This document shows, one piece after another, positions 1-64,000 of a DNA stretch of 64,000 bases. Each line of letters starts with the position of its first letter. Within the stretch, counting starts at the first letter, position 1. The DNA is from Reyranella soli (GTDB taxonomy: Bacteria > Pseudomonadota > Alphaproteobacteria > Reyranellales > Reyranellaceae), in assembly GCF_007992495.1 (NCBI RefSeq), contig NZ_BKAJ01000054.1, positions 1 through 64,000 of the forward strand. The letters run 5' to 3'. A model generated the notes under the pieces. That model saw nothing but the letters and a program-made list of their open reading frames with translations, was not told where the DNA came from and made no database searches. Made by a program: the position numbers and the translations under genes.

Positions 1-593
1 TCATCGCGTCCGCGCCGGCCGCGCCATTCAGCGCATCGTTGCCGCCACCACCGTTCAGCGTGTCGGCGCCCGCCGCGCCGTCTAGCGTGTCGGCATAGGC
101 CGAACCATTGACGACATCATCGTTGACGGTGCCCGTGAGCACGACCCGACTCGTCAGTCCGATGTCCTCGACCCAGACGGAGTGGGCGCCGCCAATGCGC
201 GGGAAGAAGTTCAGTGTGCCGCCTGCGCCTGCCACGCGGAAGACGATCTGCGCCTCCGCTTCAAAGGGGTCGGCGCCGCCCGAGTTGACCGTTATCGTGC
301 TAAAGGTGGAGAGCTGAGCGACGCTCGTGGGATCCACGATATATTGCCAGCCATCCAACGGAGAGAATTGGCCGACAACCTCAAACGTGACTGGCACAGA
401 CTCGTCCCCCCATCATCGGAGTCCGCGCCCCGAAGTCATCTATCATGGCATCCAAAATGTCCTGGACTCCCCACGCAGCCGAACCGGCACTGTCTCGGGC
501 CAATCGGCCCGCCAGCTCACGCTCCCACAACGAATCAGAGTGCCCCAAACCCACCCAATTGCGCAGTAGTAAGGCCCTACTCGACCTCGCTTT
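1..593 (-). pseudogene. RTX-type calcium-binding repeat protein, partial and apparently frameshifted
   Basis: Reading leftward from about 412, the minus strand encodes a beta-rich segment and then glycine/aspartate nonapeptide repeats (DTLDGAAGADTLNGGGGND near the window edge), the signature of hemolysin-type Ca2+-binding repeats in type I-secreted proteins. The frame is closed upstream by a TGA at 413-415. A second open frame (593 down to about 406, including DILDAMIDDFG) runs into the same point. The two frames join smoothly if one G is removed from the six-G run at 406-411. No ATG starts the upstream piece, so the 5' end is not resolved. It may be a pseudogene, a phase-variable tract or a sequencing error. 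The 3' end lies outside the window. Confidence 0.5.
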
Positions 594-679
594 TCAAGTG
601 CAAACCCGGCCAAGCAAGCACTGAACTCGGTGAAATGGCGGACGATCCACAGCACCTACGCCGAGTGACCGTTTGCGAC

Positions 680-1036
680 TCACCCTCCAGCTGTAGTGGT
701 ACTAAGCAGCAAACCAATAGTTGCTATCTCTTGATTGGTGAGTTCGGCACCGTACTGGGCAACACTGATGGTGGCGCCGGAAAGCTGCGTTTGGGTGAGG
801 TCGGTTTTGACCAGAAGTATCAGCCAGTCAGTGTGCCGATCCCCTGTAATGTTCCGCCTGTTCTTTGGCCTGTGCGCAACACATTCCTGGAGGATTGTGC
901 TTCCCTCTGCCAACTCGATCGCGCAGGTGGCTTCATAATATCGGCCGAAACCAATGTGATCTGGAATGGTCGCCACCCTGAAGAGCTGGATCAGGAACTG
1001 TCGGCCCCCAATCGGAATGACATCAATCCTCGTCAT
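680..1036 (-). CDS. Hypothetical protein, 118 aa, coupled to the DUF2459 lipoprotein
   Basis: I do not recognise the family. The start is an ATG that overlaps the stop of the upstream gene by four bases (ATGA), which argues for translational coupling and for real coding. The product begins MTRIDVIPIGGRQF, has no signal peptide or membrane segment, and is of mixed beta-rich composition. The 3' side is followed by the degraded RTX region. It may act with the lipoprotein, but nothing in the sequence says how. Confidence 0.55.
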   Translation of the reverse strand: MTRIDVIPIGGRQFLIQLFRVATIPDHIGFGRYYEATCAIELAEGSTILQECVAHRPKNRRNITGDRHTDWLILLVKTDLTQTQLSGATISVAQYGAELTNQEIATIGLLLSTTTAGG

Positions 1037-1710
1037 CTGTGTGCTCCCAACGACCGGAGCTGGTCGGTCAACTGGTCCACGAAAACGACACCCGCCGGAG
1101 TCACCGGTACCCCGCCCACACGCAAACCTTCCGCGGTCCATGTGTTGCAGGTGTAGCTCGCGCTGTATGTCCCGGTAGCGGCATAGAAGGCGCTCCCGGG
1201 TGCGGGGCCCGCCGCGAGGCGGCGCGGCGTGCCGTCCCCCGACTTTTCGAATGCGGCCCATAGGTAGTTCGACAGCCGATCGAGCCCCGCCGTCGACAGG
1301 CTGAGCTCGAATACCTGCGAACTGGCCCTCGACTCCCGTGGCGAGCTGTATAGCGGGGTCACCAGAAGCACCGCCGGCCCAGGGAACAGCGCGCTCATGG
1401 CATCGCCGGCCGTGGGCGCGCGCGCCATGTAGTAGTTGCGCTCGCCCCAGCCGAAAGAGAGGTATTGGGCGCCCGGGAAATCGGGCGCGACCGCCCGCAA
1501 GGGCTCCTGCACGGTGTTGATCGAGAGGGCGATCTCGGTGTGCCAGCCGGCAGCAATCATGAATATCCTGACGCCGTCACCCTGCGCTTCCTGATAGGTC
1601 GGCGGCGATGTCGAGCCGCAACCAGCCAGGGCCTGCAACGTGCCAGCTGCGAGACAGGCGTCCAGCAGCGTGCGACGCGTTACAGCATAGCAGGGCATCT
1701 GGTCGGGCAT
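1033..1710 (-). CDS. DUF2459 (TIGR02117-type) lipoprotein
   Basis: The protein shows a Tat/lipoprotein-like N-terminus, TRRTLL at residues 11-16 followed by a hydrophobic stretch and a lipobox LAGC with cysteine 31, so it is probably membrane anchored on the periplasmic side. Motifs W56-H57-T-E and SFGWGERNYY are typical of the DUF2459 family, whose biochemical role is unknown. I chose the ATG at 1710 because it places the signal peptide at the N-terminus; the frame stays open to an upstream start at 1770. The gene is coupled by ATGA to the small downstream gene. Confidence 0.75.
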   Translation of the reverse strand: MPDQMPCYAVTRRTLLDACLAAGTLQALAGCGSTSPPTYQEAQGDGVRIFMIAAGWHTEIALSINTVQEPLRAVAPDFPGAQYLSFGWGERNYYMARAPTAGDAMSALFPGPAVLLVTPLYSSPRESRASSQVFELSLSTAGLDRLSNYLWAAFEKSGDGTPRRLAAGPAPGSAFYAATGTYSASYTCNTWTAEGLRVGGVPVTPAGVVFVDQLTDQLRSLGAHR

Positions 1711-1856
1711 CGCAGGCGTCCGGCACCCATTATCGCGCGCCTGGCACTGAACTTCACTGCTGTTGCACACAGGCCGGCAATCAAATCCTCATCTGGCGGT
1801 CATCCCACTGACATGCAGGGCAGCGACATCGCCCTCTCATTTCATGGGAGGTCGCA

Positions 1857-3092
1857 ATGTCCCGCGCCGTCAGCCGCCGCCATTTCACCCTGGCCGCCGC
1901 GGCGCTTGCCGCGCCGGTCGTGCTGCCGCGCGAATCGCTGGGCAACGACGTCAAGGTCGACCTGGTCCATCTCTTCTCGGGCGCCGAGCATCCCATCCAG
2001 AAGGTCATAAAGGCCTTCAACGACAAGGGCACGGGCGTCACGGTGGTGAGCCGCCAGGACGGCACGACCTACGAGACCATCACCCAGAAGGCGATGGCCT
2101 CGATCGCCGCCGGTCGCGGGCCGGCGATGATGACGACCGGCTGGAAGCTCGGCGACTTCGCGCGCAAGACCCTGGGTGCGCAGGATTTCAGGCAGATCTT
2201 CGGGCCCGACCGCACCCAGGCGCTGCTCGCCAAGTTCCGCCCGCAGGTCCGTCCGCTCGCCGCCATCGGCGGCGTGCCGATCGGCCTGCCCTGGTCGATG
2301 AGCACGCCCGTCCTCTACATCAACCAGTCGCTGTGGACCGAGGCCGGCCTCGATCCCGCGGCCACGCCCAAGACGGTCGAAGAGCTCTATCCCATGGTGC
2401 GCCAGCTCCAGGACAAGACCGGCAAGCAAGGCCTCTGCTACGAGGTCAACGAGTGGCTGCCGCAGGCCTTCATCCAGAATGCCGGCGGCGATGTCATCGA
2501 CGGCGACGGCAGGCCGGTGATGGACAGCGCCGCCGCGGTGAAGGGCATCGAAGCCTTCGTCCAGCCGCGGCGCGACAACCTCTGGCGGGTCATGACCATC
2601 CCCGAGATGGTGGCGGCCTACCAGGCCGGCGCGATCGGCGTCATGGCCTCGTCGTCGGCGCGCCAGTCGGTGGTGCGCCAGGCCGCCAAGTTCGACCTGC
2701 GCCTGATCCAGATGCCGGGCCTCGCGGGCCTGCCGCGCCGCATGAACTCGGGCGGCAACTTCCTCGCCGTCTATTCCAAGGTGAAGGAACAGCAGGACGG
2801 CGCCTACAAGTTCATGGAGTTCGTCACCAGCAAGGAAGGCTTCGAGATCTGGCTGGAGACGGGCTACCTCAACGTCACCACCAACGACATCCCTGTGCGT
2901 CCCGGCAGCGAGGCGGCGCAGGCGCAGATGGAAGGCGGGCTCACCAGCGAGACGATCTGGCCGGGCGCCCGCGGGCTGGAAGCCCTCACCGTGCACATCG
3001 ACTGGATCACCAAGATCGTCAACGGCGCGGTCTCGGTGCCGGACGGCCTGCGCAGCGATCGCGCCGCCATCGACAAGCTGATCGCGGCATGA
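1857..3092 (+). CDS. ABC transporter substrate-binding protein, sugar/glycerol-phosphate type (family 1)
   Basis: This is a 411-aa periplasmic binding protein of the UgpB/MalE class. It starts with a twin-arginine signal (S6-R-R-H-F) and a hydrophobic alanine-rich stretch, so export through Tat is likely. The mature part has the FSGAEHP and INQSLWTEAGLDP elements seen in binding proteins for sugars and glycerol-3-phosphate derivatives. An ATG with GGGAGG at a good distance supports this start. Its stop overlaps the ATG of the first permease (ATGA), giving a tight binding protein-permease-permease operon. The actual ligand cannot be told from the sequence. Confidence 0.88.
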   Translation: MSRAVSRRHFTLAAAALAAPVVLPRESLGNDVKVDLVHLFSGAEHPIQKVIKAFNDKGTGVTVVSRQDGTTYETITQKAMASIAAGRGPAMMTTGWKLGDFARKTLGAQDFRQIFGPDRTQALLAKFRPQVRPLAAIGGVPIGLPWSMSTPVLYINQSLWTEAGLDPAATPKTVEELYPMVRQLQDKTGKQGLCYEVNEWLPQAFIQNAGGDVIDGDGRPVMDSAAAVKGIEAFVQPRRDNLWRVMTIPEMVAAYQAGAIGVMASSSARQSVVRQAAKFDLRLIQMPGLAGLPRRMNSGGNFLAVYSKVKEQQDGAYKFMEFVTSKEGFEIWLETGYLNVTTNDIPVRPGSEAAQAQMEGGLTSETIWPGARGLEALTVHIDWITKIVNGAVSVPDGLRSDRAAIDKLIAA

Positions 3093-3991
3093 CGACGGCG
3101 TGGCGAGGGGCCTGGCGACGCCTCGCCGGCTCGCCCTGGCTGTTCGCCGGCCCTGCCGTTGCCGCCGCGATCCTCTTCGTGTGGCTGCCCATGGCCTCGA
3201 CCCTGGGCCTGTCGTTCTTCGACTGGAGCCTGCTCCGCCAGGAAGCGACCTGGCGCGGCCTCGATCACTATCGCGGCACGCTCGCCAATCCCGACTTCCA
3301 TCTCGCCCTGGTCAACACCGGCGTCTACCTCGCGGCGCTGCTGCCCTTGCAGGTCGGCATTCCTCTGGTGCTGGCCTTCGCCCTGGTGCGCGTCAAGGCG
3401 AAGGCGACGGGTCGCCTCTATCGCACCGCCCTGTTTGCGCCGTCGGTTCTCTCCTTCCCCGTCGCCGCGGTCGTATGGCTCTGGCTGTTCAACCCGACGG
3501 TGGGGTTCCTCAACACGCTGGGCGGCGCGGTCGGCCTGCCGCCGCAACGCTGGTTGACCGATCCCGATATCGCCATCTGGAGCGTCATCATCGTCGCCTT
3601 CTGGAAAAGCTTCGGTCTCAACCTGCTGATCTTTTTGGCCGCCCTCGCCAACGTGCCGACCGACGTCACCGAGGCGGCGCGCATCGACGGCGCGAGCCCG
3701 CTGCGCCAGGCCATCGACATCGAGCTGCCGCTGATCTCGCCCGCCCTGTTCTTCGCCGTCGTGACCACGATCATCGTCGTGCTCGACGAGATCGTGGGCG
3801 CCGTCGACGTGCTGACCGAGGGCGGGCCCTACCGCACCTCGAGCAACCTTCTCTACTTCCTTTACGAGCGCGGCTTTCGCCATTTCCAGTTCGGCGAGGC
3901 GGCCGCGGTCGCCGTGCTGATCGCGGCCATCGTGGCCGGCGTCACCTGGGCGCAATTCCGCTTCGGGGAGCGGCATGTCCACTACGACTGA
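3089..3991 (+). CDS. ABC transporter permease, UgpA/MalF type
   Basis: A 300-aa inner-membrane permease with six predicted hydrophobic segments. The EAA loop, which contacts the ATPase, reads EAARIDGASPLRQ near residue 195. The ATG overlaps the stop of the binding-protein gene (ATGA), so the two are probably translationally coupled. It pairs with the following permease to form the membrane channel of a carbohydrate-type importer. Confidence 0.9.
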   Translation: MTTAWRGAWRRLAGSPWLFAGPAVAAAILFVWLPMASTLGLSFFDWSLLRQEATWRGLDHYRGTLANPDFHLALVNTGVYLAALLPLQVGIPLVLAFALVRVKAKATGRLYRTALFAPSVLSFPVAAVVWLWLFNPTVGFLNTLGGAVGLPPQRWLTDPDIAIWSVIIVAFWKSFGLNLLIFLAALANVPTDVTEAARIDGASPLRQAIDIELPLISPALFFAVVTTIIVVLDEIVGAVDVLTEGGPYRTSSNLLYFLYERGFRHFQFGEAAAVAVLIAAIVAGVTWAQFRFGERHVHYD

Positions 3992-4892
3992 GACTCTCAC
4001 GGAGCGCGGACCTCCAGGTCCGCTCATGACTCGTGATGCGGACCTGGAGGTCCGCGCTCCGATGCGCTTCCGGCACGGCAGCCAAATCGTGCTGCACATC
4101 GCCTTCATCGTCGCCTGCCTGGCGACGCTCTTCCCGTTGGTCTGGATGCTGCGCACGGCCTTCGCGCCGCCTCACGACGTGTTCCGCGCGACGATGTCGC
4201 TCTGGCCCGAGAATGCGACGCTGGCCAATTTCACCGCCGCCTTCCGCCTGCATCCCGTCGGCACCTGGTTCGTGAACTCGGTCGTGGTCGCAGGCGCGAT
4301 CACCTTCGGCAAGCTCGCGGTGTCGGTACCGGCGGCGTTCGCCTTTGCGGTGATGAGCTTTCGCGGCCGCGATGCTGTCTTCGCTTTGGTGGTCGGCACC
4401 ATGACAGTGCCCTACGTCATCACCTTGCTGCCGACCTATGTGGCCGTGGCCAGCATCGGACTGTACGACACGCTGACCGGCGTCGTCGTGCCGGCGATCG
4501 GTCATTGCGGCTTCGTCGTCTTCTTCCTGCGCCAAGCCTTCAAGGCGCTGCCGCGCGAGCTGTTCGAGGCGGCTCGCATCGATGGTGCGGGGCCATGGCG
4601 GCAGATGCTCACCATCGCGTTGCCCAACATCTGGGGCGCCGTGGCGGCCATGGCGGTGCTGTCGTTCCTCGGTGCGTGGAACCTCTACCTGTGGCCGCAC
4701 CTCATCCTGGATTCGACAGAGCACAAGACCCTGTCGATCGGCCTGAAGCTGTTTGCGACCACGGGCGAACAAGGCGGCGATTGGGGGCCGTTAATGGCGA
4801 CCGCCCTGCTCGCCGCCTTGCCGGTGGTGCTGCTTTACCTGATGGCGCAGCGACAGCTCGTGTCGGCCTTCGCCACCTCAGGCATACGCTGA
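3975..4892 (+). CDS. ABC transporter permease, UgpE/MalG type, with a palindromic repeat in its 5' coding part
   Basis: The second permease subunit, 305 aa, has six membrane segments and the EAA loop FEAARIDGAGPWRQ near residue 196. The ATG at 3975 overlaps the preceding permease by 17 bases. Codons 9-29 come from a perfect 60-bp inverted repeat (4001-4060) that adds exactly 20 codons without breaking the frame. Relatives would normally begin near MRFRHGSQIVLH, so translation could instead start at 4063. No ATPase gene follows; the operon ends here and the importer may share an ATPase from elsewhere. Confidence 0.88.
   Translation: MSTTTETLTERGPPGPLMTRDADLEVRAPMRFRHGSQIVLHIAFIVACLATLFPLVWMLRTAFAPPHDVFRATMSLWPENATLANFTAAFRLHPVGTWFVNSVVVAGAITFGKLAVSVPAAFAFAVMSFRGRDAVFALVVGTMTVPYVITLLPTYVAVASIGLYDTLTGVVVPAIGHCGFVVFFLRQAFKALPRELFEAARIDGAGPWRQMLTIALPNIWGAVAAMAVLSFLGAWNLYLWPHLILDSTEHKTLSIGLKLFATTGEQGGDWGPLMATALLAALPVVLLYLMAQRQLVSAFATSGIR
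4001..4060. repeat. Perfect 23-bp inverted repeat with 14-base loop inside a permease gene
   Basis: The left arm (4001-4023) and right arm (4038-4060) are exact reverse complements; the arm core is GCGGACCTCCAGGTCCGC. Related elements with the same CCTCCaGGcCCGC core and a TCATGA-like loop lie at 30288-30345, 54884-54950 and 61689-61712, all between convergent genes. This copy is the only one within a coding sequence, and its length is a multiple of three. Confidence 0.93.
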
Positions 4893-4893
4893 A

Positions 4894-5142
4894 TCATCGC
4901 TCGGAAAATCGGCCGAGCTTCTTCGCCTCCGTCGCGAGGCGACTGCGAGCCCGGGCCTGTACCAGGGCGGGTGCCGGCACGGCCAAGCCACCCCGAAGTT
5001 GCCGCAACGGTTCCAGTGCGCGCTCGAGAGAGAGCAGCGGACGCTTCGCCCGCCAGAATGGAATCGTCCGCTTGGATCCAAGCACTACATCCTCCATCCG
5101 AATGCCAACGTTACTTCCGGCAACATGGTGACGGGCTGCCAT
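4894..5142 (-). pseudogene. Possible remnant of an aminopeptidase-like gene, or a short unknown ORF
   Basis: The stretch between the convergent ends of the permease and TctC genes is open on the minus strand for about 82 codons. It contains VGIRMEDVVLG, which resembles the C-terminal VGIRIEDVVLV element of M24 metallopeptidases (Xaa-Pro aminopeptidase family). The catalytic domain is absent, so if the likeness is real this is a decayed tail. It could equally be a chance open frame in GC-rich DNA. Confidence 0.25.
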
Positions 5143-5183
5143 CCGATTCAAGGCACAAGCGGCGGAGAGGTTCCCTGTAGAAG

Positions 5184-6146
5184 CTACTCGATCTTGATGT
5201 TGGCAACCTTCACGACTTCGGCCCACTTGGCCATCTCCCCGCGCAGGAAGGCGGCAAGCTCGGCCGGCGTCGAGCCGATCGGCTGGGCGCCGAGGTCGGC
5301 GAACTTGGCCTTGATCTCCTCGGTGGCGAGGATCTTCGCGACCTCGGCCTGCAGCCGTTCGATCGCCGCCGCCGGCGTGCCGGCGGGCGCCAGCAGGGCG
5401 TTCCACTCGGAGATCTCGCAGCCGGTGACGCCGGCCTCGGCCATCGTCGGAACTTCGGGGGCTGCCGGCGAGCGCTGCGGGCTGGTGACGGCGAGCGCCC
5501 GCACCCGCCCGGCACGCGCCTGCGGCAGCGCCGCGCTCATGTTGCCGAAGTAGAACGGCACGTGGCCGGCGGCGACGTCCGCCACCGCCAGGCTGCCGCC
5601 CTTGTAGGGCACGTGCTGGATGTCGGTGCCGGTGCGCAACTTGAAGAGCTCGGCGGCGAGATGCTGGGCGCTGCCATTGCCCGACGAGGCGTAGGACAGC
5701 TTGCCGGGCTCGGCCTTGGCCATCGCCACCAGCTCCGCGACCGTCTTGGCGGGAAAGGTCGGCGTCACGACCAGCAGCTCGGGCACCGTGACCAGCAGCG
5801 ACACCGGCGCAAAATCGTCGGGCGTGCGGAACGGCATCCTGGGCATCAGCGACGGATTGACGGCATGCGCGAAGGCGCCGATCAGCAGCGTGTGGCCGTC
5901 GGGTGGCGCCTTGGCGACGGCATCGTCGCCGATCGTGCCGCCGGCGCCCGGCTTGTTGTCGATCACCACCGTCTGGCCGAGCGCCTCCTGCAGCTTGGGC
6001 CCGATCAGGCGCGCCGTCGTGTCGGCGCCGCCGCCCGCCGTATAGGGCACGACGATGCGCACTGGCTTCGAGGGAAACTGCTGCGCCAGAGCCGGCGCGG
6101 CAAGACTTGCGGCCGCTGCTCCAAGCAGGACGCTACGCCGACGCAT
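5184..6146 (-). CDS. Tripartite tricarboxylate transporter substrate-binding protein (Bug/TctC family)
   Basis: A 320-aa periplasmic binding protein with a cleavable signal peptide (MRRRSVLLGAAAASLA, cut near AAPALAQ). The start of the mature part, FPSKPVRIVVPYTAGGGADT, is diagnostic of the TctC/Bug family, which binds small carboxylates and amides. The ATG overlaps the stop of the amidohydrolase gene by one base. The TctA/TctB membrane components are not next to it, so it may feed a distant transporter or act as a sensor, as many orphan Bug proteins do. Confidence 0.9.
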   Translation of the reverse strand: MRRRSVLLGAAAASLAAPALAQQFPSKPVRIVVPYTAGGGADTTARLIGPKLQEALGQTVVIDNKPGAGGTIGDDAVAKAPPDGHTLLIGAFAHAVNPSLMPRMPFRTPDDFAPVSLLVTVPELLVVTPTFPAKTVAELVAMAKAEPGKLSYASSGNGSAQHLAAELFKLRTGTDIQHVPYKGGSLAVADVAAGHVPFYFGNMSAALPQARAGRVRALAVTSPQRSPAAPEVPTMAEAGVTGCEISEWNALLAPAGTPAAAIERLQAEVAKILATEEIKAKFADLGAQPIGSTPAELAAFLRGEMAKWAEVVKVANIKIE

Positions 6147-6982
6147 CAAATCCTCCATCCGATCCATTCGCACACGCCGCGGCCCATGACCCAGTCGAGG
6201 TCGTCGCCCTTCAGCCACGGCATTTCCTCGGTGAACATGGTGACGCCCTGGCGGTAGCTGCAGGGCAGCCGCGACCAGTCCGTGCCCCAGAACGTGCGCC
6301 TGGGTCCATAGGCGTCGAAGACGCGGCGGATATACGGATGCACCGACCGGAAGGGATAGCTCTTGGCGGCGGCGTAGCACGGCATGGCCGAGACCTTGGC
6401 CGCCACGTTGGGCCGCTTGGCGAGCGCCAGAACGTTGTCGAGGGTGGCGAAGTTGGTGGCTTCGCTCACATCCTTCGCGCTCTTCAGCCCGAGATGGTCG
6501 AGCACCAGGCGCAGGCCCGGGTAGCGCTCGGCGATCTTGTCGGCGAGGTGCATGTATTCGTGATGGAACAGGACCATGGCGGGAATGCCCGCCTTCTCCA
6601 TCTCGCCCCAAACCCAGTCGAAGCGGCCGTCGAGCAGCGGTTGGCGCAGGACCTCGGTATGGAAGGTGAAGCGCATGCCCATCATGCCCTTCTGCTTCCT
6701 CCATCCGGCGATCTGGTCACGAGCACCAGGTGCGTCGGGATCGAGGCGGCCCATGATGCAAAAGCGGTCGGGATGGCTGGCCGTGGCGTCGAGCGCCACG
6801 TCATTGCGATCGCCCTCCCAGGACGGCGGCACGATGACGACGCCGTCGACGCCGGCCTTGTCCATCTCGGCCAGGAGCTCTTGCTTGCCGAGCGGCGCGC
6901 GATGCGGCTCGGCACGCGCCGGCCATGGACGCTCAGGTGTGTTGGCCGCCCAGATGTGCACCTGCGCGTCGACGATCTTCAT
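6146..6982 (-). CDS. Amidohydrolase family 2 (metal-dependent TIM-barrel hydrolase or decarboxylase)
   Basis: A 278-aa cytoplasmic enzyme of the amidohydrolase-2 group. The N-terminal metal motif DAQVHIW, the mid-barrel VLDHLGL and the C-terminal FWGTDWSRLP (probable metal/catalytic aspartate) are as expected. Members hydrolyse lactones or decarboxylate small acids. It lies in an operon with a TctC binding protein, an amidase and a DapA-type lyase, suggesting breakdown of an imported amide or carboxylate. Its ATG overlaps the preceding gene by four bases. Confidence 0.82.
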   Translation of the reverse strand: MKIVDAQVHIWAANTPERPWPARAEPHRAPLGKQELLAEMDKAGVDGVVIVPPSWEGDRNDVALDATASHPDRFCIMGRLDPDAPGARDQIAGWRKQKGMMGMRFTFHTEVLRQPLLDGRFDWVWGEMEKAGIPAMVLFHHEYMHLADKIAERYPGLRLVLDHLGLKSAKDVSEATNFATLDNVLALAKRPNVAAKVSAMPCYAAAKSYPFRSVHPYIRRVFDAYGPRRTFWGTDWSRLPCSYRQGVTMFTEEMPWLKGDDLDWVMGRGVCEWIGWRI

Positions 6983-7416
6983 CCTTTCCTCCCTTGCAGT
7001 CGCGTCGCGGCGACACGAACCCCGACCATGACCAGCCACGTGCCGAGCGCCCACACGATAGCGAAGACCAGCACGAATTCGACATGAGCAAACGACAGGT
7101 AACCGCCGTGCAGTCGCTGGAAGATCAGGAAAATGGCGGCGAAGAGCACGGGAGCCGCCAGACCGGTACGACGACCGAACAGCCACTCGACCAGCACCGC
7201 CGCCACCGCGCCGCAGAGGCCAGCCCACAGCGCGCCGGCGGTATATAACGGCACCGCCATGCGCCGGACTTCCTGAGCCACGGCCTTGACCGGGACAACC
7301 GACTCCGGCTGAAGCCCGAAGCGGGCGACAAGCCAATACGCCGCCTGGGTCAGCACCAGCATCCAGAGAGCGCCGGCCAGGAATCCGACGACGGCCGTGC
7401 CGAGCCAGCGCTGCAT
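6979..7416 (-). CDS. Membrane protein, 145 aa, paralogue of the next gene upstream
   Basis: The protein has about four hydrophobic segments. It shares layout and residues with the adjacent 146-aa protein: an opening of the form V(V/I)VGF(L/V)AGAL, a central GGLWG/AGLCG segment and a C-terminal W-L-(V/I)-x-x-G element. Tandem duplication is therefore likely. I know no function for this family. The size resembles TctB subunits, but I see no TctB motif. Its stop overlaps the amidohydrolase ATG. Confidence 0.7.
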   Translation of the reverse strand: MQRWLGTAVVGFLAGALWMLVLTQAAYWLVARFGLQPESVVPVKAVAQEVRRMAVPLYTAGALWAGLCGAVAAVLVEWLFGRRTGLAAPVLFAAIFLIFQRLHGGYLSFAHVEFVLVFAIVWALGTWLVMVGVRVAATRLQGRKG

Positions 7417-7422
7417 GCCGCT

Positions 7423-7863
7423 TTATCGCCAACCCAACGCGGCGCGCGTCCCGCGGGCGATCAGCCACATGCCGAAACCCCAGAGGCCATAGACCAGCGG
7501 CAGCACGACGATGATCGGCAGCCCGGGCATATTGAACCGCCCGTTCTTGATGGGCAGCACGACGGTCCAGTTCACGATCGCCACGATGATGGCGGCGAAC
7601 AGGATCCAGCCGAGCACGCCGCCCAACGCTCCGGGCAGCCTCGGCACCAGGAATGCCGCGACGATGCCCCAAAGGCCGCCCCAAAAGGCCGACGACGCGA
7701 TCGTGGGCACGCTCCACGGCGGTACCGGACGCATGTTGTAGATAACCGCTTGCGGGGTGTAGCCGAGCTCCTTGCTGAGCCAGAAGCCGAACTGATGGAA
7801 AATGAGAACGCTCAGGGCGCCGGCGACGAAGCCGACGATGACGGTACGCATCCAGCCGCTCAT
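7423..7863 (-). CDS. Membrane protein, 146 aa, paralogue of the next gene downstream
   Basis: Four predicted membrane helices, starting MSGWMRTVIVGFVAGALSV. It is six bases from its paralogue, and its ATG overlaps the amidase stop (ATGA), so it is translated in the same operon. No catalytic motif is seen. The two proteins could form a heteromeric membrane unit connected with the TctC-type binding protein, which is only an inference from position. Confidence 0.7.
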   Translation of the reverse strand: MSGWMRTVIVGFVAGALSVLIFHQFGFWLSKELGYTPQAVIYNMRPVPPWSVPTIASSAFWGGLWGIVAAFLVPRLPGALGGVLGWILFAAIIVAIVNWTVVLPIKNGRFNMPGLPIIVVLPLVYGLWGFGMWLIARGTRAALGWR

Positions 7864-9281
7864 GCGATCCCTCCCTCGGTTGGCCGGCGGTCACGCCACG
7901 GGCGGGCGCGTTCGAGCTCCGCCGCCAGCGAAAATAGCATTTCCTCCGCGCCGAAGCGGCCAACGAAGTGCAGACCGATCGGCAGGCCATCGCCGGTCCA
8001 GGCGAGCGGCACGGACATCGCCGGCACGCCGGCGACGTTGCAGACCGACGTGAACGCCACCATGGGCGCGAGGCCGGCCTGGTACGCCTCGGGAGTCCCG
8101 TCCATGCGAACGGTGCCGAGCGGCAGCGAGACCCGCGCGATCGTGGGCGACAGCAGGATGTCGTACCGTTCGAAGAACGCACCGAGCAGCCGGCCGGTGC
8201 GATGGAAGGTCTGCACGGCGCGGATGTAGTCGTGCGCGCCGATGGTGCGGCCCTGCTCGGCTGCCTGCCGCGTCACCGGCTCGAGATCGTCCGGTCCGGG
8301 CACGCGGCCAGTGGCGCGAATCTGGATGTTGGTCCAGGTGTTGGCTGCCATCACCGTGCCCAGCGCCATGCCGGCCGCCGATGCGTCGTAGTCTGGATAG
8401 GCCTCCTCGACCTCGTGCCCGAGCTCTTCGAGAAGCTTCGCCGTACTCTCGACCGCCGCAACCAGCGTCGGATCGAGCGCCCCGCCGCCCACGGGATGCC
8501 GCATGAAGGCGACGCGCAGCTTGCCCGGCGCGCGCTCGGTCGCCGCCAGGAAGGAGCCGGCCGCCGGCGCCGTGTAGGGATCGCCGGGCTCGCTGCCGGC
8601 AATGACATCGAGCAGGGCCGCGCTGTCGCGCACGGAGATCGACACGCCGAGCTGCGCGCCGGCGCCGGCCAGGGTCTCGCCGATCGGCGCCAGGCTGACG
8701 CGGCCGCGCGACGGCTTCAGGCCAAACAGGCCGGTGAGCGCCGCGGGTATGCGGATCGAGCCGCCGCCGTCGGTCGCATGCGCCATCGGCAAGCCGCGCG
8801 CCGCGACGATTGCCGCCGACCCGCCGGATGAGCCGCCGGGCGACAGGCCCTTGCGCCAGGGATTGAGCGTCGCGCCCCCGAAGGCGGGCTCGGTGGTCGG
8901 CGCGAGTCCGAACTCACTGGTGTTGCTGCGGCCCACGATCACCAGCCCGGCGCGGCGCATGCGCGCGATTGCGGCGCTGTCGGCCTGGGCGACGGGTTCT
9001 CGGGCAAAGAAGCGCGACCCCAGAGTCGTCGGCGTGCCGGCGCAATCGGCCATGAGCTGCTTGACCACGAACGGGACGCCCTGGAAGGGCCCCTCGCCCG
9101 CCCACGCCACCGACCGCTCGAGCAATGCGCCTTCATGGAAGTCGGTGATGGCGTTCAGCGCACCGTTCAGCGTCCGCAACCTTGCCAGCGTGCCGTCCAC
9201 CAGCTCGCGTTTGCCGAGCTTGCGCGCCTTGACCAGCTGGGCGACCGCAAGCGCGTCATGCGTCGCGAAAAGATCGTCCAC
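7860..9281 (-). CDS. Amidase (amidase signature family)
   Basis: A 473-aa hydrolase with the full Ser-cisSer-Lys triad of the amidase signature family: K74 in FVVKQLMAD, S151 in GGSSGGSA and the nucleophile S175 in GGGSIRIPA. Family members hydrolyse carboxamides, ureas such as allophanate, or Glu-tRNA(Gln) intermediates. The lone gene, with no gatB/gatC beside it, points to a catabolic amidase. It starts with GTG, one base after the stop of the DapA-type gene, and overlaps the next membrane-protein gene. Confidence 0.9.
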   Translation of the reverse strand: MDDLFATHDALAVAQLVKARKLGKRELVDGTLARLRTLNGALNAITDFHEGALLERSVAWAGEGPFQGVPFVVKQLMADCAGTPTTLGSRFFAREPVAQADSAAIARMRRAGLVIVGRSNTSEFGLAPTTEPAFGGATLNPWRKGLSPGGSSGGSAAIVAARGLPMAHATDGGGSIRIPAALTGLFGLKPSRGRVSLAPIGETLAGAGAQLGVSISVRDSAALLDVIAGSEPGDPYTAPAAGSFLAATERAPGKLRVAFMRHPVGGGALDPTLVAAVESTAKLLEELGHEVEEAYPDYDASAAGMALGTVMAANTWTNIQIRATGRVPGPDDLEPVTRQAAEQGRTIGAHDYIRAVQTFHRTGRLLGAFFERYDILLSPTIARVSLPLGTVRMDGTPEAYQAGLAPMVAFTSVCNVAGVPAMSVPLAWTGDGLPIGLHFVGRFGAEEMLFSLAAELERARPWRDRRPTEGGIA

Positions 9282-9282
9282 C

Positions 9283-10368
9283 TCAGTTCCGCCAGCGCTC
9301 GAGGTTGGCCGCGACGAAAGCGTCGTCGTTCAGCTCGGGGTAGGTCGCATACAGACGATCGATGCCGGCGCTCTGCCCCGGGCTCAGGGTCTCGTGCGGA
9401 TCGAGGCATTCAATCGAGTTCATCAGCCCCTGGCGGCGCAGGATCTCGTGGCAGCCCGGGATGCAGCCCGCGAAGTCATGGTCGACGTCGAACACGACGG
9501 AGTTGCAGTCGGTGACGAACGAATCGAGCGCCAACATCTCAGGCGGGATGGCGCCGGCCTTCACCGAAAGCTTCAGGCGCTCCAGCATCTCGACCGCTCC
9601 GCGCGTCCACACGCTCCAGTGGCCCAAAAGGCCGCCCTGAAAGCGCAGCGTCACCTCGCGGTTGCCGGTGCGCACGACCATCGGGGTCAGCAGATCGGCA
9701 ACGATGTGGTCGTCGTTGCCGGTGTAGAGCGTGATGCGCTCCTCGGCATGGGCCTGGGCGATACCGACGGCCACGTCGAGCGTGCGATAGCGGTTGAACG
9801 GCGCCACCTTGATCGCCACGACGTTGTCGATGGCGGCGAAACGGGCCCAGAAGGCGCGCGACAGCGGGATGCCACCGACCGCGGTCTGCAGGTAGAAGCC
9901 GACCAGCGGCATCTCCTTGGCAACGGCCGTGCAATGCTCGATCAGCTCGTCCTCGCTCGCCCCCTTCAGCGCGGCAAGCGACAGCAACACGGCGTGATAG
10001 CCCAGCGACCGCGCTGTGCGGGCCTCCTCGACGGCCTGTGCCGTCTTGCCGACCGCGCCCGCAATCATCACCAGCGGACGGTCGGTCCATTCACGCGCCG
10101 TCTCGATGGCGAGTTCGAGAACCGGGCGATAGAGCCCGACGTCGCGGATGGCGAACTGCGTCGAATGCACGCCGACCGCCAGGCCGCCCGATCCCGCGTC
10201 GACGTAGTAGCGGCTGATCGCGCGTTGAGACTGCTCGTCGAACTTGCGGTCGGGTCCGAGCGCCAACGGATGGGCGGGAATGACCGAACCCTGCCGCAGC
10301 AGGGAGAGGACCGACGCTGGCAGATCGCGCCAGTGGAGGGCGGCAACGGAAGTCATGTCTGCATTCAT
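9283..10368 (-). CDS. Dihydrodipicolinate synthase (DapA) family aldolase/lyase
   Basis: A 361-aa (beta/alpha)8 enzyme of the DapA/N-acetylneuraminate lyase superfamily. The Schiff-base lysine is probably K187 in NVVAIKVAPFN. It is longer than true DapA (about 290 aa), with a cysteine-containing C-terminal extension, so it is likely a catabolic aldolase or dehydratase and not the lysine-biosynthesis enzyme. It is the first gene of the minus-strand operon running to 5184 and diverges from the small secreted protein gene at 10488. Confidence 0.8.
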   Translation of the reverse strand: MNADMTSVAALHWRDLPASVLSLLRQGSVIPAHPLALGPDRKFDEQSQRAISRYYVDAGSGGLAVGVHSTQFAIRDVGLYRPVLELAIETAREWTDRPLVMIAGAVGKTAQAVEEARTARSLGYHAVLLSLAALKGASEDELIEHCTAVAKEMPLVGFYLQTAVGGIPLSRAFWARFAAIDNVVAIKVAPFNRYRTLDVAVGIAQAHAEERITLYTGNDDHIVADLLTPMVVRTGNREVTLRFQGGLLGHWSVWTRGAVEMLERLKLSVKAGAIPPEMLALDSFVTDCNSVVFDVDHDFAGCIPGCHEILRRQGLMNSIECLDPHETLSPGQSAGIDRLYATYPELNDDAFVAANLERWRN

Positions 10369-10487
10369 GAACCCTTTTCAGCACCACATGCAATATCCAT
10401 GGGCTTCTCATCGGCACCGGCCACCGACACTCTCATGCGAAAGCCCGCCTGTAGACGGGCACGTCGAAGCACACAGGAGGAAGCGCC

Positions 10488-10805
10488 ATGAAAATCCCAA
10501 GCCTTTGCTTGATGACCGTCCTGACGTTAGGCCTTCCCTTGGCCGCATCCGCGCAGCAAAACGTTGCGAAGGGCACTGCCGCGGATGTCAAGTATTGCAA
10601 CGCGTTGGCAAAGTCGTACTCGAGCATGTTTCCGGCGCAGGAGGGAATGGCGGTATCCGACGTCGTCACCTTGAGCCGATGCGATACCGAAACGCAGGCG
10701 ACGATCGCAACGCTCGAGAAGAAGCTCGGCGACAAGAAGATCGACTTGCCGCATGACGAACGGGTCGCGCAACCACCAGGCGGCACGTCGGGCGGTACGC
10801 AGTAG
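10488..10805 (+). CDS. Small secreted protein, 105 aa, unknown
   Basis: The product starts with a clear signal peptide (MKIPSLCLMTVLTLGLPLAA, cleavage after ASA near residue 22). The mature part is about 80 aa, with two cysteines (in KYCNAL and SRCDTE) that could form a disulfide. I recognise no family. The ATG has AGGAGG ideally spaced upstream, which strongly supports expression. It stands alone between divergent and convergent neighbours. Confidence 0.7.
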   Translation: MKIPSLCLMTVLTLGLPLAASAQQNVAKGTAADVKYCNALAKSYSSMFPAQEGMAVSDVVTLSRCDTETQATIATLEKKLGDKKIDLPHDERVAQPPGGTSGGTQ

Positions 10806-10834
10806 CTGCAATTCCGCTCCAGCCCGTCGCCTGT

Positions 10835-11794
10835 TCAGCGTCCCCTGCGATCGCGCTTTGTCCCTTTCGCGACAGGATTCTCAATTGCCGACCTGGCGTT
10901 TGGCGGATCGCGGCCGATGCGGATCATGTCGATGAGCGCCCGCAGCGCCGCCGGGACTTGGCGGCGCCCGGAATAGTAAAGGAAGTAGCCTTCATAGGAC
11001 GGTGACCAGTCTTCGAGCACGCGGATCAGCTGGCCCGATCGTACGAACGCCTCTATCCGGGCTTCGATCGTATAGGCGATCCCGAGACCGTCGATCGCTG
11101 CACGAATCGCCAGCCCGGAACTGTTGACCGTGACCGGACCTCGCACCGAAATCCGTCGCGTCTTACCCCTTCGCTCGAAGGACCAGACGAACATGCTGTC
11201 GCCCCATCGGTATTGGACGCAGCTGTGGCGGGAGAGATCATCGGGTGTGCGCGGTGCGTCCCGCCGCGCGAAGTACGACGGCGCACCAACCACGGCGACC
11301 TTCATGGGCCTCGTCACCCGGACCGCAATCATATCCGCCGGCGCTCGTTCCCTGATGCCGATCGGAGCGTCGAAACCCTCTGCCACGACATCGACAGGCC
11401 CGTCATCCACCCCGAGCTCGAGATGAACGTCGGGATAGGTCGCCAGGAAGCGGTCCCACACCGGCGCGATCACCGCTGCCGCCGCGCCGGCGCTGGCGTG
11501 GATACGCAGCCTGCCGAAGGGCCTGCGCCGTTCCTGGTCGAGATCCTCCAGAGCGCCGGTGATCTGAGCAATGGCTGGTCGCAGCCGCGCCAACAGGCGC
11601 TGCCCTGAGTCGGTCAGCGCGACGCTCCGAGTCGTGCGATGCAACAGGCGAATGCCGAGGCGCTGCTCAAGGTGTCTGATCGCGTGGCTGAGCGCAGAGG
11701 GTGTGACTCCCACCCGCGCAGCCGCAGCCCGGAAGCTGAGTTCGTCAGCTACGGCGACGAATGCCGTCAGATCCGCAAGATCGCCGCGGTGCAT
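10835..11794 (-). CDS. LysR-family transcriptional regulator
   Basis: A 319-aa regulator. Residues 1-60 form the winged helix-turn-helix (FRAAAARVGVTPSALSHAI with LEQRLGIRLLHRTTR), followed by a LysR effector-binding domain. The set matches the CrgA-type subgroup that often controls oxidoreductases. It is transcribed toward the secreted-protein gene. The 137-bp gap upstream (11795-11931) separates it from the 3' end of the GNAT gene and must hold its own promoter; no divergent target gene is adjacent. Confidence 0.9.
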   Translation of the reverse strand: MHRGDLADLTAFVAVADELSFRAAAARVGVTPSALSHAIRHLEQRLGIRLLHRTTRSVALTDSGQRLLARLRPAIAQITGALEDLDQERRRPFGRLRIHASAGAAAAVIAPVWDRFLATYPDVHLELGVDDGPVDVVAEGFDAPIGIRERAPADMIAVRVTRPMKVAVVGAPSYFARRDAPRTPDDLSRHSCVQYRWGDSMFVWSFERRGKTRRISVRGPVTVNSSGLAIRAAIDGLGIAYTIEARIEAFVRSGQLIRVLEDWSPSYEGYFLYYSGRRQVPAALRALIDMIRIGRDPPNARSAIENPVAKGTKRDRRGR

Positions 11795-11931
11795 TCATGA
11801 GTTCCCACTCCCCGAGAACTCAATACATAGGCATGACTTTTTTCGGGACGTCTGCCAATCAGCGGAGGTGCCATGCTCGCCCGTCAGAGCTCGAAACCTC
11901 TGCACGCCGCGGTCGAATTCGTTGCGACCAG

Positions 11932-12801
11932 CTAGCCCAGCTCCGGACCAGCAAGAGCAAAGATGTGAGTGGGATCGTCGAGCCCCTTCGCCTCGCCCAG
12001 GGTCATGCGCATGTAGCCGCGCGGCGTCGTTGCCCCCTGCCCTTCGAGCCAGGCGCGCACGGCGCGATGCGCCACCGGTACATCGACGATGAACGGACCC
12101 GGAGCCGACGCGGCCGCCTTGGCGATCAGGGCCAACGCGATGGCCTCGTTGTCGGCCACCACCGGACCGAGCGACGTCGCCATCCTGCCCTCGCGGCCCA
12201 GGACGAACCCGACGATCTTCCCCGCAGCATCCTCGGCGATCCAGGCACGGCCGGGCTGGCGCAGGGCGAGATGGACGAGGATCGCCGGCCGTTCCATGCC
12301 GGTCAGCGGCCGGTCGTAAAGAGCGAGCCTGGGGAGGTCGGCCGCCACGATCGGCCTCAGCGAGATGCCGGCAGGAGGCGCAACGGCCACGGCCTTGGCC
12401 GCATCGAAGTGCCAGCGTGAAATCTCGTAGAGATCGCGGAACCCCAGAGGCAGATAAATCGGGCGACCCAGTTCGGTCGCATCGAGGCCGGCGACCGCGC
12501 CGGCCGACCGCACTTCCTCGATGCAGTGCCTCAGCAAGCCCGTGCCGACGCCGCCACGCCGCCGCTCCCGGGTGACCAGGACCATGCTGATCCACGCGAG
12601 CTTCTGGCCGAGCGGCAGGACCAGCGAGCTCGCCTGCCATTTGCCGTCCGGTCCGACGCAGCCGAAGCCGCGGCCGGCACCCAGCATGAAGCGCCAGTCG
12701 GCGACGTTCTGGTTCCAGCCCGCCTCGATGGACAACGGCCAGACCGCATCGCTGTGCGCAGCATCGATCGGCCGAACGTCCAATGACTCAATACTTGCCA
12801 T
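11932..12801 (-). CDS. GNAT-family N-acetyltransferase with C-terminal second domain
   Basis: A 289-aa protein with an N-terminal acetyltransferase domain; the acetyl-CoA loop reads RRRGVGTGL-like (RERRRGGVGTGLLRH). A second GNAT-like half contains GFVLGREG and RGYMRM, as in the YitH/HolE-type two-domain acetyltransferases. The substrate is unknown. It overlaps the 3' end of the epimerase gene by 14 bases and is the last gene of a sugar-acid-type operon starting at 16037. Confidence 0.82.
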   Translation of the reverse strand: MASIESLDVRPIDAAHSDAVWPLSIEAGWNQNVADWRFMLGAGRGFGCVGPDGKWQASSLVLPLGQKLAWISMVLVTRERRRGGVGTGLLRHCIEEVRSAGAVAGLDATELGRPIYLPLGFRDLYEISRWHFDAAKAVAVAPPAGISLRPIVAADLPRLALYDRPLTGMERPAILVHLALRQPGRAWIAEDAAGKIVGFVLGREGRMATSLGPVVADNEAIALALIAKAAASAPGPFIVDVPVAHRAVRAWLEGQGATTPRGYMRMTLGEAKGLDDPTHIFALAGPELG

Positions 12802-13813
12802 CGCGCACCTCGTAGTGCGTGGGCTTGTTGATCGTGGCCATGTCGCGGGCGAGCCAGTCGGCCGTCCATTCGATCATCGTGGCGAGCGGCACGGACGGTG
12901 GGCCGAACTCCTTCACCATGCGTCGCGAATCGTTCAGCCAGCCCGTCGCTGCCGGCGTGCCGGTGAGCTTCGGAGATTTGCCCAAAAGCTTGCCGAACTC
13001 GCCGGCCGCCCACCGGACCTCGATAGTCTCAGGGCCTGTGACGTTGATCGGCGTGGTGGGCGTCGTGGCGTGGGCCAGGCAGCGCAGTGCCACCGTGTTC
13101 GCGTCGCCCTGCCAGATCACGTTAACATGGCCCATCGTCAGATCGATCGTCTCGCCATCGCGCACCTTGCGGCCGATGTCGTGCAGGACGCCGTAACGCA
13201 TGTCGATGGCGTAGTTCAGGCGGAACAAACGACCCGGCGTGCCGTGCTTGGCGGAAAAGTACTCGAACATGCGCTCGCGGCCGGCACAGGTGACGGCGTA
13301 GTCGCCAGGCGGCGGCACTGGCGGCACGTCTTCGCTGGCGCCGCCGCTCTCCACCGGCACGAACGGATAGACGCATCCCGTCGAGAAGGCGACGATGCGC
13401 GACTCCTTGAAGACCTCGGCGACCATCGCCGGCACCTGCACGTTCATCGCCCAGGTGAGCGGCACGTCGCCGGCGGCGCCGAACTTGCGGCCGGCCATGA
13501 AAACGATGTTGGGGGCCTTCGGCAGCTTCTCGAGTTGCGCGCGGTCCAGCAGATCGGCGGCAACCGGCTCGACGCCGGCCTTGACCAGCGCCTCGCGGAC
13601 CCCGGCTTCGCTGAAGCGCGCCACGCCGATCACCCGCTTGCCCGGCGCCGCACGCTTGGCGAGGCGCGCCAGCGTCGGGCCCATCTTGCCGCCGACGCCC
13701 AGCACCATGATGTCGCCGGGCGTGCGGGCAAGATCGCCAATCAACGCGTCTGATGGCGTCGTCATGAAATCCTCGACGGCTTCGACGCTGTCGAAACGGG
13801 CGGGCAATGTCAT
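12788..13813 (-). CDS. NAD-dependent epimerase/dehydratase family protein
   Basis: A 341-aa Rossmann-fold enzyme. The dinucleotide-binding loop is GVGGKMGPTLARL near residues 40-52. An extended-SDR serine region follows (IVAFSTGCVYPF), but the usual YxxxK is altered: the matching region reads YAVTCAGRERMFEYF, so the catalytic Tyr/Lys assignment is not obvious. Its ATG overlaps the stop of the enolase-superfamily gene. With the neighbouring TIM-barrel and enolase-type enzymes it probably works on a sugar acid or polyol. Confidence 0.8.
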   Translation of the reverse strand: MTLPARFDSVEAVEDFMTTPSDALIGDLARTPGDIMVLGVGGKMGPTLARLAKRAAPGKRVIGVARFSEAGVREALVKAGVEPVAADLLDRAQLEKLPKAPNIVFMAGRKFGAAGDVPLTWAMNVQVPAMVAEVFKESRIVAFSTGCVYPFVPVESGGASEDVPPVPPPGDYAVTCAGRERMFEYFSAKHGTPGRLFRLNYAIDMRYGVLHDIGRKVRDGETIDLTMGHVNVIWQGDANTVALRCLAHATTPTTPINVTGPETIEVRWAAGEFGKLLGKSPKLTGTPAATGWLNDSRRMVKEFGPPSVPLATMIEWTADWLARDMATINKPTHYEVRDGKY

Positions 13814-15222
13814 GTCGAAGCTCCCTCGGTCATCGGCGTCATCGACTTGAAATCCATCTCGGCGCCGACCGCAAAACCCGGCACGTTCAGCGAGCGCAGC
13901 GCCAGCGTGCCGCCGGTCGCCTTGAGCCGGGCGGGCCGGCCGTCCTTCTTTTCGTAGAGCTCGGGATGGGCCGCCACGAACGCAAGCTGCTCGCGCTCCG
14001 GTGCGAAGGCCATGCCGTCGATGAAATGATGGGCGTTGCGTTCGACATGCGTCAGGCCGAGTAGCGAGACAAGGGCCAGATCCTGCTGCACGCTCACGCC
14101 GGGCCAGGTCGTAAGATCTTCGGCCGACATGAAATGCCCAGCGCCGAGGTGAGCGACGCGCAGCGCGTTCAGGATCGACTTGTAGAAGCCCTTGCAGTTC
14201 TTGCTCGAGACGCCGCTGTAGCCGAGGCGCAGCGCCGACGGGAACGACGACAGCTCGCCGTCGGATTCGTCGATGATCACCGGCCGCAACTGGGCCAGCG
14301 GTCCGACCGATCGCGACAGGGCCACCGCGCGCTTGATCGGCTGCTCGATGAACAGCGTCGCCTTCGCAAGCTTCGCCAGGCCCGGTGTCTCGATCACCTT
14401 GCGCCACAGCTCGACGATGCCTTCGACGTTGTCGTACTGCTCGTTGCCGTCGAGCGTCGCGAGGTAATCCCCAGCCCCGGCGTCGAGCACCGCGGCGATG
14501 CGACCGAGCCGGTCGAGGTCGGCCTTGATGTCGCCGCCCACTTTCAGCTTGTAGTAGCGGCCGCGATAATAGGAGACGACCTCCTCCAGGGTTTCCGGCA
14601 AGCCGTCATTCACACGCTCCGCTGCCGGACGGTCGGCTGCCGTCAAAGGATCGACCAGACCCACGGTGTGGCGGACGTCGATGCTCTTGCCAGGCGTCAG
14701 CTTGGCCAGGAAAGGCTCGATCTCCAGCTCCTCGATGTCCGGGGTGAGCGCGGTCGCGACGATGCCCGGCGCGTTGCGCGTGATCATTTCGGCGAAGGAC
14801 TGCCCGGTCGCCTTGCCGAGCGCATCCAATATGGCGCGATCGAGCAAGGCTGGACCGTAAGCGGCGACCAGCGGGTTGAGACCCTGCGCCGCGCCGCGCT
14901 TCTGCTGCTCCAGGTAGGTGCCTGCGAACAGGCCGAACGGAGTGTCGAGGCCGCGCGCGCGATAGAGCTCGATCGCAAGATCGAGCGCCTGCCGCAGCTG
15001 GTCGAGGTTCTGTTCGTCGGTGAATTGCGGGCTCTTCTCGAACCACTTCGCGGCCAGCGCCTCGGCGGCGACGCCGTGGCTACTACGGCCGTCGGGCAGC
15101 GTGATGCGGGCACGGATCACCGCCTGCGTCGCATCCGTGACGGTGATCACGCCGAAGCGGAAGGCGAGCCGCATCTTCACATGCCGCTCGTAGCGCTCGA
15201 CCTCGTCCAGCTTCACTTTCAT
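13810..15222 (-). CDS. Enolase-superfamily enzyme (mandelate racemase/muconate lactonizing-like)
   Basis: A 470-aa protein with the catalytic layout of the enolase superfamily: a KxK pair (K225, K227 in YYKLKVGGD), metal ligands D258 (LDGN), E293 (FIEQP) and D318/E319 (IIDESDG), and lysines in SSKNCKG near 341-344. This predicts abstraction of a proton alpha to a carboxylate, giving dehydration or racemisation of an acid sugar. At 470 aa it is longer than the usual 350-400. It overlaps both neighbours by four bases, so all three genes are coupled. Confidence 0.87.
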   Translation of the reverse strand: MKVKLDEVERYERHVKMRLAFRFGVITVTDATQAVIRARITLPDGRSSHGVAAEALAAKWFEKSPQFTDEQNLDQLRQALDLAIELYRARGLDTPFGLFAGTYLEQQKRGAAQGLNPLVAAYGPALLDRAILDALGKATGQSFAEMITRNAPGIVATALTPDIEELEIEPFLAKLTPGKSIDVRHTVGLVDPLTAADRPAAERVNDGLPETLEEVVSYYRGRYYKLKVGGDIKADLDRLGRIAAVLDAGAGDYLATLDGNEQYDNVEGIVELWRKVIETPGLAKLAKATLFIEQPIKRAVALSRSVGPLAQLRPVIIDESDGELSSFPSALRLGYSGVSSKNCKGFYKSILNALRVAHLGAGHFMSAEDLTTWPGVSVQQDLALVSLLGLTHVERNAHHFIDGMAFAPEREQLAFVAAHPELYEKKDGRPARLKATGGTLALRSLNVPGFAVGAEMDFKSMTPMTEGAST

Positions 15223-16037
15223 ACGCTCGACTCCAGGAGGCCCGCGACATAGCCGATCATGCGCGCGGCGCAGGTCGGCCCGTCAGGCTCATAGACGAAA
15301 GGTTCCATGGCGATCCAGCCGCCATAGCCGGTTTCGCGCAAGGCTTTCACGACGGGGGCGAACCGGTCCTCGCCCTGCCCTGGCCCGCGCCGGTTGCGAT
15401 CGTTGAACTGCACATGCGCCACGAGGCCGGTCGGCATCCAGCGCCGGATGGCATCGGCCACCGGCTCGGGCTCCATGAGGCTGGCGGCCAGCGTATCGAC
15501 CATGGTGCGCAGGGCGGGATTGCCCAGCCGGCGCACGACCTCGGCGGCTTCGGCCAGCGTGTTGACGAAGTTGCAATCGGGCGTGGCCAGCGGCTCGATG
15601 CAATACGCGACCTTGGCCGTTGCCGCCTGCTCTCCAGCCAGGATCCACGCTTCTTCCGCACGAGCGGCGTCGTCAGGCGTCGCCACCCGACGCTGTGCGG
15701 GCGAACCGTGGACCAGGTAGGTGCCGCCCAATTCGGCGCACAGATCCACCGAGGCACGCAGGACATCGACGCTCTTCTGCCAGACCGCACGATCGGCGGC
15801 CGTGATCGACAGGCCGGCCGGTGCGGCCAGCAACCAGTGCAGACCGCTCACCTCGAGACCGTTAGCGGAGCAGATGTTGCGGATTTCGGAACGCCTGGTC
15901 GCCGGCATGCGCCATGCATCGTCGCCGAACGTGAACGGCGCGAGCTCGAGGCCGCGATAGCCGAGGCCCGCCGCCAACGCACACTGACGCTCGAAGGAAA
16001 GCTCGCGGATCACCTCGTTGCACAGGGCCAGTTTCAC
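15219..16037 (-). CDS. Sugar phosphate isomerase/epimerase-type TIM barrel (AP endonuclease 2 family)
   Basis: A 272-aa protein of the xylose-isomerase-like family: GYRGLELAPF in strand 2, YLVHGSP in the middle and HVQFNDRNRRGPGQGED, where the conserved histidine and aspartate bind a divalent metal. It starts at a GTG (KLALCNEV follows). It heads the minus-strand operon and diverges from the ABC permease across about 65 bp, so the two operons have overlapping or back-to-back promoters. Confidence 0.85.
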   Translation of the reverse strand: MKLALCNEVIRELSFERQCALAAGLGYRGLELAPFTFGDDAWRMPATRRSEIRNICSANGLEVSGLHWLLAAPAGLSITAADRAVWQKSVDVLRASVDLCAELGGTYLVHGSPAQRRVATPDDAARAEEAWILAGEQAATAKVAYCIEPLATPDCNFVNTLAEAAEVVRRLGNPALRTMVDTLAASLMEPEPVADAIRRWMPTGLVAHVQFNDRNRRGPGQGEDRFAPVVKALRETGYGGWIAMEPFVYEPDGPTCAARMIGYVAGLLESSV

Positions 16038-16101
16038 AGATGATCCTCAAGCTTGACGGGATTCTGACGCTTCGCCAGTGTGCCCGAATGTGCGGCCGCG
16101 G

Positions 16102-16869
16102 ATGATCAAATTCCAGCCTTTGCTACGCCAGTACTGGCCGACCGTCGCGCTGTTCGCCTTTCTGCTCGCATGCTGGCAGCTCGCGGTGAGCCTGGGCGGC
16201 ATCCGCGAATATTTGCTGCCTTCTCCGCTCGCGGTGTGGAACGCGCTGTGGCACGGCGACACCGCCTGGACGCAACACATCTGGGTCACGACCTTGGAGA
16301 TAATCGGCGCGTTCTTCCTGGCGGCCGGCGTCGGTGTGGCGCTGGGCGTGGCGATAGCCTGGTCGCCGCTGATCGCCAATGCGCTGGTGCCCTTCCTGGT
16401 CTTCGTGAACACCTTGCCCAAGGTGGCGATCGCGCCGCTGTTCTTGATCTGGATGGGCTACGGCATCTTTCCCAACATGCTGATGGGCGCGTTGATCGGC
16501 TTCTTCCCGGTGGTGATCAACACAGCCGTCGGCCTGAGCCAAGTCGAGGCCGACATGCTCGATCTCGGCCGCGTGTTCAACGCGCCGAAATGGAAAATCT
16601 TCGCCAAGATCCGCATTCCCAACGCCCTGCCCTACATCCTGAGCGCGCTCAAGATCACGGCGACGGCCGCCGTGGTTGGCGCCATCGTCGGCGAGTTCGT
16701 CGCCTCGCAGAAGGGCCTGGGCTACGTCATCGTCACCACCCAGAGCAGCATGAACACCTCGGTGGCGTTCGCCTCGCTGATCTGGATCTCGGTGGTAGGC
16801 CTCGTGCTGTATGGCGCCGTCGTGCTGGTCGCCAAGCTGTGGGCGCCGTGGGCCGAAGGAATTGACTGA
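16102..16869 (+). CDS. ABC transporter permease, NitT/TauT (SsuC) type
   Basis: A 255-aa inner-membrane permease with six hydrophobic segments. The SsuC-family EAA-like loop reads DLGRVFNAPKWKIFAKI near residue 155. An upstream in-frame start at 16078 would add eight residues; I prefer the ATG at 16102 because the protein then opens with MIKFQPLLRQYWP, like its relatives. The binding protein and ATPase follow, making a complete importer. Confidence 0.88.
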   Translation: MIKFQPLLRQYWPTVALFAFLLACWQLAVSLGGIREYLLPSPLAVWNALWHGDTAWTQHIWVTTLEIIGAFFLAAGVGVALGVAIAWSPLIANALVPFLVFVNTLPKVAIAPLFLIWMGYGIFPNMLMGALIGFFPVVINTAVGLSQVEADMLDLGRVFNAPKWKIFAKIRIPNALPYILSALKITATAAVVGAIVGEFVASQKGLGYVIVTTQSSMNTSVAFASLIWISVVGLVLYGAVVLVAKLWAPWAEGID

Positions 16870-16913
16870 ATTGGGGCCATTTGAATCGGGGAAGGGTAAA
16901 CAGGGAGCACATC

Positions 16914-17894
16914 ATGACTAAGACAATATCATTGGCACTTGCCGCCCTGCTGGCGACCGCCGGCAGCGCGTCGGCGCAGGAGAAGTTCACCTTCGCATTG
17001 AACTGGTTCGCCGTCGGCGACCACGCCGCCTACTGGGTGGCGCTCGACAAGGGCTACTACAAGGCCAAGGGCCTCGACGTGACCTTGGAGAACTCCAAGG
17101 GCTCGGGCGATTCGATCGCCAAAGTCGACACCGGTCGCGCCGATGCAGGCCTCGCCGACGCCGCCGTGGTGATCGCTTCGGTCGGCCGCGGCACGACCAT
17201 CAAGACGGTCGGCATGGTATTCGACAAGACGCCGCTCAACATCTTCAGCCTCAAGAGCAGCCCGCTCACCAAGCCCAAGGATCTCGAAGGCAAGACGCTG
17301 GGCGCGCCTCCGGGCGACAGCCAGCGCCAGATGTTCCCCGCCTTCGCCAAGGTGAACGGCATCGACGCCTCCAAGGTCGCCTGGGTGAACATCGAGCCTG
17401 CCGCCAAGATCGCCGCCGTCGCCGAGAAGCGCATGGACGGCGTCGGCGACTACTCGACCGGCCTGCCGCTTTACGAGAAGGCCGCCGGCAAGGGCAACGT
17501 GGTGATGATGCCGTGGGCGGACTTCGGCTTCGACATGTACTCGATGTCGATCATCGCCGGCGCCAAGACCATGAAGGAGCGGCCGGCGGTGCTGAAGGCC
17601 TTCCTCGAAGCCTCCTACATGGGCTGGCGCGATGTCATGGCCGATCCCAAGGGGTCGATGGAGATCTTCAAGAAGCGCGTGCCCGAGGTCGACGTCGAGG
17701 TCATGACGCCCAACATGATGATCGGCCTCGGCCTGATGAAGACCGAGCGCTACGAAAAGAATGGCATCGGCTGGATCGACGACAAGAAGATGTGCGAGTC
17801 GGTCGACCTGGTGAACGCCTACATGGGCCTGCCCAAGAAGGTGGAGTGCAAGGACGTCTACACGACCGAGTTCTTCACCAAGGTTGCGATGTAG
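16914..17894 (+). CDS. ABC transporter substrate-binding protein, NitT/TauT (NMT1/SsuA) type
   Basis: A 326-aa periplasmic binding protein. The signal peptide MTKTISLALAALLATAGS is cut at ASAQ. The mature start FTFALNWFAVGDHAAYWVA is typical of the NMT1/THI5-like family that binds taurine, sulfonates, pyrimidine precursors or aromatic acids. The chosen ATG has GGGAG seven bases upstream; the frame extends to 16881 but lacks a signal there. The ligand is not deducible. Confidence 0.9.
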   Translation: MTKTISLALAALLATAGSASAQEKFTFALNWFAVGDHAAYWVALDKGYYKAKGLDVTLENSKGSGDSIAKVDTGRADAGLADAAVVIASVGRGTTIKTVGMVFDKTPLNIFSLKSSPLTKPKDLEGKTLGAPPGDSQRQMFPAFAKVNGIDASKVAWVNIEPAAKIAAVAEKRMDGVGDYSTGLPLYEKAAGKGNVVMMPWADFGFDMYSMSIIAGAKTMKERPAVLKAFLEASYMGWRDVMADPKGSMEIFKKRVPEVDVEVMTPNMMIGLGLMKTERYEKNGIGWIDDKKMCESVDLVNAYMGLPKKVECKDVYTTEFFTKVAM

Positions 17895-17905
17895 TCGACG
17901 GTCGA

Positions 17906-18709
17906 GTGACCAAGCAACTGATCGGCCTCGACCAGGTCGGCATGACGTACGAGGCGGCGAGCGGCCCGGTCGAGGCGCTCGCCGGCATCTCGCTGTCGGT
18001 CGGCGTGGGCGAATTCGTCTCGCTGGTGGGCCCGAGCGGCTGCGGCAAGTCGACGTTGCTGCGCATCGTGGCGGGACTGCGGCCCGCCACCGCCGGCACG
18101 GTGACGGTCGCGGGCCAGGAGGTGCGCGAACCCATCCCCGATATCGGCATGGTGTTCCAGGCGCCGGTCCTGCTGAAGTGGCGTTCGATCCTGCAGAACG
18201 TCCTGCTGCCGGCCGAACTGGCCGGGCAGCAGGCAGCCGCCTTCCGGCCCCGTGCCGAGCAGCTCCTCGACATGGCTGGGCTGCGAGGCTTCGGCGACAA
18301 GCTGCCGCGCGAGCTCTCGGGCGGCATGCAGCAGCGCGCCGCCCTCTGTCGCGCCTTGCTGCTCGACCCGCCACTGCTCCTGATGGACGAGCCGTTCGGC
18401 GCGCTCGACGCCATGACGCGTGACGACATGGCGCTCGAGCTCCTGCGCATCTGGGGCGAGTGCGACGTGGCGCGCGAGGCGCGCAAGACGGTGCTGTTCG
18501 TCACCCATTCGATCCCCGAGGCGGTGTTCCTGTCCGACCGCGTGGTGGTCATGTCGCCGCGCCCCGGCCGCATCGCGGCAGACCTGCGGATCGACCTGCC
18601 GCGGCCCCGGACCGTGGAATTGCGGGCCTCCGAGGCTTTTGGCCGCTACAGCCTGGAGATTTTCCGGGCCCTGACGGGGCGGACAGTTGGCGCGGCCGGC
18701 ACTGCCTGA
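17906..18709 (+). CDS. ABC transporter ATP-binding protein, NitT/TauT (SsuB) type
   Basis: A 267-aa ATPase with Walker [11 protein letters not shown]-loop [10 protein letters not shown], signature LSGGMQQR, Walker [13 protein letters not shown] and a switch histidine in [10 protein letters not shown] place the start at a GTG 11 bases after the binding-protein stop, because the first beta-strand ([12 protein letters not shown]) would be lost with the ATG at 17942. It completes the importer encoded from 16102. Confidence 0.88.
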
Positions 18710-18740
18710 TAAACCCCGGCCAACAACGCCAGGAGCAGAC

Positions 18741-19973
18741 ATGGCCACCGCCGCCACCCCGATGAAAAGCGCCGCCAAGGGCATCAGCGCCGACGCCAAG
18801 CCGTTCGACTGGGAGGACCCGTTCTTCCTCGACGACCAGCTCACCGAGGAAGAGGTCGCGATCCGCGATGCGGCCCGCGACTACTGCCAGGACAAGCTGA
18901 TGCCGCGCGTGCTGGAGGCCAACCGGCACGAGAAGTTCGACCGCGAGATCATGAACGAGTTCGGCGCGCTCGGCCTCCTGGGCTCGACGCTGCCGGAGAA
19001 GTACGGCTGCGCCGCCGCCAACTACACGACCTACGGCCTGGTCGCGCGCGAGGTCGAGCGCGTCGATTCGGGCTACCGCTCGGCGATGAGCGTGCAGTCC
19101 TCGCTGGTCATGCATCCGATCTACGCCTACGGCAGCGAGGAGCAGCGCATGAAGTACCTGCCCAAGCTCGCCACCGGCGAGTGGGTCGGCTGCTTCGGCC
19201 TCACCGAGCCCGATCACGGCTCCGATCCCGGCGGCATGAAGACGCGCGCCGTGACGGTGCCCGGCGGCTACAGCCTCTCGGGCTCCAAGATGTGGATCAC
19301 CAACTCGCCGATCGCCGACGTGCTGGTGATCTGGGCCAAGCTCGACGGCGGCGCCATCCGCGGCTTCATCCTGGAGCGCGCCTGGAAGGGCATCGAGACG
19401 CCCAAGATCGAGGGCAAGTTCTCGCTGCGCGCCTCGGTGACGGGCGCCATCATGCTCGACGAGGTGTTCGTGCCGGCCGAGAACATGATGCCCAACGTGT
19501 CGGGGCTTGGCGGTCCGTTCGGCTGCCTCAACAATGCGCGCTACGGCATCGCCTGGGGCGCGCTCGGCGCCGCGGAGTTCTGCTGGAAGCAGGCGCGCAA
19601 CTATACGCTCGACCGCAAGCAGTTCGGCCGGCCGCTCGCCGCCAACCAGCTGATCCAGAAGAAGCTTGCCGACATGCAGACCGAGATCGCGATCGGCCTG
19701 CAGGCCTGCCTGCGCGTCGGCCGCCTCAAGGACGCGGGCCACGCCCAGCCGGAGATGATCTCCCTGATCAAGCGCAACAACTGCGGCAAGGCGCTCGACA
19801 TCGCCCGCGTCGCCCGTGACATGCACGGCGGCAACGGCGTGTCGGACGAGTACCACGTGATCCGCCATGTCATGAACCTCGAAGCGGTCAACACCTACGA
19901 GGGCACACACGACGTGCACGCCCTGATCCTCGGCCGCGCCATGACCGGCATCCAGGCCTTCACCGGAGCCTGA
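18741..19973 (+). CDS. gcdH: Glutaryl-CoA dehydrogenase
   Basis: A 410-aa acyl-CoA dehydrogenase that oxidises and decarboxylates glutaryl-CoA to crotonyl-CoA in lysine, tryptophan and aromatic degradation. The GCDH-type substrate arginine lies in [13 protein letters not shown], the FAD region in [16 protein letters not shown] and the catalytic base glutamate in [17 protein letters not shown]. The ATG sits after an AGGAGC site; an earlier in-frame start at 18687 has none. It follows the importer by 31 bp, so that transporter may bring in a compound degraded through glutaryl-CoA. Confidence 0.92.
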
Positions 19974-19977
19974 TCGC

Positions 19978-20724
19978 GTGCCCCTGCCACCGGCCGGCGA
20001 CATCGCCATCGTTGTCGTCGGCGCCCTGGTGGCGGGTTTCGTGAACGGGCTCACCGGCACCGGCTATGCGCTGATGGCGCTGGGTTTCTGGCTGCAGGCC
20101 ATGTCGCCGGTGACGGCGGCGCCGCTGGTCGCCATCTGCTCCGTCGCGGGCCATCTGCAGGCGCTGCGCTCGATCTGGAGCGGCGTGCGCTGGCCGCGCC
20201 TCTGGCCCTTCCTTGTCGCCGGGCTTTTGGGCGTGCCGATCGGCACGTCACTCCTTGAACAAGTGCAGGTCCAGCCGCTGAAGCTCGGTGTCGGCATCCT
20301 GTTGATCTTCTACAGCGCCTGGATGGGCCTCGTGCGCCGGCCGCCGGTCGTCACGGTTGGCGGTCGGCCAGCCGATGCCGCGGCGGGCTTCATCGGCGGC
20401 GTCATGGGCGGCCTGGCGAGCCTCAGCGGCCCCGCGCCGACCATCTGGGTGCAATTGCGCGGCTGGAACAAGAATGAGCAGCGCGGCGTCAACCAGCCCT
20501 TCAACATGGCCGTCCTGGCCACCGCCCTGCTGGCCGCGGCGATCGCCGGCCTGCTCGATCTCACCTTCCTGGTCTGGGCGGTCATCACCGTGCCGACCAG
20601 CCTCGTCGGGGCGCGGCTCGGGCTGATGCTCTACGGTCGCGTCAACGACGCGGTCTTCCGCCTGCTCGTCCTGGTGCTGCTTGGCCTGTCAGGCATCACG
20701 CTGATCGTGACGGCCTTGCACTAA
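19978..20724 (+). CDS. Sulfite exporter TauE/SafE family membrane protein (TSUP)
   Basis: A 248-aa protein with about eight hydrophobic segments and the TSUP opening [17 protein letters not shown], plus a second glycine-rich repeat [15 protein letters not shown]. Members export sulfite, sulfoacetate or other organic anions. It starts at GTG four bases after the gcdH stop, so it belongs to the same operon. It ends three bases before a strong inverted repeat that probably terminates transcription. Confidence 0.87.
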
Positions 20725-20726
20725 AA

Positions 20727-20805
20727 CTGTCGTCCTGAGCGCAGCGAAGGACCTCATCGCCGTCTGCAATCGGCATGAGATCCTTCGGTGCGCTCAGGAT
20801 GACAG
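20727..20805. repeat. Intergenic inverted repeat of the GTC(A/G)TCCTGAGCG family
   Basis: The arms (20727-20762 and 20771-20805) are near-perfect reverse complements, with outer ends CTGTCGTCCTGAGCG and CGCTCAGGATGACAG. It sits between the convergent TauE and GST genes and even supplies the stop codon of the latter (20794-20796). The position suggests a bidirectional terminator. Related copies are at 52257-52356 and 57806-57880. Confidence 0.88.
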
Positions 20806-21780
20806 ATACCGAAGGCAACCGCTTTCGCGCAGGATCGCGTCGAGGCCCGGTGCGTCTTTCGCTGCTGCGTACTTGCGACGGATCTCAGTCAGCGAGCGGG
20901 CGTGGTACTTCTGCGGCTCTTGCGACCACGCGGCGCCGGCAAGCGACGTCTCGAAGCTCTTCTGCCCCGCCGCAATGGCGGCAGCATTGGCGCCCGACCA
21001 CGGCAGGAACAGGCTCGCGACTTCTTCCTTCAGGAGCGGCATCAGGGTCGGCGCCAAGGCCGGCCAGGCCTCGAACGATCCTTCGTTCTTCGGTGACAGC
21101 ATGCGCTGCACCCAGGCCATCACCTTGGGCGCCGAGGCGCGCATGATGGCGCCGGGCGTGGGATCGGTCGCCATTTCGTAGAGCTGGCCCCACAGGCCGA
21201 AGTCGGCCATGGCCGGCCGGCTGCCCAGCATGTACGGCCGCGTCTGCAGATGCGCCTCGATGAGGGCAAGCGCGTGCTTGAACGATCCTTCGATGGTGGG
21301 CTCAGTCGTCGGGTTGGAGCCGACGAAGCCGATGCGCGGCACCATGCGCTCGGCGACGGCGGCGCGGGCCTGCGCCACGGCGAGCGTGCCCTGCCCTTCC
21401 ATCATCTGGAGCGCGATGCGCTCGGCGGTCGACCAGACGTCGGGCTGATAGCGCCAACGGTAGTGGAACATCCACTTGTTGCCCCACTCGTCGCCGTATT
21501 CCTCGAGCAGCGCCGAGAGGAAGGCGAGCGCGCGGTCTTCGGGCGCCAGCGAAGGCTCGGCGGCTTCGAAGCGCTCGATGATGGGCGTCGAATCCTGGAT
21601 GCCCTCGCCCTCGGGCGTCACCACCAGGGGCACCAGCGGCAGCTTGGCGTATTTCTGGAACTCGGCCTGGACCGCCGGCGAACGCGGGATCCACTCGTGC
21701 GGCAGGCCCTTGAAGCGGAAGTAGGAGCGGACCTTCACCGAATAAGGTGAGAGTTCCGAGCCGAAGATCCGGTAGATCAT
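20794..21780 (-). CDS. Glutathione S-transferase-like protein, 328 aa
   Basis: The N-terminal thioredoxin-like domain reads IFGSELSPYSVKVRSYFRFKG, with the SPYS site that binds the glutathione thiol, and STPIIERFE supplies the conserved SxxI element. The C-terminal half is an all-helical GST domain and is longer than the usual 200-220 aa. The last codons and the stop lie in the inverted repeat, so the original C-terminus may have been changed by its insertion. The ATG overlaps the CorA stop by four bases. Confidence 0.8.
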   Translation of the reverse strand: MIYRIFGSELSPYSVKVRSYFRFKGLPHEWIPRSPAVQAEFQKYAKLPLVPLVVTPEGEGIQDSTPIIERFEAAEPSLAPEDRALAFLSALLEEYGDEWGNKWMFHYRWRYQPDVWSTAERIALQMMEGQGTLAVAQARAAVAERMVPRIGFVGSNPTTEPTIEGSFKHALALIEAHLQTRPYMLGSRPAMADFGLWGQLYEMATDPTPGAIMRASAPKVMAWVQRMLSPKNEGSFEAWPALAPTLMPLLKEEVASLFLPWSGANAAAIAAGQKSFETSLAGAAWSQEPQKYHARSLTEIRRKYAAAKDAPGLDAILRESGCLRYLSS

Positions 21781-22844
21781 ATCCAGCGCTTGCGCTTCAG
21801 CCAGACGAACAGGCCGCAGACGATCACCACGACCATCACCCAGAAGAACGCATAGCCGTACTTCCAGCCGAGTTCGGGCATGTTGCCGGCGTCACGCTCG
21901 AAGTTCATGCCGTAGATGCCGGCAAGGAAACTGAGCGGCATGAAGAAGACGGTGATGATGGCCATCGTCTTCATCACCTCGGCCATGCGGTTGGACGCAT
22001 GCATGAGATAGACTTCCATCAGGCCGTTGGTCATTTCGCGGTAGCTTTCGACCAGTTCCAGCACCGCCACGGCATGGTCGAAGCAGTCACGCAGGTAGGT
22101 CCGCGTCTCCGGCATGATGAACGGCACTTCCGGCCGCATCAGCGCCAGCACCGTCTCGCGCTCGGCCCATTGCAGGCGATGGAACGTGACCAGCGCCCGC
22201 CGTGCCTGGTGGATGTGATAGAGCGTGTCGTCGGTCGGATGTTCCAGCGCCTCGTCCTCGAGTTCCTCGAGATGCGTCGACAGAGCCTCGATCAGCGGAA
22301 ACTTGCGATCGACGACCAAATCGACCAGCGCATAAACGAGATAGTCGATGCCGAAGGTGCGCAGCCGCGAGCCCGCCGTCTGCACGCGATCGCGCACCGG
22401 CTTGAAGATGTCCTGCTTGTGATCGTGGAAGGAGATCACGTAGTTGTCGCCGAAGAAGATGCTGGCCTGGCGCGGGATCAGCACGCCGTCCTCGTAGATG
22501 GGATCGTTCAGCACGATGAAGCCCTGGCCCTCGTAGAGGTCGAGCTTGCTTCGCTGGTTGGCGTGGAACACGTCCTCGAGCGCCAGCGGATGCAGGTTGA
22601 AGGCCATGCCGAGGTCGCGCAGCATGTCCGAGCTGGGCCGCCCCGCGACATCGATCCAGGTATGGCCGGGCGTGCCGAGATGGAAGCGACACTCGTCGAC
22701 CTCCACGCCGTGCAGCACCTGCACGTCCTCCGAGGTGTACTCGACCAGGGTGAAGTCGAGCGCCTCGTCGGGCACCGGCGCGCGACCGGCGAGCGTGCCC
22801 GGCGCAGTGCCGGGCTTGGTATGGCGATGGATGATGCCGTCCAT
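21777..22844 (-). CDS. corA: CorA family magnesium/cobalt channel
   Basis: A 355-aa protein with a large soluble N-terminal domain, a long helix and two C-terminal membrane helices separated by the YGMNF signature of the CorA pore loop; the positive KRKRW tail fits the cytoplasmic end. It forms a pentameric Mg2+/Co2+ channel in the inner membrane. I use the ATG at 22844; the frame stays open further upstream into the monooxygenase gene, but that part reads as a shadow. Confidence 0.92.
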   Translation of the reverse strand: MDGIIHRHTKPGTAPGTLAGRAPVPDEALDFTLVEYTSEDVQVLHGVEVDECRFHLGTPGHTWIDVAGRPSSDMLRDLGMAFNLHPLALEDVFHANQRSKLDLYEGQGFIVLNDPIYEDGVLIPRQASIFFGDNYVISFHDHKQDIFKPVRDRVQTAGSRLRTFGIDYLVYALVDLVVDRKFPLIEALSTHLEELEDEALEHPTDDTLYHIHQARRALVTFHRLQWAERETVLALMRPEVPFIMPETRTYLRDCFDHAVAVLELVESYREMTNGLMEVYLMHASNRMAEVMKTMAIITVFFMPLSFLAGIYGMNFERDAGNMPELGWKYGYAFFWVMVVVIVCGLFVWLKRKRWI

Positions 22845-22869
22845 GTTCCCAGCGACACCGTGACCGGCG

Positions 22870-23154
22870 TCAGACCTCCTGCATGACCTGGACGTCGGGC
22901 CGCCCGGCGAGATAGTCGCCGAGCTTGCGGCCCAGTTCCTTGAAGTGCGGCGCCGCGCGATGGGCGTCGAGCGCCGCCTGGTCGTCGTAGCGTTCCAACA
23001 TGACGTAAACGTTAACGTCGCCCGTCTTGTGCAGGGCATAGAGCTTGTTGCCGGGCTCGTCGGCGTGGACCTTGGCCTGCAGGGCCTTCATCGTCGCCTC
23101 GAAGTCGGCGTTGGTGCCGGGCTTGATGGTGAGCTTCGCAATGACGCCGAGCAT
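22870..23154 (-). CDS. Antibiotic biosynthesis monooxygenase (ABM) domain protein
   Basis: A 94-aa single-domain ferredoxin-like fold: MLGVIAKLTIKPG at the start, a central VYVMLERYDDQAALDAH and H-F-K-E-L-G near the end. Proteins of this YgiN-like group are quinol or small-molecule monooxygenases, or have no shown activity. It follows the MaoC gene by 15 bp in a long minus-strand run. Confidence 0.85.
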   Translation of the reverse strand: MLGVIAKLTIKPGTNADFEATMKALQAKVHADEPGNKLYALHKTGDVNVYVMLERYDDQAALDAHRAAPHFKELGRKLGDYLAGRPDVQVMQEV

Positions 23155-23169
23155 GTGCGCCCCTCTTCC

Positions 23170-23655
23170 CTACTGTGGCCGCTTCTTCACAAGGTACTTG
23201 TGTTCGCCGTCGCATACCAGCGTGCCGGACTGATTGTGAATGGTGAGCTTCATGGTGACGACGCCGGTGGTCCGTCCGGCCTTGAGCTCGCTCACCTCGA
23301 GCATGGGATAGAGCGTGTCGCCGCAATAGACCGGCTTCAGAAAGCGCGACGACTGCTCGAGAAAGCCGATCAGCGAATCGCCGATGACATGCGGGAAGAT
23401 GCCGGCGCCCGCCGCACCCTGGATGGCGACCTGCAGGCCGTGCGCCAGCATGTCGCGATGGCCGCGCGCCCGGCAGTACTCGCGGTCGTAGTGAATCGGA
23501 TGGTTGTCGCCGCTGGCGAGTTGGAACGCGGCGAACATCGATTCGGTCTGGGTCCGAGAGTTTATGTAGAACTTCTGGCCGACCGTGAGGTCCTCGAACC
23601 AGTGCGTCGGTCCGAAACGATGTTCCTCGGGCCTGAATGGGTTGGCTTCGGCCAC
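23170..23655 (-). CDS. MaoC-like hot-dog dehydratase
   Basis: A 161-aa hot-dog protein. The hydratase-2 motif FAAFQLASGDNHPIHYDREY carries the likely catalytic Asp and His, followed by AHGLQVA. Members hydrate enoyl-CoA or dehydrate 3-hydroxyacyl-CoA. It starts at GTG. The position among CoA-ester degradation genes fits a hydratase role in branched-chain acid catabolism, but the substrate is not fixed by the sequence. Confidence 0.85.
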   Translation of the reverse strand: MAEANPFRPEEHRFGPTHWFEDLTVGQKFYINSRTQTESMFAAFQLASGDNHPIHYDREYCRARGHRDMLAHGLQVAIQGAAGAGIFPHVIGDSLIGFLEQSSRFLKPVYCGDTLYPMLEVSELKAGRTTGVVTMKLTIHNQSGTLVCDGEHKYLVKKRPQ

Positions 23656-23682
23656 GTGTTCCCTCCTGCTTTGGCCGGCACC

Positions 23683-24297
23683 TTAGGTCCGGTCGAACAG
23701 GCCGGCCAGCTTGTCGAGGGTCGGCTCGAGATGGTCGGGCCGGGCATCATCGCGTGGCGGAAGACCGACGCGATTATGCCAGTAGACCGGCATGCCGACG
23801 CCCATGGCGCCGGGCACGTCCGACGCCGAGCCCGCAACGAACAGCGTGCGCTCAGGCGCCGTACCCAGGGCTGCGAGCACGGCGCGGTAGGGCTCGGGCC
23901 GGGGCTTGTAGAAGCCCGCGCTCTCGGCCGTGATCACGACCTTGAACGGCACGCCGACGCGACCGGCAGCCAGCCGGCCGAGCCGGACCGAGCAGTTGGT
24001 CGCGACGGCGAGCGGCACCGGGATCTTCGCCAGCACCCGATGGGCCTCGGGCCAGGGCTGCAACTCGGGCCAGCGCCGCTCGAGCTCGCCGCCCAGTCGC
24101 TCGGGCAGGCCGACATCGCGCGCCGCCTCGCGCACCAGGGTTTCATACGGTCTGTAAGAGCCGCAGCCGTAGGTGATTTCCAGATAGCGGCGGCGCCACG
24201 TCATGCCGGCCTCGGCCGAGCCCGCGACGTCGTTCCACAACGTCCAGGAATCGATCAGCGCCGTCAGCAGGTCGAAGATGACGGCGTCGTACTTCAC
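23683..24297 (-). CDS. HAD-superfamily hydrolase, haloacid dehalogenase-like
   Basis: A 204-aa HAD hydrolase starting at GTG (KYDAVIFDLLTALIDSW follows), with the nucleophile aspartate in FDLLTALID, the motif II region VATNCSVRLG, the lysine in GFYKPRPEPY and the acidic motif in FVAGSASDVPGA. The DxD third position, usual in phosphatases, is leucine here, nearer to type II haloacid dehalogenases. The GTG overlaps the GST stop by four bases. Confidence 0.82.
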   Translation of the reverse strand: MKYDAVIFDLLTALIDSWTLWNDVAGSAEAGMTWRRRYLEITYGCGSYRPYETLVREAARDVGLPERLGGELERRWPELQPWPEAHRVLAKIPVPLAVATNCSVRLGRLAAGRVGVPFKVVITAESAGFYKPRPEPYRAVLAALGTAPERTLFVAGSASDVPGAMGVGMPVYWHNRVGLPPRDDARPDHLEPTLDKLAGLFDRT

Positions 24298-24974
24298 GCC
24301 ACCTTTGCCTTTCGCCCCATGCCGTCGAACAGGTCGAGCATGCGCTCGCGCCAGGGATGGACTGGGTCGTCGGGCAACAGCAGCTCGAGCGGGGTCGCGA
24401 CGCGCGCCCAAAGGAAGGCGCCGCCCAAGGAGTAGTCCGCGTAGCCCGGCTGCTCGCCGCTGAGGAACGGCTGCTCCTTCAGCACGCGCCGCGCCGGCTC
24501 GAGCACGGCGCGAAAATTGTCGACGCCCTTCTCGCGCGCCTTGGCCTGGAATCCCGCGAAGTCGGTCGTGCCCAGGCGCTTGCCACGCGATTCCTTGAAG
24601 TACGGCTGATCGACCGGACGGACGCGATCGTAGAGATCGCCGACCAGGAGCGGGAACAGCGCCAGGTGCACGGCGCCGTCGACCCAGTGGGCGACGAAGC
24701 GCGCATGACTGAGCGCCGGCCCGAACAACGGCTTCTCCGGATAGGCGCTGTCGAGATGCCGGGCAATGTCCCAGCTGTCCTTCACCGGCTTGGGGCCGTC
24801 GTGAATGACCGGGACGGTCTGCGACTGGGCGAAGGCAATCTTCTGCTTCTCGGTGAAGCCCACCGGCTCATCGCGCCACGCCAGGCCCTTGTGCTTGAGC
24901 GCAAACTTGGCCCGCCAGCAGAACGGGCTCGGGCGGCGGTCGTCCTGGAAGACGAGGTCATAGAGCGTGATCAT
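24294..24974 (-). CDS. Glutathione S-transferase family protein
   Basis: A 226-aa GST. The N-terminal thioredoxin fold has SPFCWRAKFALKHKG at the glutathione site and VPVIHDG with the cis-proline; DSWDIARHLD supplies the conserved Ser/Asp element. An all-helical C-terminal domain follows. It lies four bases after the stop of mmsB, as part of the branched-chain amino-acid operon, and may detoxify reactive intermediates such as methacrylyl-CoA products (inference). Confidence 0.85.
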   Translation of the reverse strand: MITLYDLVFQDDRRPSPFCWRAKFALKHKGLAWRDEPVGFTEKQKIAFAQSQTVPVIHDGPKPVKDSWDIARHLDSAYPEKPLFGPALSHARFVAHWVDGAVHLALFPLLVGDLYDRVRPVDQPYFKESRGKRLGTTDFAGFQAKAREKGVDNFRAVLEPARRVLKEQPFLSGEQPGYADYSLGGAFLWARVATPLELLLPDDPVHPWRERMLDLFDGMGRKAKVA

Positions 24975-24977
24975 CGG

Positions 24978-25859
24978 CTATTTTCCTTCGAGCATCTTGA
25001 TGATGCCGGAGAAATCCTTGGCGCCGCCGCCGGCGTTGACGAACATGTTGAAGAGCTGCGCCGCCTCGGCGCCCATCGGCGTGCTGGCGCCGGATGTCTG
25101 CGCCGCCTGCTGGGCGAGCTTCAGATCCTTCAGCATGTTGTCGGCGGTGAAGCCCGCCTGGTAGTCGCGGTTGGCCGGCGAGGTCGGCACCGGTCCGGGC
25201 AGCGGCAGGTAGTTGTTCACCGCCCAGCAGCTGCCGGACGACGTCGACACGATGTTGAACAGCTTCTGCACATCCAGCCCCAGGCGCTTGCCGAGCAGGA
25301 AGCCTTCGGCCACGCCGATCATGGTGATGCCGAGGATCATGTTGTTGCAGATCTTCGCCGCCTGGCCCGAGCCGGGCGCGCCGGTATGGACGATGTTCTT
25401 GCCCATCTTTTCCAGGACCGGCTGCGCCTTGGCGAAGGCGCCATCCGTGCCGCCGACCATGAAGGTGAGCGTGCCGGCCGTGGCGCCGCCGACACCGCCC
25501 GAGACCGGGGCGTCGACCATCTCCAGCCCGGCCTTGCTCGCGAGCTCGCCGACGTGGCGGGCACTGTCGACGTCGATGGTCGAGCAGTCGATCAGCAACG
25601 TGCCCTTGGCCGCGTTGGGCAGCACGTCGTTCTCGTAGACCGCACGCACATGCTTGCCAGCCGGCAGCATGGTGACCACGATCTCCGCGCCCTTCACGGC
25701 TTCGGCGGCCGACGCGGCTTTCTTGGCGCCCTTCTCGACGGCGGTGTCGAGGGCCGACGCCGACAGGTCGAAGGCGGTTACCTGATGCTGGCCCTTGACC
25801 AGATTGGCGGCCATCGGCCCGCCCATGTTGCCCAGACCGATGAAGGCGATCTTCGCCAT
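24978..25859 (-). CDS. mmsB: 3-hydroxyisobutyrate dehydrogenase
   Basis: A 293-aa beta-hydroxyacid dehydrogenase that oxidises 3-hydroxyisobutyrate to methylmalonate semialdehyde in valine degradation. NAD-binding FIGLGNMGGPMAANLV lies at the N-terminus, the substrate motif DAPVSGGVGGATAGT near residue 120 and the catalytic-lysine region GQAAKICNNMILG near 170. It follows the 3-hydroxyisobutyryl-CoA hydrolase gene by 13 bp, matching the pathway order. Confidence 0.93.
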   Translation of the reverse strand: MAKIAFIGLGNMGGPMAANLVKGQHQVTAFDLSASALDTAVEKGAKKAASAAEAVKGAEIVVTMLPAGKHVRAVYENDVLPNAAKGTLLIDCSTIDVDSARHVGELASKAGLEMVDAPVSGGVGGATAGTLTFMVGGTDGAFAKAQPVLEKMGKNIVHTGAPGSGQAAKICNNMILGITMIGVAEGFLLGKRLGLDVQKLFNIVSTSSGSCWAVNNYLPLPGPVPTSPANRDYQAGFTADNMLKDLKLAQQAAQTSGASTPMGAEAAQLFNMFVNAGGGAKDFSGIIKMLEGK

Positions 25860-25872
25860 GCCATCCTCCCTT

Positions 25873-26940
25873 TCAATCGAAGAACAGGTCGTTCGCGACC
25901 GGCTTGAAATGCGCCTCGACCATCTCGCGGGTCACGCCCTCGATGGTCGGCGGGTTCCATCTCGGCTTCTGGTCCTTGTCGATCAAGAGCGCACGCACGC
26001 CCTCGAAGAAATCGTGATCGGGCCGCATGGCCGCCTGAGACATGCGGTACTCGATGGTCATCGTGTCCTCGAACGAGCGGTTGGCGCAGCGCTTGAGCTG
26101 CTCCAGCGTGATCGCCATCGACAATGGCGACAGCTTCAGCAGTGCGGCAAGCTGCTTCTGCGCCCACTCGCCCGGCTGCTTCTTCAGCTTGGCCACGATC
26201 TCGGCGACGGAGTCCGCCGAGAAGCAGCGGTCGATGTCGGGCATCAAGGCCGGCAGCGTCGGCATTCCGGCATCCGCCGAAAAGCGGGCGATCACGGCAT
26301 CGACCTTGCGGTTGGCGTCGGGACCCGAAAGATCGGCCGCGCCGAGGGCTGCCTGCAGCTCGCCGATCTTCGCACTCGGCACATGGGCATCGACGATGCC
26401 GGCCCACAGCGCATCCGCCGCCTTCAGGCGATGGCTGGTCAGCGCCAGGAAGGTGCCCAGCGCGCCCTGCAGGCGGGTCAGGAAATAGCCGCCGCCGACA
26501 TCGGGGAAGAGGCCGATAGTGGTCTCCGGCATGGCGAACAGAAACTTCTCGCTCGCCACCGAGTGCGAGCCGTGCGCCGACAGGCCGACGCCGCCGCCCA
26601 TGTCGATGCCGTCGATCAGCGAGATCCACGGCTTGGCGTAGCGGTAGATGCGGCGGTTGACGATGTACTCGTCGTAGAAGAAGTCGCGGCGCAGCGTGCC
26701 CGCGGGATTGTCCTTCATCTCGCGATAAAGGCCGGTGACGTCGCCGCCGGCACAGAAGGCGCGGTCGCCGGCGCCGCGCAGGATCACGGCCTTGACCGCA
26801 GGGTCCTTCTCCCACTGCGGGATCACCTTCTCCATCTCCAGGATCATGCCGTGCGTCAGCGCATTCAGCGCCTTGGGCCGATTGAGCGTGATCACGCCCA
26901 GGCCGTCTTTGATTTCAAACAGGATTTCAGACTCGGACAT
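25873..26940 (-). CDS. 3-hydroxyisobutyryl-CoA hydrolase (crotonase family)
   Basis: A 355-aa crotonase-fold thioesterase releasing 3-hydroxyisobutyrate from its CoA ester. Motifs: RAFCAGGDVTGLY (oxyanion hole), GIDMGGGVGLSAHGSH, and MPETTIGLFPDVGGGYF with the catalytic glutamate/aspartate typical of HIBCH and absent from plain enoyl-CoA hydratases. The length also fits HIBCH (about 350 aa). The product is the substrate of the next gene, mmsB. A repeat of about 160 bp separates it from the dehydrogenase gene upstream. Confidence 0.93.
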   Translation of the reverse strand: MSESEILFEIKDGLGVITLNRPKALNALTHGMILEMEKVIPQWEKDPAVKAVILRGAGDRAFCAGGDVTGLYREMKDNPAGTLRRDFFYDEYIVNRRIYRYAKPWISLIDGIDMGGGVGLSAHGSHSVASEKFLFAMPETTIGLFPDVGGGYFLTRLQGALGTFLALTSHRLKAADALWAGIVDAHVPSAKIGELQAALGAADLSGPDANRKVDAVIARFSADAGMPTLPALMPDIDRCFSADSVAEIVAKLKKQPGEWAQKQLAALLKLSPLSMAITLEQLKRCANRSFEDTMTIEYRMSQAAMRPDHDFFEGVRALLIDKDQKPRWNPPTIEGVTREMVEAHFKPVANDLFFD

Positions 26941-26961
26941 TCCAACTCCAAAAACGTGTCA

Positions 26962-27124
26962 CTTTCCTTTCCTCCCCCGTCATACGGGGGAGGATACAGG
27001 AGGGGGCAGGCCACGCGCAGGATGATGGTCAGTTTCAGATCATGATCTCTAGCCTGGAGAGATCGTCCCTGCGGCTTTACCCCTCCTGTATCCTCCCCCG
27101 TATGACGGGGGAGGAATAAGAAGG
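26962..27124. repeat. Long inverted repeat with hairpin arms between the dehydrogenase and hydrolase genes
   Basis: Two arms (about 26969-27006 and 27079-27118) are near-perfect reverse complements, and each arm is itself a palindrome, CCTCCCCCGTCATACGGGGG and its partner. The 72-base middle has no clear structure. This REP-doublet-like element lies inside a presumed operon, so it could trim or stabilise the transcript and set different levels for the two genes. Confidence 0.88.
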
Positions 27125-27135
27125 TCAATCTTCGC

Positions 27136-28275
27136 CTACCCCATCAACAGCCTGCGCGAAATGATCACGCGCATGATCTCGTTGGTGCCTTCCAGGATCT
27201 GGTGCACGCGCAGGTCGCGCAGATAGCGCTCGATAGGAAAGTCCTTCAAGTAGCCGTAGCCGCCATGCAGTTGCAGCGCGTCGTTGACGACCCGGAAGCC
27301 CACGTCGGTGGCAAAGCGCTTGCCCATGGCGGCAGCCTGCGTCGCCTCGGGCGACTTGGCGTCGAGCAGCGAGGCCGCGCGCCAGATCAGCAGGCGCGCC
27401 GCATCGAGCTCGGTCGCCATGTCGGCGAGCTTGAACTGCGTCGCCTGGAAGTCGGCGATCGGCTTGCCGAACTGCTTGCGCTCGACGACATAGCGCGACG
27501 CCGTCTCCAGGCAGGCGCGCGCGCCGCCCAGCGAACAGGCGCCGATATTGATGCGCCCGCCGTCGAGCCCCGCCATGGCGATCTTGAAGCCGTGACCTTC
27601 CGGGCCGAGGCGGTTGGCGACGGGCACCTTGCAGTTCTCGAAGATCACCGCGGCGGTCGGCTGGCTGTTCCAGCCGAGCTTCTGCTCCTGCTTGCCGAAC
27701 GACAGGCCGGGCGTGCCAGCCTCGACAACAAGCGTCGAGATGCCGCCAGCCCCTTTCCCGCCGGTGCGCAGCATGACGACGTAGATGTCGCTGCGCCCGC
27801 CGCCCGAGATGAAGGCTTTCGTGCCGTTCACGATGTAGTGGTCACCCGACAACTCGGCGCGCGTCGACAGCCCCGCGGCGTCCGAGCCGGCGCCGGGCTC
27901 GGTCAGGCAGTAGCTGGCAAAATGCTCCATCGAGCAGAGTTTCGGCAGGAAGCGCCTGCGCTGCTCGTCGTCGCCGAAGCCGTCGATCATCCAGGCGGCC
28001 ATGTTGTGGATCGAGATGTACGCCGCCGTGCTGGGACAGGCGGCAGCCAGTTCCTCCATAATCAGGGCCGCGTCGAGCCGCGACAACCCACTGCCGCCGA
28101 CATCGTCCTTCACATAGATGCCGCCGAAGCCGAGTGCCGCGGCCTCGCGCAGCACCTCTTCGGGAAAGATCTTCTCGGCGTCCCAGCGCGCCGCCTCGGG
28201 CAGCATGCGGTCGGTCGCGAATTGCCGGGCCGTATCGCGGAAGGCCTGCTGGTCTTCGGAAAGGGTGAAATCCAT
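27136..28275 (-). CDS. Isobutyryl-CoA dehydrogenase (acyl-CoA dehydrogenase family)
   Basis: A 379-aa flavoenzyme. FAD/substrate motif [19 protein letters not shown], the ACAD C-terminal signature [21 protein letters not shown], and the [15 protein letters not shown] element are all present. With 3-hydroxyisobutyryl-CoA hydrolase and 3-hydroxyisobutyrate dehydrogenase directly downstream, oxidation of isobutyryl-CoA to methacrylyl-CoA is the most likely step; short-chain specificity cannot be read directly. It is the first gene of the minus-strand run and diverges from the gene at 28334. Confidence 0.88.
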
Positions 28276-28333
28276 GCGCGGCGGATCATATCGGGGGGTC
28301 CTGGGCAGTCAATGAAACCGCTATGCTGGGGTC

Positions 28334-28765
28334 ATGGCCTGGCGGGACATGACCGAGCGCGAACAGGCGACGCGGCCCGAGGCGCGGCTGGGCGGCGCAT
28401 TGCTCTGGGTCGTGCTCGCGGCCGGCGTTGTCTGCATCTTGGCCATCGGCGGCGCGCTTTTCGCCTTCGACCAGCTTCGCCTGGTGGGCGTCCGCTATAT
28501 GATCGCCGTCGGCTTTGCCGGCGTCTGGTCGGCCGTCTTCGTCGTCATGACCCTTCTGCGCCTGCCGGCGACGCCGCTGGTCGCGAGCGCGGGCTTCCTC
28601 ACCTGGATCGCCTGGCGTTTCGCCGTGGCACTGTGGGGCCAGGCCGGCTGGCCGTTGGCGGTCGACCTTCTGGCCGAGGCCGTTCTGGCCGCGGGTTTCT
28701 GCGGCTACATGGCCGACGGGGTGCGACCCAATGCCTATTATCGCCGTCGCCTTCCGAGGGCCTGA
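28334..28765 (+). CDS. Membrane protein, 143 aa, unknown
   Basis: The protein has four hydrophobic segments (roughly residues 22-45, 55-75, 80-100 and 105-125) and a basic tail YYRRRLPRA. I recognise no family. It ends 19 bp before hemB and may share its transcript, and its promoter region diverges from the dehydrogenase operon. Confidence 0.65.
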   Translation: MAWRDMTEREQATRPEARLGGALLWVVLAAGVVCILAIGGALFAFDQLRLVGVRYMIAVGFAGVWSAVFVVMTLLRLPATPLVASAGFLTWIAWRFAVALWGQAGWPLAVDLLAEAVLAAGFCGYMADGVRPNAYYRRRLPRA

Positions 28766-28775
28766 GCCGCTATAA

Positions 28776-30280
<1,505 letters not shown>

Positions 30281-30287
30281 TCTTGAC

Positions 30288-30345
30288 GGACCGCGGGCCT
30301 CCAGGCCCGCTCATGATCATGAGCGCGCGAGGACGCGCGCGGTCC
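30288..30345. repeat. Imperfect palindromic element between convergent genes
   Basis: Outer arms GGACCGCG and CGCGGTCC, an inner GGCCTCCAGGCC core and a perfect central GCTCATGATCATGAGC. It resembles the elements at 4001, 54884 and 61689. It lies just after the Nudix stop and before the 3' end of the opposing small gene, where a bidirectional terminator would be useful. Confidence 0.8.
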
Positions 30346-30358
30346 GGAAGAGCATAAG

Positions 30359-30490
30359 TCAGTCCCGCCTCTCCTTTTCCCGCTTGCGTCTCTCATGCTC
30401 GTCCGAGGCGCTGCGATAGGCGCGCCAGGCCAGCACAAGCGCCACCAGCGAGCAGGCCACTCCCACGATCATTGCCATCTGGTCAGCCAT
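30359..30490 (-). CDS. Small single-span membrane protein, 43 aa
   Basis: The frame starts MADQMAMIVGVACSLVALVL, one hydrophobic helix, and ends in a strongly charged tail HERRKREKERRD. The ATG lies eight bases inside the 3' end of the alpha/beta hydrolase gene, so translation is probably coupled to it. It is shorter than most annotation cut-offs, but the coupling and helix-plus-charged-tail design make a real product plausible. Function unknown. Confidence 0.5.
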   Translation of the reverse strand: MADQMAMIVGVACSLVALVLAWRAYRSASDEHERRKREKERRD

Positions 30491-31463
30491 GTTCAAAGAA
30501 CCTCGCGACAACGAGGTCGCTCCACGGCTGGCGGCTGCCGGTGCCATGGAAGCCGACATGGCCACCTTGGTCGGTCAGCACCGGCGAGAGCGACGGGTTC
30601 CCAGCCCAATCATACGCGCGATAGAGCGCCCCGGGTATCCAGGGATCGTCGAATGACGCCAGCACCAAGGTCGGAATGCCGATGCCGCCCATGAAGCGCG
30701 TCGGCCGGCAGCGCTCGTAATAGTCCTCGGCGCTGGCAAAGCCGTAGCGTGGCGCGATGAAGAAGTCGTCGTAGTCCCAAACAGTGCTCGAGCCCATGAT
30801 GGCGGCGCGCTCGGCCGCCGAAACGACGGCGCCGTCGCCCGTGGCCTCGACCTTCATCTGATCGAGGATGTAGCGGTGATAGAGGCGGTTGCGCCGCCGC
30901 ATCATGTAGCGGCAGGTGACGGCAAGGTCGATCGGCGCCGACACGCTGGCCGCGGCGAGCAGCGGTGCCGCCTTGCCTTCCTCGCCGAGATACTTCAGCA
31001 GCATGGCTCCGCCCAGCGAGTAGCCCACGGCGACCACGCCATCGGCCGTCAGTTCCTTCGGCAGGACCGTCAGCAGCGCCCGAAAGTCCTGGCTGCGGCC
31101 GGCATAATAGTGCTGGCCGCAAACTGCACGTGACGGCCCCGCGCCGCGCAGGTTGAGCCGCAGCACGCGGCTGCCCCGGTCGAGCAGCAGGCGCGCCATG
31201 CTGAGGACGTAGCGGCTGTCCTCCGCTCCGGTCAGGCCGTGGATGAGGATCGCCAGGGGCGCCCCGGGGCGCGGCGTCGCCGGCCGATCGAGGCTCGCCA
31301 GCAGCGTGTCACCGGTGCCGTCCGGCAAAGGAAACTTCAGCCGTTCGCTGGTGTGCGGCGCCAGCGCGTCGGCGCCGCGAAAGCGGTTTGCGATCGTCTG
31401 CAGATCGCTGGTCCACCAGGGAAAGCGCGGCTGGAAAGGCGGCAGTTCGGGTCTCGGGCTCAC
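30483..31463 (-). CDS. YheT-family alpha/beta hydrolase
   Basis: A 326-aa hydrolase starting at GTG (SPRPELPPF follows). The nucleophile serine lies in VGYSLGGAMLLKYLG, the acid in SFDDPWIPG and the histidine in GGHVGFHG; LRGAGPSR is the family's conserved loop. Family members are esterases of unclear substrate. It is closely similar to the neighbouring gene at 31477, sharing PRFPWW, HTSERL and LNLRG-G-SR, so the pair arose by tandem duplication. Confidence 0.87.
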   Translation of the reverse strand: MSPRPELPPFQPRFPWWTSDLQTIANRFRGADALAPHTSERLKFPLPDGTGDTLLASLDRPATPRPGAPLAILIHGLTGAEDSRYVLSMARLLLDRGSRVLRLNLRGAGPSRAVCGQHYYAGRSQDFRALLTVLPKELTADGVVAVGYSLGGAMLLKYLGEEGKAAPLLAAASVSAPIDLAVTCRYMMRRRNRLYHRYILDQMKVEATGDGAVVSAAERAAIMGSSTVWDYDDFFIAPRYGFASAEDYYERCRPTRFMGGIGIPTLVLASFDDPWIPGALYRAYDWAGNPSLSPVLTDQGGHVGFHGTGSRQPWSDLVVARFFEHG

Positions 31464-31476
31464 GCCCTAAAGTCTA

Positions 31477-32499
31477 TCAGACCCGCTCCAGGAATTTCTC
31501 CAGGACCGTGTCGCACCACGGCCGGTCGCTGTCGGTCGAATGGAAACCGAGATGCCCACCACCCTCGGCCATCACCGACAGCAGCGAGGGATTGTCGGAC
31601 CATTTGAAGTCGCGATAGTAGCCCGCGGGGATCCACGGGTCGTCGCTGGCCGCCAGCACCAGCGTGGGCACGCGGATTTCCGGCATGTAGGCGAGCGGCG
31701 TGCACAGCGAATAATAATCGTCGGCGCCGCGGAAGCCGTAGCGCGGCGAGATGAAGCGATCGTCGTATTCGCGGACGCTCCTCGCCGCCCGCACGATCTC
31801 GCGTTCCTCTTCGGTGAGCTCGCCGCCTTTGCCCAGCGTCTCCTTCTTGAGATCGGCCAGGATGTAGTTGTGATAGAGCCAGTTGCGCGGCCGCAGCATG
31901 TGCTCGCAGGTCTGCACCAGGTCGAGTGGCGCGCAGATCGTGGCGGCGGCCCGCAGCGGCGAGAACGCGCCCTCCTCACCAAGATATTTCAGCATCATCG
32001 CGCCGCCCATCGAGTAGCCGACGGCAACCACGCCCTGATCGGTCAGGTCGTCGGGCAGTTGCGCCAGCACACGGCGGAAATCGGCGGTGCGCCCGATGTG
32101 ATAGTGCTCGCGGCAATGGGGACGCGAGGCGCCGCAGCCGCGCAGGTTCAGGCGCAGCACGCGATAGCCGAGATCGAGGAGATGGCGCGCGGCGTTCAGG
32201 ACGTGGGAGCTGTTCTCGCAGCCGGTCAGGCCATGCACGAGGACGACCAGGGGACGTCCCGCTTGCGGCAGTGCGGGACGATCGAGCATGCCCACCAGGA
32301 TGTCGCCGCTGCGATCTGCCATGCAGAAGCACAGGCGTTCGCTGGTATGCGGCGACATATCCGACTGATAGGTGCCAAGCAGCACCGCGATGGTCTGCAA
32401 ATCCGCGCTCCACCACGGGAAGCGGGGTCGAAACGGCGGCAGGTCGAGGGAATCGATGGACGGGGGCACGTCGAATCCGTATTCACAATTTCTTGCCAT
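31477..32499 (-). CDS. YheT-family alpha/beta hydrolase, tandem paralogue
   Basis: About 340 aa, with the same triad layout as its neighbour: serine in VGYSMGGAMMLKYLG, acid in ASDDPWIPA, histidine in GGHLGFHS. The ATG at 32499 shares two bases with the oppositely directed ATG of the DMT transporter at 32498, so one start is probably wrong. An internal GTG at 32469 just before PPSIDSLDLPPF would match the start of the paralogue better. Confidence 0.85.
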   Translation of the reverse strand: MARNCEYGFDVPPSIDSLDLPPFRPRFPWWSADLQTIAVLLGTYQSDMSPHTSERLCFCMADRSGDILVGMLDRPALPQAGRPLVVLVHGLTGCENSSHVLNAARHLLDLGYRVLRLNLRGCGASRPHCREHYHIGRTADFRRVLAQLPDDLTDQGVVAVGYSMGGAMMLKYLGEEGAFSPLRAAATICAPLDLVQTCEHMLRPRNWLYHNYILADLKKETLGKGGELTEEEREIVRAARSVREYDDRFISPRYGFRGADDYYSLCTPLAYMPEIRVPTLVLAASDDPWIPAGYYRDFKWSDNPSLLSVMAEGGGHLGFHSTDSDRPWCDTVLEKFLERV

Positions 32500-33376
32500 G
32501 AAAACGCGCGCCACTTCCCGGAGTTCCACCGCTGCGGTCGGCATCGCCTGTGCCGTCGGCGCCGCGGCGATTTTCAGCACGGCGGGAGTGATCGTGCGTC
32601 ACATCCATCTGCCGGCATGGGATGTGTCGTTCTGGCGATCAGCCTTCCTGGTTGCCTCAATGTTGCCACTGCTTTTGCTGCAGCGCCGTGGCGTGCTGGT
32701 CGACGTGCGCAATGCAGGTCTTGCGTTGCTCGCGAGCGCCGTGTTGCTTGCCGGAAGTTTCGTGAGCTTCATCCTGGCGCTGGGGCTCGCGCCGGTCGCC
32801 AACGTGCTGCTGATGTTCGGTGCCACGCCCTTCATCACCGCGTTGCTCGCGCGCGTCTTCCTCGGGGAGCCGATCCATAGTCACACGATCCTCACCATGG
32901 GAGCGGCGGTGGTCGGTCTTGGTATCAGCGTTGCAGGCTCGGTGCAGGCCGGCGCGCTCGCCGGCATGGCGGTGGCGTTTATCGTCGTGCTGTGCATGAG
33001 CGGAAACTACGTTGTGGTGCGCCATCGCCGCGACGTCGGCATGGCGCCGGCGATCTGGCTGGCCGGCGTGATCTCGGGCCTGATCGCCCTGCCCTTCGCC
33101 GAGCCGGGCAACGTCACCTGGCAGCAGGTGCCGTGGCTGCTGGCGCTGAGCCCGGGGCAGCTCGCCGGCGGCCTGCTGCTCTACATGGCGAGCCTGAAGC
33201 GCATTCCGGCCGGACAGGCCGCCCTGCTCGGCCTGCTCGAGCTGGTGCTGGGCCCGGTCTGGGTGTGGCTGTTCGACGGCGAAAAGCCGGACGATCTGAC
33301 CCTGTTTGGCGGCGTGATCGTGATCGGCGCAGCCGCGGCCAACGTCTGGCTCGATTCAAGGCGAGCCGCACGTTAA
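32498..33376 (+). CDS. DMT-superfamily (EamA) transporter
   Basis: A 292-aa inner-membrane protein with about ten hydrophobic segments arranged as two EamA halves (IACAVGAAAIFSTAGVIVRH in the first, VVVRHRRDVGMAPAIWLAGV opening the second). Members export metabolites or amino acids. An upstream in-frame start at 32372 lies inside the opposing hydrolase gene and adds non-hydrophobic sequence, so I prefer 32498. Substrate unknown. Confidence 0.85.
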   Translation: MKTRATSRSSTAAVGIACAVGAAAIFSTAGVIVRHIHLPAWDVSFWRSAFLVASMLPLLLLQRRGVLVDVRNAGLALLASAVLLAGSFVSFILALGLAPVANVLLMFGATPFITALLARVFLGEPIHSHTILTMGAAVVGLGISVAGSVQAGALAGMAVAFIVVLCMSGNYVVVRHRRDVGMAPAIWLAGVISGLIALPFAEPGNVTWQQVPWLLALSPGQLAGGLLLYMASLKRIPAGQAALLGLLELVLGPVWVWLFDGEKPDDLTLFGGVIVIGAAAANVWLDSRRAAR

Positions 33377-33443
33377 GCCTTGCCGGACCGTGCGGTGAAA
33401 TGGCCAGCTGGATTCGCGGCGGGCCACTGGTTAAGAAACCATC

Positions 33444-34601
33444 ATGACCCAAGCTACCAAGGGCCCGTTGTCGGGCGTCGTCGTCGTCGACCTGTCGCGC
33501 ATCCTGGCCGGCCCCTACTGCACCCTGCTGATGGCCGAGATGGGCGCCCGGGTGATCAAGGTCGAGCCACCCAAGGGCGGTGACGATGCGCGGGCGTACG
33601 GCCCGTTCGTCAACGGCAAGTCGACCTACTTCGCCTCGGTCAACCGCGGCAAGGAGAGCATCGCGCTCGACCTCAAGGCCGAGGGCGACCGCAAGACCTT
33701 CGAGAAGCTGCTCGAGAAGGCCGACGTGATCGTCGAGAACTTCCGCCCCGGCACGATGGAGAAGCTGGGCTATGGCTGGGACACGCTGCACAAGAAGTAT
33801 CCCAAGCTGATCTACGCCTCGGCGTCGGGCTTCGGCCACACCGGCCCCAACTCCAAGGACCCCGCCTACGACATGGTGGTCCAGGGCATGGGCGGCATCA
33901 TGAGCATCACCGGCAACGAGGGCCAGCCGCCGGCACGTGTCGGCATGTCGATCGGCGACGTCGGCGCCGGCCTGTTCACCGCCGTCGCGGTCAACGCCGC
34001 GCTGGTGCATCGCCTCAAGACCGGTGAATCGACCAAGGTCGATATCGCCATGTTCGACTGCCAGCTCGCGCTGCTCGAGAACGCCATCATGCGCTACACG
34101 GTCGAGGGCGAGGTCCCCGGCCCGCTGGGCGCGCGCCACCCCACCATCACGCCGTTCCAGGCCTTCAAGACGTCGGACGGTGCCATCATCATCGCCGCCG
34201 GCAATGACGGGCTGTTCGTCAAGACCTGCGAGGCGCTCGGCCGTCCCGACATGGCGACCGACCCGGGCTACAAGACCAACGCGTTGCGCCAGAAGCATCA
34301 CGGCAAGCTCGAGCACGAGATCGAATCGGTGCTGAAGGGCAACACCACGGCGCATTGGCTGGCCGTTATCGGCAAGGCCGGCATACCCTGTGGCCCCATC
34401 AACAACATCAAGCAGGCGCTGGAGCATCCGCAGGTGGCGGCGCGCAACATGCTGATCGAGGCGCCCGACGGCAGCGGCGGCACGCTGAAGCTCGCCGGCA
34501 ACCCGCTGAAGATGTCGGCCTTCGAAGATCCAAAGACGCGGCGGCCCGCGCCCGACCTCGACAGCGACCGCGACGCCATTCTCTCTTTCCTTGGCGGCTA
34601 G
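33444..34601 (+). CDS. Class III CoA-transferase (CaiB/BaiF family)
   Basis: A 385-aa enzyme that moves CoA between carboxylic acids. Opening VVVVDLSRILAGPYCTLLMA, the FRPGTMEKLGYGWD element and DPAYDMVVQGMGG, with the probable catalytic aspartate, match formyl-CoA transferase and relatives. The ATG comes after a weak ribosome site. It is three bases from the penicillin-acylase gene, suggesting linked steps: amide cleavage and then CoA activation of the acid. Confidence 0.9.
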   Translation: MTQATKGPLSGVVVVDLSRILAGPYCTLLMAEMGARVIKVEPPKGGDDARAYGPFVNGKSTYFASVNRGKESIALDLKAEGDRKTFEKLLEKADVIVENFRPGTMEKLGYGWDTLHKKYPKLIYASASGFGHTGPNSKDPAYDMVVQGMGGIMSITGNEGQPPARVGMSIGDVGAGLFTAVAVNAALVHRLKTGESTKVDIAMFDCQLALLENAIMRYTVEGEVPGPLGARHPTITPFQAFKTSDGAIIIAAGNDGLFVKTCEALGRPDMATDPGYKTNALRQKHHGKLEHEIESVLKGNTTAHWLAVIGKAGIPCGPINNIKQALEHPQVAARNMLIEAPDGSGGTLKLAGNPLKMSAFEDPKTRRPAPDLDSDRDAILSFLGG

Positions 34602-34604
34602 TCA

Positions 34605-37046
34605 GTGCGTCGGCTTGCCCGACTCGCCGTCGGCCTCGGGAAGTTCGTGGCCGGCACGGTTCTCGCGATCCTGGTGTTCCTGACCGGCGCTTTCTTCCAG
34701 GTGCGCGGCGCGCTGCCGCCGTACAGCGGCCATATCGAAGCCGCGGGCCTCAAGGCGCCGGTCGAGATCCTGCGCGACAAGAACGCCGTGCCGCACATCA
34801 TCGCGGGCTCGATCGAGGATGCCGCGTTCGGCCTGGGCTACGTCCACGCCCAGGACCGCTTCTGGCAGATGGAGATGCTGCGCCGGCTGGGCCAGGGGCG
34901 CCTGGCGGAGCTGCTGCCGCCGCGCCTGATCGGCTCGAGCATCGTCGACACCGACCGCACCATGCGCGGCCTCGGCCTCTACCGTCGCGCGACCGAGAGC
35001 CTGAACGCCTTGTCGCCCGGCATGCGCGGCACCATCGAGGCCTACGCTGCCGGCGTGAACGCCTGGATCGGCGACGACGACCAGCAGTTCGGCCTCGAGC
35101 TCACCCTGATCAAGCTGCTGTCGGGCGGCTCCTACAAGCCCGAGCCGTGGCGGGCGGCCGATTCTCTGGTGTGGGCCAAGCTGATGGCGCTCAGCCTCGA
35201 CGGCAACTGGCGCGCCGAGCTGCTGCGCCTCCGCCTCTCGCGCAAGATCGGCGCCGACACCGTGAAGTTCCTGATCGAGCCGGTGGGCGACAACCAGGAC
35301 GCCACGCTGTCGATGGCCAACGAGGCCCTGAAGCGCACCGACCTCGACCGGCTCTATCGCGAGACCGACAACATCGCCACGCGCAAGCGCGAGGCCTCGA
35401 ACGAATGGGTGCTGTCGGGCACCCATTCCGTGTCGGAAAAGCCCCTGCTCGCCAACGACCCGCATCTCGGCCTCGGTTTCCCGGGCACCTGGTACCTGGC
35501 GCGGCTGGTCGGACCGGGCTTCGACATCCGCGGCGCCACCTCGCCCGGCTCGCCGGCGGTCGTGCTGGGCCACAACGGCACGATCGGCTGGGGCTTCACC
35601 ACCACCAACCTCGACAGCCAGGACCTGTTCATCGAGCGCGTCGATCCGACCGATCCCAACCGCTACATCACGCCCGACGGGCCGCGCCCGTTCGCCGTAC
35701 GCGAGGAGACGATCAACGTGCGCTGGGGCGAGCCGATCACCATGCGCGTGCGCGAGACGCGGCACGGGCCGGTGATCGACGACTTCATCCAGCGCACCGG
35801 AAACGATGACCTCACGCCCCAGGGCCACGTCCTTGCCCTGCAGGCGACGGCGCTGGACGGCGCCGATACCTCGGCCGAAGGCTTCGGCCGGCTCGGCCTG
35901 GCGCAGAACTGGGAGGATTTCCAGGCCGCCGCCCGGCGCATCGTCTCGCCGATGCAGAACATGGTCTACGCCGACACCGCGGGGAATGTCGGGCTGATCG
36001 CGCCCGCCCGCGTGCCGATCCGCCGCAAGGGCGACGGCTCGATGCCGGTGCCGGGCTGGACGTCGGAGTTCGACTGGGCGGGCTTCGTGCCGTTCGACGA
36101 GCTGCCGAAGGTCTACAATCCGCCGAGCGGCATCATCGTCAACGCCAACGCCCGCCTGGTGCCCGACGACTACCGCCACTTCATCAGCCGCGACTGGGCC
36201 GATCCCTATCGCCAGCGCCGCGCCAACGAGATGCTGCGCGAGGTCGAGCGCCATCCGGTCTACGGCATGATCGTCATGCAGGCCGACAACCGAACGCTCG
36301 ATGCCGACGACATGCTGCCCGTGCTGCTGAAGGGAACGCCGCGCAACGCGCGCGCCGCCAAGGCGCATGCCATGCTGAAGAGCTGGAACCGCTTCATGCT
36401 GGCGAGCCGCCCGGAGCCGCTGATCTACACGGCGTGGATCTGGGAACTGCAGCGCGGGATCATGGCCGACGAGCTGGGCGCGGAACTCTTCCAGTCGATG
36501 GCCTCGCCCGACGTGCCGCTGCTGCTGCGCATCATCCGTGACAAGCCGGGCTGGTGCGACGACGGCGGCACGCGCCAGGTCGAGACCTGCGAGGACGCCA
36601 TTGCGCTGGCGCTCGATCGTGCGCTCGCCTGGATCAGCCGGCGGCAAGGGCCGGACATCGAGACCTGGCAGTGGGGCATCGAGCACGACGCCGCCCACCG
36701 TCATCCGATGTTCGACGGCATACCGCTGCTGCGCGACATCGCCTCGGTGCGCTTCCCCTCGGACGGCGGCGGCCAGACGCTCAACCGCGCCCAGCCCTCC
36801 TACCGCGGCAGCCGGCCGTTCGAGGCGATCCATGGCGCGGGCTATCGCGGCGTCTACGATTTCAGCGACCTCGACAACAGCCGCTTCGCCATGCCGCTCG
36901 GCCAGTCGGGCAACATGCTGTCGCCGTGGGCCCGCAACTTCGTCCAGCGCTGGCAGAGCCTGAGCTACATCGAGATCGCCGGCAGCCGCGCCGAGGTCAA
37001 CCGCAGCGCCGTCGGCACGATCACGTTGGCGCCGCCCACTCGATAG
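34605..37046 (+). CDS. Penicillin acylase-family (Ntn) amidohydrolase
   Basis: An 813-aa protein. One hydrophobic N-terminal segment (LAVGLGKFVAGTVLAILVFL) should anchor or export it to the periplasm. The A-chain part has HAQDRFWQMEM. Autocleavage would expose serine in SNEWVLSG, the Ntn nucleophile, and ANDPHLGL supports the oxyanion site. Family members cleave penicillins, acyl-homoserine lactones and other N-acyl amides. It starts with GTG three bases after the CoA-transferase gene. Confidence 0.92.
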   Translation: MRRLARLAVGLGKFVAGTVLAILVFLTGAFFQVRGALPPYSGHIEAAGLKAPVEILRDKNAVPHIIAGSIEDAAFGLGYVHAQDRFWQMEMLRRLGQGRLAELLPPRLIGSSIVDTDRTMRGLGLYRRATESLNALSPGMRGTIEAYAAGVNAWIGDDDQQFGLELTLIKLLSGGSYKPEPWRAADSLVWAKLMALSLDGNWRAELLRLRLSRKIGADTVKFLIEPVGDNQDATLSMANEALKRTDLDRLYRETDNIATRKREASNEWVLSGTHSVSEKPLLANDPHLGLGFPGTWYLARLVGPGFDIRGATSPGSPAVVLGHNGTIGWGFTTTNLDSQDLFIERVDPTDPNRYITPDGPRPFAVREETINVRWGEPITMRVRETRHGPVIDDFIQRTGNDDLTPQGHVLALQATALDGADTSAEGFGRLGLAQNWEDFQAAARRIVSPMQNMVYADTAGNVGLIAPARVPIRRKGDGSMPVPGWTSEFDWAGFVPFDELPKVYNPPSGIIVNANARLVPDDYRHFISRDWADPYRQRRANEMLREVERHPVYGMIVMQADNRTLDADDMLPVLLKGTPRNARAAKAHAMLKSWNRFMLASRPEPLIYTAWIWELQRGIMADELGAELFQSMASPDVPLLLRIIRDKPGWCDDGGTRQVETCEDAIALALDRALAWISRRQGPDIETWQWGIEHDAAHRHPMFDGIPLLRDIASVRFPSDGGGQTLNRAQPSYRGSRPFEAIHGAGYRGVYDFSDLDNSRFAMPLGQSGNMLSPWARNFVQRWQSLSYIEIAGSRAEVNRSAVGTITLAPPTR

Positions 37047-37138
37047 CAACGCGCATCGCTTCGGCGATGGCATGTTCCATGCTTCGTGTTACCGCATCGA
37101 AACCGCAAGCCGAGCGGCTTTCCGATCGAGGTTGATCA

Positions 37139-38434
37139 ATGTTTCACATGGGCTGGTTCATCGGCCGGGGCTATTCGGTGCATGCCTGGAACCAGCCATG
37201 GTCGGGGACCATCGGCACCGACTACATGCAGCCCGACATCTACATCGACCTCGTGCGAGCGATGGAGCGGGCCTGCTTCGATTATGTGATGATCGAAGAC
37301 GGCTCGTTCGTGCCCGACGCCTACCAGGGCTCGCCGGAATGGTACCTGCACAACGCCTCGACAGTGCCCAAGCACGACCCGATGCCACTGGTCCCCCTGC
37401 TTGCCCACGGCTCGAACCATCTCGGCATCGTCGCCACCATGACCACGGGTTTCTACCCGCCCTATCTTGCTGCGCGCCTGGGCGCGACGCTCGACCACCT
37501 GACCAACGGCCGGGTCGGGCTCAATCTCGTGACGGCGCACAACGACCGGACGGCGCAGAATTTCGGCCTCGAGCGCCATCATGAGCATGACCTGCGCTAT
37601 GAGATCGCCGACGAGTGGATCCAGGTCGTCGACAAGCTCTGGCAGTCGTGGGAACCGGGCGCCGTCGTCGCCGATCCGGAAACCGGCATGTATGCCGACT
37701 ACCGCAAGGTCCATCCCATCGACTTCGTCGGCAAGTACTTCAAGTCGCGCGGGCCGCTCAACATGCCGCCCGGCCCGCAACGCCGGCCGGTCATTTGCCA
37801 GGCCGGCCTCTCGCCAGCAGGTCGCGCCTTCGCCTCGAAATACGCCGACACCATCGTGGCCGTGGCCCGCGGCGCGGCCGCGGCGAAGCGTTATCGCGAC
37901 GACGTGCGCGCCCGCATGGTAGGGCATGGCCGCAATCCCGACGATTGCAAGGTGATGTTCTCGGTCAGCCTCGTGCTCGGCGAGACCATGGAGGAAGCCC
38001 GAGTCAAGAAGGCTCGCGCCGATGCGGCGCGCGCCGGCGACTTGCAGGCCGGACTGGCGCGACTCTCCTTCCTGAGCGGCGTGGATTTCTCCAAGTTTCC
38101 CCTCGACGAACCGCTGGGCGCCGTCCAGACCAACGCCTCGCGCGGGCTGACCACGCTGCTGACCAGCGGCACCGGCAAGGCCACGTTGCGCGAGATGCTG
38201 ACCGATCCGGCGAGCGGCGGCATCGATTTCGTCGGCACGCCCGACAGCGTCGCCGCCGAGATGGGTGAAGCAGCGCAGGAAATGGGTGGCGACGGCTTCA
38301 TGATCACCGACGGCGTGACCCGCCGCACCATCAGCGAGATCACCGACGGCCTCGCTCCGGCCCTCAAGCGCCGCGGCCTGATCCGCGACGGCTATCCGCA
38401 CAAGCTCTTCCGCGACAACCTGCTGGCGTTCTGA
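37139..38434 (+). CDS. LLM-class flavin-dependent monooxygenase (NtaA/SnaA/DszA type)
   Basis: A 431-aa bacterial-luciferase-like enzyme using reduced FMN from a partner reductase. Diagnostic parts are GYSVHAWNQPWSG near the start, LGIVATMTTGFYPPYLAARL, GRVGLNLVTAHNDRTAQNFG and the C-terminal FVGTPDSVAAEMGE. Family members open or desulfurise amines, sulfones and chelators such as nitrilotriacetate. No flavin reductase gene is adjacent. It precedes a second LLM enzyme by 167 bp. Confidence 0.9.
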   Translation: MFHMGWFIGRGYSVHAWNQPWSGTIGTDYMQPDIYIDLVRAMERACFDYVMIEDGSFVPDAYQGSPEWYLHNASTVPKHDPMPLVPLLAHGSNHLGIVATMTTGFYPPYLAARLGATLDHLTNGRVGLNLVTAHNDRTAQNFGLERHHEHDLRYEIADEWIQVVDKLWQSWEPGAVVADPETGMYADYRKVHPIDFVGKYFKSRGPLNMPPGPQRRPVICQAGLSPAGRAFASKYADTIVAVARGAAAAKRYRDDVRARMVGHGRNPDDCKVMFSVSLVLGETMEEARVKKARADAARAGDLQAGLARLSFLSGVDFSKFPLDEPLGAVQTNASRGLTTLLTSGTGKATLREMLTDPASGGIDFVGTPDSVAAEMGEAAQEMGGDGFMITDGVTRRTISEITDGLAPALKRRGLIRDGYPHKLFRDNLLAF

Positions 38435-38519
38435 CCAGGCCCGCCCCCCTCCAGGCGACGCGATTCGCGGCGCGGGCGTTTGCGCGCGATTCGGCTCAAC
38501 GCCTCCTCTTTGATCTCCA

Positions 38520-38571
38520 TGCAACTCGTTTGCACGTTGGCAAGATCCTTGCACAGCTTTCGGCGGTTGCA
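38520..38571. promoter_or_regulatory. Cluster of TGCAA/TTGCA half-sites before the RutA-like gene
   Basis: A near-palindrome TGCAACTCGTTTGCA spans 38520-38534, followed by TTGCAC at 38549 and GTTGCA at 38566, all within 85 bases of the start codon at 38602. The half-site matches those before hyuA (43562) and between the importer and cyclase genes (48145-48243). I infer an operator for the XRE-cupin regulator at 44633. Confidence 0.5.
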
Positions 38572-38601
38572 GCTCAACTCGCGAAAGATTGTTGCCCGAT
38601 C

Positions 38602-39666
38602 ATGCGTGCCCTCGAGCTCGGAATCTTCCTGCCCAACGCCAAAGGCGGCGCCATCATGTCGACCGAGGCGCCGCCGCAATATTTCCCGACCTGGGCACTC
38701 AACAAGAAGAACTCCCTGATCGCCGAGGCCGCGGGCTTCGACTTCCTGCTCTCAATGGTCAAATGGCGCGGCTTCGGCGGCGTCACCAACCACTGGGACT
38801 ATTCCCTCGAATCCTTCTCGCTGATGTCGGCGGTCGCCGCGGTGACGTCGCGCATCCATCTCTATGCCTCGGTCGCCATCCCGACCATCCACCCGGCGGT
38901 CATCGCCAAGATGACCTCGACGATCGACGACATCAGCAACGGCCGGTTCGGCGTCAACATCGTCTCGGGCTGGAACAAGTTCGAATACCTCCAGATGGGC
39001 CTGTGGCGCGGCGACGAATATTTCGGCTACCGCTACGACTATGCAGCGGAATACCTCGAGGTGCTGCGCAAGCTGTGGCACACCGGCCGGACGTCTCATG
39101 ACGGCCGCTTCTTCAAGCTCGACGACTGCAAATCGCTGCCGCAGCCGTCGCGCCCCATCCCGATCGTCTGCGCCGGCCAGTCCGACCGCGGCATCCAGTT
39201 CACGGCCGAGCACGCGGACTACAGCTTCCTGGGTGGCCAGGACGACAGCCTGGCCGATCTCGCCCGCCTGAACCAGAAGCTGCAGGCCGCCGCCCGGCCG
39301 CACGGCAAGACCGTGGGATCCTATGTGCTGCTGACGGTAATTGCCGAGGAAACCGACGAAGCGGCCTTTGCGCTGCGCGACCGCTTCATCGAGACCAGCG
39401 ATCGCGCGGCCCTGCAGGAGTGGTCGGGCAACGCCGGTCAGGATTTCTCGCGCGCCACCTACAAGGATCTCGCGGTCCAGACCTTCATGGCGATCCCCTA
39501 TGTCGCCGGCTCCTACGCCACCGTGGCGGCCTACCTCGACGGTCTGGTCGAAAGCGGCATCGCCGGCGTCTGCTTCATCTTCCCGGACTACGAAAACGAC
39601 CTTCAGAAGGTCATCGATCACGTGCTGCCGTTACGCAAGTACCAAGGCCAGAAGCTGGTCGCCTGA
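38602..39666 (+). CDS. LLM-class flavin monooxygenase, RutA-like (pyrimidine oxygenase type)
   Basis: A 354-aa luciferase-like enzyme. ELGIFLPNAKGGAIMST at the start, FLLSMVKWRGFGG, and NIVSGWNKFEYLQMGLW closely follow the RutA pattern, the FMN oxygenase that opens uracil to ureidoacrylate. No rutB-F genes follow, so the true substrate may be another cyclic amide. I chose the ATG at 38602; the frame extends to 38530, but that part covers the putative operator. Confidence 0.85.
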   Translation: MRALELGIFLPNAKGGAIMSTEAPPQYFPTWALNKKNSLIAEAAGFDFLLSMVKWRGFGGVTNHWDYSLESFSLMSAVAAVTSRIHLYASVAIPTIHPAVIAKMTSTIDDISNGRFGVNIVSGWNKFEYLQMGLWRGDEYFGYRYDYAAEYLEVLRKLWHTGRTSHDGRFFKLDDCKSLPQPSRPIPIVCAGQSDRGIQFTAEHADYSFLGGQDDSLADLARLNQKLQAAARPHGKTVGSYVLLTVIAEETDEAAFALRDRFIETSDRAALQEWSGNAGQDFSRATYKDLAVQTFMAIPYVAGSYATVAAYLDGLVESGIAGVCFIFPDYENDLQKVIDHVLPLRKYQGQKLVA

Positions 39667-39682
39667 CCACAGGCCGCCTCGA

Positions 39683-41446
39683 TCACGCCCGCAAGGCGGC
39701 CGTGGTCACGACGTCGACCCTGCCCGTCTCGTCCAGAGCAACCTTGTACACCGTCGTCGCGCGTGCGGCCGAGATCCAACCTTCGCGGACGTCCTCGGCG
39801 ACCTTTTCCGGGTCGCGCTTCGCCGGATCGCCGAAACCGCCTCCGCCGTTGGAATAGGAGACCATGAGCTGGTCGTTGCGGATGGTGACCTGCTCGCTGG
39901 TGCCGAGCGGCGTCACTGCCCCTGAATCGGCGCGCAGGAACTGGCGCGCCGGAATGGCCGGCTGGCCGCCGCGCGCCCCCAGGGCCGGGTTGACGGTGCC
40001 GTCGCTCACGAAGCCGATCTCGATGTCGCAATCGACGGGGCGGAACTCGGTGAGCACGCCCGGCGCGCCGCGATAGGTACCGGCGCCCTCGCTGTCCGGC
40101 ACGATACGCCTCGTCTCGATGCGGATCGGATGGTGCAGTTCGTCGATCTCGATGCTGTCATAGAATGGCATGCCGCCATTGCCCATTGTGAACAGCGACA
40201 GCCAGCCGTCGTTGCTGAAGGTGCCCGGCCCGCCGCCGCCGGCCAGGATCACCTCGTTGACGAACAGCGCGCCGCCATGCCGCGGGTCGCGGCCCGAGAT
40301 GACCCCCGAGGCCGGCGGGATGCCGGCGCCGCCTTCGGCCATGCCGAGCGCCGGATCGATCTCTGCCATCGCCCGTTGCACCGCGCTGGTCACGCGGTCG
40401 GCGAGGTTGGTCGTCGCCACCGAGGTGGAGGTCGGATGCAACGGGATGCCGACGATGCAGTTCTCGCGCAGGCGTACGTCGACCCGCCGGAAGCTGCCGG
40501 CATTGGCCGGCACCGACTGCGGCAGGCTGTTGAAGACGCCGACCATCGCCGCCGTGCGTGAACAGGCTTCGCTCAGATTCACGCCGACCGGCAGGCAGTC
40601 GATATTGTCGGTAAGATCGACCGTGATGCGGACCGCCGCGCTGTCGACGATGACGTCGGCATTGGCCGCGATGCCGTCGCCAGGGCTCTGGGGCAGCGGA
40701 TCGTGGATGCAGGTCATGCGCGCCCGCCCGCTCCGCATCGCGGCGATGGTCTCGACCATGCGGCGTTCGCTGAAATTGAACCATTGCCGGGCATGGCCGG
40801 CAACGGCGGCCCAGCCCAGTTCCTCGCCCATGCGGACGATCTCGCGCTCGCCGATCCGCGCCGCGCCCACCATGGCGAGATAGTCGCCGCGCCACTGGTT
40901 GGGCACGCGGATGCGCATCATGCACATGTTCATGACGTCGAGATTGTCCCGGTAGTCCTGCTGCACGCGAACCGCGGGGAAGATCAGCGCGCCTTCCTGA
41001 TAGACATCGCGCGCCGTGCCCATGTAGGTCGTCGGCAGCGAGTTGCCGCAATCGGCCTGATGGGCCTTGGCCAGCACCGTGAAGCGATGTACGCCCCTGT
41101 CGTCGAAAACCGGCACAAGGATGGTGTGGTCGGCGGCGTGCGTGTTGCCGTGATAGGGCGAGTTGTGCAGGAAGGCGTCGCCCGGCTTGACGTCGGGATG
41201 GAAGTGCAGAATCGCCCTGGCCATCAGGTCGGCGCCGCGCAGCACATGGATGGGGTAGCTGTCGGCGGCGGTCAACAGGTCGCAGTCGGCGGTCACCAGC
41301 GCGCAGGAGAAGTCGCGCGCCGTGTTGATGACGCCCGAGCGCGCCGTGCGCAGCAGCGTGTTGGCCATCTTCCGCGTCACGCCTTCGAAGCGCTTCTGCA
41401 TGATCGCGAGCTTGACGCCATCGATCCTGGGCGGTGCACCGTCCAT
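39683..41446 (-). CDS. hyuB: Hydantoinase/oxoprolinase subunit B
   Basis: A 587-aa protein of the HyuB family, which with HyuA hydrolyses hydantoins, N-methylhydantoin or 5-oxoproline with ATP. Clear marks are RTARSGVINTARDFSCAL, HNSPYHGNTHAADHT (metal-site histidines and aspartate), and the glycine-rich SNGGGGFGDPAKRDP near the end. The ATG is four bases after the hyuA stop. It ends 14 bp from the convergent RutA-like gene. Confidence 0.93.
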   Translation of the reverse strand: MDGAPPRIDGVKLAIMQKRFEGVTRKMANTLLRTARSGVINTARDFSCALVTADCDLLTAADSYPIHVLRGADLMARAILHFHPDVKPGDAFLHNSPYHGNTHAADHTILVPVFDDRGVHRFTVLAKAHQADCGNSLPTTYMGTARDVYQEGALIFPAVRVQQDYRDNLDVMNMCMMRIRVPNQWRGDYLAMVGAARIGEREIVRMGEELGWAAVAGHARQWFNFSERRMVETIAAMRSGRARMTCIHDPLPQSPGDGIAANADVIVDSAAVRITVDLTDNIDCLPVGVNLSEACSRTAAMVGVFNSLPQSVPANAGSFRRVDVRLRENCIVGIPLHPTSTSVATTNLADRVTSAVQRAMAEIDPALGMAEGGAGIPPASGVISGRDPRHGGALFVNEVILAGGGGPGTFSNDGWLSLFTMGNGGMPFYDSIEIDELHHPIRIETRRIVPDSEGAGTYRGAPGVLTEFRPVDCDIEIGFVSDGTVNPALGARGGQPAIPARQFLRADSGAVTPLGTSEQVTIRNDQLMVSYSNGGGGFGDPAKRDPEKVAEDVREGWISAARATTVYKVALDETGRVDVVTTAALRA

Positions 41447-41450
41447 GCGA

Positions 41451-43538
41451 TCAGCCTCCCTGCCCGGCCAAACGGCCGAGGAACGGTTCAACGACGATCT
41501 GGGCGGGCTGGCGCACGGCACGGCTGCCCGGATCGACGACGATGGTGGTGAAGCTCGATTCGATGATGGCCGGCCCCGTGACCGGATGGTCCTGCGGCAG
41601 GGCGTCGAGATCGTAGACCGGGGCGTCGAGCCGCCCGGTATCGCGAAACACCATGGAGCGCACTCGTTCCCCCGTAGCGGGCGGCGCCGTGGCGAGGCGC
41701 AAGCCAGCCCGCGAATCCGCGATCCGCGAGCGCGCCACGGCGCGCCAGCTCACGATCTCGACCTCGTCATGATCGTCGGCGAAGCTGAAGATCTCGCGAT
41801 GCCGGGCGTGGAAGTCGCGGATGAGGTTGGCGGCGCCGACCGTGGCATCGAAGATCGGCCCTTCGAGCGCAACTTCTATCTCCCACACCTGGCTCGGATA
41901 GTGCCCTTCGATGAAATAGTCGATGACCGTGTCGCGCCCGGCACCGACGTTGCCGTCGAGGAAGGCCTGCGCCTCGGCTCGCAGCCCGGCCACGATGACA
42001 TTGGCACGGGCGACATCGAAATGGCTCACCCGCATGAACTCGGTGCGGACGAACTCGCGGCGCAACTCGGACATGATCGCGCCGGCTGCGCTCAGCACCG
42101 CACCGACCTCGGGGAACAGCACGGTGCGGCATTTCAGGCGCCGCGCAATGGCTACCGCATTCAATCCCGCCGCCCCGCCGCCGCCCACGATGGTGGTGTC
42201 CTCCGGGTCGATGCCCTGCTTGACGGTGATCTCCTCGATCGCATTGATCATCGTTTCGGTCGCGAGTTCGATGATGGCGAGCGCCGCATCGTCGAGCGAG
42301 AGGCCGAGCGGCTGGGCGATCTGCGTGGCGATGGCCGTGCGGGCGGCCTCGACGGCCAGCGCCATCCGCCCACCCAGGAAGAAATCGGGATCGATATACC
42401 CCAAGACCAGCGCGGCATCGGTCACGGTCGGATGGATACCACCGCGCCCGTAGCAGACCGGGCCGGGGTTTGAGCCGGCGCTTTGCGGGCCGACGTGCAG
42501 CATGCCGCCACCGTCGACCGAGGCGATGCTGCCGCCGCCCGCGCCGATGCTCTTGACGTCGACCGAGGGGAAGCCGGTCATATGGCCCTGATAGAGCGGC
42601 CCGATCCAGGTTTCCCGGGTCCACGGGATGGCGCCGTTGCGCACCAGGCTGACATCGTAGGTGGTGCCGCCTGCGTCGGTGACGATGGCGGTGTGGCCGT
42701 GCTCGGCCAGCGCATAGTGGCGGCCGGACACCGGCGCCATCGACGGGCCGGAGTTGAGCGACAGGATCGGCCGCTCGGCGAGTTCCTCGATATCGGCAAT
42801 GCCGCCCTGCGAGGTGACCGCGAACATCTTTCCCGCGAGGCCGCTTTCGCCCAGCCGGCTGGTGAGCGCGCGGAGATAGCGGGTCATCACAGGCTTCAGC
42901 GAGGCATCGATGCAGCACGACGACGCGCGGCGGTATTCGCGCAGCGACGGGTTGAGCTGATGCGACAAGGTCACCGGCACGCCCGGTAACCGCTCGGCCA
43001 GGATCGCAGCCACCGCCAGCTCATGGGCCGGATTGACGATCGACCACAGGAGGCAGACGGCGACGGCCTCGACGCCCGCCGCCTTCAGCCGGTCGGCGAT
43101 GTCGTGCACCGAGGCTGCGACGAGCGGCCGGACGATGCGTCCGTCGGCGCCGATCCGCTCCTCGACCTCGAAGGTGAGCGAGCGCGGGACGTAGGGCGCC
43201 GGATACGGGATACGGTAGTTGAAGGCGTCGGTCCGCCCGCCCTCGCGTACCAGCAGGATGTCGGGGTGGCCCCGGGTCGTGAGAAAGGCGGTGTGGGCCG
43301 TCTTGCCTGTCACCACGGCATTGATCGCCCGCGTCGTGCTGTGGATGAACATGTCGGTCGCGGCGAGCAACGCCTGCGTCGTCCGGCCCTCCCCGGCAGC
43401 GGCCAGCGCTACGACGTCGAGGACGCCCTCGATCGGGTCGGGGCTGGTGGTCGGCGACTTGTAGACCTTGAGCAGCCCCGCGCCGTCATCCACGACCAGG
43501 TCAGTGAATGTGCCGCCAACGTCGACTGACAACCGCAT
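41451..43538 (-). CDS. hyuA: Hydantoinase/oxoprolinase subunit A
   Basis: A 695-aa ATP-binding subunit with actin-like phosphate loops: MRLSVDVGGTFTDLV at the N-terminus, IVTDAGGTTYDVSLV in the second domain and VVGGGGAAG-type loop IVGGGGAAGLNAVAIA. It couples ATP hydrolysis to ring opening of a cyclic amide. Its start is 24 bp below a perfect 14-bp palindrome (43562-43575) that I take as its operator. HyuB follows directly. Confidence 0.94.
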   Translation of the reverse strand: MRLSVDVGGTFTDLVVDDGAGLLKVYKSPTTSPDPIEGVLDVVALAAAGEGRTTQALLAATDMFIHSTTRAINAVVTGKTAHTAFLTTRGHPDILLVREGGRTDAFNYRIPYPAPYVPRSLTFEVEERIGADGRIVRPLVAASVHDIADRLKAAGVEAVAVCLLWSIVNPAHELAVAAILAERLPGVPVTLSHQLNPSLREYRRASSCCIDASLKPVMTRYLRALTSRLGESGLAGKMFAVTSQGGIADIEELAERPILSLNSGPSMAPVSGRHYALAEHGHTAIVTDAGGTTYDVSLVRNGAIPWTRETWIGPLYQGHMTGFPSVDVKSIGAGGGSIASVDGGGMLHVGPQSAGSNPGPVCYGRGGIHPTVTDAALVLGYIDPDFFLGGRMALAVEAARTAIATQIAQPLGLSLDDAALAIIELATETMINAIEEITVKQGIDPEDTTIVGGGGAAGLNAVAIARRLKCRTVLFPEVGAVLSAAGAIMSELRREFVRTEFMRVSHFDVARANVIVAGLRAEAQAFLDGNVGAGRDTVIDYFIEGHYPSQVWEIEVALEGPIFDATVGAANLIRDFHARHREIFSFADDHDEVEIVSWRAVARSRIADSRAGLRLATAPPATGERVRSMVFRDTGRLDAPVYDLDALPQDHPVTGPAIIESSFTTIVVDPGSRAVRQPAQIVVEPFLGRLAGQGG

Positions 43539-43561
43539 CCGACCGCATCCCGTTGACTTTG

Positions 43562-43586
43562 TGCAACTAGTTGCATTTTATGCAAC
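43562..43586. promoter_or_regulatory. Perfect 14-bp palindrome plus extra half-site before hyuA
   Basis: TGCAACTAGTTGCA (43562-43575) is a perfect dyad, and a further TGCAAC follows at 43581-43586. It sits just upstream of the hyuA ATG and downstream of the deacetylase stop. This gives the clearest consensus for the TGCAA-N4-TTGCA site shared by the cluster. Confidence 0.65.
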
Positions 43587-43607
43587 ACGTAGCAGAATCT
43601 GCGCCAG

Positions 43608-44537
43608 CTATGACCCGGCGGCGCCCGGCGGCGGAAAGTGCTGGCGCCAGTGGCGGGCGACGTCGATGCCGCGGCAGAACCAGACCCTCTCGAAACCCTT
43701 CACATAGTCGAGGAAGCGGATGAGTCCGACGGCGCGCGCCGGTCGGCCGACCAGTCGGTCGTGGATAGCGATCGACATCAGCTTGGGCTGGTCGGCGCCC
43801 TCCTCGTAGAGCAAGTCGAAGCCGTCCTTCAGGTAGGCGAAGAAATCGTCGGCCTTGCTGAATCCGTGGTTCTCGTTGAAGCGATTGTCGTTCATCTCGA
43901 ACGAATAGGGCACGATGAGATAGGGCTGCCCAGCGACTGCCACCCAGTAGGGCAGTTCGTCGCCGAGCGAGTCGCGGTCGTAGAGGAAACCGCCATGCTC
44001 GGCCAGCAGCCGGCGCGTGTTGGGGCCCGGGCGCCCGGTCATCCAGCCGAGCGGGCGACTGCCGGTCAGCTGCGTCAGCGCCGCCACCGCCTTGGCGATG
44101 TGCTCGCGCTCGATCGCCTCAGGAACATGGTGATAGTCGATCCAACGATAGCCATGGCTGACGATCTCATGGCCGGCCTCGACCATGGCCCGCGCCACCT
44201 CCGGATTGCGTTCCAGGGCGCGCACCACGGCAAGGATGCTGACCGGAACGCCAAAGCGCGCAAAGATGCGGAGCAGCCGCCAGACGCCACAGCGGCTGCC
44301 ATATTCGAACACCGATTCGACCATCGGGCTGCGCACGCCCTCGTAGGAGGGAAAGCCGATATCGGTCAGCATGCCCTCGGAAGCGGAATCGCCCTCCAGC
44401 AGGCTGTGCTCGCCGCCAGCCTCGTAGTTGAGGTTGATGTTGATCGCCACCCGGGCGCCGCCGGGCCAGCGCGGATCGGGCGGCGTAGCACCGTAACCGA
44501 CAAAGTCACGCTCTGCGTCATCGGGCATCAGTTGCAT
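43608..44537 (-). CDS. Polysaccharide deacetylase-fold amidohydrolase (PuuE allantoinase-like)
   Basis: A 309-aa NodB-fold enzyme. VAININLNYEAGGE, ERNPEVARAMVEAGHEIVSH, and MTGRPGPNTRRLL follow the PuuE group, the metal-light allantoinases that open five-membered ureide rings; classic chitin deacetylases differ in these segments. Ring opening next to a hydantoinase makes chemical sense. The ATG (44537) overlaps a GTTGCAT half-site. The frame continues upstream to 44606, but without family similarity. Confidence 0.85.
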   Translation of the reverse strand: MQLMPDDAERDFVGYGATPPDPRWPGGARVAININLNYEAGGEHSLLEGDSASEGMLTDIGFPSYEGVRSPMVESVFEYGSRCGVWRLLRIFARFGVPVSILAVVRALERNPEVARAMVEAGHEIVSHGYRWIDYHHVPEAIEREHIAKAVAALTQLTGSRPLGWMTGRPGPNTRRLLAEHGGFLYDRDSLGDELPYWVAVAGQPYLIVPYSFEMNDNRFNENHGFSKADDFFAYLKDGFDLLYEEGADQPKLMSIAIHDRLVGRPARAVGLIRFLDYVKGFERVWFCRGIDVARHWRQHFPPPGAAGS

Positions 44538-44632
44538 ATCGCTCAACCTCGGTGTGGGGAAGGAGTCGATTGAGTTTGGTCTCAAGAGTGGGTATGGACG
44601 CGGCAAAAGTGGCCACAGGAGACTTGTTCAGA

Positions 44633-45298
44633 ATGGCGTCGAGCCGATCCGCCCGTGCCGTGCAACCGCGGGCCGTGCAACCGCGGGCCTCGACGCACCG
44701 TGCGCGCCCCGGCACGACGGCCCGGCCGGCGGACGATGACCTTCCCGCCATCGGCCGCCGCTTGCGCTACTTTCGCCGCGCCAAGAACCTCACCCTGCAC
44801 GATCTCGCCAGGGGAGCGGCATGCTCGGCCAGCCTGCTCTCGCGCATCGAGAACGATCGCGCGACTCCCTCGCTCACCACGCTGCACCGGCTGTGCCGAG
44901 CGCTCGACATCAGTGTCGCCGCCCTGCTGACCGAGGCCGACGAGCAACCCTGCGTGGTCTACAAGCCCGGCGAACGGCCGAGCCAGGCCGGCAGCGGCAT
45001 CGTCGAGGGCGACGGCAGCATCGCCGAGAACCTGGTGCCCTTCGCCAGCGCGAGGCTGCTCGAGGGCTTCGTCATCACCCTCGCCGCCAACCGCAAGATG
45101 TGCGGCCCCTTCGAGCATGACGGCGAGGAAGTCGGCTACGTCATCGAGGGCGAGCTGAAGCTGGTCGTCGGCGGCAAGACCTACATCATCGCCGAGGGTG
45201 GCAGCTTCTTCTTCCGCTCCGACCTGCCCCATTCCTACGGCGCCAGCGGCCGGCGCCGCTGCCGCGTGATCTGGATCAACACGCCGCCAACATTCTAG
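44633..45298 (+). CDS. XRE-family regulator with C-terminal cupin domain
   Basis: A 221-aa regulator. A basic leader of about 40 residues precedes the helix-turn-helix (LTLHDLARGAACSASLLSRI, then RATPSLTTLHRLCRALDIS), followed by a cupin effector domain with GEEVGYVIEGELKLVVGG and DLPHSYGA. PuuR-like proteins of this build sense polyamines or amides. The start has AGGAG 11 bases upstream. The leader is encoded by two perfect 15-bp repeats, each holding GTGCAAC. I propose it controls the surrounding TTGCA sites. Confidence 0.88.
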   Translation: MASSRSARAVQPRAVQPRASTHRARPGTTARPADDDLPAIGRRLRYFRRAKNLTLHDLARGAACSASLLSRIENDRATPSLTTLHRLCRALDISVAALLTEADEQPCVVYKPGERPSQAGSGIVEGDGSIAENLVPFASARLLEGFVITLAANRKMCGPFEHDGEEVGYVIEGELKLVVGGKTYIIAEGGSFFFRSDLPHSYGASGRRRCRVIWINTPPTF

Positions 45299-45311
45299 GA
45301 CGCAGCCGGCC

Positions 45312-47123
45312 TCAGGCATCGGCAACCGTCTCCTCGCGCTCGACCATGCGCAGGAAGCGCTGGGTGCGTTCCTCCTTCGGATTATCGAGCACCTCGGCCG
45401 GCGTGCCCTGCTCGACGATGGTCCCCTCGTCCATGAAAACGACGCGGTCGGCGACCTCACGGGCGAAACGGATCTCGTGGGTGACCACGATCATCGTCAT
45501 GCCCGCCTCGGCCAGCCGGCGGATCACCGCGAGAACCTCGCCGACCAGCTCGGGGTCCAGCGCCGAGGTCGGTTCGTCGAACAGCATCAGGCGTGGCGAG
45601 ATGGCGAGCGCACGGGCAATGGCGACGCGCTGCTGCTGGCCGCCGGAGAGCCGGTGCGGCAGATGATCGGCATGACGGCCGAGGCCGACGCTGGCCAGCA
45701 GGCTGAGCGCAAGGTCGTGCGCCTTCTTGGGATCCTGGCGATAGACCTGGATCGGCGCTTCGCTGATGTTCTGGACCGCGGTGAGATGGTTGAACAGGTT
45801 GAAGTGCTGGAACACCATGCCGATACGCGCATCGGCGCGCGCCTTGGCGAGATCTCGGATCGGCCGCATCGTGGCACCGGACTTCTCGTATCCGACGTAC
45901 CGGCCGTCGACCTTGATGTCTCCCCAATCGACATGCTCGAGATGGTTGATGAGGCGAAGCAGCGTGCTCTTGCCCGATCCGCTCGGGCCGATGATCGTCA
46001 CCACCTCGCCGCGCTTGACCGTGAGGTCGAGGTTGCGCAGCACCTCGCGGCCGCCATAGGACTTGCATACGTTGTAACAGACGACGAACGGTCGATCCTC
46101 GGCGCCGTCTTGCGAGGCATTCGCCGCCAGCAGGTGCTCGCGCCAGAGCAGCCCGTGCGCCGATCGTTCGGCCGCCGTCTCCGGCCGCGGCGCTGTGCGG
46201 ACTGGCGAAGCGTTGGCGGCGGCGGGCTGAGTGGCCTTGGCAGCGACCCGTCCCGGCAGCCAGGACGCCCCCCATCCCAGGAACCGCTTCCAGCTCGACG
46301 AACTGCCGGCCGACGGCTCGAGCTCGTGGTTGAAGCGACGCTCGAGCGCGCTCTGGGCCAGCGAGATGGCGCTGGTCAGCATCAGGTAGATGATGCCGGC
46401 CGCGGCGAAGACGGTGAAGAACTTGAAGTTCTGGCCGACGATCTGCTGGCTGCGGAAGGTCAGCTCGTTGACGAATATCACCGAGGCGATCGAGGTGCCC
46501 TTGATCATGCCGATCGTGTCGTTGGCCATGCCGGGCAGGATGGCGCGCATGGCTTGCGGCAGGATGATGCGGCGCAGCGCCAGCAGCGGCCCCATGCCGA
46601 GCGAGGCCGCCGCGACCGTCTGGTTGCGGTTGACCGACAGGATGCCGCCGCGAATGATTTCGGCGCTGAACGCCGCCTCGTTCAGGGCAAAGCCGAGGAC
46701 CGCGGTCGTGAAGGTATCGAGCTTGATGCCGATCCCGGGCAGGGCATCGTAGAGAAAGACCAGCTGCAGGAGCTGGGGCGTGCCGCGCACGAACCAGATG
46801 TAGACCCAGGCAAAGGCCCGGATCGGCGCGTGCGCCGACAGGCGCATCAGCGCCAGGCCGAGGCCGAGGAAGACGCCGCCGATCATCGCCAGTGCGGAAA
46901 TCTGCACGGCCAGCAGGGCGCCCTCCCAGAGGAAGGGAAGGACGACGTAGCCCAGAAGCTCGCCCAGCCAGCCGACCTGACTCTCGCCGGCGGACCCACC
47001 ACCGGCGAGCTGGGACAGTGTCGCGCCGCCGGTACCCTGCCCGCCGCTGCGGTTGTCGCAGCCCAGGATCAACAGCACGACAAGACAGAGCGGCACGGCG
47101 AAACGTGCGAGCCAGCCTTTCAC
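45312..47123 (-). CDS. Fused amino-acid ABC transporter permease and ATP-binding protein
   Basis: A 603-aa fusion. The N-terminus carries a lipobox-like LLILGC and a Gly/Ser-rich segment, followed by a HisM/GlnP-type permease domain (EAA loop [20 protein letters not shown]), an Ala/Pro-rich linker, then the ATPase (Walker [10 protein letters not shown], signature LSGGQQQR, Walker [13 protein letters not shown], switch His in VVTHEIRF). I start at a GTG with AGGAGG ten bases upstream. There is no frame break in the linker, so the fusion looks genuine. It follows its binding-protein gene by 49 bp. Confidence 0.88.
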
Positions 47124-47172
47124 GACGTGCCGCCCTCCTGAACCCCCACGAATACTCTCGCCCGGACCCTCT

Positions 47173-48048
47173 TCAGCGCTGGATCGCGATCGGCTGCATG
47201 AGCGCGGGATCGAGCTTGTATTGCTCGTAGATCTTCTTCTGGGTGCCATCGGCCTGCAGCACGGTGAGCGCGTCGGCCAGTGCCTTGAGGAGGTCCTCGT
47301 TGCCCTTCTTCATGGCGACCCCGATCTTGAAATCGCTGATCACCTTGAAACCGCGCTCGAAGACCGTCGGGTTGTTCGCCGAGAGCTGGTCGACCATGGC
47401 CAGGTCGCTCAGCAGGATGTCGGCCCGGTCGTTCTGGATGAGGCGGGTTCCGGCCGGAATGTCGGGATAGGTCATGATGTTGATCGCGGCCTTGCCGGCC
47501 GCCTTGCACTTCTCGCTCTGGTCGCGAAACGCCGCCTCCTCGACCGTGCCCAGCCCGGCGGTCGCGGTGAGACCGCAGGTGCTCTCCATGCCGGTGATCT
47601 TCTTGGGATTGCCTTTCTTCACCAGGGAGCCGGTGCCGGCGAGCATGTAGATCACGTAGTCGACCTGCTTGGCGCGCTCGGCCGTATAGTAGAGGTTGTC
47701 CCACATGACGTCGGCCTGGCCCGCGATCACCGCCGGCAGCAGGCCGGACCAGCCGCCCAGCTTGAACTCGAAGGGGACGCCGATGCACTTGAACGCGGCG
47801 CGCGCCATGTCGGCGTCGGCGCCAATGATGGTGTTGAAATCCTTGGGGTCGCGGAAGCTGTAGGGCGGGCTCTCCCCGTCCTGGCCGACGATCACCTTCT
47901 TGCCGACGAGGCTGGGGTACTTGGCGGCGAGCTTGTCCGGCTCGCATTTAGGTGGGTCGGCGGCGTGCACTGTCGGAACCGTTCCCAGCATCAGGGCCGA
48001 GCTGCTCAGGGCCACTGCAACGGCAAAAAGCATCCTCCATCGAGCCAT
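47173..48048 (-). CDS. Amino-acid-type ABC transporter substrate-binding protein
   Basis: A 291-aa family 3 binding protein with a signal peptide cut near [26 protein letters not shown] starts the mature fold, [19 protein letters not shown] and [16 protein letters not shown] are the classic ligand-pocket and hinge elements. Two cysteines (FKCIG, STCGLT) may pair. It is the first gene of the importer operon and faces the cyclase gene across a 313-bp control region. Confidence 0.9.
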
Positions 48049-48361
48049 CGCCTTCTCCTCTGATTTCTGTGTTGTTTTCCATCCCTTGAACTGACGGCTC
48101 GCTGGTCGCGTTGCCGAGATATCCCGCCCGTTCCATCAAGCAAGTTGCACGCCAAGCAGGCCCAGCCGGTGCCACTCAGTGCGTTGCCTGGCACGCCGGT
48201 TGCACCGCAATCCGTAGATTGCACCACAGTGCACAAGTTGCACGACAGTCACATAGCCGTCGGTTCGGAAGCCCGCGAGATCAGCGCGTTGTGCGTATTA
48301 TTTGCGCAGTCTGCACAACATGACGTGTGAGTCCGCGGCAGCACTAGGGAGGCGTCAGGCG
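48049..48361. promoter_or_regulatory. Divergent control region with TTGCAC direct repeats
   Basis: No gene is seen in this 313-bp gap between the importer (minus) and cyclase (plus) genes. TTGCAC occurs at 48145, 48200, 48219 and 48238; the last three are spaced by exactly 19 bp, about two helical turns, so they would face the same side of the DNA. GTGCAC lies at 48229 and CTGCACAAC near 48311. The pattern fits cooperative binding of a regulator over divergent promoters. Confidence 0.6.
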
Positions 48362-49051
48362 ATGAAGACGTACTACAAGGAGATCATCGATCTCGGCCAC
48401 GAGTACTACAACAACATGCCGAATCTCGGCGCCAATTGCTGCGCCTTCTGGCCCCTCGAGACCTTCGAGCACACTCGCAAGATCACCGGCGGCAAGCTCG
48501 CCACCGAAGGCAAGATGATCCTGATGCCCGAGCATTGCGGCACCCATATCGATGCGCCGCGCCACTTCGACGAGCACGGCAAGACCGTCGACGAGGTGCC
48601 GCTCGACCAGATGATCCTGCCCGGCCATCTCCTCGACCTCACCCATCGCCAAAAGGGTGAGGCGATCACCATCGCCGACCTTGAGGCCGCCGAGGAAAAA
48701 TCCGGTCAGAAGATCGGCAGCGGCACCGCGACCATCTGCTGGACCGGTGTCGACAAGGACTGGCAGACGCCGGGCTTCATCATGGAGCGGCCGTTCGTGC
48801 CGACCGACACCGCGCAGTGGCTGGTCGATCGCAACATCACGATCTTCGCCACCGACCTCATCGGCATGGACGACCCGCACCAGTGGTGGTGGCCGACCCA
48901 CGAGATCTGGCTGAAGAAGGGCATCTGTATGGTCCAGCAGCTCTGCAACCTCGACAAGCTGTTGGGCAAGGAGTTCCTGTTCGTGTGCTTGCCGCTCAAG
49001 ATGCGCGGCGGCACGGCCTCGCCCGTGCGACCGGTGGCGCTCGTCATGTAG
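48362..49051 (+). CDS. Cyclase-family metal-dependent hydrolase (kynurenine formamidase-like)
   Basis: A 229-aa protein of the cyclase family. The metal motif HCGTHIDAPRHF is exact, and FATDLIGMDD is the matching C-terminal element. Members hydrolyse N-formyl or cyclic amide bonds, for example N-formylkynurenine or isatin. The ATG follows a GGGAGG site; the frame extends to 48302 but that lies in the control region. Its placement suggests a ring-opening or deformylation step in the same pathway as the hydantoinase. Confidence 0.87.
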   Translation: MKTYYKEIIDLGHEYYNNMPNLGANCCAFWPLETFEHTRKITGGKLATEGKMILMPEHCGTHIDAPRHFDEHGKTVDEVPLDQMILPGHLLDLTHRQKGEAITIADLEAAEEKSGQKIGSGTATICWTGVDKDWQTPGFIMERPFVPTDTAQWLVDRNITIFATDLIGMDDPHQWWWPTHEIWLKKGICMVQQLCNLDKLLGKEFLFVCLPLKMRGGTASPVRPVALVM

Positions 49052-49091
49052 TCCCGAGCGCGTTGACGCCCGCTCGGTACGACACCATATT

Positions 49092-49125
49092 GGAGGCGTG
49101 ATCAGGCACCGCAGCGCCTCCTTCT
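49092..49125 (+). terminator. Hairpin after the cyclase gene, probable terminator
   Basis: GGAGGCG (49092-49098) pairs with CGCCTCC (49115-49121), followed by TTCTT. The stem is seven base pairs with a 16-base loop, 40 bp after the cyclase stop. The T-run is weak, so the efficiency is uncertain. Confidence 0.5.
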
Positions 49126-49203
49126 TGCGAATGCGCCGGCCCCTTCGACAGGACGGGGCGGAACGCTGACGCGCGGGCATTAGACGTCCGATCGGTCTCT
49201 CCG

Positions 49204-49227
49204 GCCCTTCCTCGCGAAGGGCTTTTT
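49204..49227 (+). terminator. Strong intrinsic terminator or attenuator just before the methionyl-tRNA synthetase
   Basis: GCCCTTC (49204-49210) pairs with GAAGGGC (49216-49222) across a five-base loop and is followed directly by TTTTT. It lies 31 bases before the synthetase start codon. Because another hairpin already closes the cyclase transcript at 49092-49125, this one is well placed to regulate the synthetase by premature termination. Confidence 0.7.
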
Positions 49228-49258
49228 CATGTCCAGACGCGACACGACGGAGAGTCCT

Positions 49259-50929
49259 ATGAGCAAATTCCTGATCACCAGCGCGCTGCCTTACGTCAAC
49301 GGCGTAAAGCATCTCGGCAATCTCGCCGGCTCCCTGCTGCCGGCCGACATTCATGCGCGCTTTCGCCGGCAGACCGGCCACGACGTCCTGTTCCTGTGCG
49401 GCACCGACGAGCACGGCACGCCGATCGAATTGGCGGCCCACGCCGCCGGCGTGCCGGTGGCCGACTATTGCGCGCGCCAGCACGCGGTACAGGCCGACAT
49501 CTATCGCCGGTTCGGCCTGTCGTTCGACCATTTCTCGCGCACGTCCAACGCTGCCAACCGGCAGCTGACCCAGAACATCTTCCGGGAACTGGACAAGGCG
49601 GGCTTCATCGAGGAACGCACGATCCTACAGGCCTACTCGCCCACCGACAGGCGTTTCCTGCCCGATCGCTACGTCGTTGGCACCTGCCCGCACTGCGGCC
49701 ACCCTAACGCGCGCGGCGACCAATGCGAGAACTGCACCACGCTGCTCGACCCCGAAGATCTTCGCTCGCCGCGCTCGGCGATATCGGGTGCGACCGACGT
49801 CGAATTCCGCGCGAGCCGCCACCTCTTCCTGAAGCTCTCGGCGTTCGAAGGCCGCTTGCGCAACTGGCTGGCGACGCGCCGCGACTGGCCGCCGCTCGTC
49901 CGCTCGATTGCGCTGAAATGGCTCGACGAGGGCCTGCGCGACCGTTGCATCACGCGCGACCTGGAATGGGGCGTGCCGGTACCCAAGGCAGGCTTCGAGG
50001 ACAAGGTCTTCTATGTCTGGTTCGACGCCCCCATCGGCTATATCGCAGCCGCCATCGAGTGGAGCGAGGCGGCGCCGGGACGGGACTGGCGCAACTGGTG
50101 GCAAAGCGGCGAGGACGTCACCTACGTGCAGTTCCTCGCCAAGGACAACATCCCCTTCCACGCGGTGAGCTTCCCCGCGACACTGCTGGGATCGGGCCTG
50201 CCGTTCAAGCTCGTGGACACGATCAAGGGGTTCAACTGGCTAACCTTCGAAGGCGGCAAGTTCTCGACCAGCGCCGGCCGCGGCATTTTCACCGACACCG
50301 CCCTCGATCTCCTGCCGGCGGATGCCTGGCGATGGTGGCTGGCGGCCAATGCGCCGGAGACGGCTGATACCGATTTCACTCTCGCCCGCTTCGTCGATGG
50401 CGTGAACAAGGACCTGGCCGACGTTTTGGGCAATCTCGTCAACCGTTGCCTGACGTTCACGGCCACGCGCTTCGACGGCATCGTGCCGGAAGTGGGCCAA
50501 CCGGGTCCGCTCGAGCAGCAGCTTGCCGGCGCGCTCGATGAGCACCTGACAGAACTGCGGCGCCATCACGAAGGCCTGGCGCAGCGCAAGGCCGCCGAAG
50601 AAGTCCGCGCCATCTGGCGGCTCGGCAATGTCTATCTCGCCGAAGCCGCCCCCTGGTCCGCCATCAAGGACGACACGGCGCGGGCGGCAACCATCGTCAA
50701 CACGGGCATCAACCTCGTCCGGGTCGCAGCGCTGACCGCCTGGCCTTTCATTCCGTCGAGTGCGGAGAAGATCCTGTCCAGCTTGGGTGAACCCATCGGG
50801 CCGGTACCGTGGCCGCTGGACAGCAAGCACGCCCTGTCGGCAATTCCCGGTGGCCGACGCATCGCTGTGCCGCCCCTGCTGTTCCCCAAGATCGCCGTCG
50901 ACGATCTCAGGACCGCTCAGCCCATCTGA
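49259..50929 (+). CDS. Methionyl-tRNA synthetase, KFSTS-loop type
   Basis: A 556-aa class I synthetase charging tRNA-Met. PYVNGVKHLGNLAGS holds the HIGH-like site as HLGN, CGTDEHGTP is typical of MetRS, a CxxC pair zinc knuckle (CPHCG and CENC) lies near residues 143-159, and the KMSKS loop near residue 334 reads KFSTS. An anticodon-binding helical domain follows, but no C-terminal dimerisation domain. The variant loop suggests a MetRS distinct from the usual KMSKS form, perhaps a second copy. Its 3' end overlaps the opposing CNNM gene by 13 bp. Confidence 0.88.
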   Translation: MSKFLITSALPYVNGVKHLGNLAGSLLPADIHARFRRQTGHDVLFLCGTDEHGTPIELAAHAAGVPVADYCARQHAVQADIYRRFGLSFDHFSRTSNAANRQLTQNIFRELDKAGFIEERTILQAYSPTDRRFLPDRYVVGTCPHCGHPNARGDQCENCTTLLDPEDLRSPRSAISGATDVEFRASRHLFLKLSAFEGRLRNWLATRRDWPPLVRSIALKWLDEGLRDRCITRDLEWGVPVPKAGFEDKVFYVWFDAPIGYIAAAIEWSEAAPGRDWRNWWQSGEDVTYVQFLAKDNIPFHAVSFPATLLGSGLPFKLVDTIKGFNWLTFEGGKFSTSAGRGIFTDTALDLLPADAWRWWLAANAPETADTDFTLARFVDGVNKDLADVLGNLVNRCLTFTATRFDGIVPEVGQPGPLEQQLAGALDEHLTELRRHHEGLAQRKAAEEVRAIWRLGNVYLAEAAPWSAIKDDTARAATIVNTGINLVRVAALTAWPFIPSSAEKILSSLGEPIGPVPWPLDSKHALSAIPGGRRIAVPPLLFPKIAVDDLRTAQPI

Positions 50930-52233
50930 GCATCCGGCGTTTCGCGTTTCACGATCAGCTTGTCGATCCGCCGGCCGTCCATGTCGACGACCTCGAAGCG
51001 CCAGCCGTCGTAGCTGAACCAGTCACCGGTCGCGGGCAGTCGCCCGAGCTCGGCCAGCACGAAGCCCGCGATGGTGTGGAAGCCCGTATGATGGTCTCGC
51101 AGGCTAAGACCCAGGCGGCCGAGGACGCCGTTCACCGGCGCCATGCCGTCGATCAGCAGCGAGCCGTCGTCGCGCTCGACGATGTCGGGCGTGTCACCCT
51201 CGTCGTCGGGCAGATCTCCCGCCAGGGCTTCCAGCAGGTCGGCTTGCGTGGCGATGCCCTCAAGGCCGCCATACTCGTCGACGACGACAGCCAGCCGCAC
51301 CGGAGCCTGCTTGAAGAGTTCCAGGACCTTGAAGATCGGTACACCCTCGTGAATCAGCAGCGGCTTGCCCACCGCCGCGGCTGGGTCGAGCTCGCGGCCG
51401 GCGAGCACCTGGGCCAGAAGATCCTTCTTTGCGACCACGCCCACGATCTCATCGATGCTGCCGCGTCCGACCAGCAGCTCGCCGTGACTGCTTTCGAGCA
51501 CCACGCGGCGCACCGCCTCGCGATCGTCATTGATGTCGATCCAGTCGATCTCGGTGCGCGGCGTCATGATCTCGCCGATTGCCCGATTGCCGATGTCGAG
51601 CGTCCGCAGGACGATCTCCTCCTGCGCCGCCTGCAGCAACCCCGCGTCCTGGCTCTGGGCGACGATCAGCTTCAGCTCGCTGGCCGAATGCAGCGAGCCC
51701 TCAGCAGTGCCCGGCCGCAGGCCGAAGGAACGCACGACGAGGTTGCCGAGGCCGTTCAGTACGGTGATGGCGGGATTGAACAGCCAGCGGAACAGCGCGA
51801 GAGGTCTGACGACCCAGAGAGCAGTCCCCTCGCTGCGCTGCAGGGCGAGGCTTTTGGGTGCGAGCTCGCCCAGCACGATGTGCAGCGCCGTGATGATGAT
51901 GAAGGAGATCGCAACGGCAATGGTATAGGCGCTGACGCCGGCGAAGGAGCCGGCGACGCGGCCGAGCGGCCCTTCGATCAGATGGGCGATCGCGGGCTCG
52001 CCGACCCAGCCCAGCGCCAGCGACGAGATGGTGATGCCGAGTTGGGTGGCGGCGAGATTGGCGTCAAGACTGCCGAGCGCCTGCTCCAGCGCCTTGGCGT
52101 TCAACCGCTTGGCGGCCACCAGCTCCGTCACCCGGCTGCGGCGCACGGCGACCAGCGAGAACTCGGCGGCGACGAAGAAGCCGTTGGCGAGGACGAGGAC
52201 GAGAACGGCCAGCAGGCCGCCGAGGTCGGACAT
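50917..52233 (-). CDS. CNNM/CorC (hemolysin-family) transporter-like protein
   Basis: A 438-aa protein: N-terminal DUF21 membrane domain with about four helices (GFFVAAEFSLVAVRRSR, LGITISSLALGWVGEPA), two CBS domains (IMTPRTEIDWIDI; VVVDEYGGLEGIAT) and a C-terminal CorC/HlyC domain. Such proteins handle Mg2+ or sodium across the inner membrane. An ATG two codons earlier is possible. An inverted repeat of about 100 bp precedes it. Confidence 0.92.
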   Translation of the reverse strand: MSDLGGLLAVLVLVLANGFFVAAEFSLVAVRRSRVTELVAAKRLNAKALEQALGSLDANLAATQLGITISSLALGWVGEPAIAHLIEGPLGRVAGSFAGVSAYTIAVAISFIIITALHIVLGELAPKSLALQRSEGTALWVVRPLALFRWLFNPAITVLNGLGNLVVRSFGLRPGTAEGSLHSASELKLIVAQSQDAGLLQAAQEEIVLRTLDIGNRAIGEIMTPRTEIDWIDINDDREAVRRVVLESSHGELLVGRGSIDEIVGVVAKKDLLAQVLAGRELDPAAAVGKPLLIHEGVPIFKVLELFKQAPVRLAVVVDEYGGLEGIATQADLLEALAGDLPDDEGDTPDIVERDDGSLLIDGMAPVNGVLGRLGLSLRDHHTGFHTIAGFVLAELGRLPATGDWFSYDGWRFEVVDMDGRRIDKLIVKRETPDAQMG

Positions 52234-52256
52234 GGTCATTTCTCCAGAGTCGTGCG

Positions 52257-52356
52257 GTCGTCCCGAGCGTAGCCGAGGGACCTTCTCTCCTCCCAAAGCC
52301 CTGCTTGTCGAGAGAAGGTCTCTCCACTCGGGCCGTTGGCCCTCGGTCGAGACGAC
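52257..52356. repeat. Inverted repeat of the GTCGTCCCGAGCG family
   Basis: The left arm starts GTCGTCCCGAGCGTAGCC at 52257 and includes GGACCTTCTCT; the right arm holds AGAGAAGGTC and ends CCCTCGGTCGAGACGAC near 52356. The right arm seems to carry a short insertion. It lies between the dioxygenase stop and the CNNM start on the minus strand. Confidence 0.75.
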
Positions 52357-52359
52357 AGA

Positions 52360-53202
52360 CTACCGCGGCTTGTCGCCCGCCAGGGTGATGCGATGCATGA
52401 CGCGGCGATGGCCGTGATAGTCGTTGATGGCGTTGTGCATCGCGCAGCGGTTGTCCCAGAAGGCGAGCGAGCCGGCCTCCCAGCGGAAGCGGCAGGTGAA
52501 TTCGGGCCGGACCTGATGCTCCCACAGGAACTCCAGCAGCGCCAGGCTCTCCCGCTCAGTCCAGCCCTTGATGTGCGACGTGTGTGCGCTCGAGGTGTAG
52601 AGCGCCTTGCGCCCGGTCTCGGGATGGGTGCGCACGATGGGATGCTCAGCCGCCAGCGGCTTGGTCTCCTTGCCGGCTGCCTTCAGGCGGTCCTCGCGTG
52701 TCTTGCTGACCTCGGCCTTGGTCGAGCTGCTGACCCCGATCAGCCCGTCGAGCGTTGCCTTCAGGCCGTCCGACAGCGCCTCGTAGGCCATGTACTGGTT
52801 GGCGAACACGGTGTCGCCGCCATAGGGCGGAACCTCACGCGCCAGCAGCATGCTGCCCATCGGCGGAATCTCGAGGTAGGTGGTGTCGGAGTGCCAGAGC
52901 CCACCGAAGTTGTGGCGCTCGTTCTCGAGCTTGACCACGACAGTGATGAACGGCGCTTCGGGCAGGCCGTCGAGCTGCGGGTACTTGATCAGCTCGCCGA
53001 ACTTGCGGGCGAAGGCCACGTTCTGCTGCGGCGTCACCTTCTGGTCGCGCAGGAAGATCACGAGATGATCGAGGAAGGCCTGGCGCACCTCGGCGACCAC
53101 ATCGTCCTCGAGATCGCGCGACATGTCGACGCCGTGCAATTCGGCGCCCAGCGCGCCGGCGATCGGCCTGACCTCGATATGGCGGTAGTTGCGCATCGTC
53201 AT
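52360..53202 (-). CDS. TauD/TfdA-family Fe(II)/2-oxoglutarate dioxygenase
   Basis: A 280-aa non-haem iron dioxygenase. The facial triad is visible as H and D in LWHSDTTY and the distal histidine in HRRVMHRITL, whose arginine would hold 2-oxoglutarate. It resembles enzymes for taurine, 2,4-D or alkylsulfate hydroxylation. The substrate cannot be chosen from the sequence. It follows an enoyl-CoA hydratase gene by three bases. Confidence 0.88.
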   Translation of the reverse strand: MTMRNYRHIEVRPIAGALGAELHGVDMSRDLEDDVVAEVRQAFLDHLVIFLRDQKVTPQQNVAFARKFGELIKYPQLDGLPEAPFITVVVKLENERHNFGGLWHSDTTYLEIPPMGSMLLAREVPPYGGDTVFANQYMAYEALSDGLKATLDGLIGVSSSTKAEVSKTREDRLKAAGKETKPLAAEHPIVRTHPETGRKALYTSSAHTSHIKGWTERESLALLEFLWEHQVRPEFTCRFRWEAGSLAFWDNRCAMHNAINDYHGHRRVMHRITLAGDKPR

Positions 53203-53205
53203 TCC

Positions 53206-54015
53206 CTACCCTTGCTCCTTCGCCCACGGCGGCAATGTCTTCGCCATGAAATGCCGGATGCCCTCCGCGGCCTGCGGCCGGCGCAGCAGGCCGACCAGGC
53301 TCTCGGCGGCATCGTCGAGCACGGCGCGATCATCCCTCGTGGCGCTGCTCAGCACCAGACGCTTGACGGCGGCGACGGCCTCCGGTTCCAGCCGCAGCAC
53401 GTTGTCGAGCACGGCCTTCAGGGTGCGGTTGATCTCAGCGGTGTTGGCACAGAAGTGCCGGCCGATGCCCAGACGATGCGCCTCCCTGGCGTCGATCACC
53501 CGGCCGGTGACCGCAAGGTCGCGCGCCGGCCCCTCGCCGACGCGCCGTACCACGAAGGGAAGGATCTGCGAGGGGATGAATCCCACCTTGGGTTCGGGCA
53601 TGCCGAAGGCCGCGCTCTCATGCAGGATCACGACGTCCGAGCAGCACGCCATGCCGAAGCCACCGCCGACGGCGGAGCCTTCGACGATCGAGATGGTGAC
53701 CTGCGGCAGCTCGTTCAGGGCCAGCAAGGCATCGCCGAACTGGCGATAGGCTGCGACCAACGGATCAGCGGCGCCGTTTGCAGGCTTCGGCGGCATGGCG
53801 GCCATGGCGTCCAGATCGCCGCCGGCGCTGAAATGGCCGCCGGCGCCACGGATCACCAGCGCGCGGCAGCGATTGTCCTGGCGCAATTCGGCGAAGGCGT
53901 CCTCGAGCTCGAGCATCATGGCATGCGTGAGCGCATTGCGCCGCTCCGGCCGGTTCAGCATCAGCCGTGCGACGGCTCCGTCGCGTTCCAGCTTGATGTT
54001 GGCGTAGTCGGCCAT
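53206..54015 (-). CDS. Enoyl-CoA hydratase/isomerase family protein
   Basis: A 269-aa crotonase-fold protein with NRPERRNALTHAM, GGHFSAGGDLDAM (oxyanion hole) and EGSAVGGGFGMACCSDVV. The first of the two usual catalytic glutamates is replaced: MPEPKVGFIPSQ keeps one Glu. It may be an isomerase, hydratase or side-chain-specific variant. It is transcribed with the dioxygenase gene, and its start lies 37 bp from the divergent mepA start. Confidence 0.87.
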   Translation of the reverse strand: MADYANIKLERDGAVARLMLNRPERRNALTHAMMLELEDAFAELRQDNRCRALVIRGAGGHFSAGGDLDAMAAMPPKPANGAADPLVAAYRQFGDALLALNELPQVTISIVEGSAVGGGFGMACCSDVVILHESAAFGMPEPKVGFIPSQILPFVVRRVGEGPARDLAVTGRVIDAREAHRLGIGRHFCANTAEINRTLKAVLDNVLRLEPEAVAAVKRLVLSSATRDDRAVLDDAAESLVGLLRRPQAAEGIRHFMAKTLPPWAKEQG

Positions 54016-54052
54016 GGGCAAAGTCTTAGCGGGCGAGTATCGTGCCAACAAG

Positions 54053-54883
54053 ATGACGCGTTTCGTGGTTTCGCTGATCGCGGCGATGCTCTCGACCTTC
54101 GCCGCGTCGGCGCAGGACTGGGGCCAGGTGACGACGCCGGCGCCGGGGCCGACGCAATCCGTCGGCTTCTATACGGCCGGCTGCCTACAGGGCGCGCAGG
54201 CCCTGCCGCTCGACGGCCCGGGCTACGAGGCGATCCGGATCAGCCGCAATCGCTACTGGGGCCAGCCGGTCACGCTCGACTTCATCAAGCGCTTCAGCGA
54301 GCAGGTGCGCGCCGCGGGCCAGGCGCCGCTCTACATCGGCGACATCGGCCAGCCGCGCGGCGGGCCCGCGCCGAGCGGCCATGCCAGCCATCAGACCGGG
54401 CTCGATGTCGACATCTGGTTCGAGCGCCAGCCCGGCGCGCGCCGGGCCCCGGCCGAGCGCGAGAACCCGCGCCTGCGCTCGCTGGTGCGCGCCGCCGACG
54501 ACGGCATCGACGACACCGTCTTCACCGACCAGCACGTGGCGCTGCTGCGGCTGGCCGCCACCTCGCCCGGCGTCGACCGCATCTTCGCCAACAAATGGAT
54601 CAAGCAGCGGCTCTGCCAGACCGTCACCGGCAATCGCGGCTGGCTGAACAAGATCGTCGTCTGGGCAGGCCACGACGAGCACTTCCACGTCCGCATGTAC
54701 TGCCCACCCGGCAATCCGCAGTGCCAGGCTCAGGCCGGCTACTACGCCGACGAGGGCTGCGGAGAGCAGCTCGATATCTGGTTCACCAAGCCGCCCGTGC
54801 GCCTGCCCCCGCCGGGCACGGTGCTACCGCCGTACCGGCCGAAGCTGCCGGCCGCGTGCCAGGCGGTCCTGCACGCGCCTTAA
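54053..54883 (+). CDS. mepA: Penicillin-insensitive murein endopeptidase
   Basis: A 276-aa periplasmic LAS metallopeptidase that cuts D-Ala-meso-diaminopimelate cross-links. The signal peptide ends near AASAQ. Zinc ligands and catalytic residues are visible in SGHASHQTGLDVDIWF and GHDEHFHVRMYCPP. Cysteines in the mature part probably form disulfides. The start was set at 54053 to give a clean signal peptide. It ends one base before a palindromic repeat. Confidence 0.94.
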   Translation: MTRFVVSLIAAMLSTFAASAQDWGQVTTPAPGPTQSVGFYTAGCLQGAQALPLDGPGYEAIRISRNRYWGQPVTLDFIKRFSEQVRAAGQAPLYIGDIGQPRGGPAPSGHASHQTGLDVDIWFERQPGARRAPAERENPRLRSLVRAADDGIDDTVFTDQHVALLRLAATSPGVDRIFANKWIKQRLCQTVTGNRGWLNKIVVWAGHDEHFHVRMYCPPGNPQCQAQAGYYADEGCGEQLDIWFTKPPVRLPPPGTVLPPYRPKLPAACQAVLHAP

Positions 54884-54950
54884 GGGAGCGCGTGCCTCCG
54901 GCCCGCTCATGCTCTTCCGGATTATGAGTGGGCCGGAGGCCCGTGCTCCC
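54884..54950. repeat. Palindromic element between convergent genes
   Basis: Arms GGGAGCGCGTGCCTCCGGCC and GGCCGGAGGCCCGTGCTCCC flank a 13-base loop, with inner GCTCAT and ATGAGT pairing. It fills the entire gap between the mepA stop and the stop of the opposing lipoprotein gene, a strong hint of a terminator role for this repeat class. Confidence 0.9.
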
Positions 54951-54952
54951 GA

Positions 54953-55327
54953 TCACATCCCCGCGCAGGCGTTGGCGCGCTTGCGGGCTTCGCCGTCGAG
55001 CCAGTCGAGCCCGCTGCCCGTGGTGTTACCGAAACGCTTCCAGCTCACCATGCTGTTGTTGCCGACCATCTGCAGCACGACATACTCCGACCGCGCCTGC
55101 GGCGTGTTGGCGGGAATGAACACGATCCGGGCCATCCCCGCTTCCGGAAAGGCCGGCGCATAGACCTGGAAGGCAGGAGGCGGCGGCGCGGCCAGGCAGG
55201 CCACCATGACGTCGAACGACACGTTGTAGTTGGCCGACCAGACGTCGGGTTGCGGCTGGTTCTGCTGAGTTTGACAAGCGGCGGCAGCCAATGCCATTGC
55301 GGCAGACACGAAGACCTTCTTCACCAT
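54953..55327 (-). CDS. Small lipoprotein, 124 aa, unknown
   Basis: The N-terminus MVKKVFVSAAMALAAAACQ has a lipoprotein signal with the lipobox AAAC. The mature protein contains FIPANTPQARSEYVVLQMVG and SWKRFGNTTGSGLDWL; I recognise no family. The ATG at 55327 has GGAGGT five bases upstream, and a GTG lies one codon earlier. The stop is directly beside the palindromic repeat. Confidence 0.7.
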   Translation of the reverse strand: MVKKVFVSAAMALAAAACQTQQNQPQPDVWSANYNVSFDVMVACLAAPPPPAFQVYAPAFPEAGMARIVFIPANTPQARSEYVVLQMVGNNSMVSWKRFGNTTGSGLDWLDGEARKRANACAGM

Positions 55328-55343
55328 CACTTACCTCCGAAAC

Positions 55344-56078
55344 TCAGACATCCACATCGACAACCACCGGGACATGGTCGCTCAGCCCCGCGCCGCACCA
55401 GGCCTCGAAGGCGCCGACGCTGAGATGGCTCACTTTGCCGATCCAGGCGGTCGGCAGGAAGACATAATCGATATGATAGGTCGGCCCGTCCTTGGTGCGA
55501 TCGCGCCAGTACAGCGTGGGCTCGCTCTCCTGCCCATGCGCCTCGCCGCGGATCGCATGATAGGCGCTGACCAGACCGAAGCTCTCCTCGAGGATGCGGA
55601 CTTTGGTCGAATGGTTGATGCGCCACCCGGGCTTGTCCCAGATCGTGTTGCTGTTGAGGTCGCCCGCGATCACGGCCGGCCGCTCGCCTAAAAAGCTCTT
55701 GTAGCGCGACAGCCCACGTCGCAGCGGCCCGAGCTGGTGCTTGCGGATGCCGCCGGCACTGGCGTTCTGCGCCCACACGGCGAGCATATTGCATTGGGTC
55801 GGACCGTCGACATGGACCGGCGCGATGTAGCGCAGCGAGGGGTGATAGGACTCAGCCAGCCGCACGACGTAGCCATTGAAGGCGAACACCGCCAGGCCCT
55901 TGTGCGGATTGCGGCCGATCCATACCGGCTCGCCCTGCAGCCACGACGACTTCGACCGCAATCGCAGGCGCTCCGGCTCGGCGCACTCGGAGATCACCGC
56001 GATGTCGGGCGCCAGGTCGAGCATGCTGTCGACCTTGCGCTCGAGCGCCATATTGCAGTTCCAGGCGACGATCCTCAT
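55344..56078 (-). CDS. Endonuclease/exonuclease/phosphatase family protein
   Basis: A 244-aa EEP-fold protein. MRIVAWNCNMALERK holds the catalytic asparagine, AVIAGDLNSNTIWD the GDxN motif and LSDHVPVVVDVDV the C-terminal SDH motif. The substrate could be DNA, a phospholipid head group or a phosphoester. It lies 17 bp upstream of the small lipoprotein gene and no other partner is evident. Confidence 0.87.
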   Translation of the reverse strand: MRIVAWNCNMALERKVDSMLDLAPDIAVISECAEPERLRLRSKSSWLQGEPVWIGRNPHKGLAVFAFNGYVVRLAESYHPSLRYIAPVHVDGPTQCNMLAVWAQNASAGGIRKHQLGPLRRGLSRYKSFLGERPAVIAGDLNSNTIWDKPGWRINHSTKVRILEESFGLVSAYHAIRGEAHGQESEPTLYWRDRTKDGPTYHIDYVFLPTAWIGKVSHLSVGAFEAWCGAGLSDHVPVVVDVDV

Positions 56079-56235
56079 CGCCGCCGAGTGTAGCCTCCGA
56101 CATGGCCTTCGGCGGACGCATTAGAGAAGATAGGCCATGAGGTGCGGTATCATTCAGCTCGCTCGAAACAGAACGTTTTGAGCAAGCTTGGGGGGCCATC
56201 TGGATAGCTACTCGGCGGCTCGCGGCCTCTGAAGG

Positions 56236-57033
56236 CTACTCCCCCTGCCCGAGCAACGACCCGGCGCGGCGTGACAGGCGGAAGAACCACTGGAAGACCT
56301 GGAAGCCCACGACTAGGTAGACCACCGACAGGCCGAAGGCGATGCCGAGCATGTCCCAATGCACGGTCTTCTCGGCCAGGATGGCGCGCATGCCCTCGAA
56401 GACGTAGGCCGGCGGCAGGCCGTACGAGATCACCTGCATCCAGTGCGGCAGCACGGTGATCGGGTAGTAGACGCCGCTGACCGGCAGCAGGATGAACACA
56501 GCGGCCCAGGCGAAGCTCTCGGCGCTCTGGCCGACGCGCATGATCATGCCGGACATGGCAAGCCCGATCGACCAGGAGAACATCTGCAGGATGGCGAAGA
56601 AGGCGATCAACGGCAGGCCGAGTGAATAGATCGAGAAGCCGAAGAACGCCCAGGCCAACAGCGACACGGGGACCAGCCCGAGCAGCGTGCGCAGCAATGC
56701 GGCGATGATGATGCCGGTCGCCATCTCCCACGAGCGGATCGGGCTCACGAACAGATGGCCGAGGTTGCGTGACCACATCTCCTCGAGGAAGGCGATCGAG
56801 AGCGAGAGGTTGCCGCGCACCACGACCTCCCACAGCAGCAGGCCCGACAGCAGCACGCCCGCCGCCTGCGCCACGAACGACGCCTGCGGCAGCAGGTACT
56901 GGGTCATGAAGCCCCACATCACCATCTGCACGGCCGGCCAGTAGATCGAATCGACCAGCCGCATCACCGAGCTGCGCCAGATGTAGATGTGGCGCATCAC
57001 CAGCGCCCAGATGCGTTGCGCCGAGCCGCTCAT
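56236..57033 (-). CDS. ABC-2 type transporter permease
   Basis: A 265-aa inner-membrane permease with about six helices. RLVDSIYWPAVQMVMWGF opens it, and LPPAYVFEGMRAIL matches the ABC-2 signature region. The ATG overlaps the ATPase stop (ATGA), so the two form an exporter unit. The exported compound is unknown; capsule, lipid or drug export are the usual options. Confidence 0.88.
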   Translation of the reverse strand: MSGSAQRIWALVMRHIYIWRSSVMRLVDSIYWPAVQMVMWGFMTQYLLPQASFVAQAAGVLLSGLLLWEVVVRGNLSLSIAFLEEMWSRNLGHLFVSPIRSWEMATGIIIAALLRTLLGLVPVSLLAWAFFGFSIYSLGLPLIAFFAILQMFSWSIGLAMSGMIMRVGQSAESFAWAAVFILLPVSGVYYPITVLPHWMQVISYGLPPAYVFEGMRAILAEKTVHWDMLGIAFGLSVVYLVVGFQVFQWFFRLSRRAGSLLGQGE

Positions 57034-57812
57034 GACGCCGTCTCCTTGCGGTTCAGGGCATCGAGCCCGCGGCCGCGGCCGCGCGCCATGTCGAGGAACA
57101 CCTCCTCCATGTCCTCGCGGCCGAAGCGTTCTATAAGCTCGCGCGGGCTGCCGCGGTCGAAGACGCGGCCGGCCTGCAACAGGACGACATCGTCGCACAG
57201 CCGCTCGACCTCGCCCATGTTGTGCGAGGCCAGCAGGATCGTGGCATGCGTCTCGTGCTGGTAGTCCTTGAGGTACGTGCGAACCCAGTCGGCCGTGTCG
57301 GGATCGAGCGAGGCCGTGGGCTCGTCGAGCAGCAGCACGTCCGGCTTGTTGATGAGCGCCTTGGCGAGCGCCACGCGCGTCTTCTGGCCGGCCGACAGCT
57401 TGCCCGCCTGGCGGTCGAGGAAGGGCGCCACCTGCATGTGCTCGGCGATCTCGTCGATGCGCTTGCCGACGTTCCTCACGCCGTAGAGCCGACCATAGAA
57501 CAAGAGGTTCTGGCGCACCGTCAGGCGATGCGGCAGGTCGACATAGGGCGACGAGAAGTTCATGCGCGGCAGGGCGGCGTAGCGCCGCTTCTTCATGTCG
57601 ATGCCCAGCACATGGATGTCGCCCGCCGTCGGCTCGAGCAGCCCCAGCAGCATGGCGATGGTCGTGGTCTTGCCCGCGCCGTTGCCGCCCAGCAGCCCCA
57701 GCACCGCACCGCGCGGCACGGCGAAGGTCAGATCGTCGACCGCGACGATCTCGCCGTACACCTTGCGCAGATGCTTCACTTCGATGGACGGAGTTGCCAA
57801 CACGACTGTCAT
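57030..57812 (-). CDS. ABC-2 type transporter ATP-binding protein
   Basis: A 260-aa ATPase with Walker A GGNGAGKTTT, Q-loop near NFSSPYVDLP, signature LSAGQKTRVALAKAL, Walker B DVLLLDEPTASLD and the switch histidine in LASHNMGEVERL. It energises the permease encoded next. Its ATG lies inside the left arm of an inverted repeat (57806-57880), so its leader may be structured. Confidence 0.92.
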   Translation of the reverse strand: MTVVLATPSIEVKHLRKVYGEIVAVDDLTFAVPRGAVLGLLGGNGAGKTTTIAMLLGLLEPTAGDIHVLGIDMKKRRYAALPRMNFSSPYVDLPHRLTVRQNLLFYGRLYGVRNVGKRIDEIAEHMQVAPFLDRQAGKLSAGQKTRVALAKALINKPDVLLLDEPTASLDPDTADWVRTYLKDYQHETHATILLASHNMGEVERLCDDVVLLQAGRVFDRGSPRELIERFGREDMEEVFLDMARGRGRGLDALNRKETAS

Positions 57813-57880
57813 CCCGAGCGTAGCGAGGGACCTTTAAAGCCGCAGGAAAGGTCCCTCGGCCTGCGGCCTCGGGATGACAG
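57806..57880. repeat. Inverted repeat of the CTGTCATCCCGAGCG family overlapping a start codon
   Basis: CTGTCATCCCGAGCG with AGCGAGGGACC at the left and GGTCCCTCGGC with CTCGGGATGACAG at the right, ending at 57880. It fills most of the gap between the aminotransferase stop and the ATPase start and includes the first codons of the ATPase. The same family occurs at 20727 and 52257. Confidence 0.88.
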
Positions 57881-57908
57881 CGTGCCCGTCATCCCTGTGG
57901 TGCGTAAC

Positions 57909-59105
57909 TTATAGCGCCTTTATCGCCGCTTCGATGCGGTCGAGTCCTTTGCTCAGCCGCTCTGCACCGGACGCAAAGCACAGCCGCACATTGCCCTGCC
58001 CACCCGGGCCGAACGCCTCGCCCGGCGCCAGGCCGACCTTGTAGTCCTTCGCCAGCTTCTTGCAGAAAGCCATGGTGTCGGTGACGCCATCGACCGAGAA
58101 GAAGCTGTAGAAGGCCGCTTCCGGCCGCGCGATGGTGACGCGCGCCTGGGCCGACAGGCGCTGGAACACCAACTCACTGCCGGCGCGGCAGCGCTCGACC
58201 ATCTCGGCGACGAAGCCGTCACCCTTCTCGAGCGCGGCAATCCCGCCCCTCTGCAGGAAATGCGGCACGCCCGAGGTGTTGATCTGCACCAGCTTGGCGA
58301 ACTGCTCGTCCAGCGCCGCCGGATGGGTCAGCCAGCCCAGCCGCCAGCCGGTCATCGCCCACGGCTTGGAGAAGGAGTTCAGCACGAGCAACGGATCGTC
58401 CGGCCCCGCCAGTTCGAGGAACGAAGGCGCGACCGGGCGGGTATAGATCAGCCGGGCATAGACCTCATCGGCCATGATCCAGACACCGCGCTTGCGGGCA
58501 AAGTCGAGCAGCGCCTTCTGCTCGTCAGAGGTCATCGTCCAGCCCGTGGGATTGCCGGGCGAGTTGACGAAGATCGCCCGCGTGCGGTCGTCGACGGCGT
58601 CGAACACTTTCTGAAGATCGAGCTTCCAGCTGCCGTCGGGCTTGCGGTCGAGCGCCACATATTTGGGCTCGCCGTGCACCAGCCTGACAGCCGACGTGAT
58701 GTTCGGCCAGATCGGCGAGACAATCACGATGTTGTCACCAGGATCGAGCAGAAGTTGGCAGCTCAGCAGGATCGCCTGCATGCCGCCGGTCGTTACCGAG
58801 ATGCGGTCGGCCGGGCATTTGATGCCGTAGAGCCGCTCGGTGTAGCCCGACAGCGCCGCGCGCAGCTCGGGAATGCCGCGCTGCCACGTGTAGAAGGTCT
58901 CGCCGGCCTGCAGGCCCTTGGCCGCGGCGTCGCGCACGAAGTCCGGCGTTACCAGGTCACCCTCGCCGAACCACAGCGGCACGACGTCGGGATCGCCGAA
59001 CACCGTCATCGCCACTTCGGTAATGGGGGTATCGGAAAGGCCGGCGATGGGGCCGCTCAACGAGGCGCCGAGGCCGGAGATCTGCAAACGGGAACTGTCG
59101 GACAT
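57909..59105 (-). CDS. Class I/II PLP-dependent aminotransferase
   Basis: A 398-aa fold type I enzyme. The PLP lysine lies in NSFSKPWAMTGWRLGW, NSPGNPTGW supplies the cofactor-binding asparagine, and the substrate-carboxylate arginine is in GNVRLCFA. It resembles aspartate/aromatic aminotransferases but without a decisive specificity mark. I start at 59105 where MSDSSRLQISG begins; upstream in-frame sequence overlaps the lipoprotein gene's promoter. Confidence 0.9.
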   Translation of the reverse strand: MSDSSRLQISGLGASLSGPIAGLSDTPITEVAMTVFGDPDVVPLWFGEGDLVTPDFVRDAAAKGLQAGETFYTWQRGIPELRAALSGYTERLYGIKCPADRISVTTGGMQAILLSCQLLLDPGDNIVIVSPIWPNITSAVRLVHGEPKYVALDRKPDGSWKLDLQKVFDAVDDRTRAIFVNSPGNPTGWTMTSDEQKALLDFARKRGVWIMADEVYARLIYTRPVAPSFLELAGPDDPLLVLNSFSKPWAMTGWRLGWLTHPAALDEQFAKLVQINTSGVPHFLQRGGIAALEKGDGFVAEMVERCRAGSELVFQRLSAQARVTIARPEAAFYSFFSVDGVTDTMAFCKKLAKDYKVGLAPGEAFGPGGQGNVRLCFASGAERLSKGLDRIEAAIKAL

Positions 59106-59229
59106 GTCATCGGACCTACCGCATCGCCGCCTCTTTCGCCAGCCGGCGGCCTGCCCGACAATTGTTGGCGGCGAGACCAAGCCTGACTTATCGCTGTCGA
59201 ATAGGCAGAATATGATCCGGAGTTGACCG

Positions 59230-59544
59230 ATGAAGCGCCCCGCACTTGTCCTGTCGCCAGCCCTTGTCCTGTTGATGTTCACGACGCTGCTGGCCGGCTG
59301 CGCGACCGTACCGGCCAGGAACATCGATCTCGTCCAGGCCGGCATGGACCGCGACCAGGTCCGCTCGATCATGGGCCAGCCCGATACCGTTACCCATTCG
59401 CCAGGCCACGAGTGCGCCTACTACTCGCTGCTCAAGGATTTCTGGAGCCGCGTGCCATGGTCGGTCTCGGACCGCTATTACGTCTGCTATGACGAGGGCA
59501 AGGTCGCATCGTTCGGCAAGGTCGATGCGGCACCGTCCGGATGA
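59230..59544 (+). CDS. Small lipoprotein with SmpA/OmlA-like (BamE) domain
   Basis: A 104-aa outer-membrane lipoprotein candidate: signal peptide with lipobox LLAGC, then LVQAGMDRDQVRSIMGQPDTV, the helix-turn element of the BamE/SmpA fold. True BamE is usually in the outer-membrane assembly complex, but single-domain relatives are common, so membership is not certain. It precedes a 316-aa unknown gene by 42 bp. Confidence 0.78.
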   Translation: MKRPALVLSPALVLLMFTTLLAGCATVPARNIDLVQAGMDRDQVRSIMGQPDTVTHSPGHECAYYSLLKDFWSRVPWSVSDRYYVCYDEGKVASFGKVDAAPSG

Positions 59545-59586
59545 CAGCGCACGGCACGCACGATACCTTGCGTCCAGGGAGAGCGA

Positions 59587-60537
59587 ATGGAAGGCGACAA
59601 GCATGGACTGATGCTGCCGGTGTGGTTTGCCGAGCGCTATGACGGCAGCTATCTCGACGGCAGACGTTTCGACGAGCTGCAATTCCTGCAGTGCAAGCTG
59701 ATCCTGAAGCCTGATCGCTTCACCTCGGCCCACGTATTCAAGGAGTTCGCCCGCCTCGTCCACCGCGCCGCCGACGCCGCGGGGGTCGCCTACCATCACA
59801 CGCCGAAGCTCGATAAGCGACCCGAGGTGCGCGAGGTGCTGTTCCTCGATACCGGCGACTTCCACCTCTACAACAACGCCTTCATCCTGCGTCGGCGCAT
59901 CAGCTACGAGGACGGCTTTCCGGTCGGCGATCCCGAGATCGTCTTCAAGTACCGCAGCCCCGACATGATGATTGCCCAGTCGACCGACGTGCGGCCGCGC
60001 ATTTCGGGCGACTACAAGATCAAGTTCAAGATCGAGCTGTTGCCGCTCAAGGAGCGTATCGGCGGCGTGCGCCGACTGCTGGCCCACAATGTCGAGTTCG
60101 GCCTGAGCCAGGCCCCTGAGGCCGACCGGCTGGCGATGTCGTCGCTCGACAACATGAGCCTGCCCGAGCTGCAGCATCTCTTCCCGCCGCTCGAGCTCAT
60201 CTCGTGCGACGGCCCGTCCGACGTGGCGCTGGTCAACCAATGCATCGTCGAGGAGCTGATGCAGGACATCTGCGAGCTCGATTTCGGTCATCGCGCCCGC
60301 GCCATGGCCAACGTCGCCCTGTGGCGCTCGCGCGGCGACCATCGTGCCTTCGTCGGCGAGTTCGCCTATCAGCTGCGTTTCAACGGCCCCACCGACATCA
60401 ACCCCAAGGCCCTGCAGGCCTGCGAGCGCTTCTTCGTCGAGCTGCAGCAAGTCGCGGCCGACTGGCTGTCCCTCACCGCCACCAAGACCGGCGCGGTCTA
60501 TCGATTGAAGGGCAACCCACCACAGGCGCACGAATGA
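59587..60537 (+). CDS. Hypothetical protein, 316 aa, possibly CYTH-like
   Basis: I do not recognise the family with confidence. The sequence shows alternating strands with charged residues facing one way (VLFLDTGDFHLYNNAFILRR, EIVFKYRSPD, YKIKFKIELLP), which recalls the CYTH/triphosphate-tunnel fold, where such Arg/Lys/Glu strands bind polyphosphates. The canonical ExExK start is not seen. It has no signal or membrane segment. Its stop overlaps the ChrA-type ATG, giving coupled translation. Confidence 0.65.
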   Translation: MEGDKHGLMLPVWFAERYDGSYLDGRRFDELQFLQCKLILKPDRFTSAHVFKEFARLVHRAADAAGVAYHHTPKLDKRPEVREVLFLDTGDFHLYNNAFILRRRISYEDGFPVGDPEIVFKYRSPDMMIAQSTDVRPRISGDYKIKFKIELLPLKERIGGVRRLLAHNVEFGLSQAPEADRLAMSSLDNMSLPELQHLFPPLELISCDGPSDVALVNQCIVEELMQDICELDFGHRARAMANVALWRSRGDHRAFVGEFAYQLRFNGPTDINPKALQACERFFVELQQVAADWLSLTATKTGAVYRLKGNPPQAHE

Positions 60538-61154
60538 ACGAAGCCTCGTCACCGACCGAACCGCCTGCCGTCGCCCCGCCGTCGCTGGGCCGGATCTTCT
60601 GGGTCTTCCTGGTCATGGGCGCCACCAGCCTGGGCGGCGGCGTCGTCGGCTACCTGCGCACCGGCCTGGTGGTGCGCAACAACTGGCTGGATGACGTCAC
60701 CTTCGTCGAGCTGCTGTCGATCAGCCAGACCCTGCCCGGCCTGAACGCCACCAACATGTCGATCCTGGTCGGCGACCGGCTGCGCGGCGCCCGGGGCGCC
60801 GTGCTGGCCACCGTGGGCATGTGCCTGCCCGGTGCGATCCTGATGACCGCGGCCGCTTATGCCTATGGCATAGGCGGCGACGATCCCTGGTTGAAGGCCT
60901 TCCTGCATGGCATCGCCGCCGGCGCCCTGGGGTTGATCGTGGTGGTGATGGTGCAGCTGGGCTCGCGGGTGCTGAAGGAAATCGCCGACTACGTCATCGT
61001 CCTGGCGACGGCCGCCGCCGTCGCCTTCTTCCACGTCTCGGTGCCCTATGCCCTGATCGCAGCCGGCATCGTCGCCATCTGGTGGCACCGTCCACGCGCC
61101 GGCAAGGTCCACAAGCCGCACAATGCGCCGATCGGCGAGAGGCACCACGAATGA
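60534..61154 (+). CDS. Chromate transporter family protein, N-half subunit
   Basis: A 206-aa CHR-domain protein with SLGGGVVGYLRTGLV and LPGLNATNMSILVGDRLRG, the conserved elements of ChrA, and about five or six membrane helices. Short single-domain CHR proteins work as pairs, and the second half follows with a four-base overlap. The substrate may be chromate or another oxyanion. Confidence 0.9.
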   Translation: MNEASSPTEPPAVAPPSLGRIFWVFLVMGATSLGGGVVGYLRTGLVVRNNWLDDVTFVELLSISQTLPGLNATNMSILVGDRLRGARGAVLATVGMCLPGAILMTAAAYAYGIGGDDPWLKAFLHGIAAGALGLIVVVMVQLGSRVLKEIADYVIVLATAAAVAFFHVSVPYALIAAGIVAIWWHRPRAGKVHKPHNAPIGERHHE

Positions 61155-61675
61155 AGCAGCTCGGCGACATCGCGGGCGTGTTCGCCTATCTCTCGCTGCT
61201 CACCGTCGGCGGCGGCATGGCGGCATTCCCGGAGCTCAAGACGCTCACGGTCGACACCTATCACTGGGTGACCTTCCCGGAGATGCTGCATTTCTACAGC
61301 TTGGGCCAGCTGGCGCCCGGGCCCAACATGATGATGGTGGTCTCGATTGGCGCCGTGGTCGCGGGCCTGCCGGGCGCCGCCGTCGCGCTGATCGCGTTCT
61401 TCCTGCCAACGGGCATCCTCACTTGGGCGATCGGCCGGGTCTGGACCCGCCTTGCGACCTGGCGCTGGCGGCCGGCAATCCAGACCGGGCTGGGCTCGGT
61501 CTCGGTCGGCCTGGTCCTGGCGGGCGCCATCATCATGGGCCGCGGCGCCGTCACCGGCATCCTCTGGGGAGCGATCGCGGTTGTCGTGTTCCTGCTGTTG
61601 TTGAAGACCAAGATCAACCCCGCCTATCCGATCGTCGCCTCGGGCCTGGTCGGCATGCTGGCGCACTGGCTTTAA
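61151..61675 (+). CDS. Chromate transporter family protein, C-half subunit
   Basis: A 174-aa CHR-domain partner with LLTVGGGMAAFPELK and SLGQLAPGPNMMMVVSIGA, opposite in topology to the first subunit as expected for a two-gene ChrA. It is coupled to the first subunit by ATGA. The gene ends just before a palindromic element at 61689 that likely terminates the transcript. Confidence 0.9.
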   Translation: MKQLGDIAGVFAYLSLLTVGGGMAAFPELKTLTVDTYHWVTFPEMLHFYSLGQLAPGPNMMMVVSIGAVVAGLPGAAVALIAFFLPTGILTWAIGRVWTRLATWRWRPAIQTGLGSVSVGLVLAGAIIMGRGAVTGILWGAIAVVVFLLLLKTKINPAYPIVASGLVGMLAHWL

Positions 61676-61688
61676 ATCTTGCCGGACT

Positions 61689-61712
61689 GCGGGCCTCCAG
61701 GCCCGCGCTCCC
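61689..61712. repeat. Half-size palindromic element between convergent genes
   Basis: GCGGGCCTCCAGGCCCGC forms a hairpin at 61689-61706, followed by GCTCCC. It has the same core as the elements at 4001, 30288 and 54884 but only one arm. It fills the space between the ChrA-type stop and the end of the MORN-repeat gene. Confidence 0.8.
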
Positions 61713-61713
61713 A

Positions 61714-62271
61714 TTACCGATCCGCCACCTTCGGTGTCGGCTTGGCGGCCGGGCCGCACGATGCGCGCGGCACGCCGATCGCCGCCGTCTTGCCGGTCGT
61801 GGCCAGGCAGCCCTTGTTCCATTCGCCGCTCAGCACCGTGTCGTCGATGCGCAAGGTGCCCCGGCCCTGCGGCACGTCGTTGGCGTAGCTGCCTTCGAAG
61901 CTCACCGAGTCGTTCCACCTGTAGCTGCCCGGACCCTCGCGCTTGCCGTTGCGGTACGTGCCAACGAAGTGGTCGATCGGCCGGCCATGCTCCGTCCACT
62001 GCGCCTCGCCGCGACCCTCCGCCAGGCCGGCCCGGCAGGCGCCCTTCCACACCACGTTGTCTTCGGGTTCGGGATGCCAGTCCCACATGCGGCAACCCTT
62101 GTCGGTGTCGAACAGCCAGTCACCGTTGTCGCAAGGACCGTTCCAGCTGATCTCGAGCGAATCGGGTTCGCCGGGCGGGCAATCCGGCTTGGCAGGCGTC
62201 AGCGCGATCTGTTGCGCGAAGGCGGGACCGGCCACGAAGAGCAGCGAACAGAGAATGGAAACCAGTCGCAT
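61714..62271 (-). CDS. Secreted MORN-repeat protein
   Basis: A 185-aa protein with a signal peptide (MRLVSILCSLLFVAGPAFA). The mature part includes three or so MORN-like units such as FVGTYRNGKREGPGSYRW and FEGSYANDVPQGRGTLR, which make small beta-hairpin repeats for protein or lipid contact. Three cysteines suggest disulfides in the periplasm. I started at 62271 to keep the signal peptide at the N-terminus. Confidence 0.8.
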   Translation of the reverse strand: MRLVSILCSLLFVAGPAFAQQIALTPAKPDCPPGEPDSLEISWNGPCDNGDWLFDTDKGCRMWDWHPEPEDNVVWKGACRAGLAEGRGEAQWTEHGRPIDHFVGTYRNGKREGPGSYRWNDSVSFEGSYANDVPQGRGTLRIDDTVLSGEWNKGCLATTGKTAAIGVPRASCGPAAKPTPKVADR

Positions 62272-62432
62272 AGGGCCCCCAAACGACCACTTCCGGTCGC
62301 TTGAAACAAACGCGGCGGCCAACGTGGTAGTTGCTGATCACACGCCGAAATAGCGCCGTCGCCACGTCTCAATAGCGGCATTCATGCGGCGCGTGAATCG
62401 GTCCACAGGTGCAACCGTGGTAGGCTTTTGGT

Positions 62433-63005
62433 ATGAGCCTCCTAATCCTTGGTGTAGTCCTGTTCCTTGGAATTCACATCCTCACGACCTTGCGGGAGCC
62501 GCGTGCGGCCCTAATCGGTCGTCTTGGAGAAGGACCCTACAAGGGGCTGTATTCCCTCATTGCGGCGGTCGGTCTCGTCCTGATCGTCTGGGGTTTCAGC
62601 CGCTATCGCAGCGGCGGCTACATCCAGGTGTGGAATCCGCCCTTCGCCATTTTCCATCCCATCGCACTGGTGCTGCTGTGGTTTGCCGTGGTGGCGCTCG
62701 CCGCGACCTACGCACCGCCCAGTCGCATCAAGTCGATCCTGCGTCACCCCATGCTGGTCGCGGTCAAGGCGTGGGCGCTGTCGCATCTGCTGGTGAACGG
62801 CGACCTCGGTTCGCTGCTGCTGTTCGGCAGCCTGCTCGTGTGGGCGATCTACGATCGCATCGCCGTCAAGCGACGCGGCGATCAGGGCGCCCCCGTCATA
62901 GGGTCGTTCGGTCGCAATGATGTGATCGTCGTGGCGATCGGCACAATCGCTTACGTCGCCATCCTCTGGCTGCACGATTCGATCATCGGCGTCGCTGCTG
63001 TCTGA
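62433..63005 (+). CDS. nnrU: NnrU family membrane protein
   Basis: A 190-aa protein with about five membrane helices. GIHILTTLREPRAALIGRLGEGPYKGLYSL opens as in NnrU; the RHPMLVAVKAWALSHLLVNG segment is also conserved (shown here as a match by eye). NnrU relatives are linked to nitric-oxide or nitrite reductase regulons, or to carotenoid isomerisation in plants. No denitrification gene is nearby. Confidence 0.85.
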   Translation: MSLLILGVVLFLGIHILTTLREPRAALIGRLGEGPYKGLYSLIAAVGLVLIVWGFSRYRSGGYIQVWNPPFAIFHPIALVLLWFAVVALAATYAPPSRIKSILRHPMLVAVKAWALSHLLVNGDLGSLLLFGSLLVWAIYDRIAVKRRGDQGAPVIGSFGRNDVIVVAIGTIAYVAILWLHDSIIGVAAV

Positions 63006-63037
63006 CTCAGTCTGACTCTCCCCGACCGCAAATCTGA

Positions 63038-63061
63038 AAAGCAGCATGCGTGCTGCTTTAT
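63038..63061. terminator. Bidirectional hairpin terminator after nnrU
   Basis: AAAGCAGCA (63038-63046) pairs perfectly with TGCTGCTTT (63051-63059) across TGCG and is flanked by A and T runs. It is 33 bp after the nnrU stop, and no opposing gene uses it. Confidence 0.8.
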
Positions 63062-63135
63062 TACATCACGATGTCGCCGCATTCTTGGTCAGGATCGCGG
63101 CCGTTCATCAGCCTGAGTAAAGGAGTAACCATCAA

Positions 63136-63450
63136 ATGAATCGTCCCCTCCTCGCTTCCATCCTGGTTCTCGCCGCTGCCGCCACGCAGGCCCAGGCGGC
63201 ATCGCCGATCGGCGGCGCGACCATGCCGCGTACGCCCGTGCAGAGCGACGCACTCGGCCCCAAGAGCGACCCGACCCCGACCGTCGCCGAGGCCGTGGCG
63301 CGCACGCAGATCGAGAAGAGCGGCTACACCAGTGTGCGCGGCCTGCAGCGCACCGGCGACGGCACCTGGCGTGCCGTGGCGCGCGACCCGCGCAACGCTC
63401 CCGTGGCTGTCGCTCTCGATAACCAGGGCAACGTCACGCAGGCTCGCTAA
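63136..63450 (+). CDS. Small secreted protein, 104 aa, unknown (PepSY-like possibility)
   Basis: A signal peptide (MNRPLLASILVLAAAATQA) is followed by a short mature protein. The C-terminal half, KSGYTSVRGLQRTGDGTW with VALDNQGNVTQA, looks like one PepSY-type beta unit, as seen in many small alphaproteobacterial secreted proteins. AGGAG lies upstream of the ATG. An intrinsic terminator follows, so it is transcribed alone. Confidence 0.75.
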   Translation: MNRPLLASILVLAAAATQAQAASPIGGATMPRTPVQSDALGPKSDPTPTVAEAVARTQIEKSGYTSVRGLQRTGDGTWRAVARDPRNAPVAVALDNQGNVTQAR

Positions 63451-63474
63451 GACCTAGCGATCTCGCTGCAACCG

Positions 63475-63505
63475 GCCCACTCCGTTTCGACGGGGTGGGC
63501 TTTTT
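63475..63505 (+). terminator. Intrinsic terminator after the small secreted protein gene
   Basis: GCCCACTCCG pairs with CGGGGTGGGC (one G-T or mismatch pair) over TTTCGA and is followed by TTTTT. It is 24 bp after the stop codon. Confidence 0.85.
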
Positions 63506-63535
63506 GCTGCCTGTCAGGCGGTCTATCCTTTGGTC

Positions 63536-64000
63536 ATGACAGATGACTATCAGCGCCGCAGTTACGGCGAAATCTCCGTTGGCACCGGCGAGAAGCCGGG
63601 CATCGTCGTGGTCGACTTCCAGCTCGGCTTCACCGATCCGCAGTATCCCCTGGGCGGCGCGCCGCTGGTCATGCGCGCGGTCGAGAACACTGCGAGACTG
63701 CTCAAGGTCGCGCGGCGTGTCGGTGTTCCCGTGGCGGTGTGCAACACCGCCTACATGAACGAGCGCGAGATGCCCTACTGGAAGATCACGGCGGTGAAGC
63801 AGACCTTCCTGCACGACCATCCCAGCACCGCGCTCGACCCGCGCATCTACGAGCCCGGCTACGATCTCAAGGTGACCAAGAAAGGCCCGTCGATCTTCTT
63901 CGAGACCGGCGTCGCCAACTATTTCATGAAGGAACGCGTCGACACGATGATCGTGACCGGCTGCAACACCTCGGGCTGCATCCGCGGCAGTGCGCTGGAT
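63536..64000 (+). CDS. Isochorismatase-family cysteine hydrolase, N-carbamoylsarcosine amidase-like (partial)
   Basis: The first 155 codons are present. Catalytic aspartate lies in GIVVVDFQLGFTDP, the lysine region near VTKKGPSIFFETG, and the nucleophile cysteine in VTGCNTSGCIRGSALD, the typical end of the isochorismatase fold. The GxxTSGCIR form and the PQYPLGG loop fit N-carbamoylsarcosine/ureido-acid amidases. The 3' end is cut by the window, so neighbours that might define its pathway are not seen. Confidence 0.85.
   Translation, partial: MTDDYQRRSYGEISVGTGEKPGIVVVDFQLGFTDPQYPLGGAPLVMRAVENTARLLKVARRVGVPVAVCNTAYMNEREMPYWKITAVKQTFLHDHPSTALDPRIYEPGYDLKVTKKGPSIFFETGVANYFMKERVDTMIVTGCNTSGCIRGSALD

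What the first reader, a model, noticed from the sequence alone, without database searches (positions are those of the whole stretch)
4001..4060. Palindromic repeat inserted in frame within a permease gene
A perfect 23-bp inverted repeat with a 14-base loop adds 20 codons to the N-terminus of the UgpE-type permease without breaking the frame, similar in concept to Rickettsia palindromic elements. All related copies here are intergenic. Either the peptide is tolerated before the first helix, or translation moves to the ATG at 4063.
Basis: seen in the sequence. Interest (0 to 1): 0.68.

Follow-up and report, generated by a model that had tools for sequence, protein, structure and literature searches.

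The report
Mobile hairpin repeat inside permease gene
A short hairpin-shaped mobile DNA repeat, present at about a hundred sites in this bacterium's genome, has landed inside the start of a nutrient-transporter gene without breaking it, so it most likely adds 20 extra amino acids to the protein; this is a new example of a known phenomenon.

Summary
Confirmed. Window 4001-4060 is a perfect 23-nt inverted repeat (24 with flanking C/G) with a 14-nt spacer, 26 nt into a UgpE-type permease gene (3975-4892), in frame (residues 10-29). It belongs to a family with about 100 hairpin sites in this Reyranella-type genome. Each arm is one end of a REP-associated tyrosine transposase (RAYT) unit of the genus, so the element is a REPIN (two inverted REPs without the transposase gene), not a Rickettsia palindromic element. 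A relative (G067/L061) has the same element at the same site and orientation, in frame after a GTG start, plus a further 30-nt palindrome that also keeps the frame; G078/L063 has a near-empty site. Relatives G067, G070 and G078 have no start codon where the window has ATG 4062, so the upstream overlapping start is ancestral; in G067 at least half the element is probably translated. In-frame copies are rare but not unique: one lies inside a hydantoinase shared by four genomes including this one, others extend C-termini. Intragenic REPs, including 20-30-residue dimers, were described before (PMC3733652). Real and well supported, but a new member of a known kind. Translation is inferred, not measured.

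The parts
1857..3092 (+). ABC transporter substrate-binding protein, first gene of the operon
   Evidence: ORF and codon model; position upstream of two permeases; name by resemblance, not profiled
3089..3991 (+). UgpA-type permease; its stop codon TGA 3989-3991 lies inside the next gene (17-nt overlap)
3975..4892 (+). UgpE-type permease, 305 aa, BPD_transp_1 domain, carrying the insertion
   Evidence: Pfam PF00528 6.6e-18; NCBIfam UgpE model 155 bits, under its cut-off of 297
3965..3970 (+). GGGGAG, candidate ribosome-binding site of the overlapping start ATG 3975
   Evidence: read in sequence; not tested
4001..4060 (+). REPIN: two inverted REP units with a 14-nt spacer; codes residues 10-29 ERGPPGPLMTRDADLEVRAP
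   Evidence: RAYT-end identity
4001..4029 (+). left REP unit, identical to the left end next to the G067 RAYT (GGAGCGCGGACCTCCAGGTCCGCTCATGA); contains mini-hairpin 4006-4023
4038..4060 (-). right REP unit (inverted), mini-hairpin 4038-4055; GGAGG at 4046-4050 is buried in the long stem
4026..4028 (+). in-frame ATG in the spacer; GTG at the same codon in G067
4062..4064 (+). in-frame ATG directly after the element; no start codon there in G067, G070, G078

Best explanation
The 60-nt palindrome is a REPIN, a non-autonomous mobile unit made of the left and right ends of a Reyranella RAYT (IS200-like tyrosine transposase) unit without the gene. A copy inserted into the short, disordered N-terminal tail of an ABC permease, probably in an ancestor shared with G067. 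Because this copy is of the 60-nt length class and sits in one of the few open reading frames of the element, the gene stayed open, and the protein most likely carries 20 extra residues before its first membrane helix. Shown: the element, its family, its RAYT association, the near-empty and occupied orthologous sites, the open frame, and the conserved upstream start. Inferred: mobilisation by the RAYT, a single ancestral insertion, actual translation of the 20 residues, and near-neutrality for the transporter.
For: Family of about 103 hairpin sites in G000 and 92-124 in four relatives, absent from 42 of 65 genus genomes. RAYTs at 14 of 15 loci examined are flanked on both sides, and the fifteenth on one side, by palindromes of this architecture; the G067 RAYT has exactly this arm and passes NF047646 (86 bits, cut-off 80). 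Same site, orientation and spacer length class in G067, near-empty site in G078. After the overlapping start there is no ATG/GTG/TTG up to the TLFP motif in G070; only a codon inside helix 1 in G078; only the spacer GTG and a codon inside helix 1 in G067. A further palindrome in G067 adds 30 nt, again a multiple of three. Residues 1-30 are predicted disordered (pLDDT 45-55) and helix 1 begins at 31. Another in-frame internal copy sits in a hydantoinase linker in four genomes.
Against: No expression or protein data. The 60-nt class is common (4 of 25, 14 of 40, 5 of 13 two-armed copies in G000, G067, G070), so in-frame length alone is weak evidence of selection. In this strain ATG 4062 and ATG 4026 could be used. 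G070 and G029 have tails of similar length with unrelated sequence, so the history of the tail is not simple, and the G000/G067/G070 tree is unresolved. G000's own two RAYTs have other cognate palindromes.
Confidence: 0.82

Rival explanations
1. The element is not translated in this strain: initiation has moved to ATG 4062 (or 4026), so the palindrome is an untranslated spacer between two permease genes.
For: ATG directly after the element and a GGAGG 11 nt upstream of it; a paralogous permease in this genome (C40) and in G019 has family members lying untranslated just before its start; PMC3733652 warns that many 5' REPs are untranslated.
Against: The GGAGG is inside a very stable stem. The overlapping start is conserved and is the only usable one in G070 and, outside helix 1, in G078; G067 offers only the spacer GTG or a TTG inside helix 1 as an alternative. 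Both coding copies keep the frame open, over 60 and 90 nt.
Confidence: 0.15
2. The hairpin was retained because it acts in the mRNA, setting the expression ratio of the two permeases, with the added residues a tolerated side effect.
For: Exceptionally stable RNA fold (-86.2 vs mean -53.4 kcal/mol, z -8.4); arms differ at 1 of 43 positions between G000 and G067 while third codon positions in the gene match at only 69%.
Against: Shared intergenic copies at unrelated genes show similar arm conservation, so it looks like a property of the family; close relatives lack the element in the same operon.
Confidence: 0.2
3. Independent insertions at the same spot in G000 and G067 rather than one ancestral insertion.
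For: Arms are as fresh as unlinked copies; G070 lacks it and the three-way tree is unresolved.
Against: Same base-exact site relative to the start, same orientation, same spacer length class; several intergenic sites are also shared.
Confidence: 0.15
4. It is a Rickettsia palindromic element or a relative of one.
For: In-frame palindromes in unrelated proteins.
Against: RAYT-linked ends; no CGTC or GTAG tag in the element; PMC3733652 counts rickettsial RPE-4/6 among CGTC repeats that lack a dedicated transposase.
Confidence: 0.02

Closest known systems
REPINs (REP doublets forming hairpins), Bertels and Rainey 2011, PMC3116915
   Same: Two inverted REP units and a short spacer; long hairpin or two-hairpin clover fold; high copy number; cognate RAYT next to identical units; doublets well conserved.
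   Different: Alphaproteobacterial family with TCATGA tails and no GTAG head; this copy is inside a gene.
Intragenic REPs and REP dimers, Di Nocera et al. 2013, PMC3733652
   Same: REP dimers in open reading frames coding 20-30 residues, at N-termini, C-termini or inside proteins; REP ends supplying stop codons.
   Different: Different repeat family and hosts; here an occupied relative, a near-empty site and a start-codon comparison support translation.
TIRtrons / TIRYTs (same paper)
   Same: RAYT-like gene flanked by repeats, some self-complementary, that lack GTAG.
   Different: Their GGGGWSAS motif is not seen here; the Reyranella transposases were not aligned with the published TIRYT groups.
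Rickettsia palindromic elements
   Same: Palindromes inserted in frame in protein genes.
   Different: No sequence relation shown; RPE-4/6 were reported as CGTC repeats without a dedicated transposase, whereas this family is tied to a RAYT.

Membership tests
REPIN / RAYT-associated REP | Two REP units in inverted orientation with a short spacer, able to form a hairpin | tested here: met
REPIN / RAYT-associated REP | High copy number, mostly extragenic | tested here: met
   about 103 hairpin sites in G000; nearly all fetched copies intergenic
REPIN / RAYT-associated REP | Cognate RAYT gene flanked by two inverted copies of the REP | tested here: met
   G067 L142/L209 and G070 L210, NF047646 hit for L142; met in relatives, while G000's own RAYTs have other palindromes
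GTAG REP superfamily | GTAG (GT[A/G]G) head of the classical REP | tested here: not met
   No such head in the element; so it is not filed in the GTAG superfamily
REPIN / RAYT-associated REP | Mobilised by the RAYT | not testable with these tools
   needs an excision or transposition assay
Rickettsia palindromic element | In-frame insertion in protein genes | tested here: met
Rickettsia palindromic element | CGTC tag of RPE-4/6 | tested here: not met
   No CGTC tag in the element (tag from PMC3733652)
Rickettsia palindromic element | Sequence similarity to RPE families | not tested
   RPE sequences were not aligned
Intragenic REP | Lies wholly inside an open reading frame of a recognisable protein | tested here: met
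   hydantoinase case
Intragenic REP | Translated in the cell | not testable with these tools
   start-codon comparison supports it

The most novel reading that the evidence does not exclude
The translated REPIN was kept because it works twice over: as an mRNA hairpin that tunes the second permease against the first, and as a peptide tail; the added in-frame palindrome in G067 would then be a further adjustment of the same control.
Probability: 0.1. Interest if true: 0.6.

Novelty: new member of a known kind. Interest (0 to 1): 0.38.

Why it matters
It documents, with occupied and near-empty orthologous sites, that a RAYT-linked mobile repeat of alphaproteobacteria can become protein sequence, as reported for Rickettsia and several other bacteria. 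The family's length classes (59 nt shifts the frame, 60 nt keeps it) and its few open frames make the genus a usable natural experiment on which insertions genes tolerate: so far only tails and linkers.

Tried and rejected
The idea that the coding copy had gained one base to restore the frame was dropped: 60-nt copies are common between genes. Twenty further copies, chosen because their peptide frame lies in a long open frame, turned out intergenic or only at a gene end, so an open frame alone is no evidence. Excess conservation of the arms as a sign of selection at this gene was weakened by similar conservation of shared intergenic copies. The hydantoinase model was poor overall (mean pLDDT 50); the insert falls in a low-confidence stretch (490-509) of its better-predicted C-terminal part, which is only a hint of a linker. 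One key paper on Rickettsia (Genome Res 2002) was not held.

Full report
What is there. The inverted repeat is as described: 4001-4023 and 4038-4060, perfect, spacer 14 nt, extended to 24 nt by C4000/G4061. The permease ORF 3975-4892 overlaps the stop of the upstream permease by 17 nt and runs through the repeat; residues 10-29 are ERGPPGPLMTRDADLEVRAP. The protein is a BPD_transp_1 permease most like UgpE.

The family. The element has 83 strand-wise matches in the genome. The mini-hairpin GCGGACCTNNAGGTCCGC occurs at 103 sites in G000 and 92-124 sites in G013, G032, G067 and G076, at 42 in the incomplete G070, and in none of 42 of the 65 genus genomes. Two-armed copies are mostly 59 nt (spacer TCATGATCATGAT), with a common 60-nt class. 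Copies often lie just past stop codons.

Identity. RAYT genes in the genus start right after a GGA[C/G]CGCGG-type hairpin ending in a TCATGA-like tail, and end right before its inverse; both sides are seen at 14 of 15 loci, the G015 one lacking it on the left in the 75 nt viewed. The stem bases change together between RAYT lineages. The G067 RAYT carries exactly the arm seen in the window and passes the REP-associated tyrosine transposase model. The window element equals left end plus right end without the gene, that is a REPIN as defined in PMC3116915. It folds as one long hairpin, and each half alone as a small hairpin.

The site in relatives. L061 (same sequence as G067's locus L068): GTG start, same element at the same codon, same orientation, 60-nt core with a further palindromic stretch of net 30 nt in the right arm; frame open throughout. 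L063 (counterpart of G078): MSTTTDAAPSRRGGQ, near-empty. L062 (G070) and L067 (G029): no element, unrelated tails of 30-32 residues. The 55% relatives have short tails. The DNA tree leaves G000, G067 and G070 as a trichotomy.

Start of translation. G070 has no ATG, GTG or TTG after the overlapping start up to the TLFP motif in helix 1; G078 has only a GTG inside the helix; G067 has a GTG in the spacer and a TTG in the helix. The overlapping start is therefore ancestral, though its conservation is partly forced by the codons of the overlapping permease. In G067 translation must include the second half of the element unless the helix TTG is used. In G000 ATG 4062 remains possible, but its GGAGG lies in the stem of a hairpin (fold z -8.4). 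Residues 1-30 are modelled with low confidence and helix 1 from 31, which fits tolerance.

Other coding copies. An internal copy lies in the C-terminal domain of a hydantoinase A in G000, G070, G076 and G032, in the same reading frame (ERGPPGPLM in G070 and G076), in a linker whose length and sequence vary in G011 and G078. In a GntR/FCD regulator G067 has no element, G076 stops inside it, and G000 reads through to give a tail of about 40 residues. LysR, CofC-like and MFS genes, and the G067 RAYT itself, end inside or next to copies, which supply the stop in several cases. Twenty further candidates with open frames were intergenic or only touched a gene end. In-frame read-through copies are thus a few among about a hundred.

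Chance of frame. For a 60-nt copy only two of six orientation-by-frame combinations are open, and 23 of 78 two-armed copies in three genomes are 60 nt, so roughly one insertion in ten would be tolerated by frame alone. Being in frame is therefore unremarkable for a survivor.

Conservation. Arms differ at 1 of 43 comparable positions between G000 and G067, against 84% nucleotide and 69% third-position identity in the permease. Shared intergenic copies show much the same, so this does not single out the permease copy.

Comparison with the literature. PMC3733652 already reports REPs inside genes, dimers coding 20-30 residues, REP-supplied stop codons, and the caution that many N-terminal cases may be untranslated. 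The present case adds a family, hosts, a near-empty site and a start-codon argument. A text search for Reyranella with palindromes found nothing relevant, within the held library only.

Verdict. Real, explained, ordinary in kind. The weak link is the lack of protein data.

Noticed in passing
L189:945-2699 (-); L197 (G000:C219): Hydantoinase A with an internal in-frame REPIN in its C-terminal domain, shared by four genomes; the mini-hairpin of one arm has changed in a compensatory way.
   Followed up: partly
L142 (G067:C79): RAYT gene flanked by the exact window element and ending inside it (GARTSRSAS then stop).
   Followed up: yes
L117 (G000:C37), L226, L227: GntR/FCD regulator: no element in G067, stop inside the element in G076, full read-through tail in G000.
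   Followed up: yes
L061:3070-3105: Further palindromic stretch (net 30 nt) in the right arm of the G067 permease copy, seen in no other locus among those fetched at the time.
   Followed up: partly
L039:2080-2176; L019:1440-1545: A paralogous UgpE-type permease has family members in the gap before its start codon, in G000 and in G019 (different family members).
   Followed up: partly
window 26969-27116: Intergenic 55-nt imperfect inverted repeat of another kind.
   Followed up: no
window 20727-20805: 31-nt inverted repeat of a different palindrome type (CCTGAGCGCAGCGAAGGA) between convergent genes.
   Followed up: no
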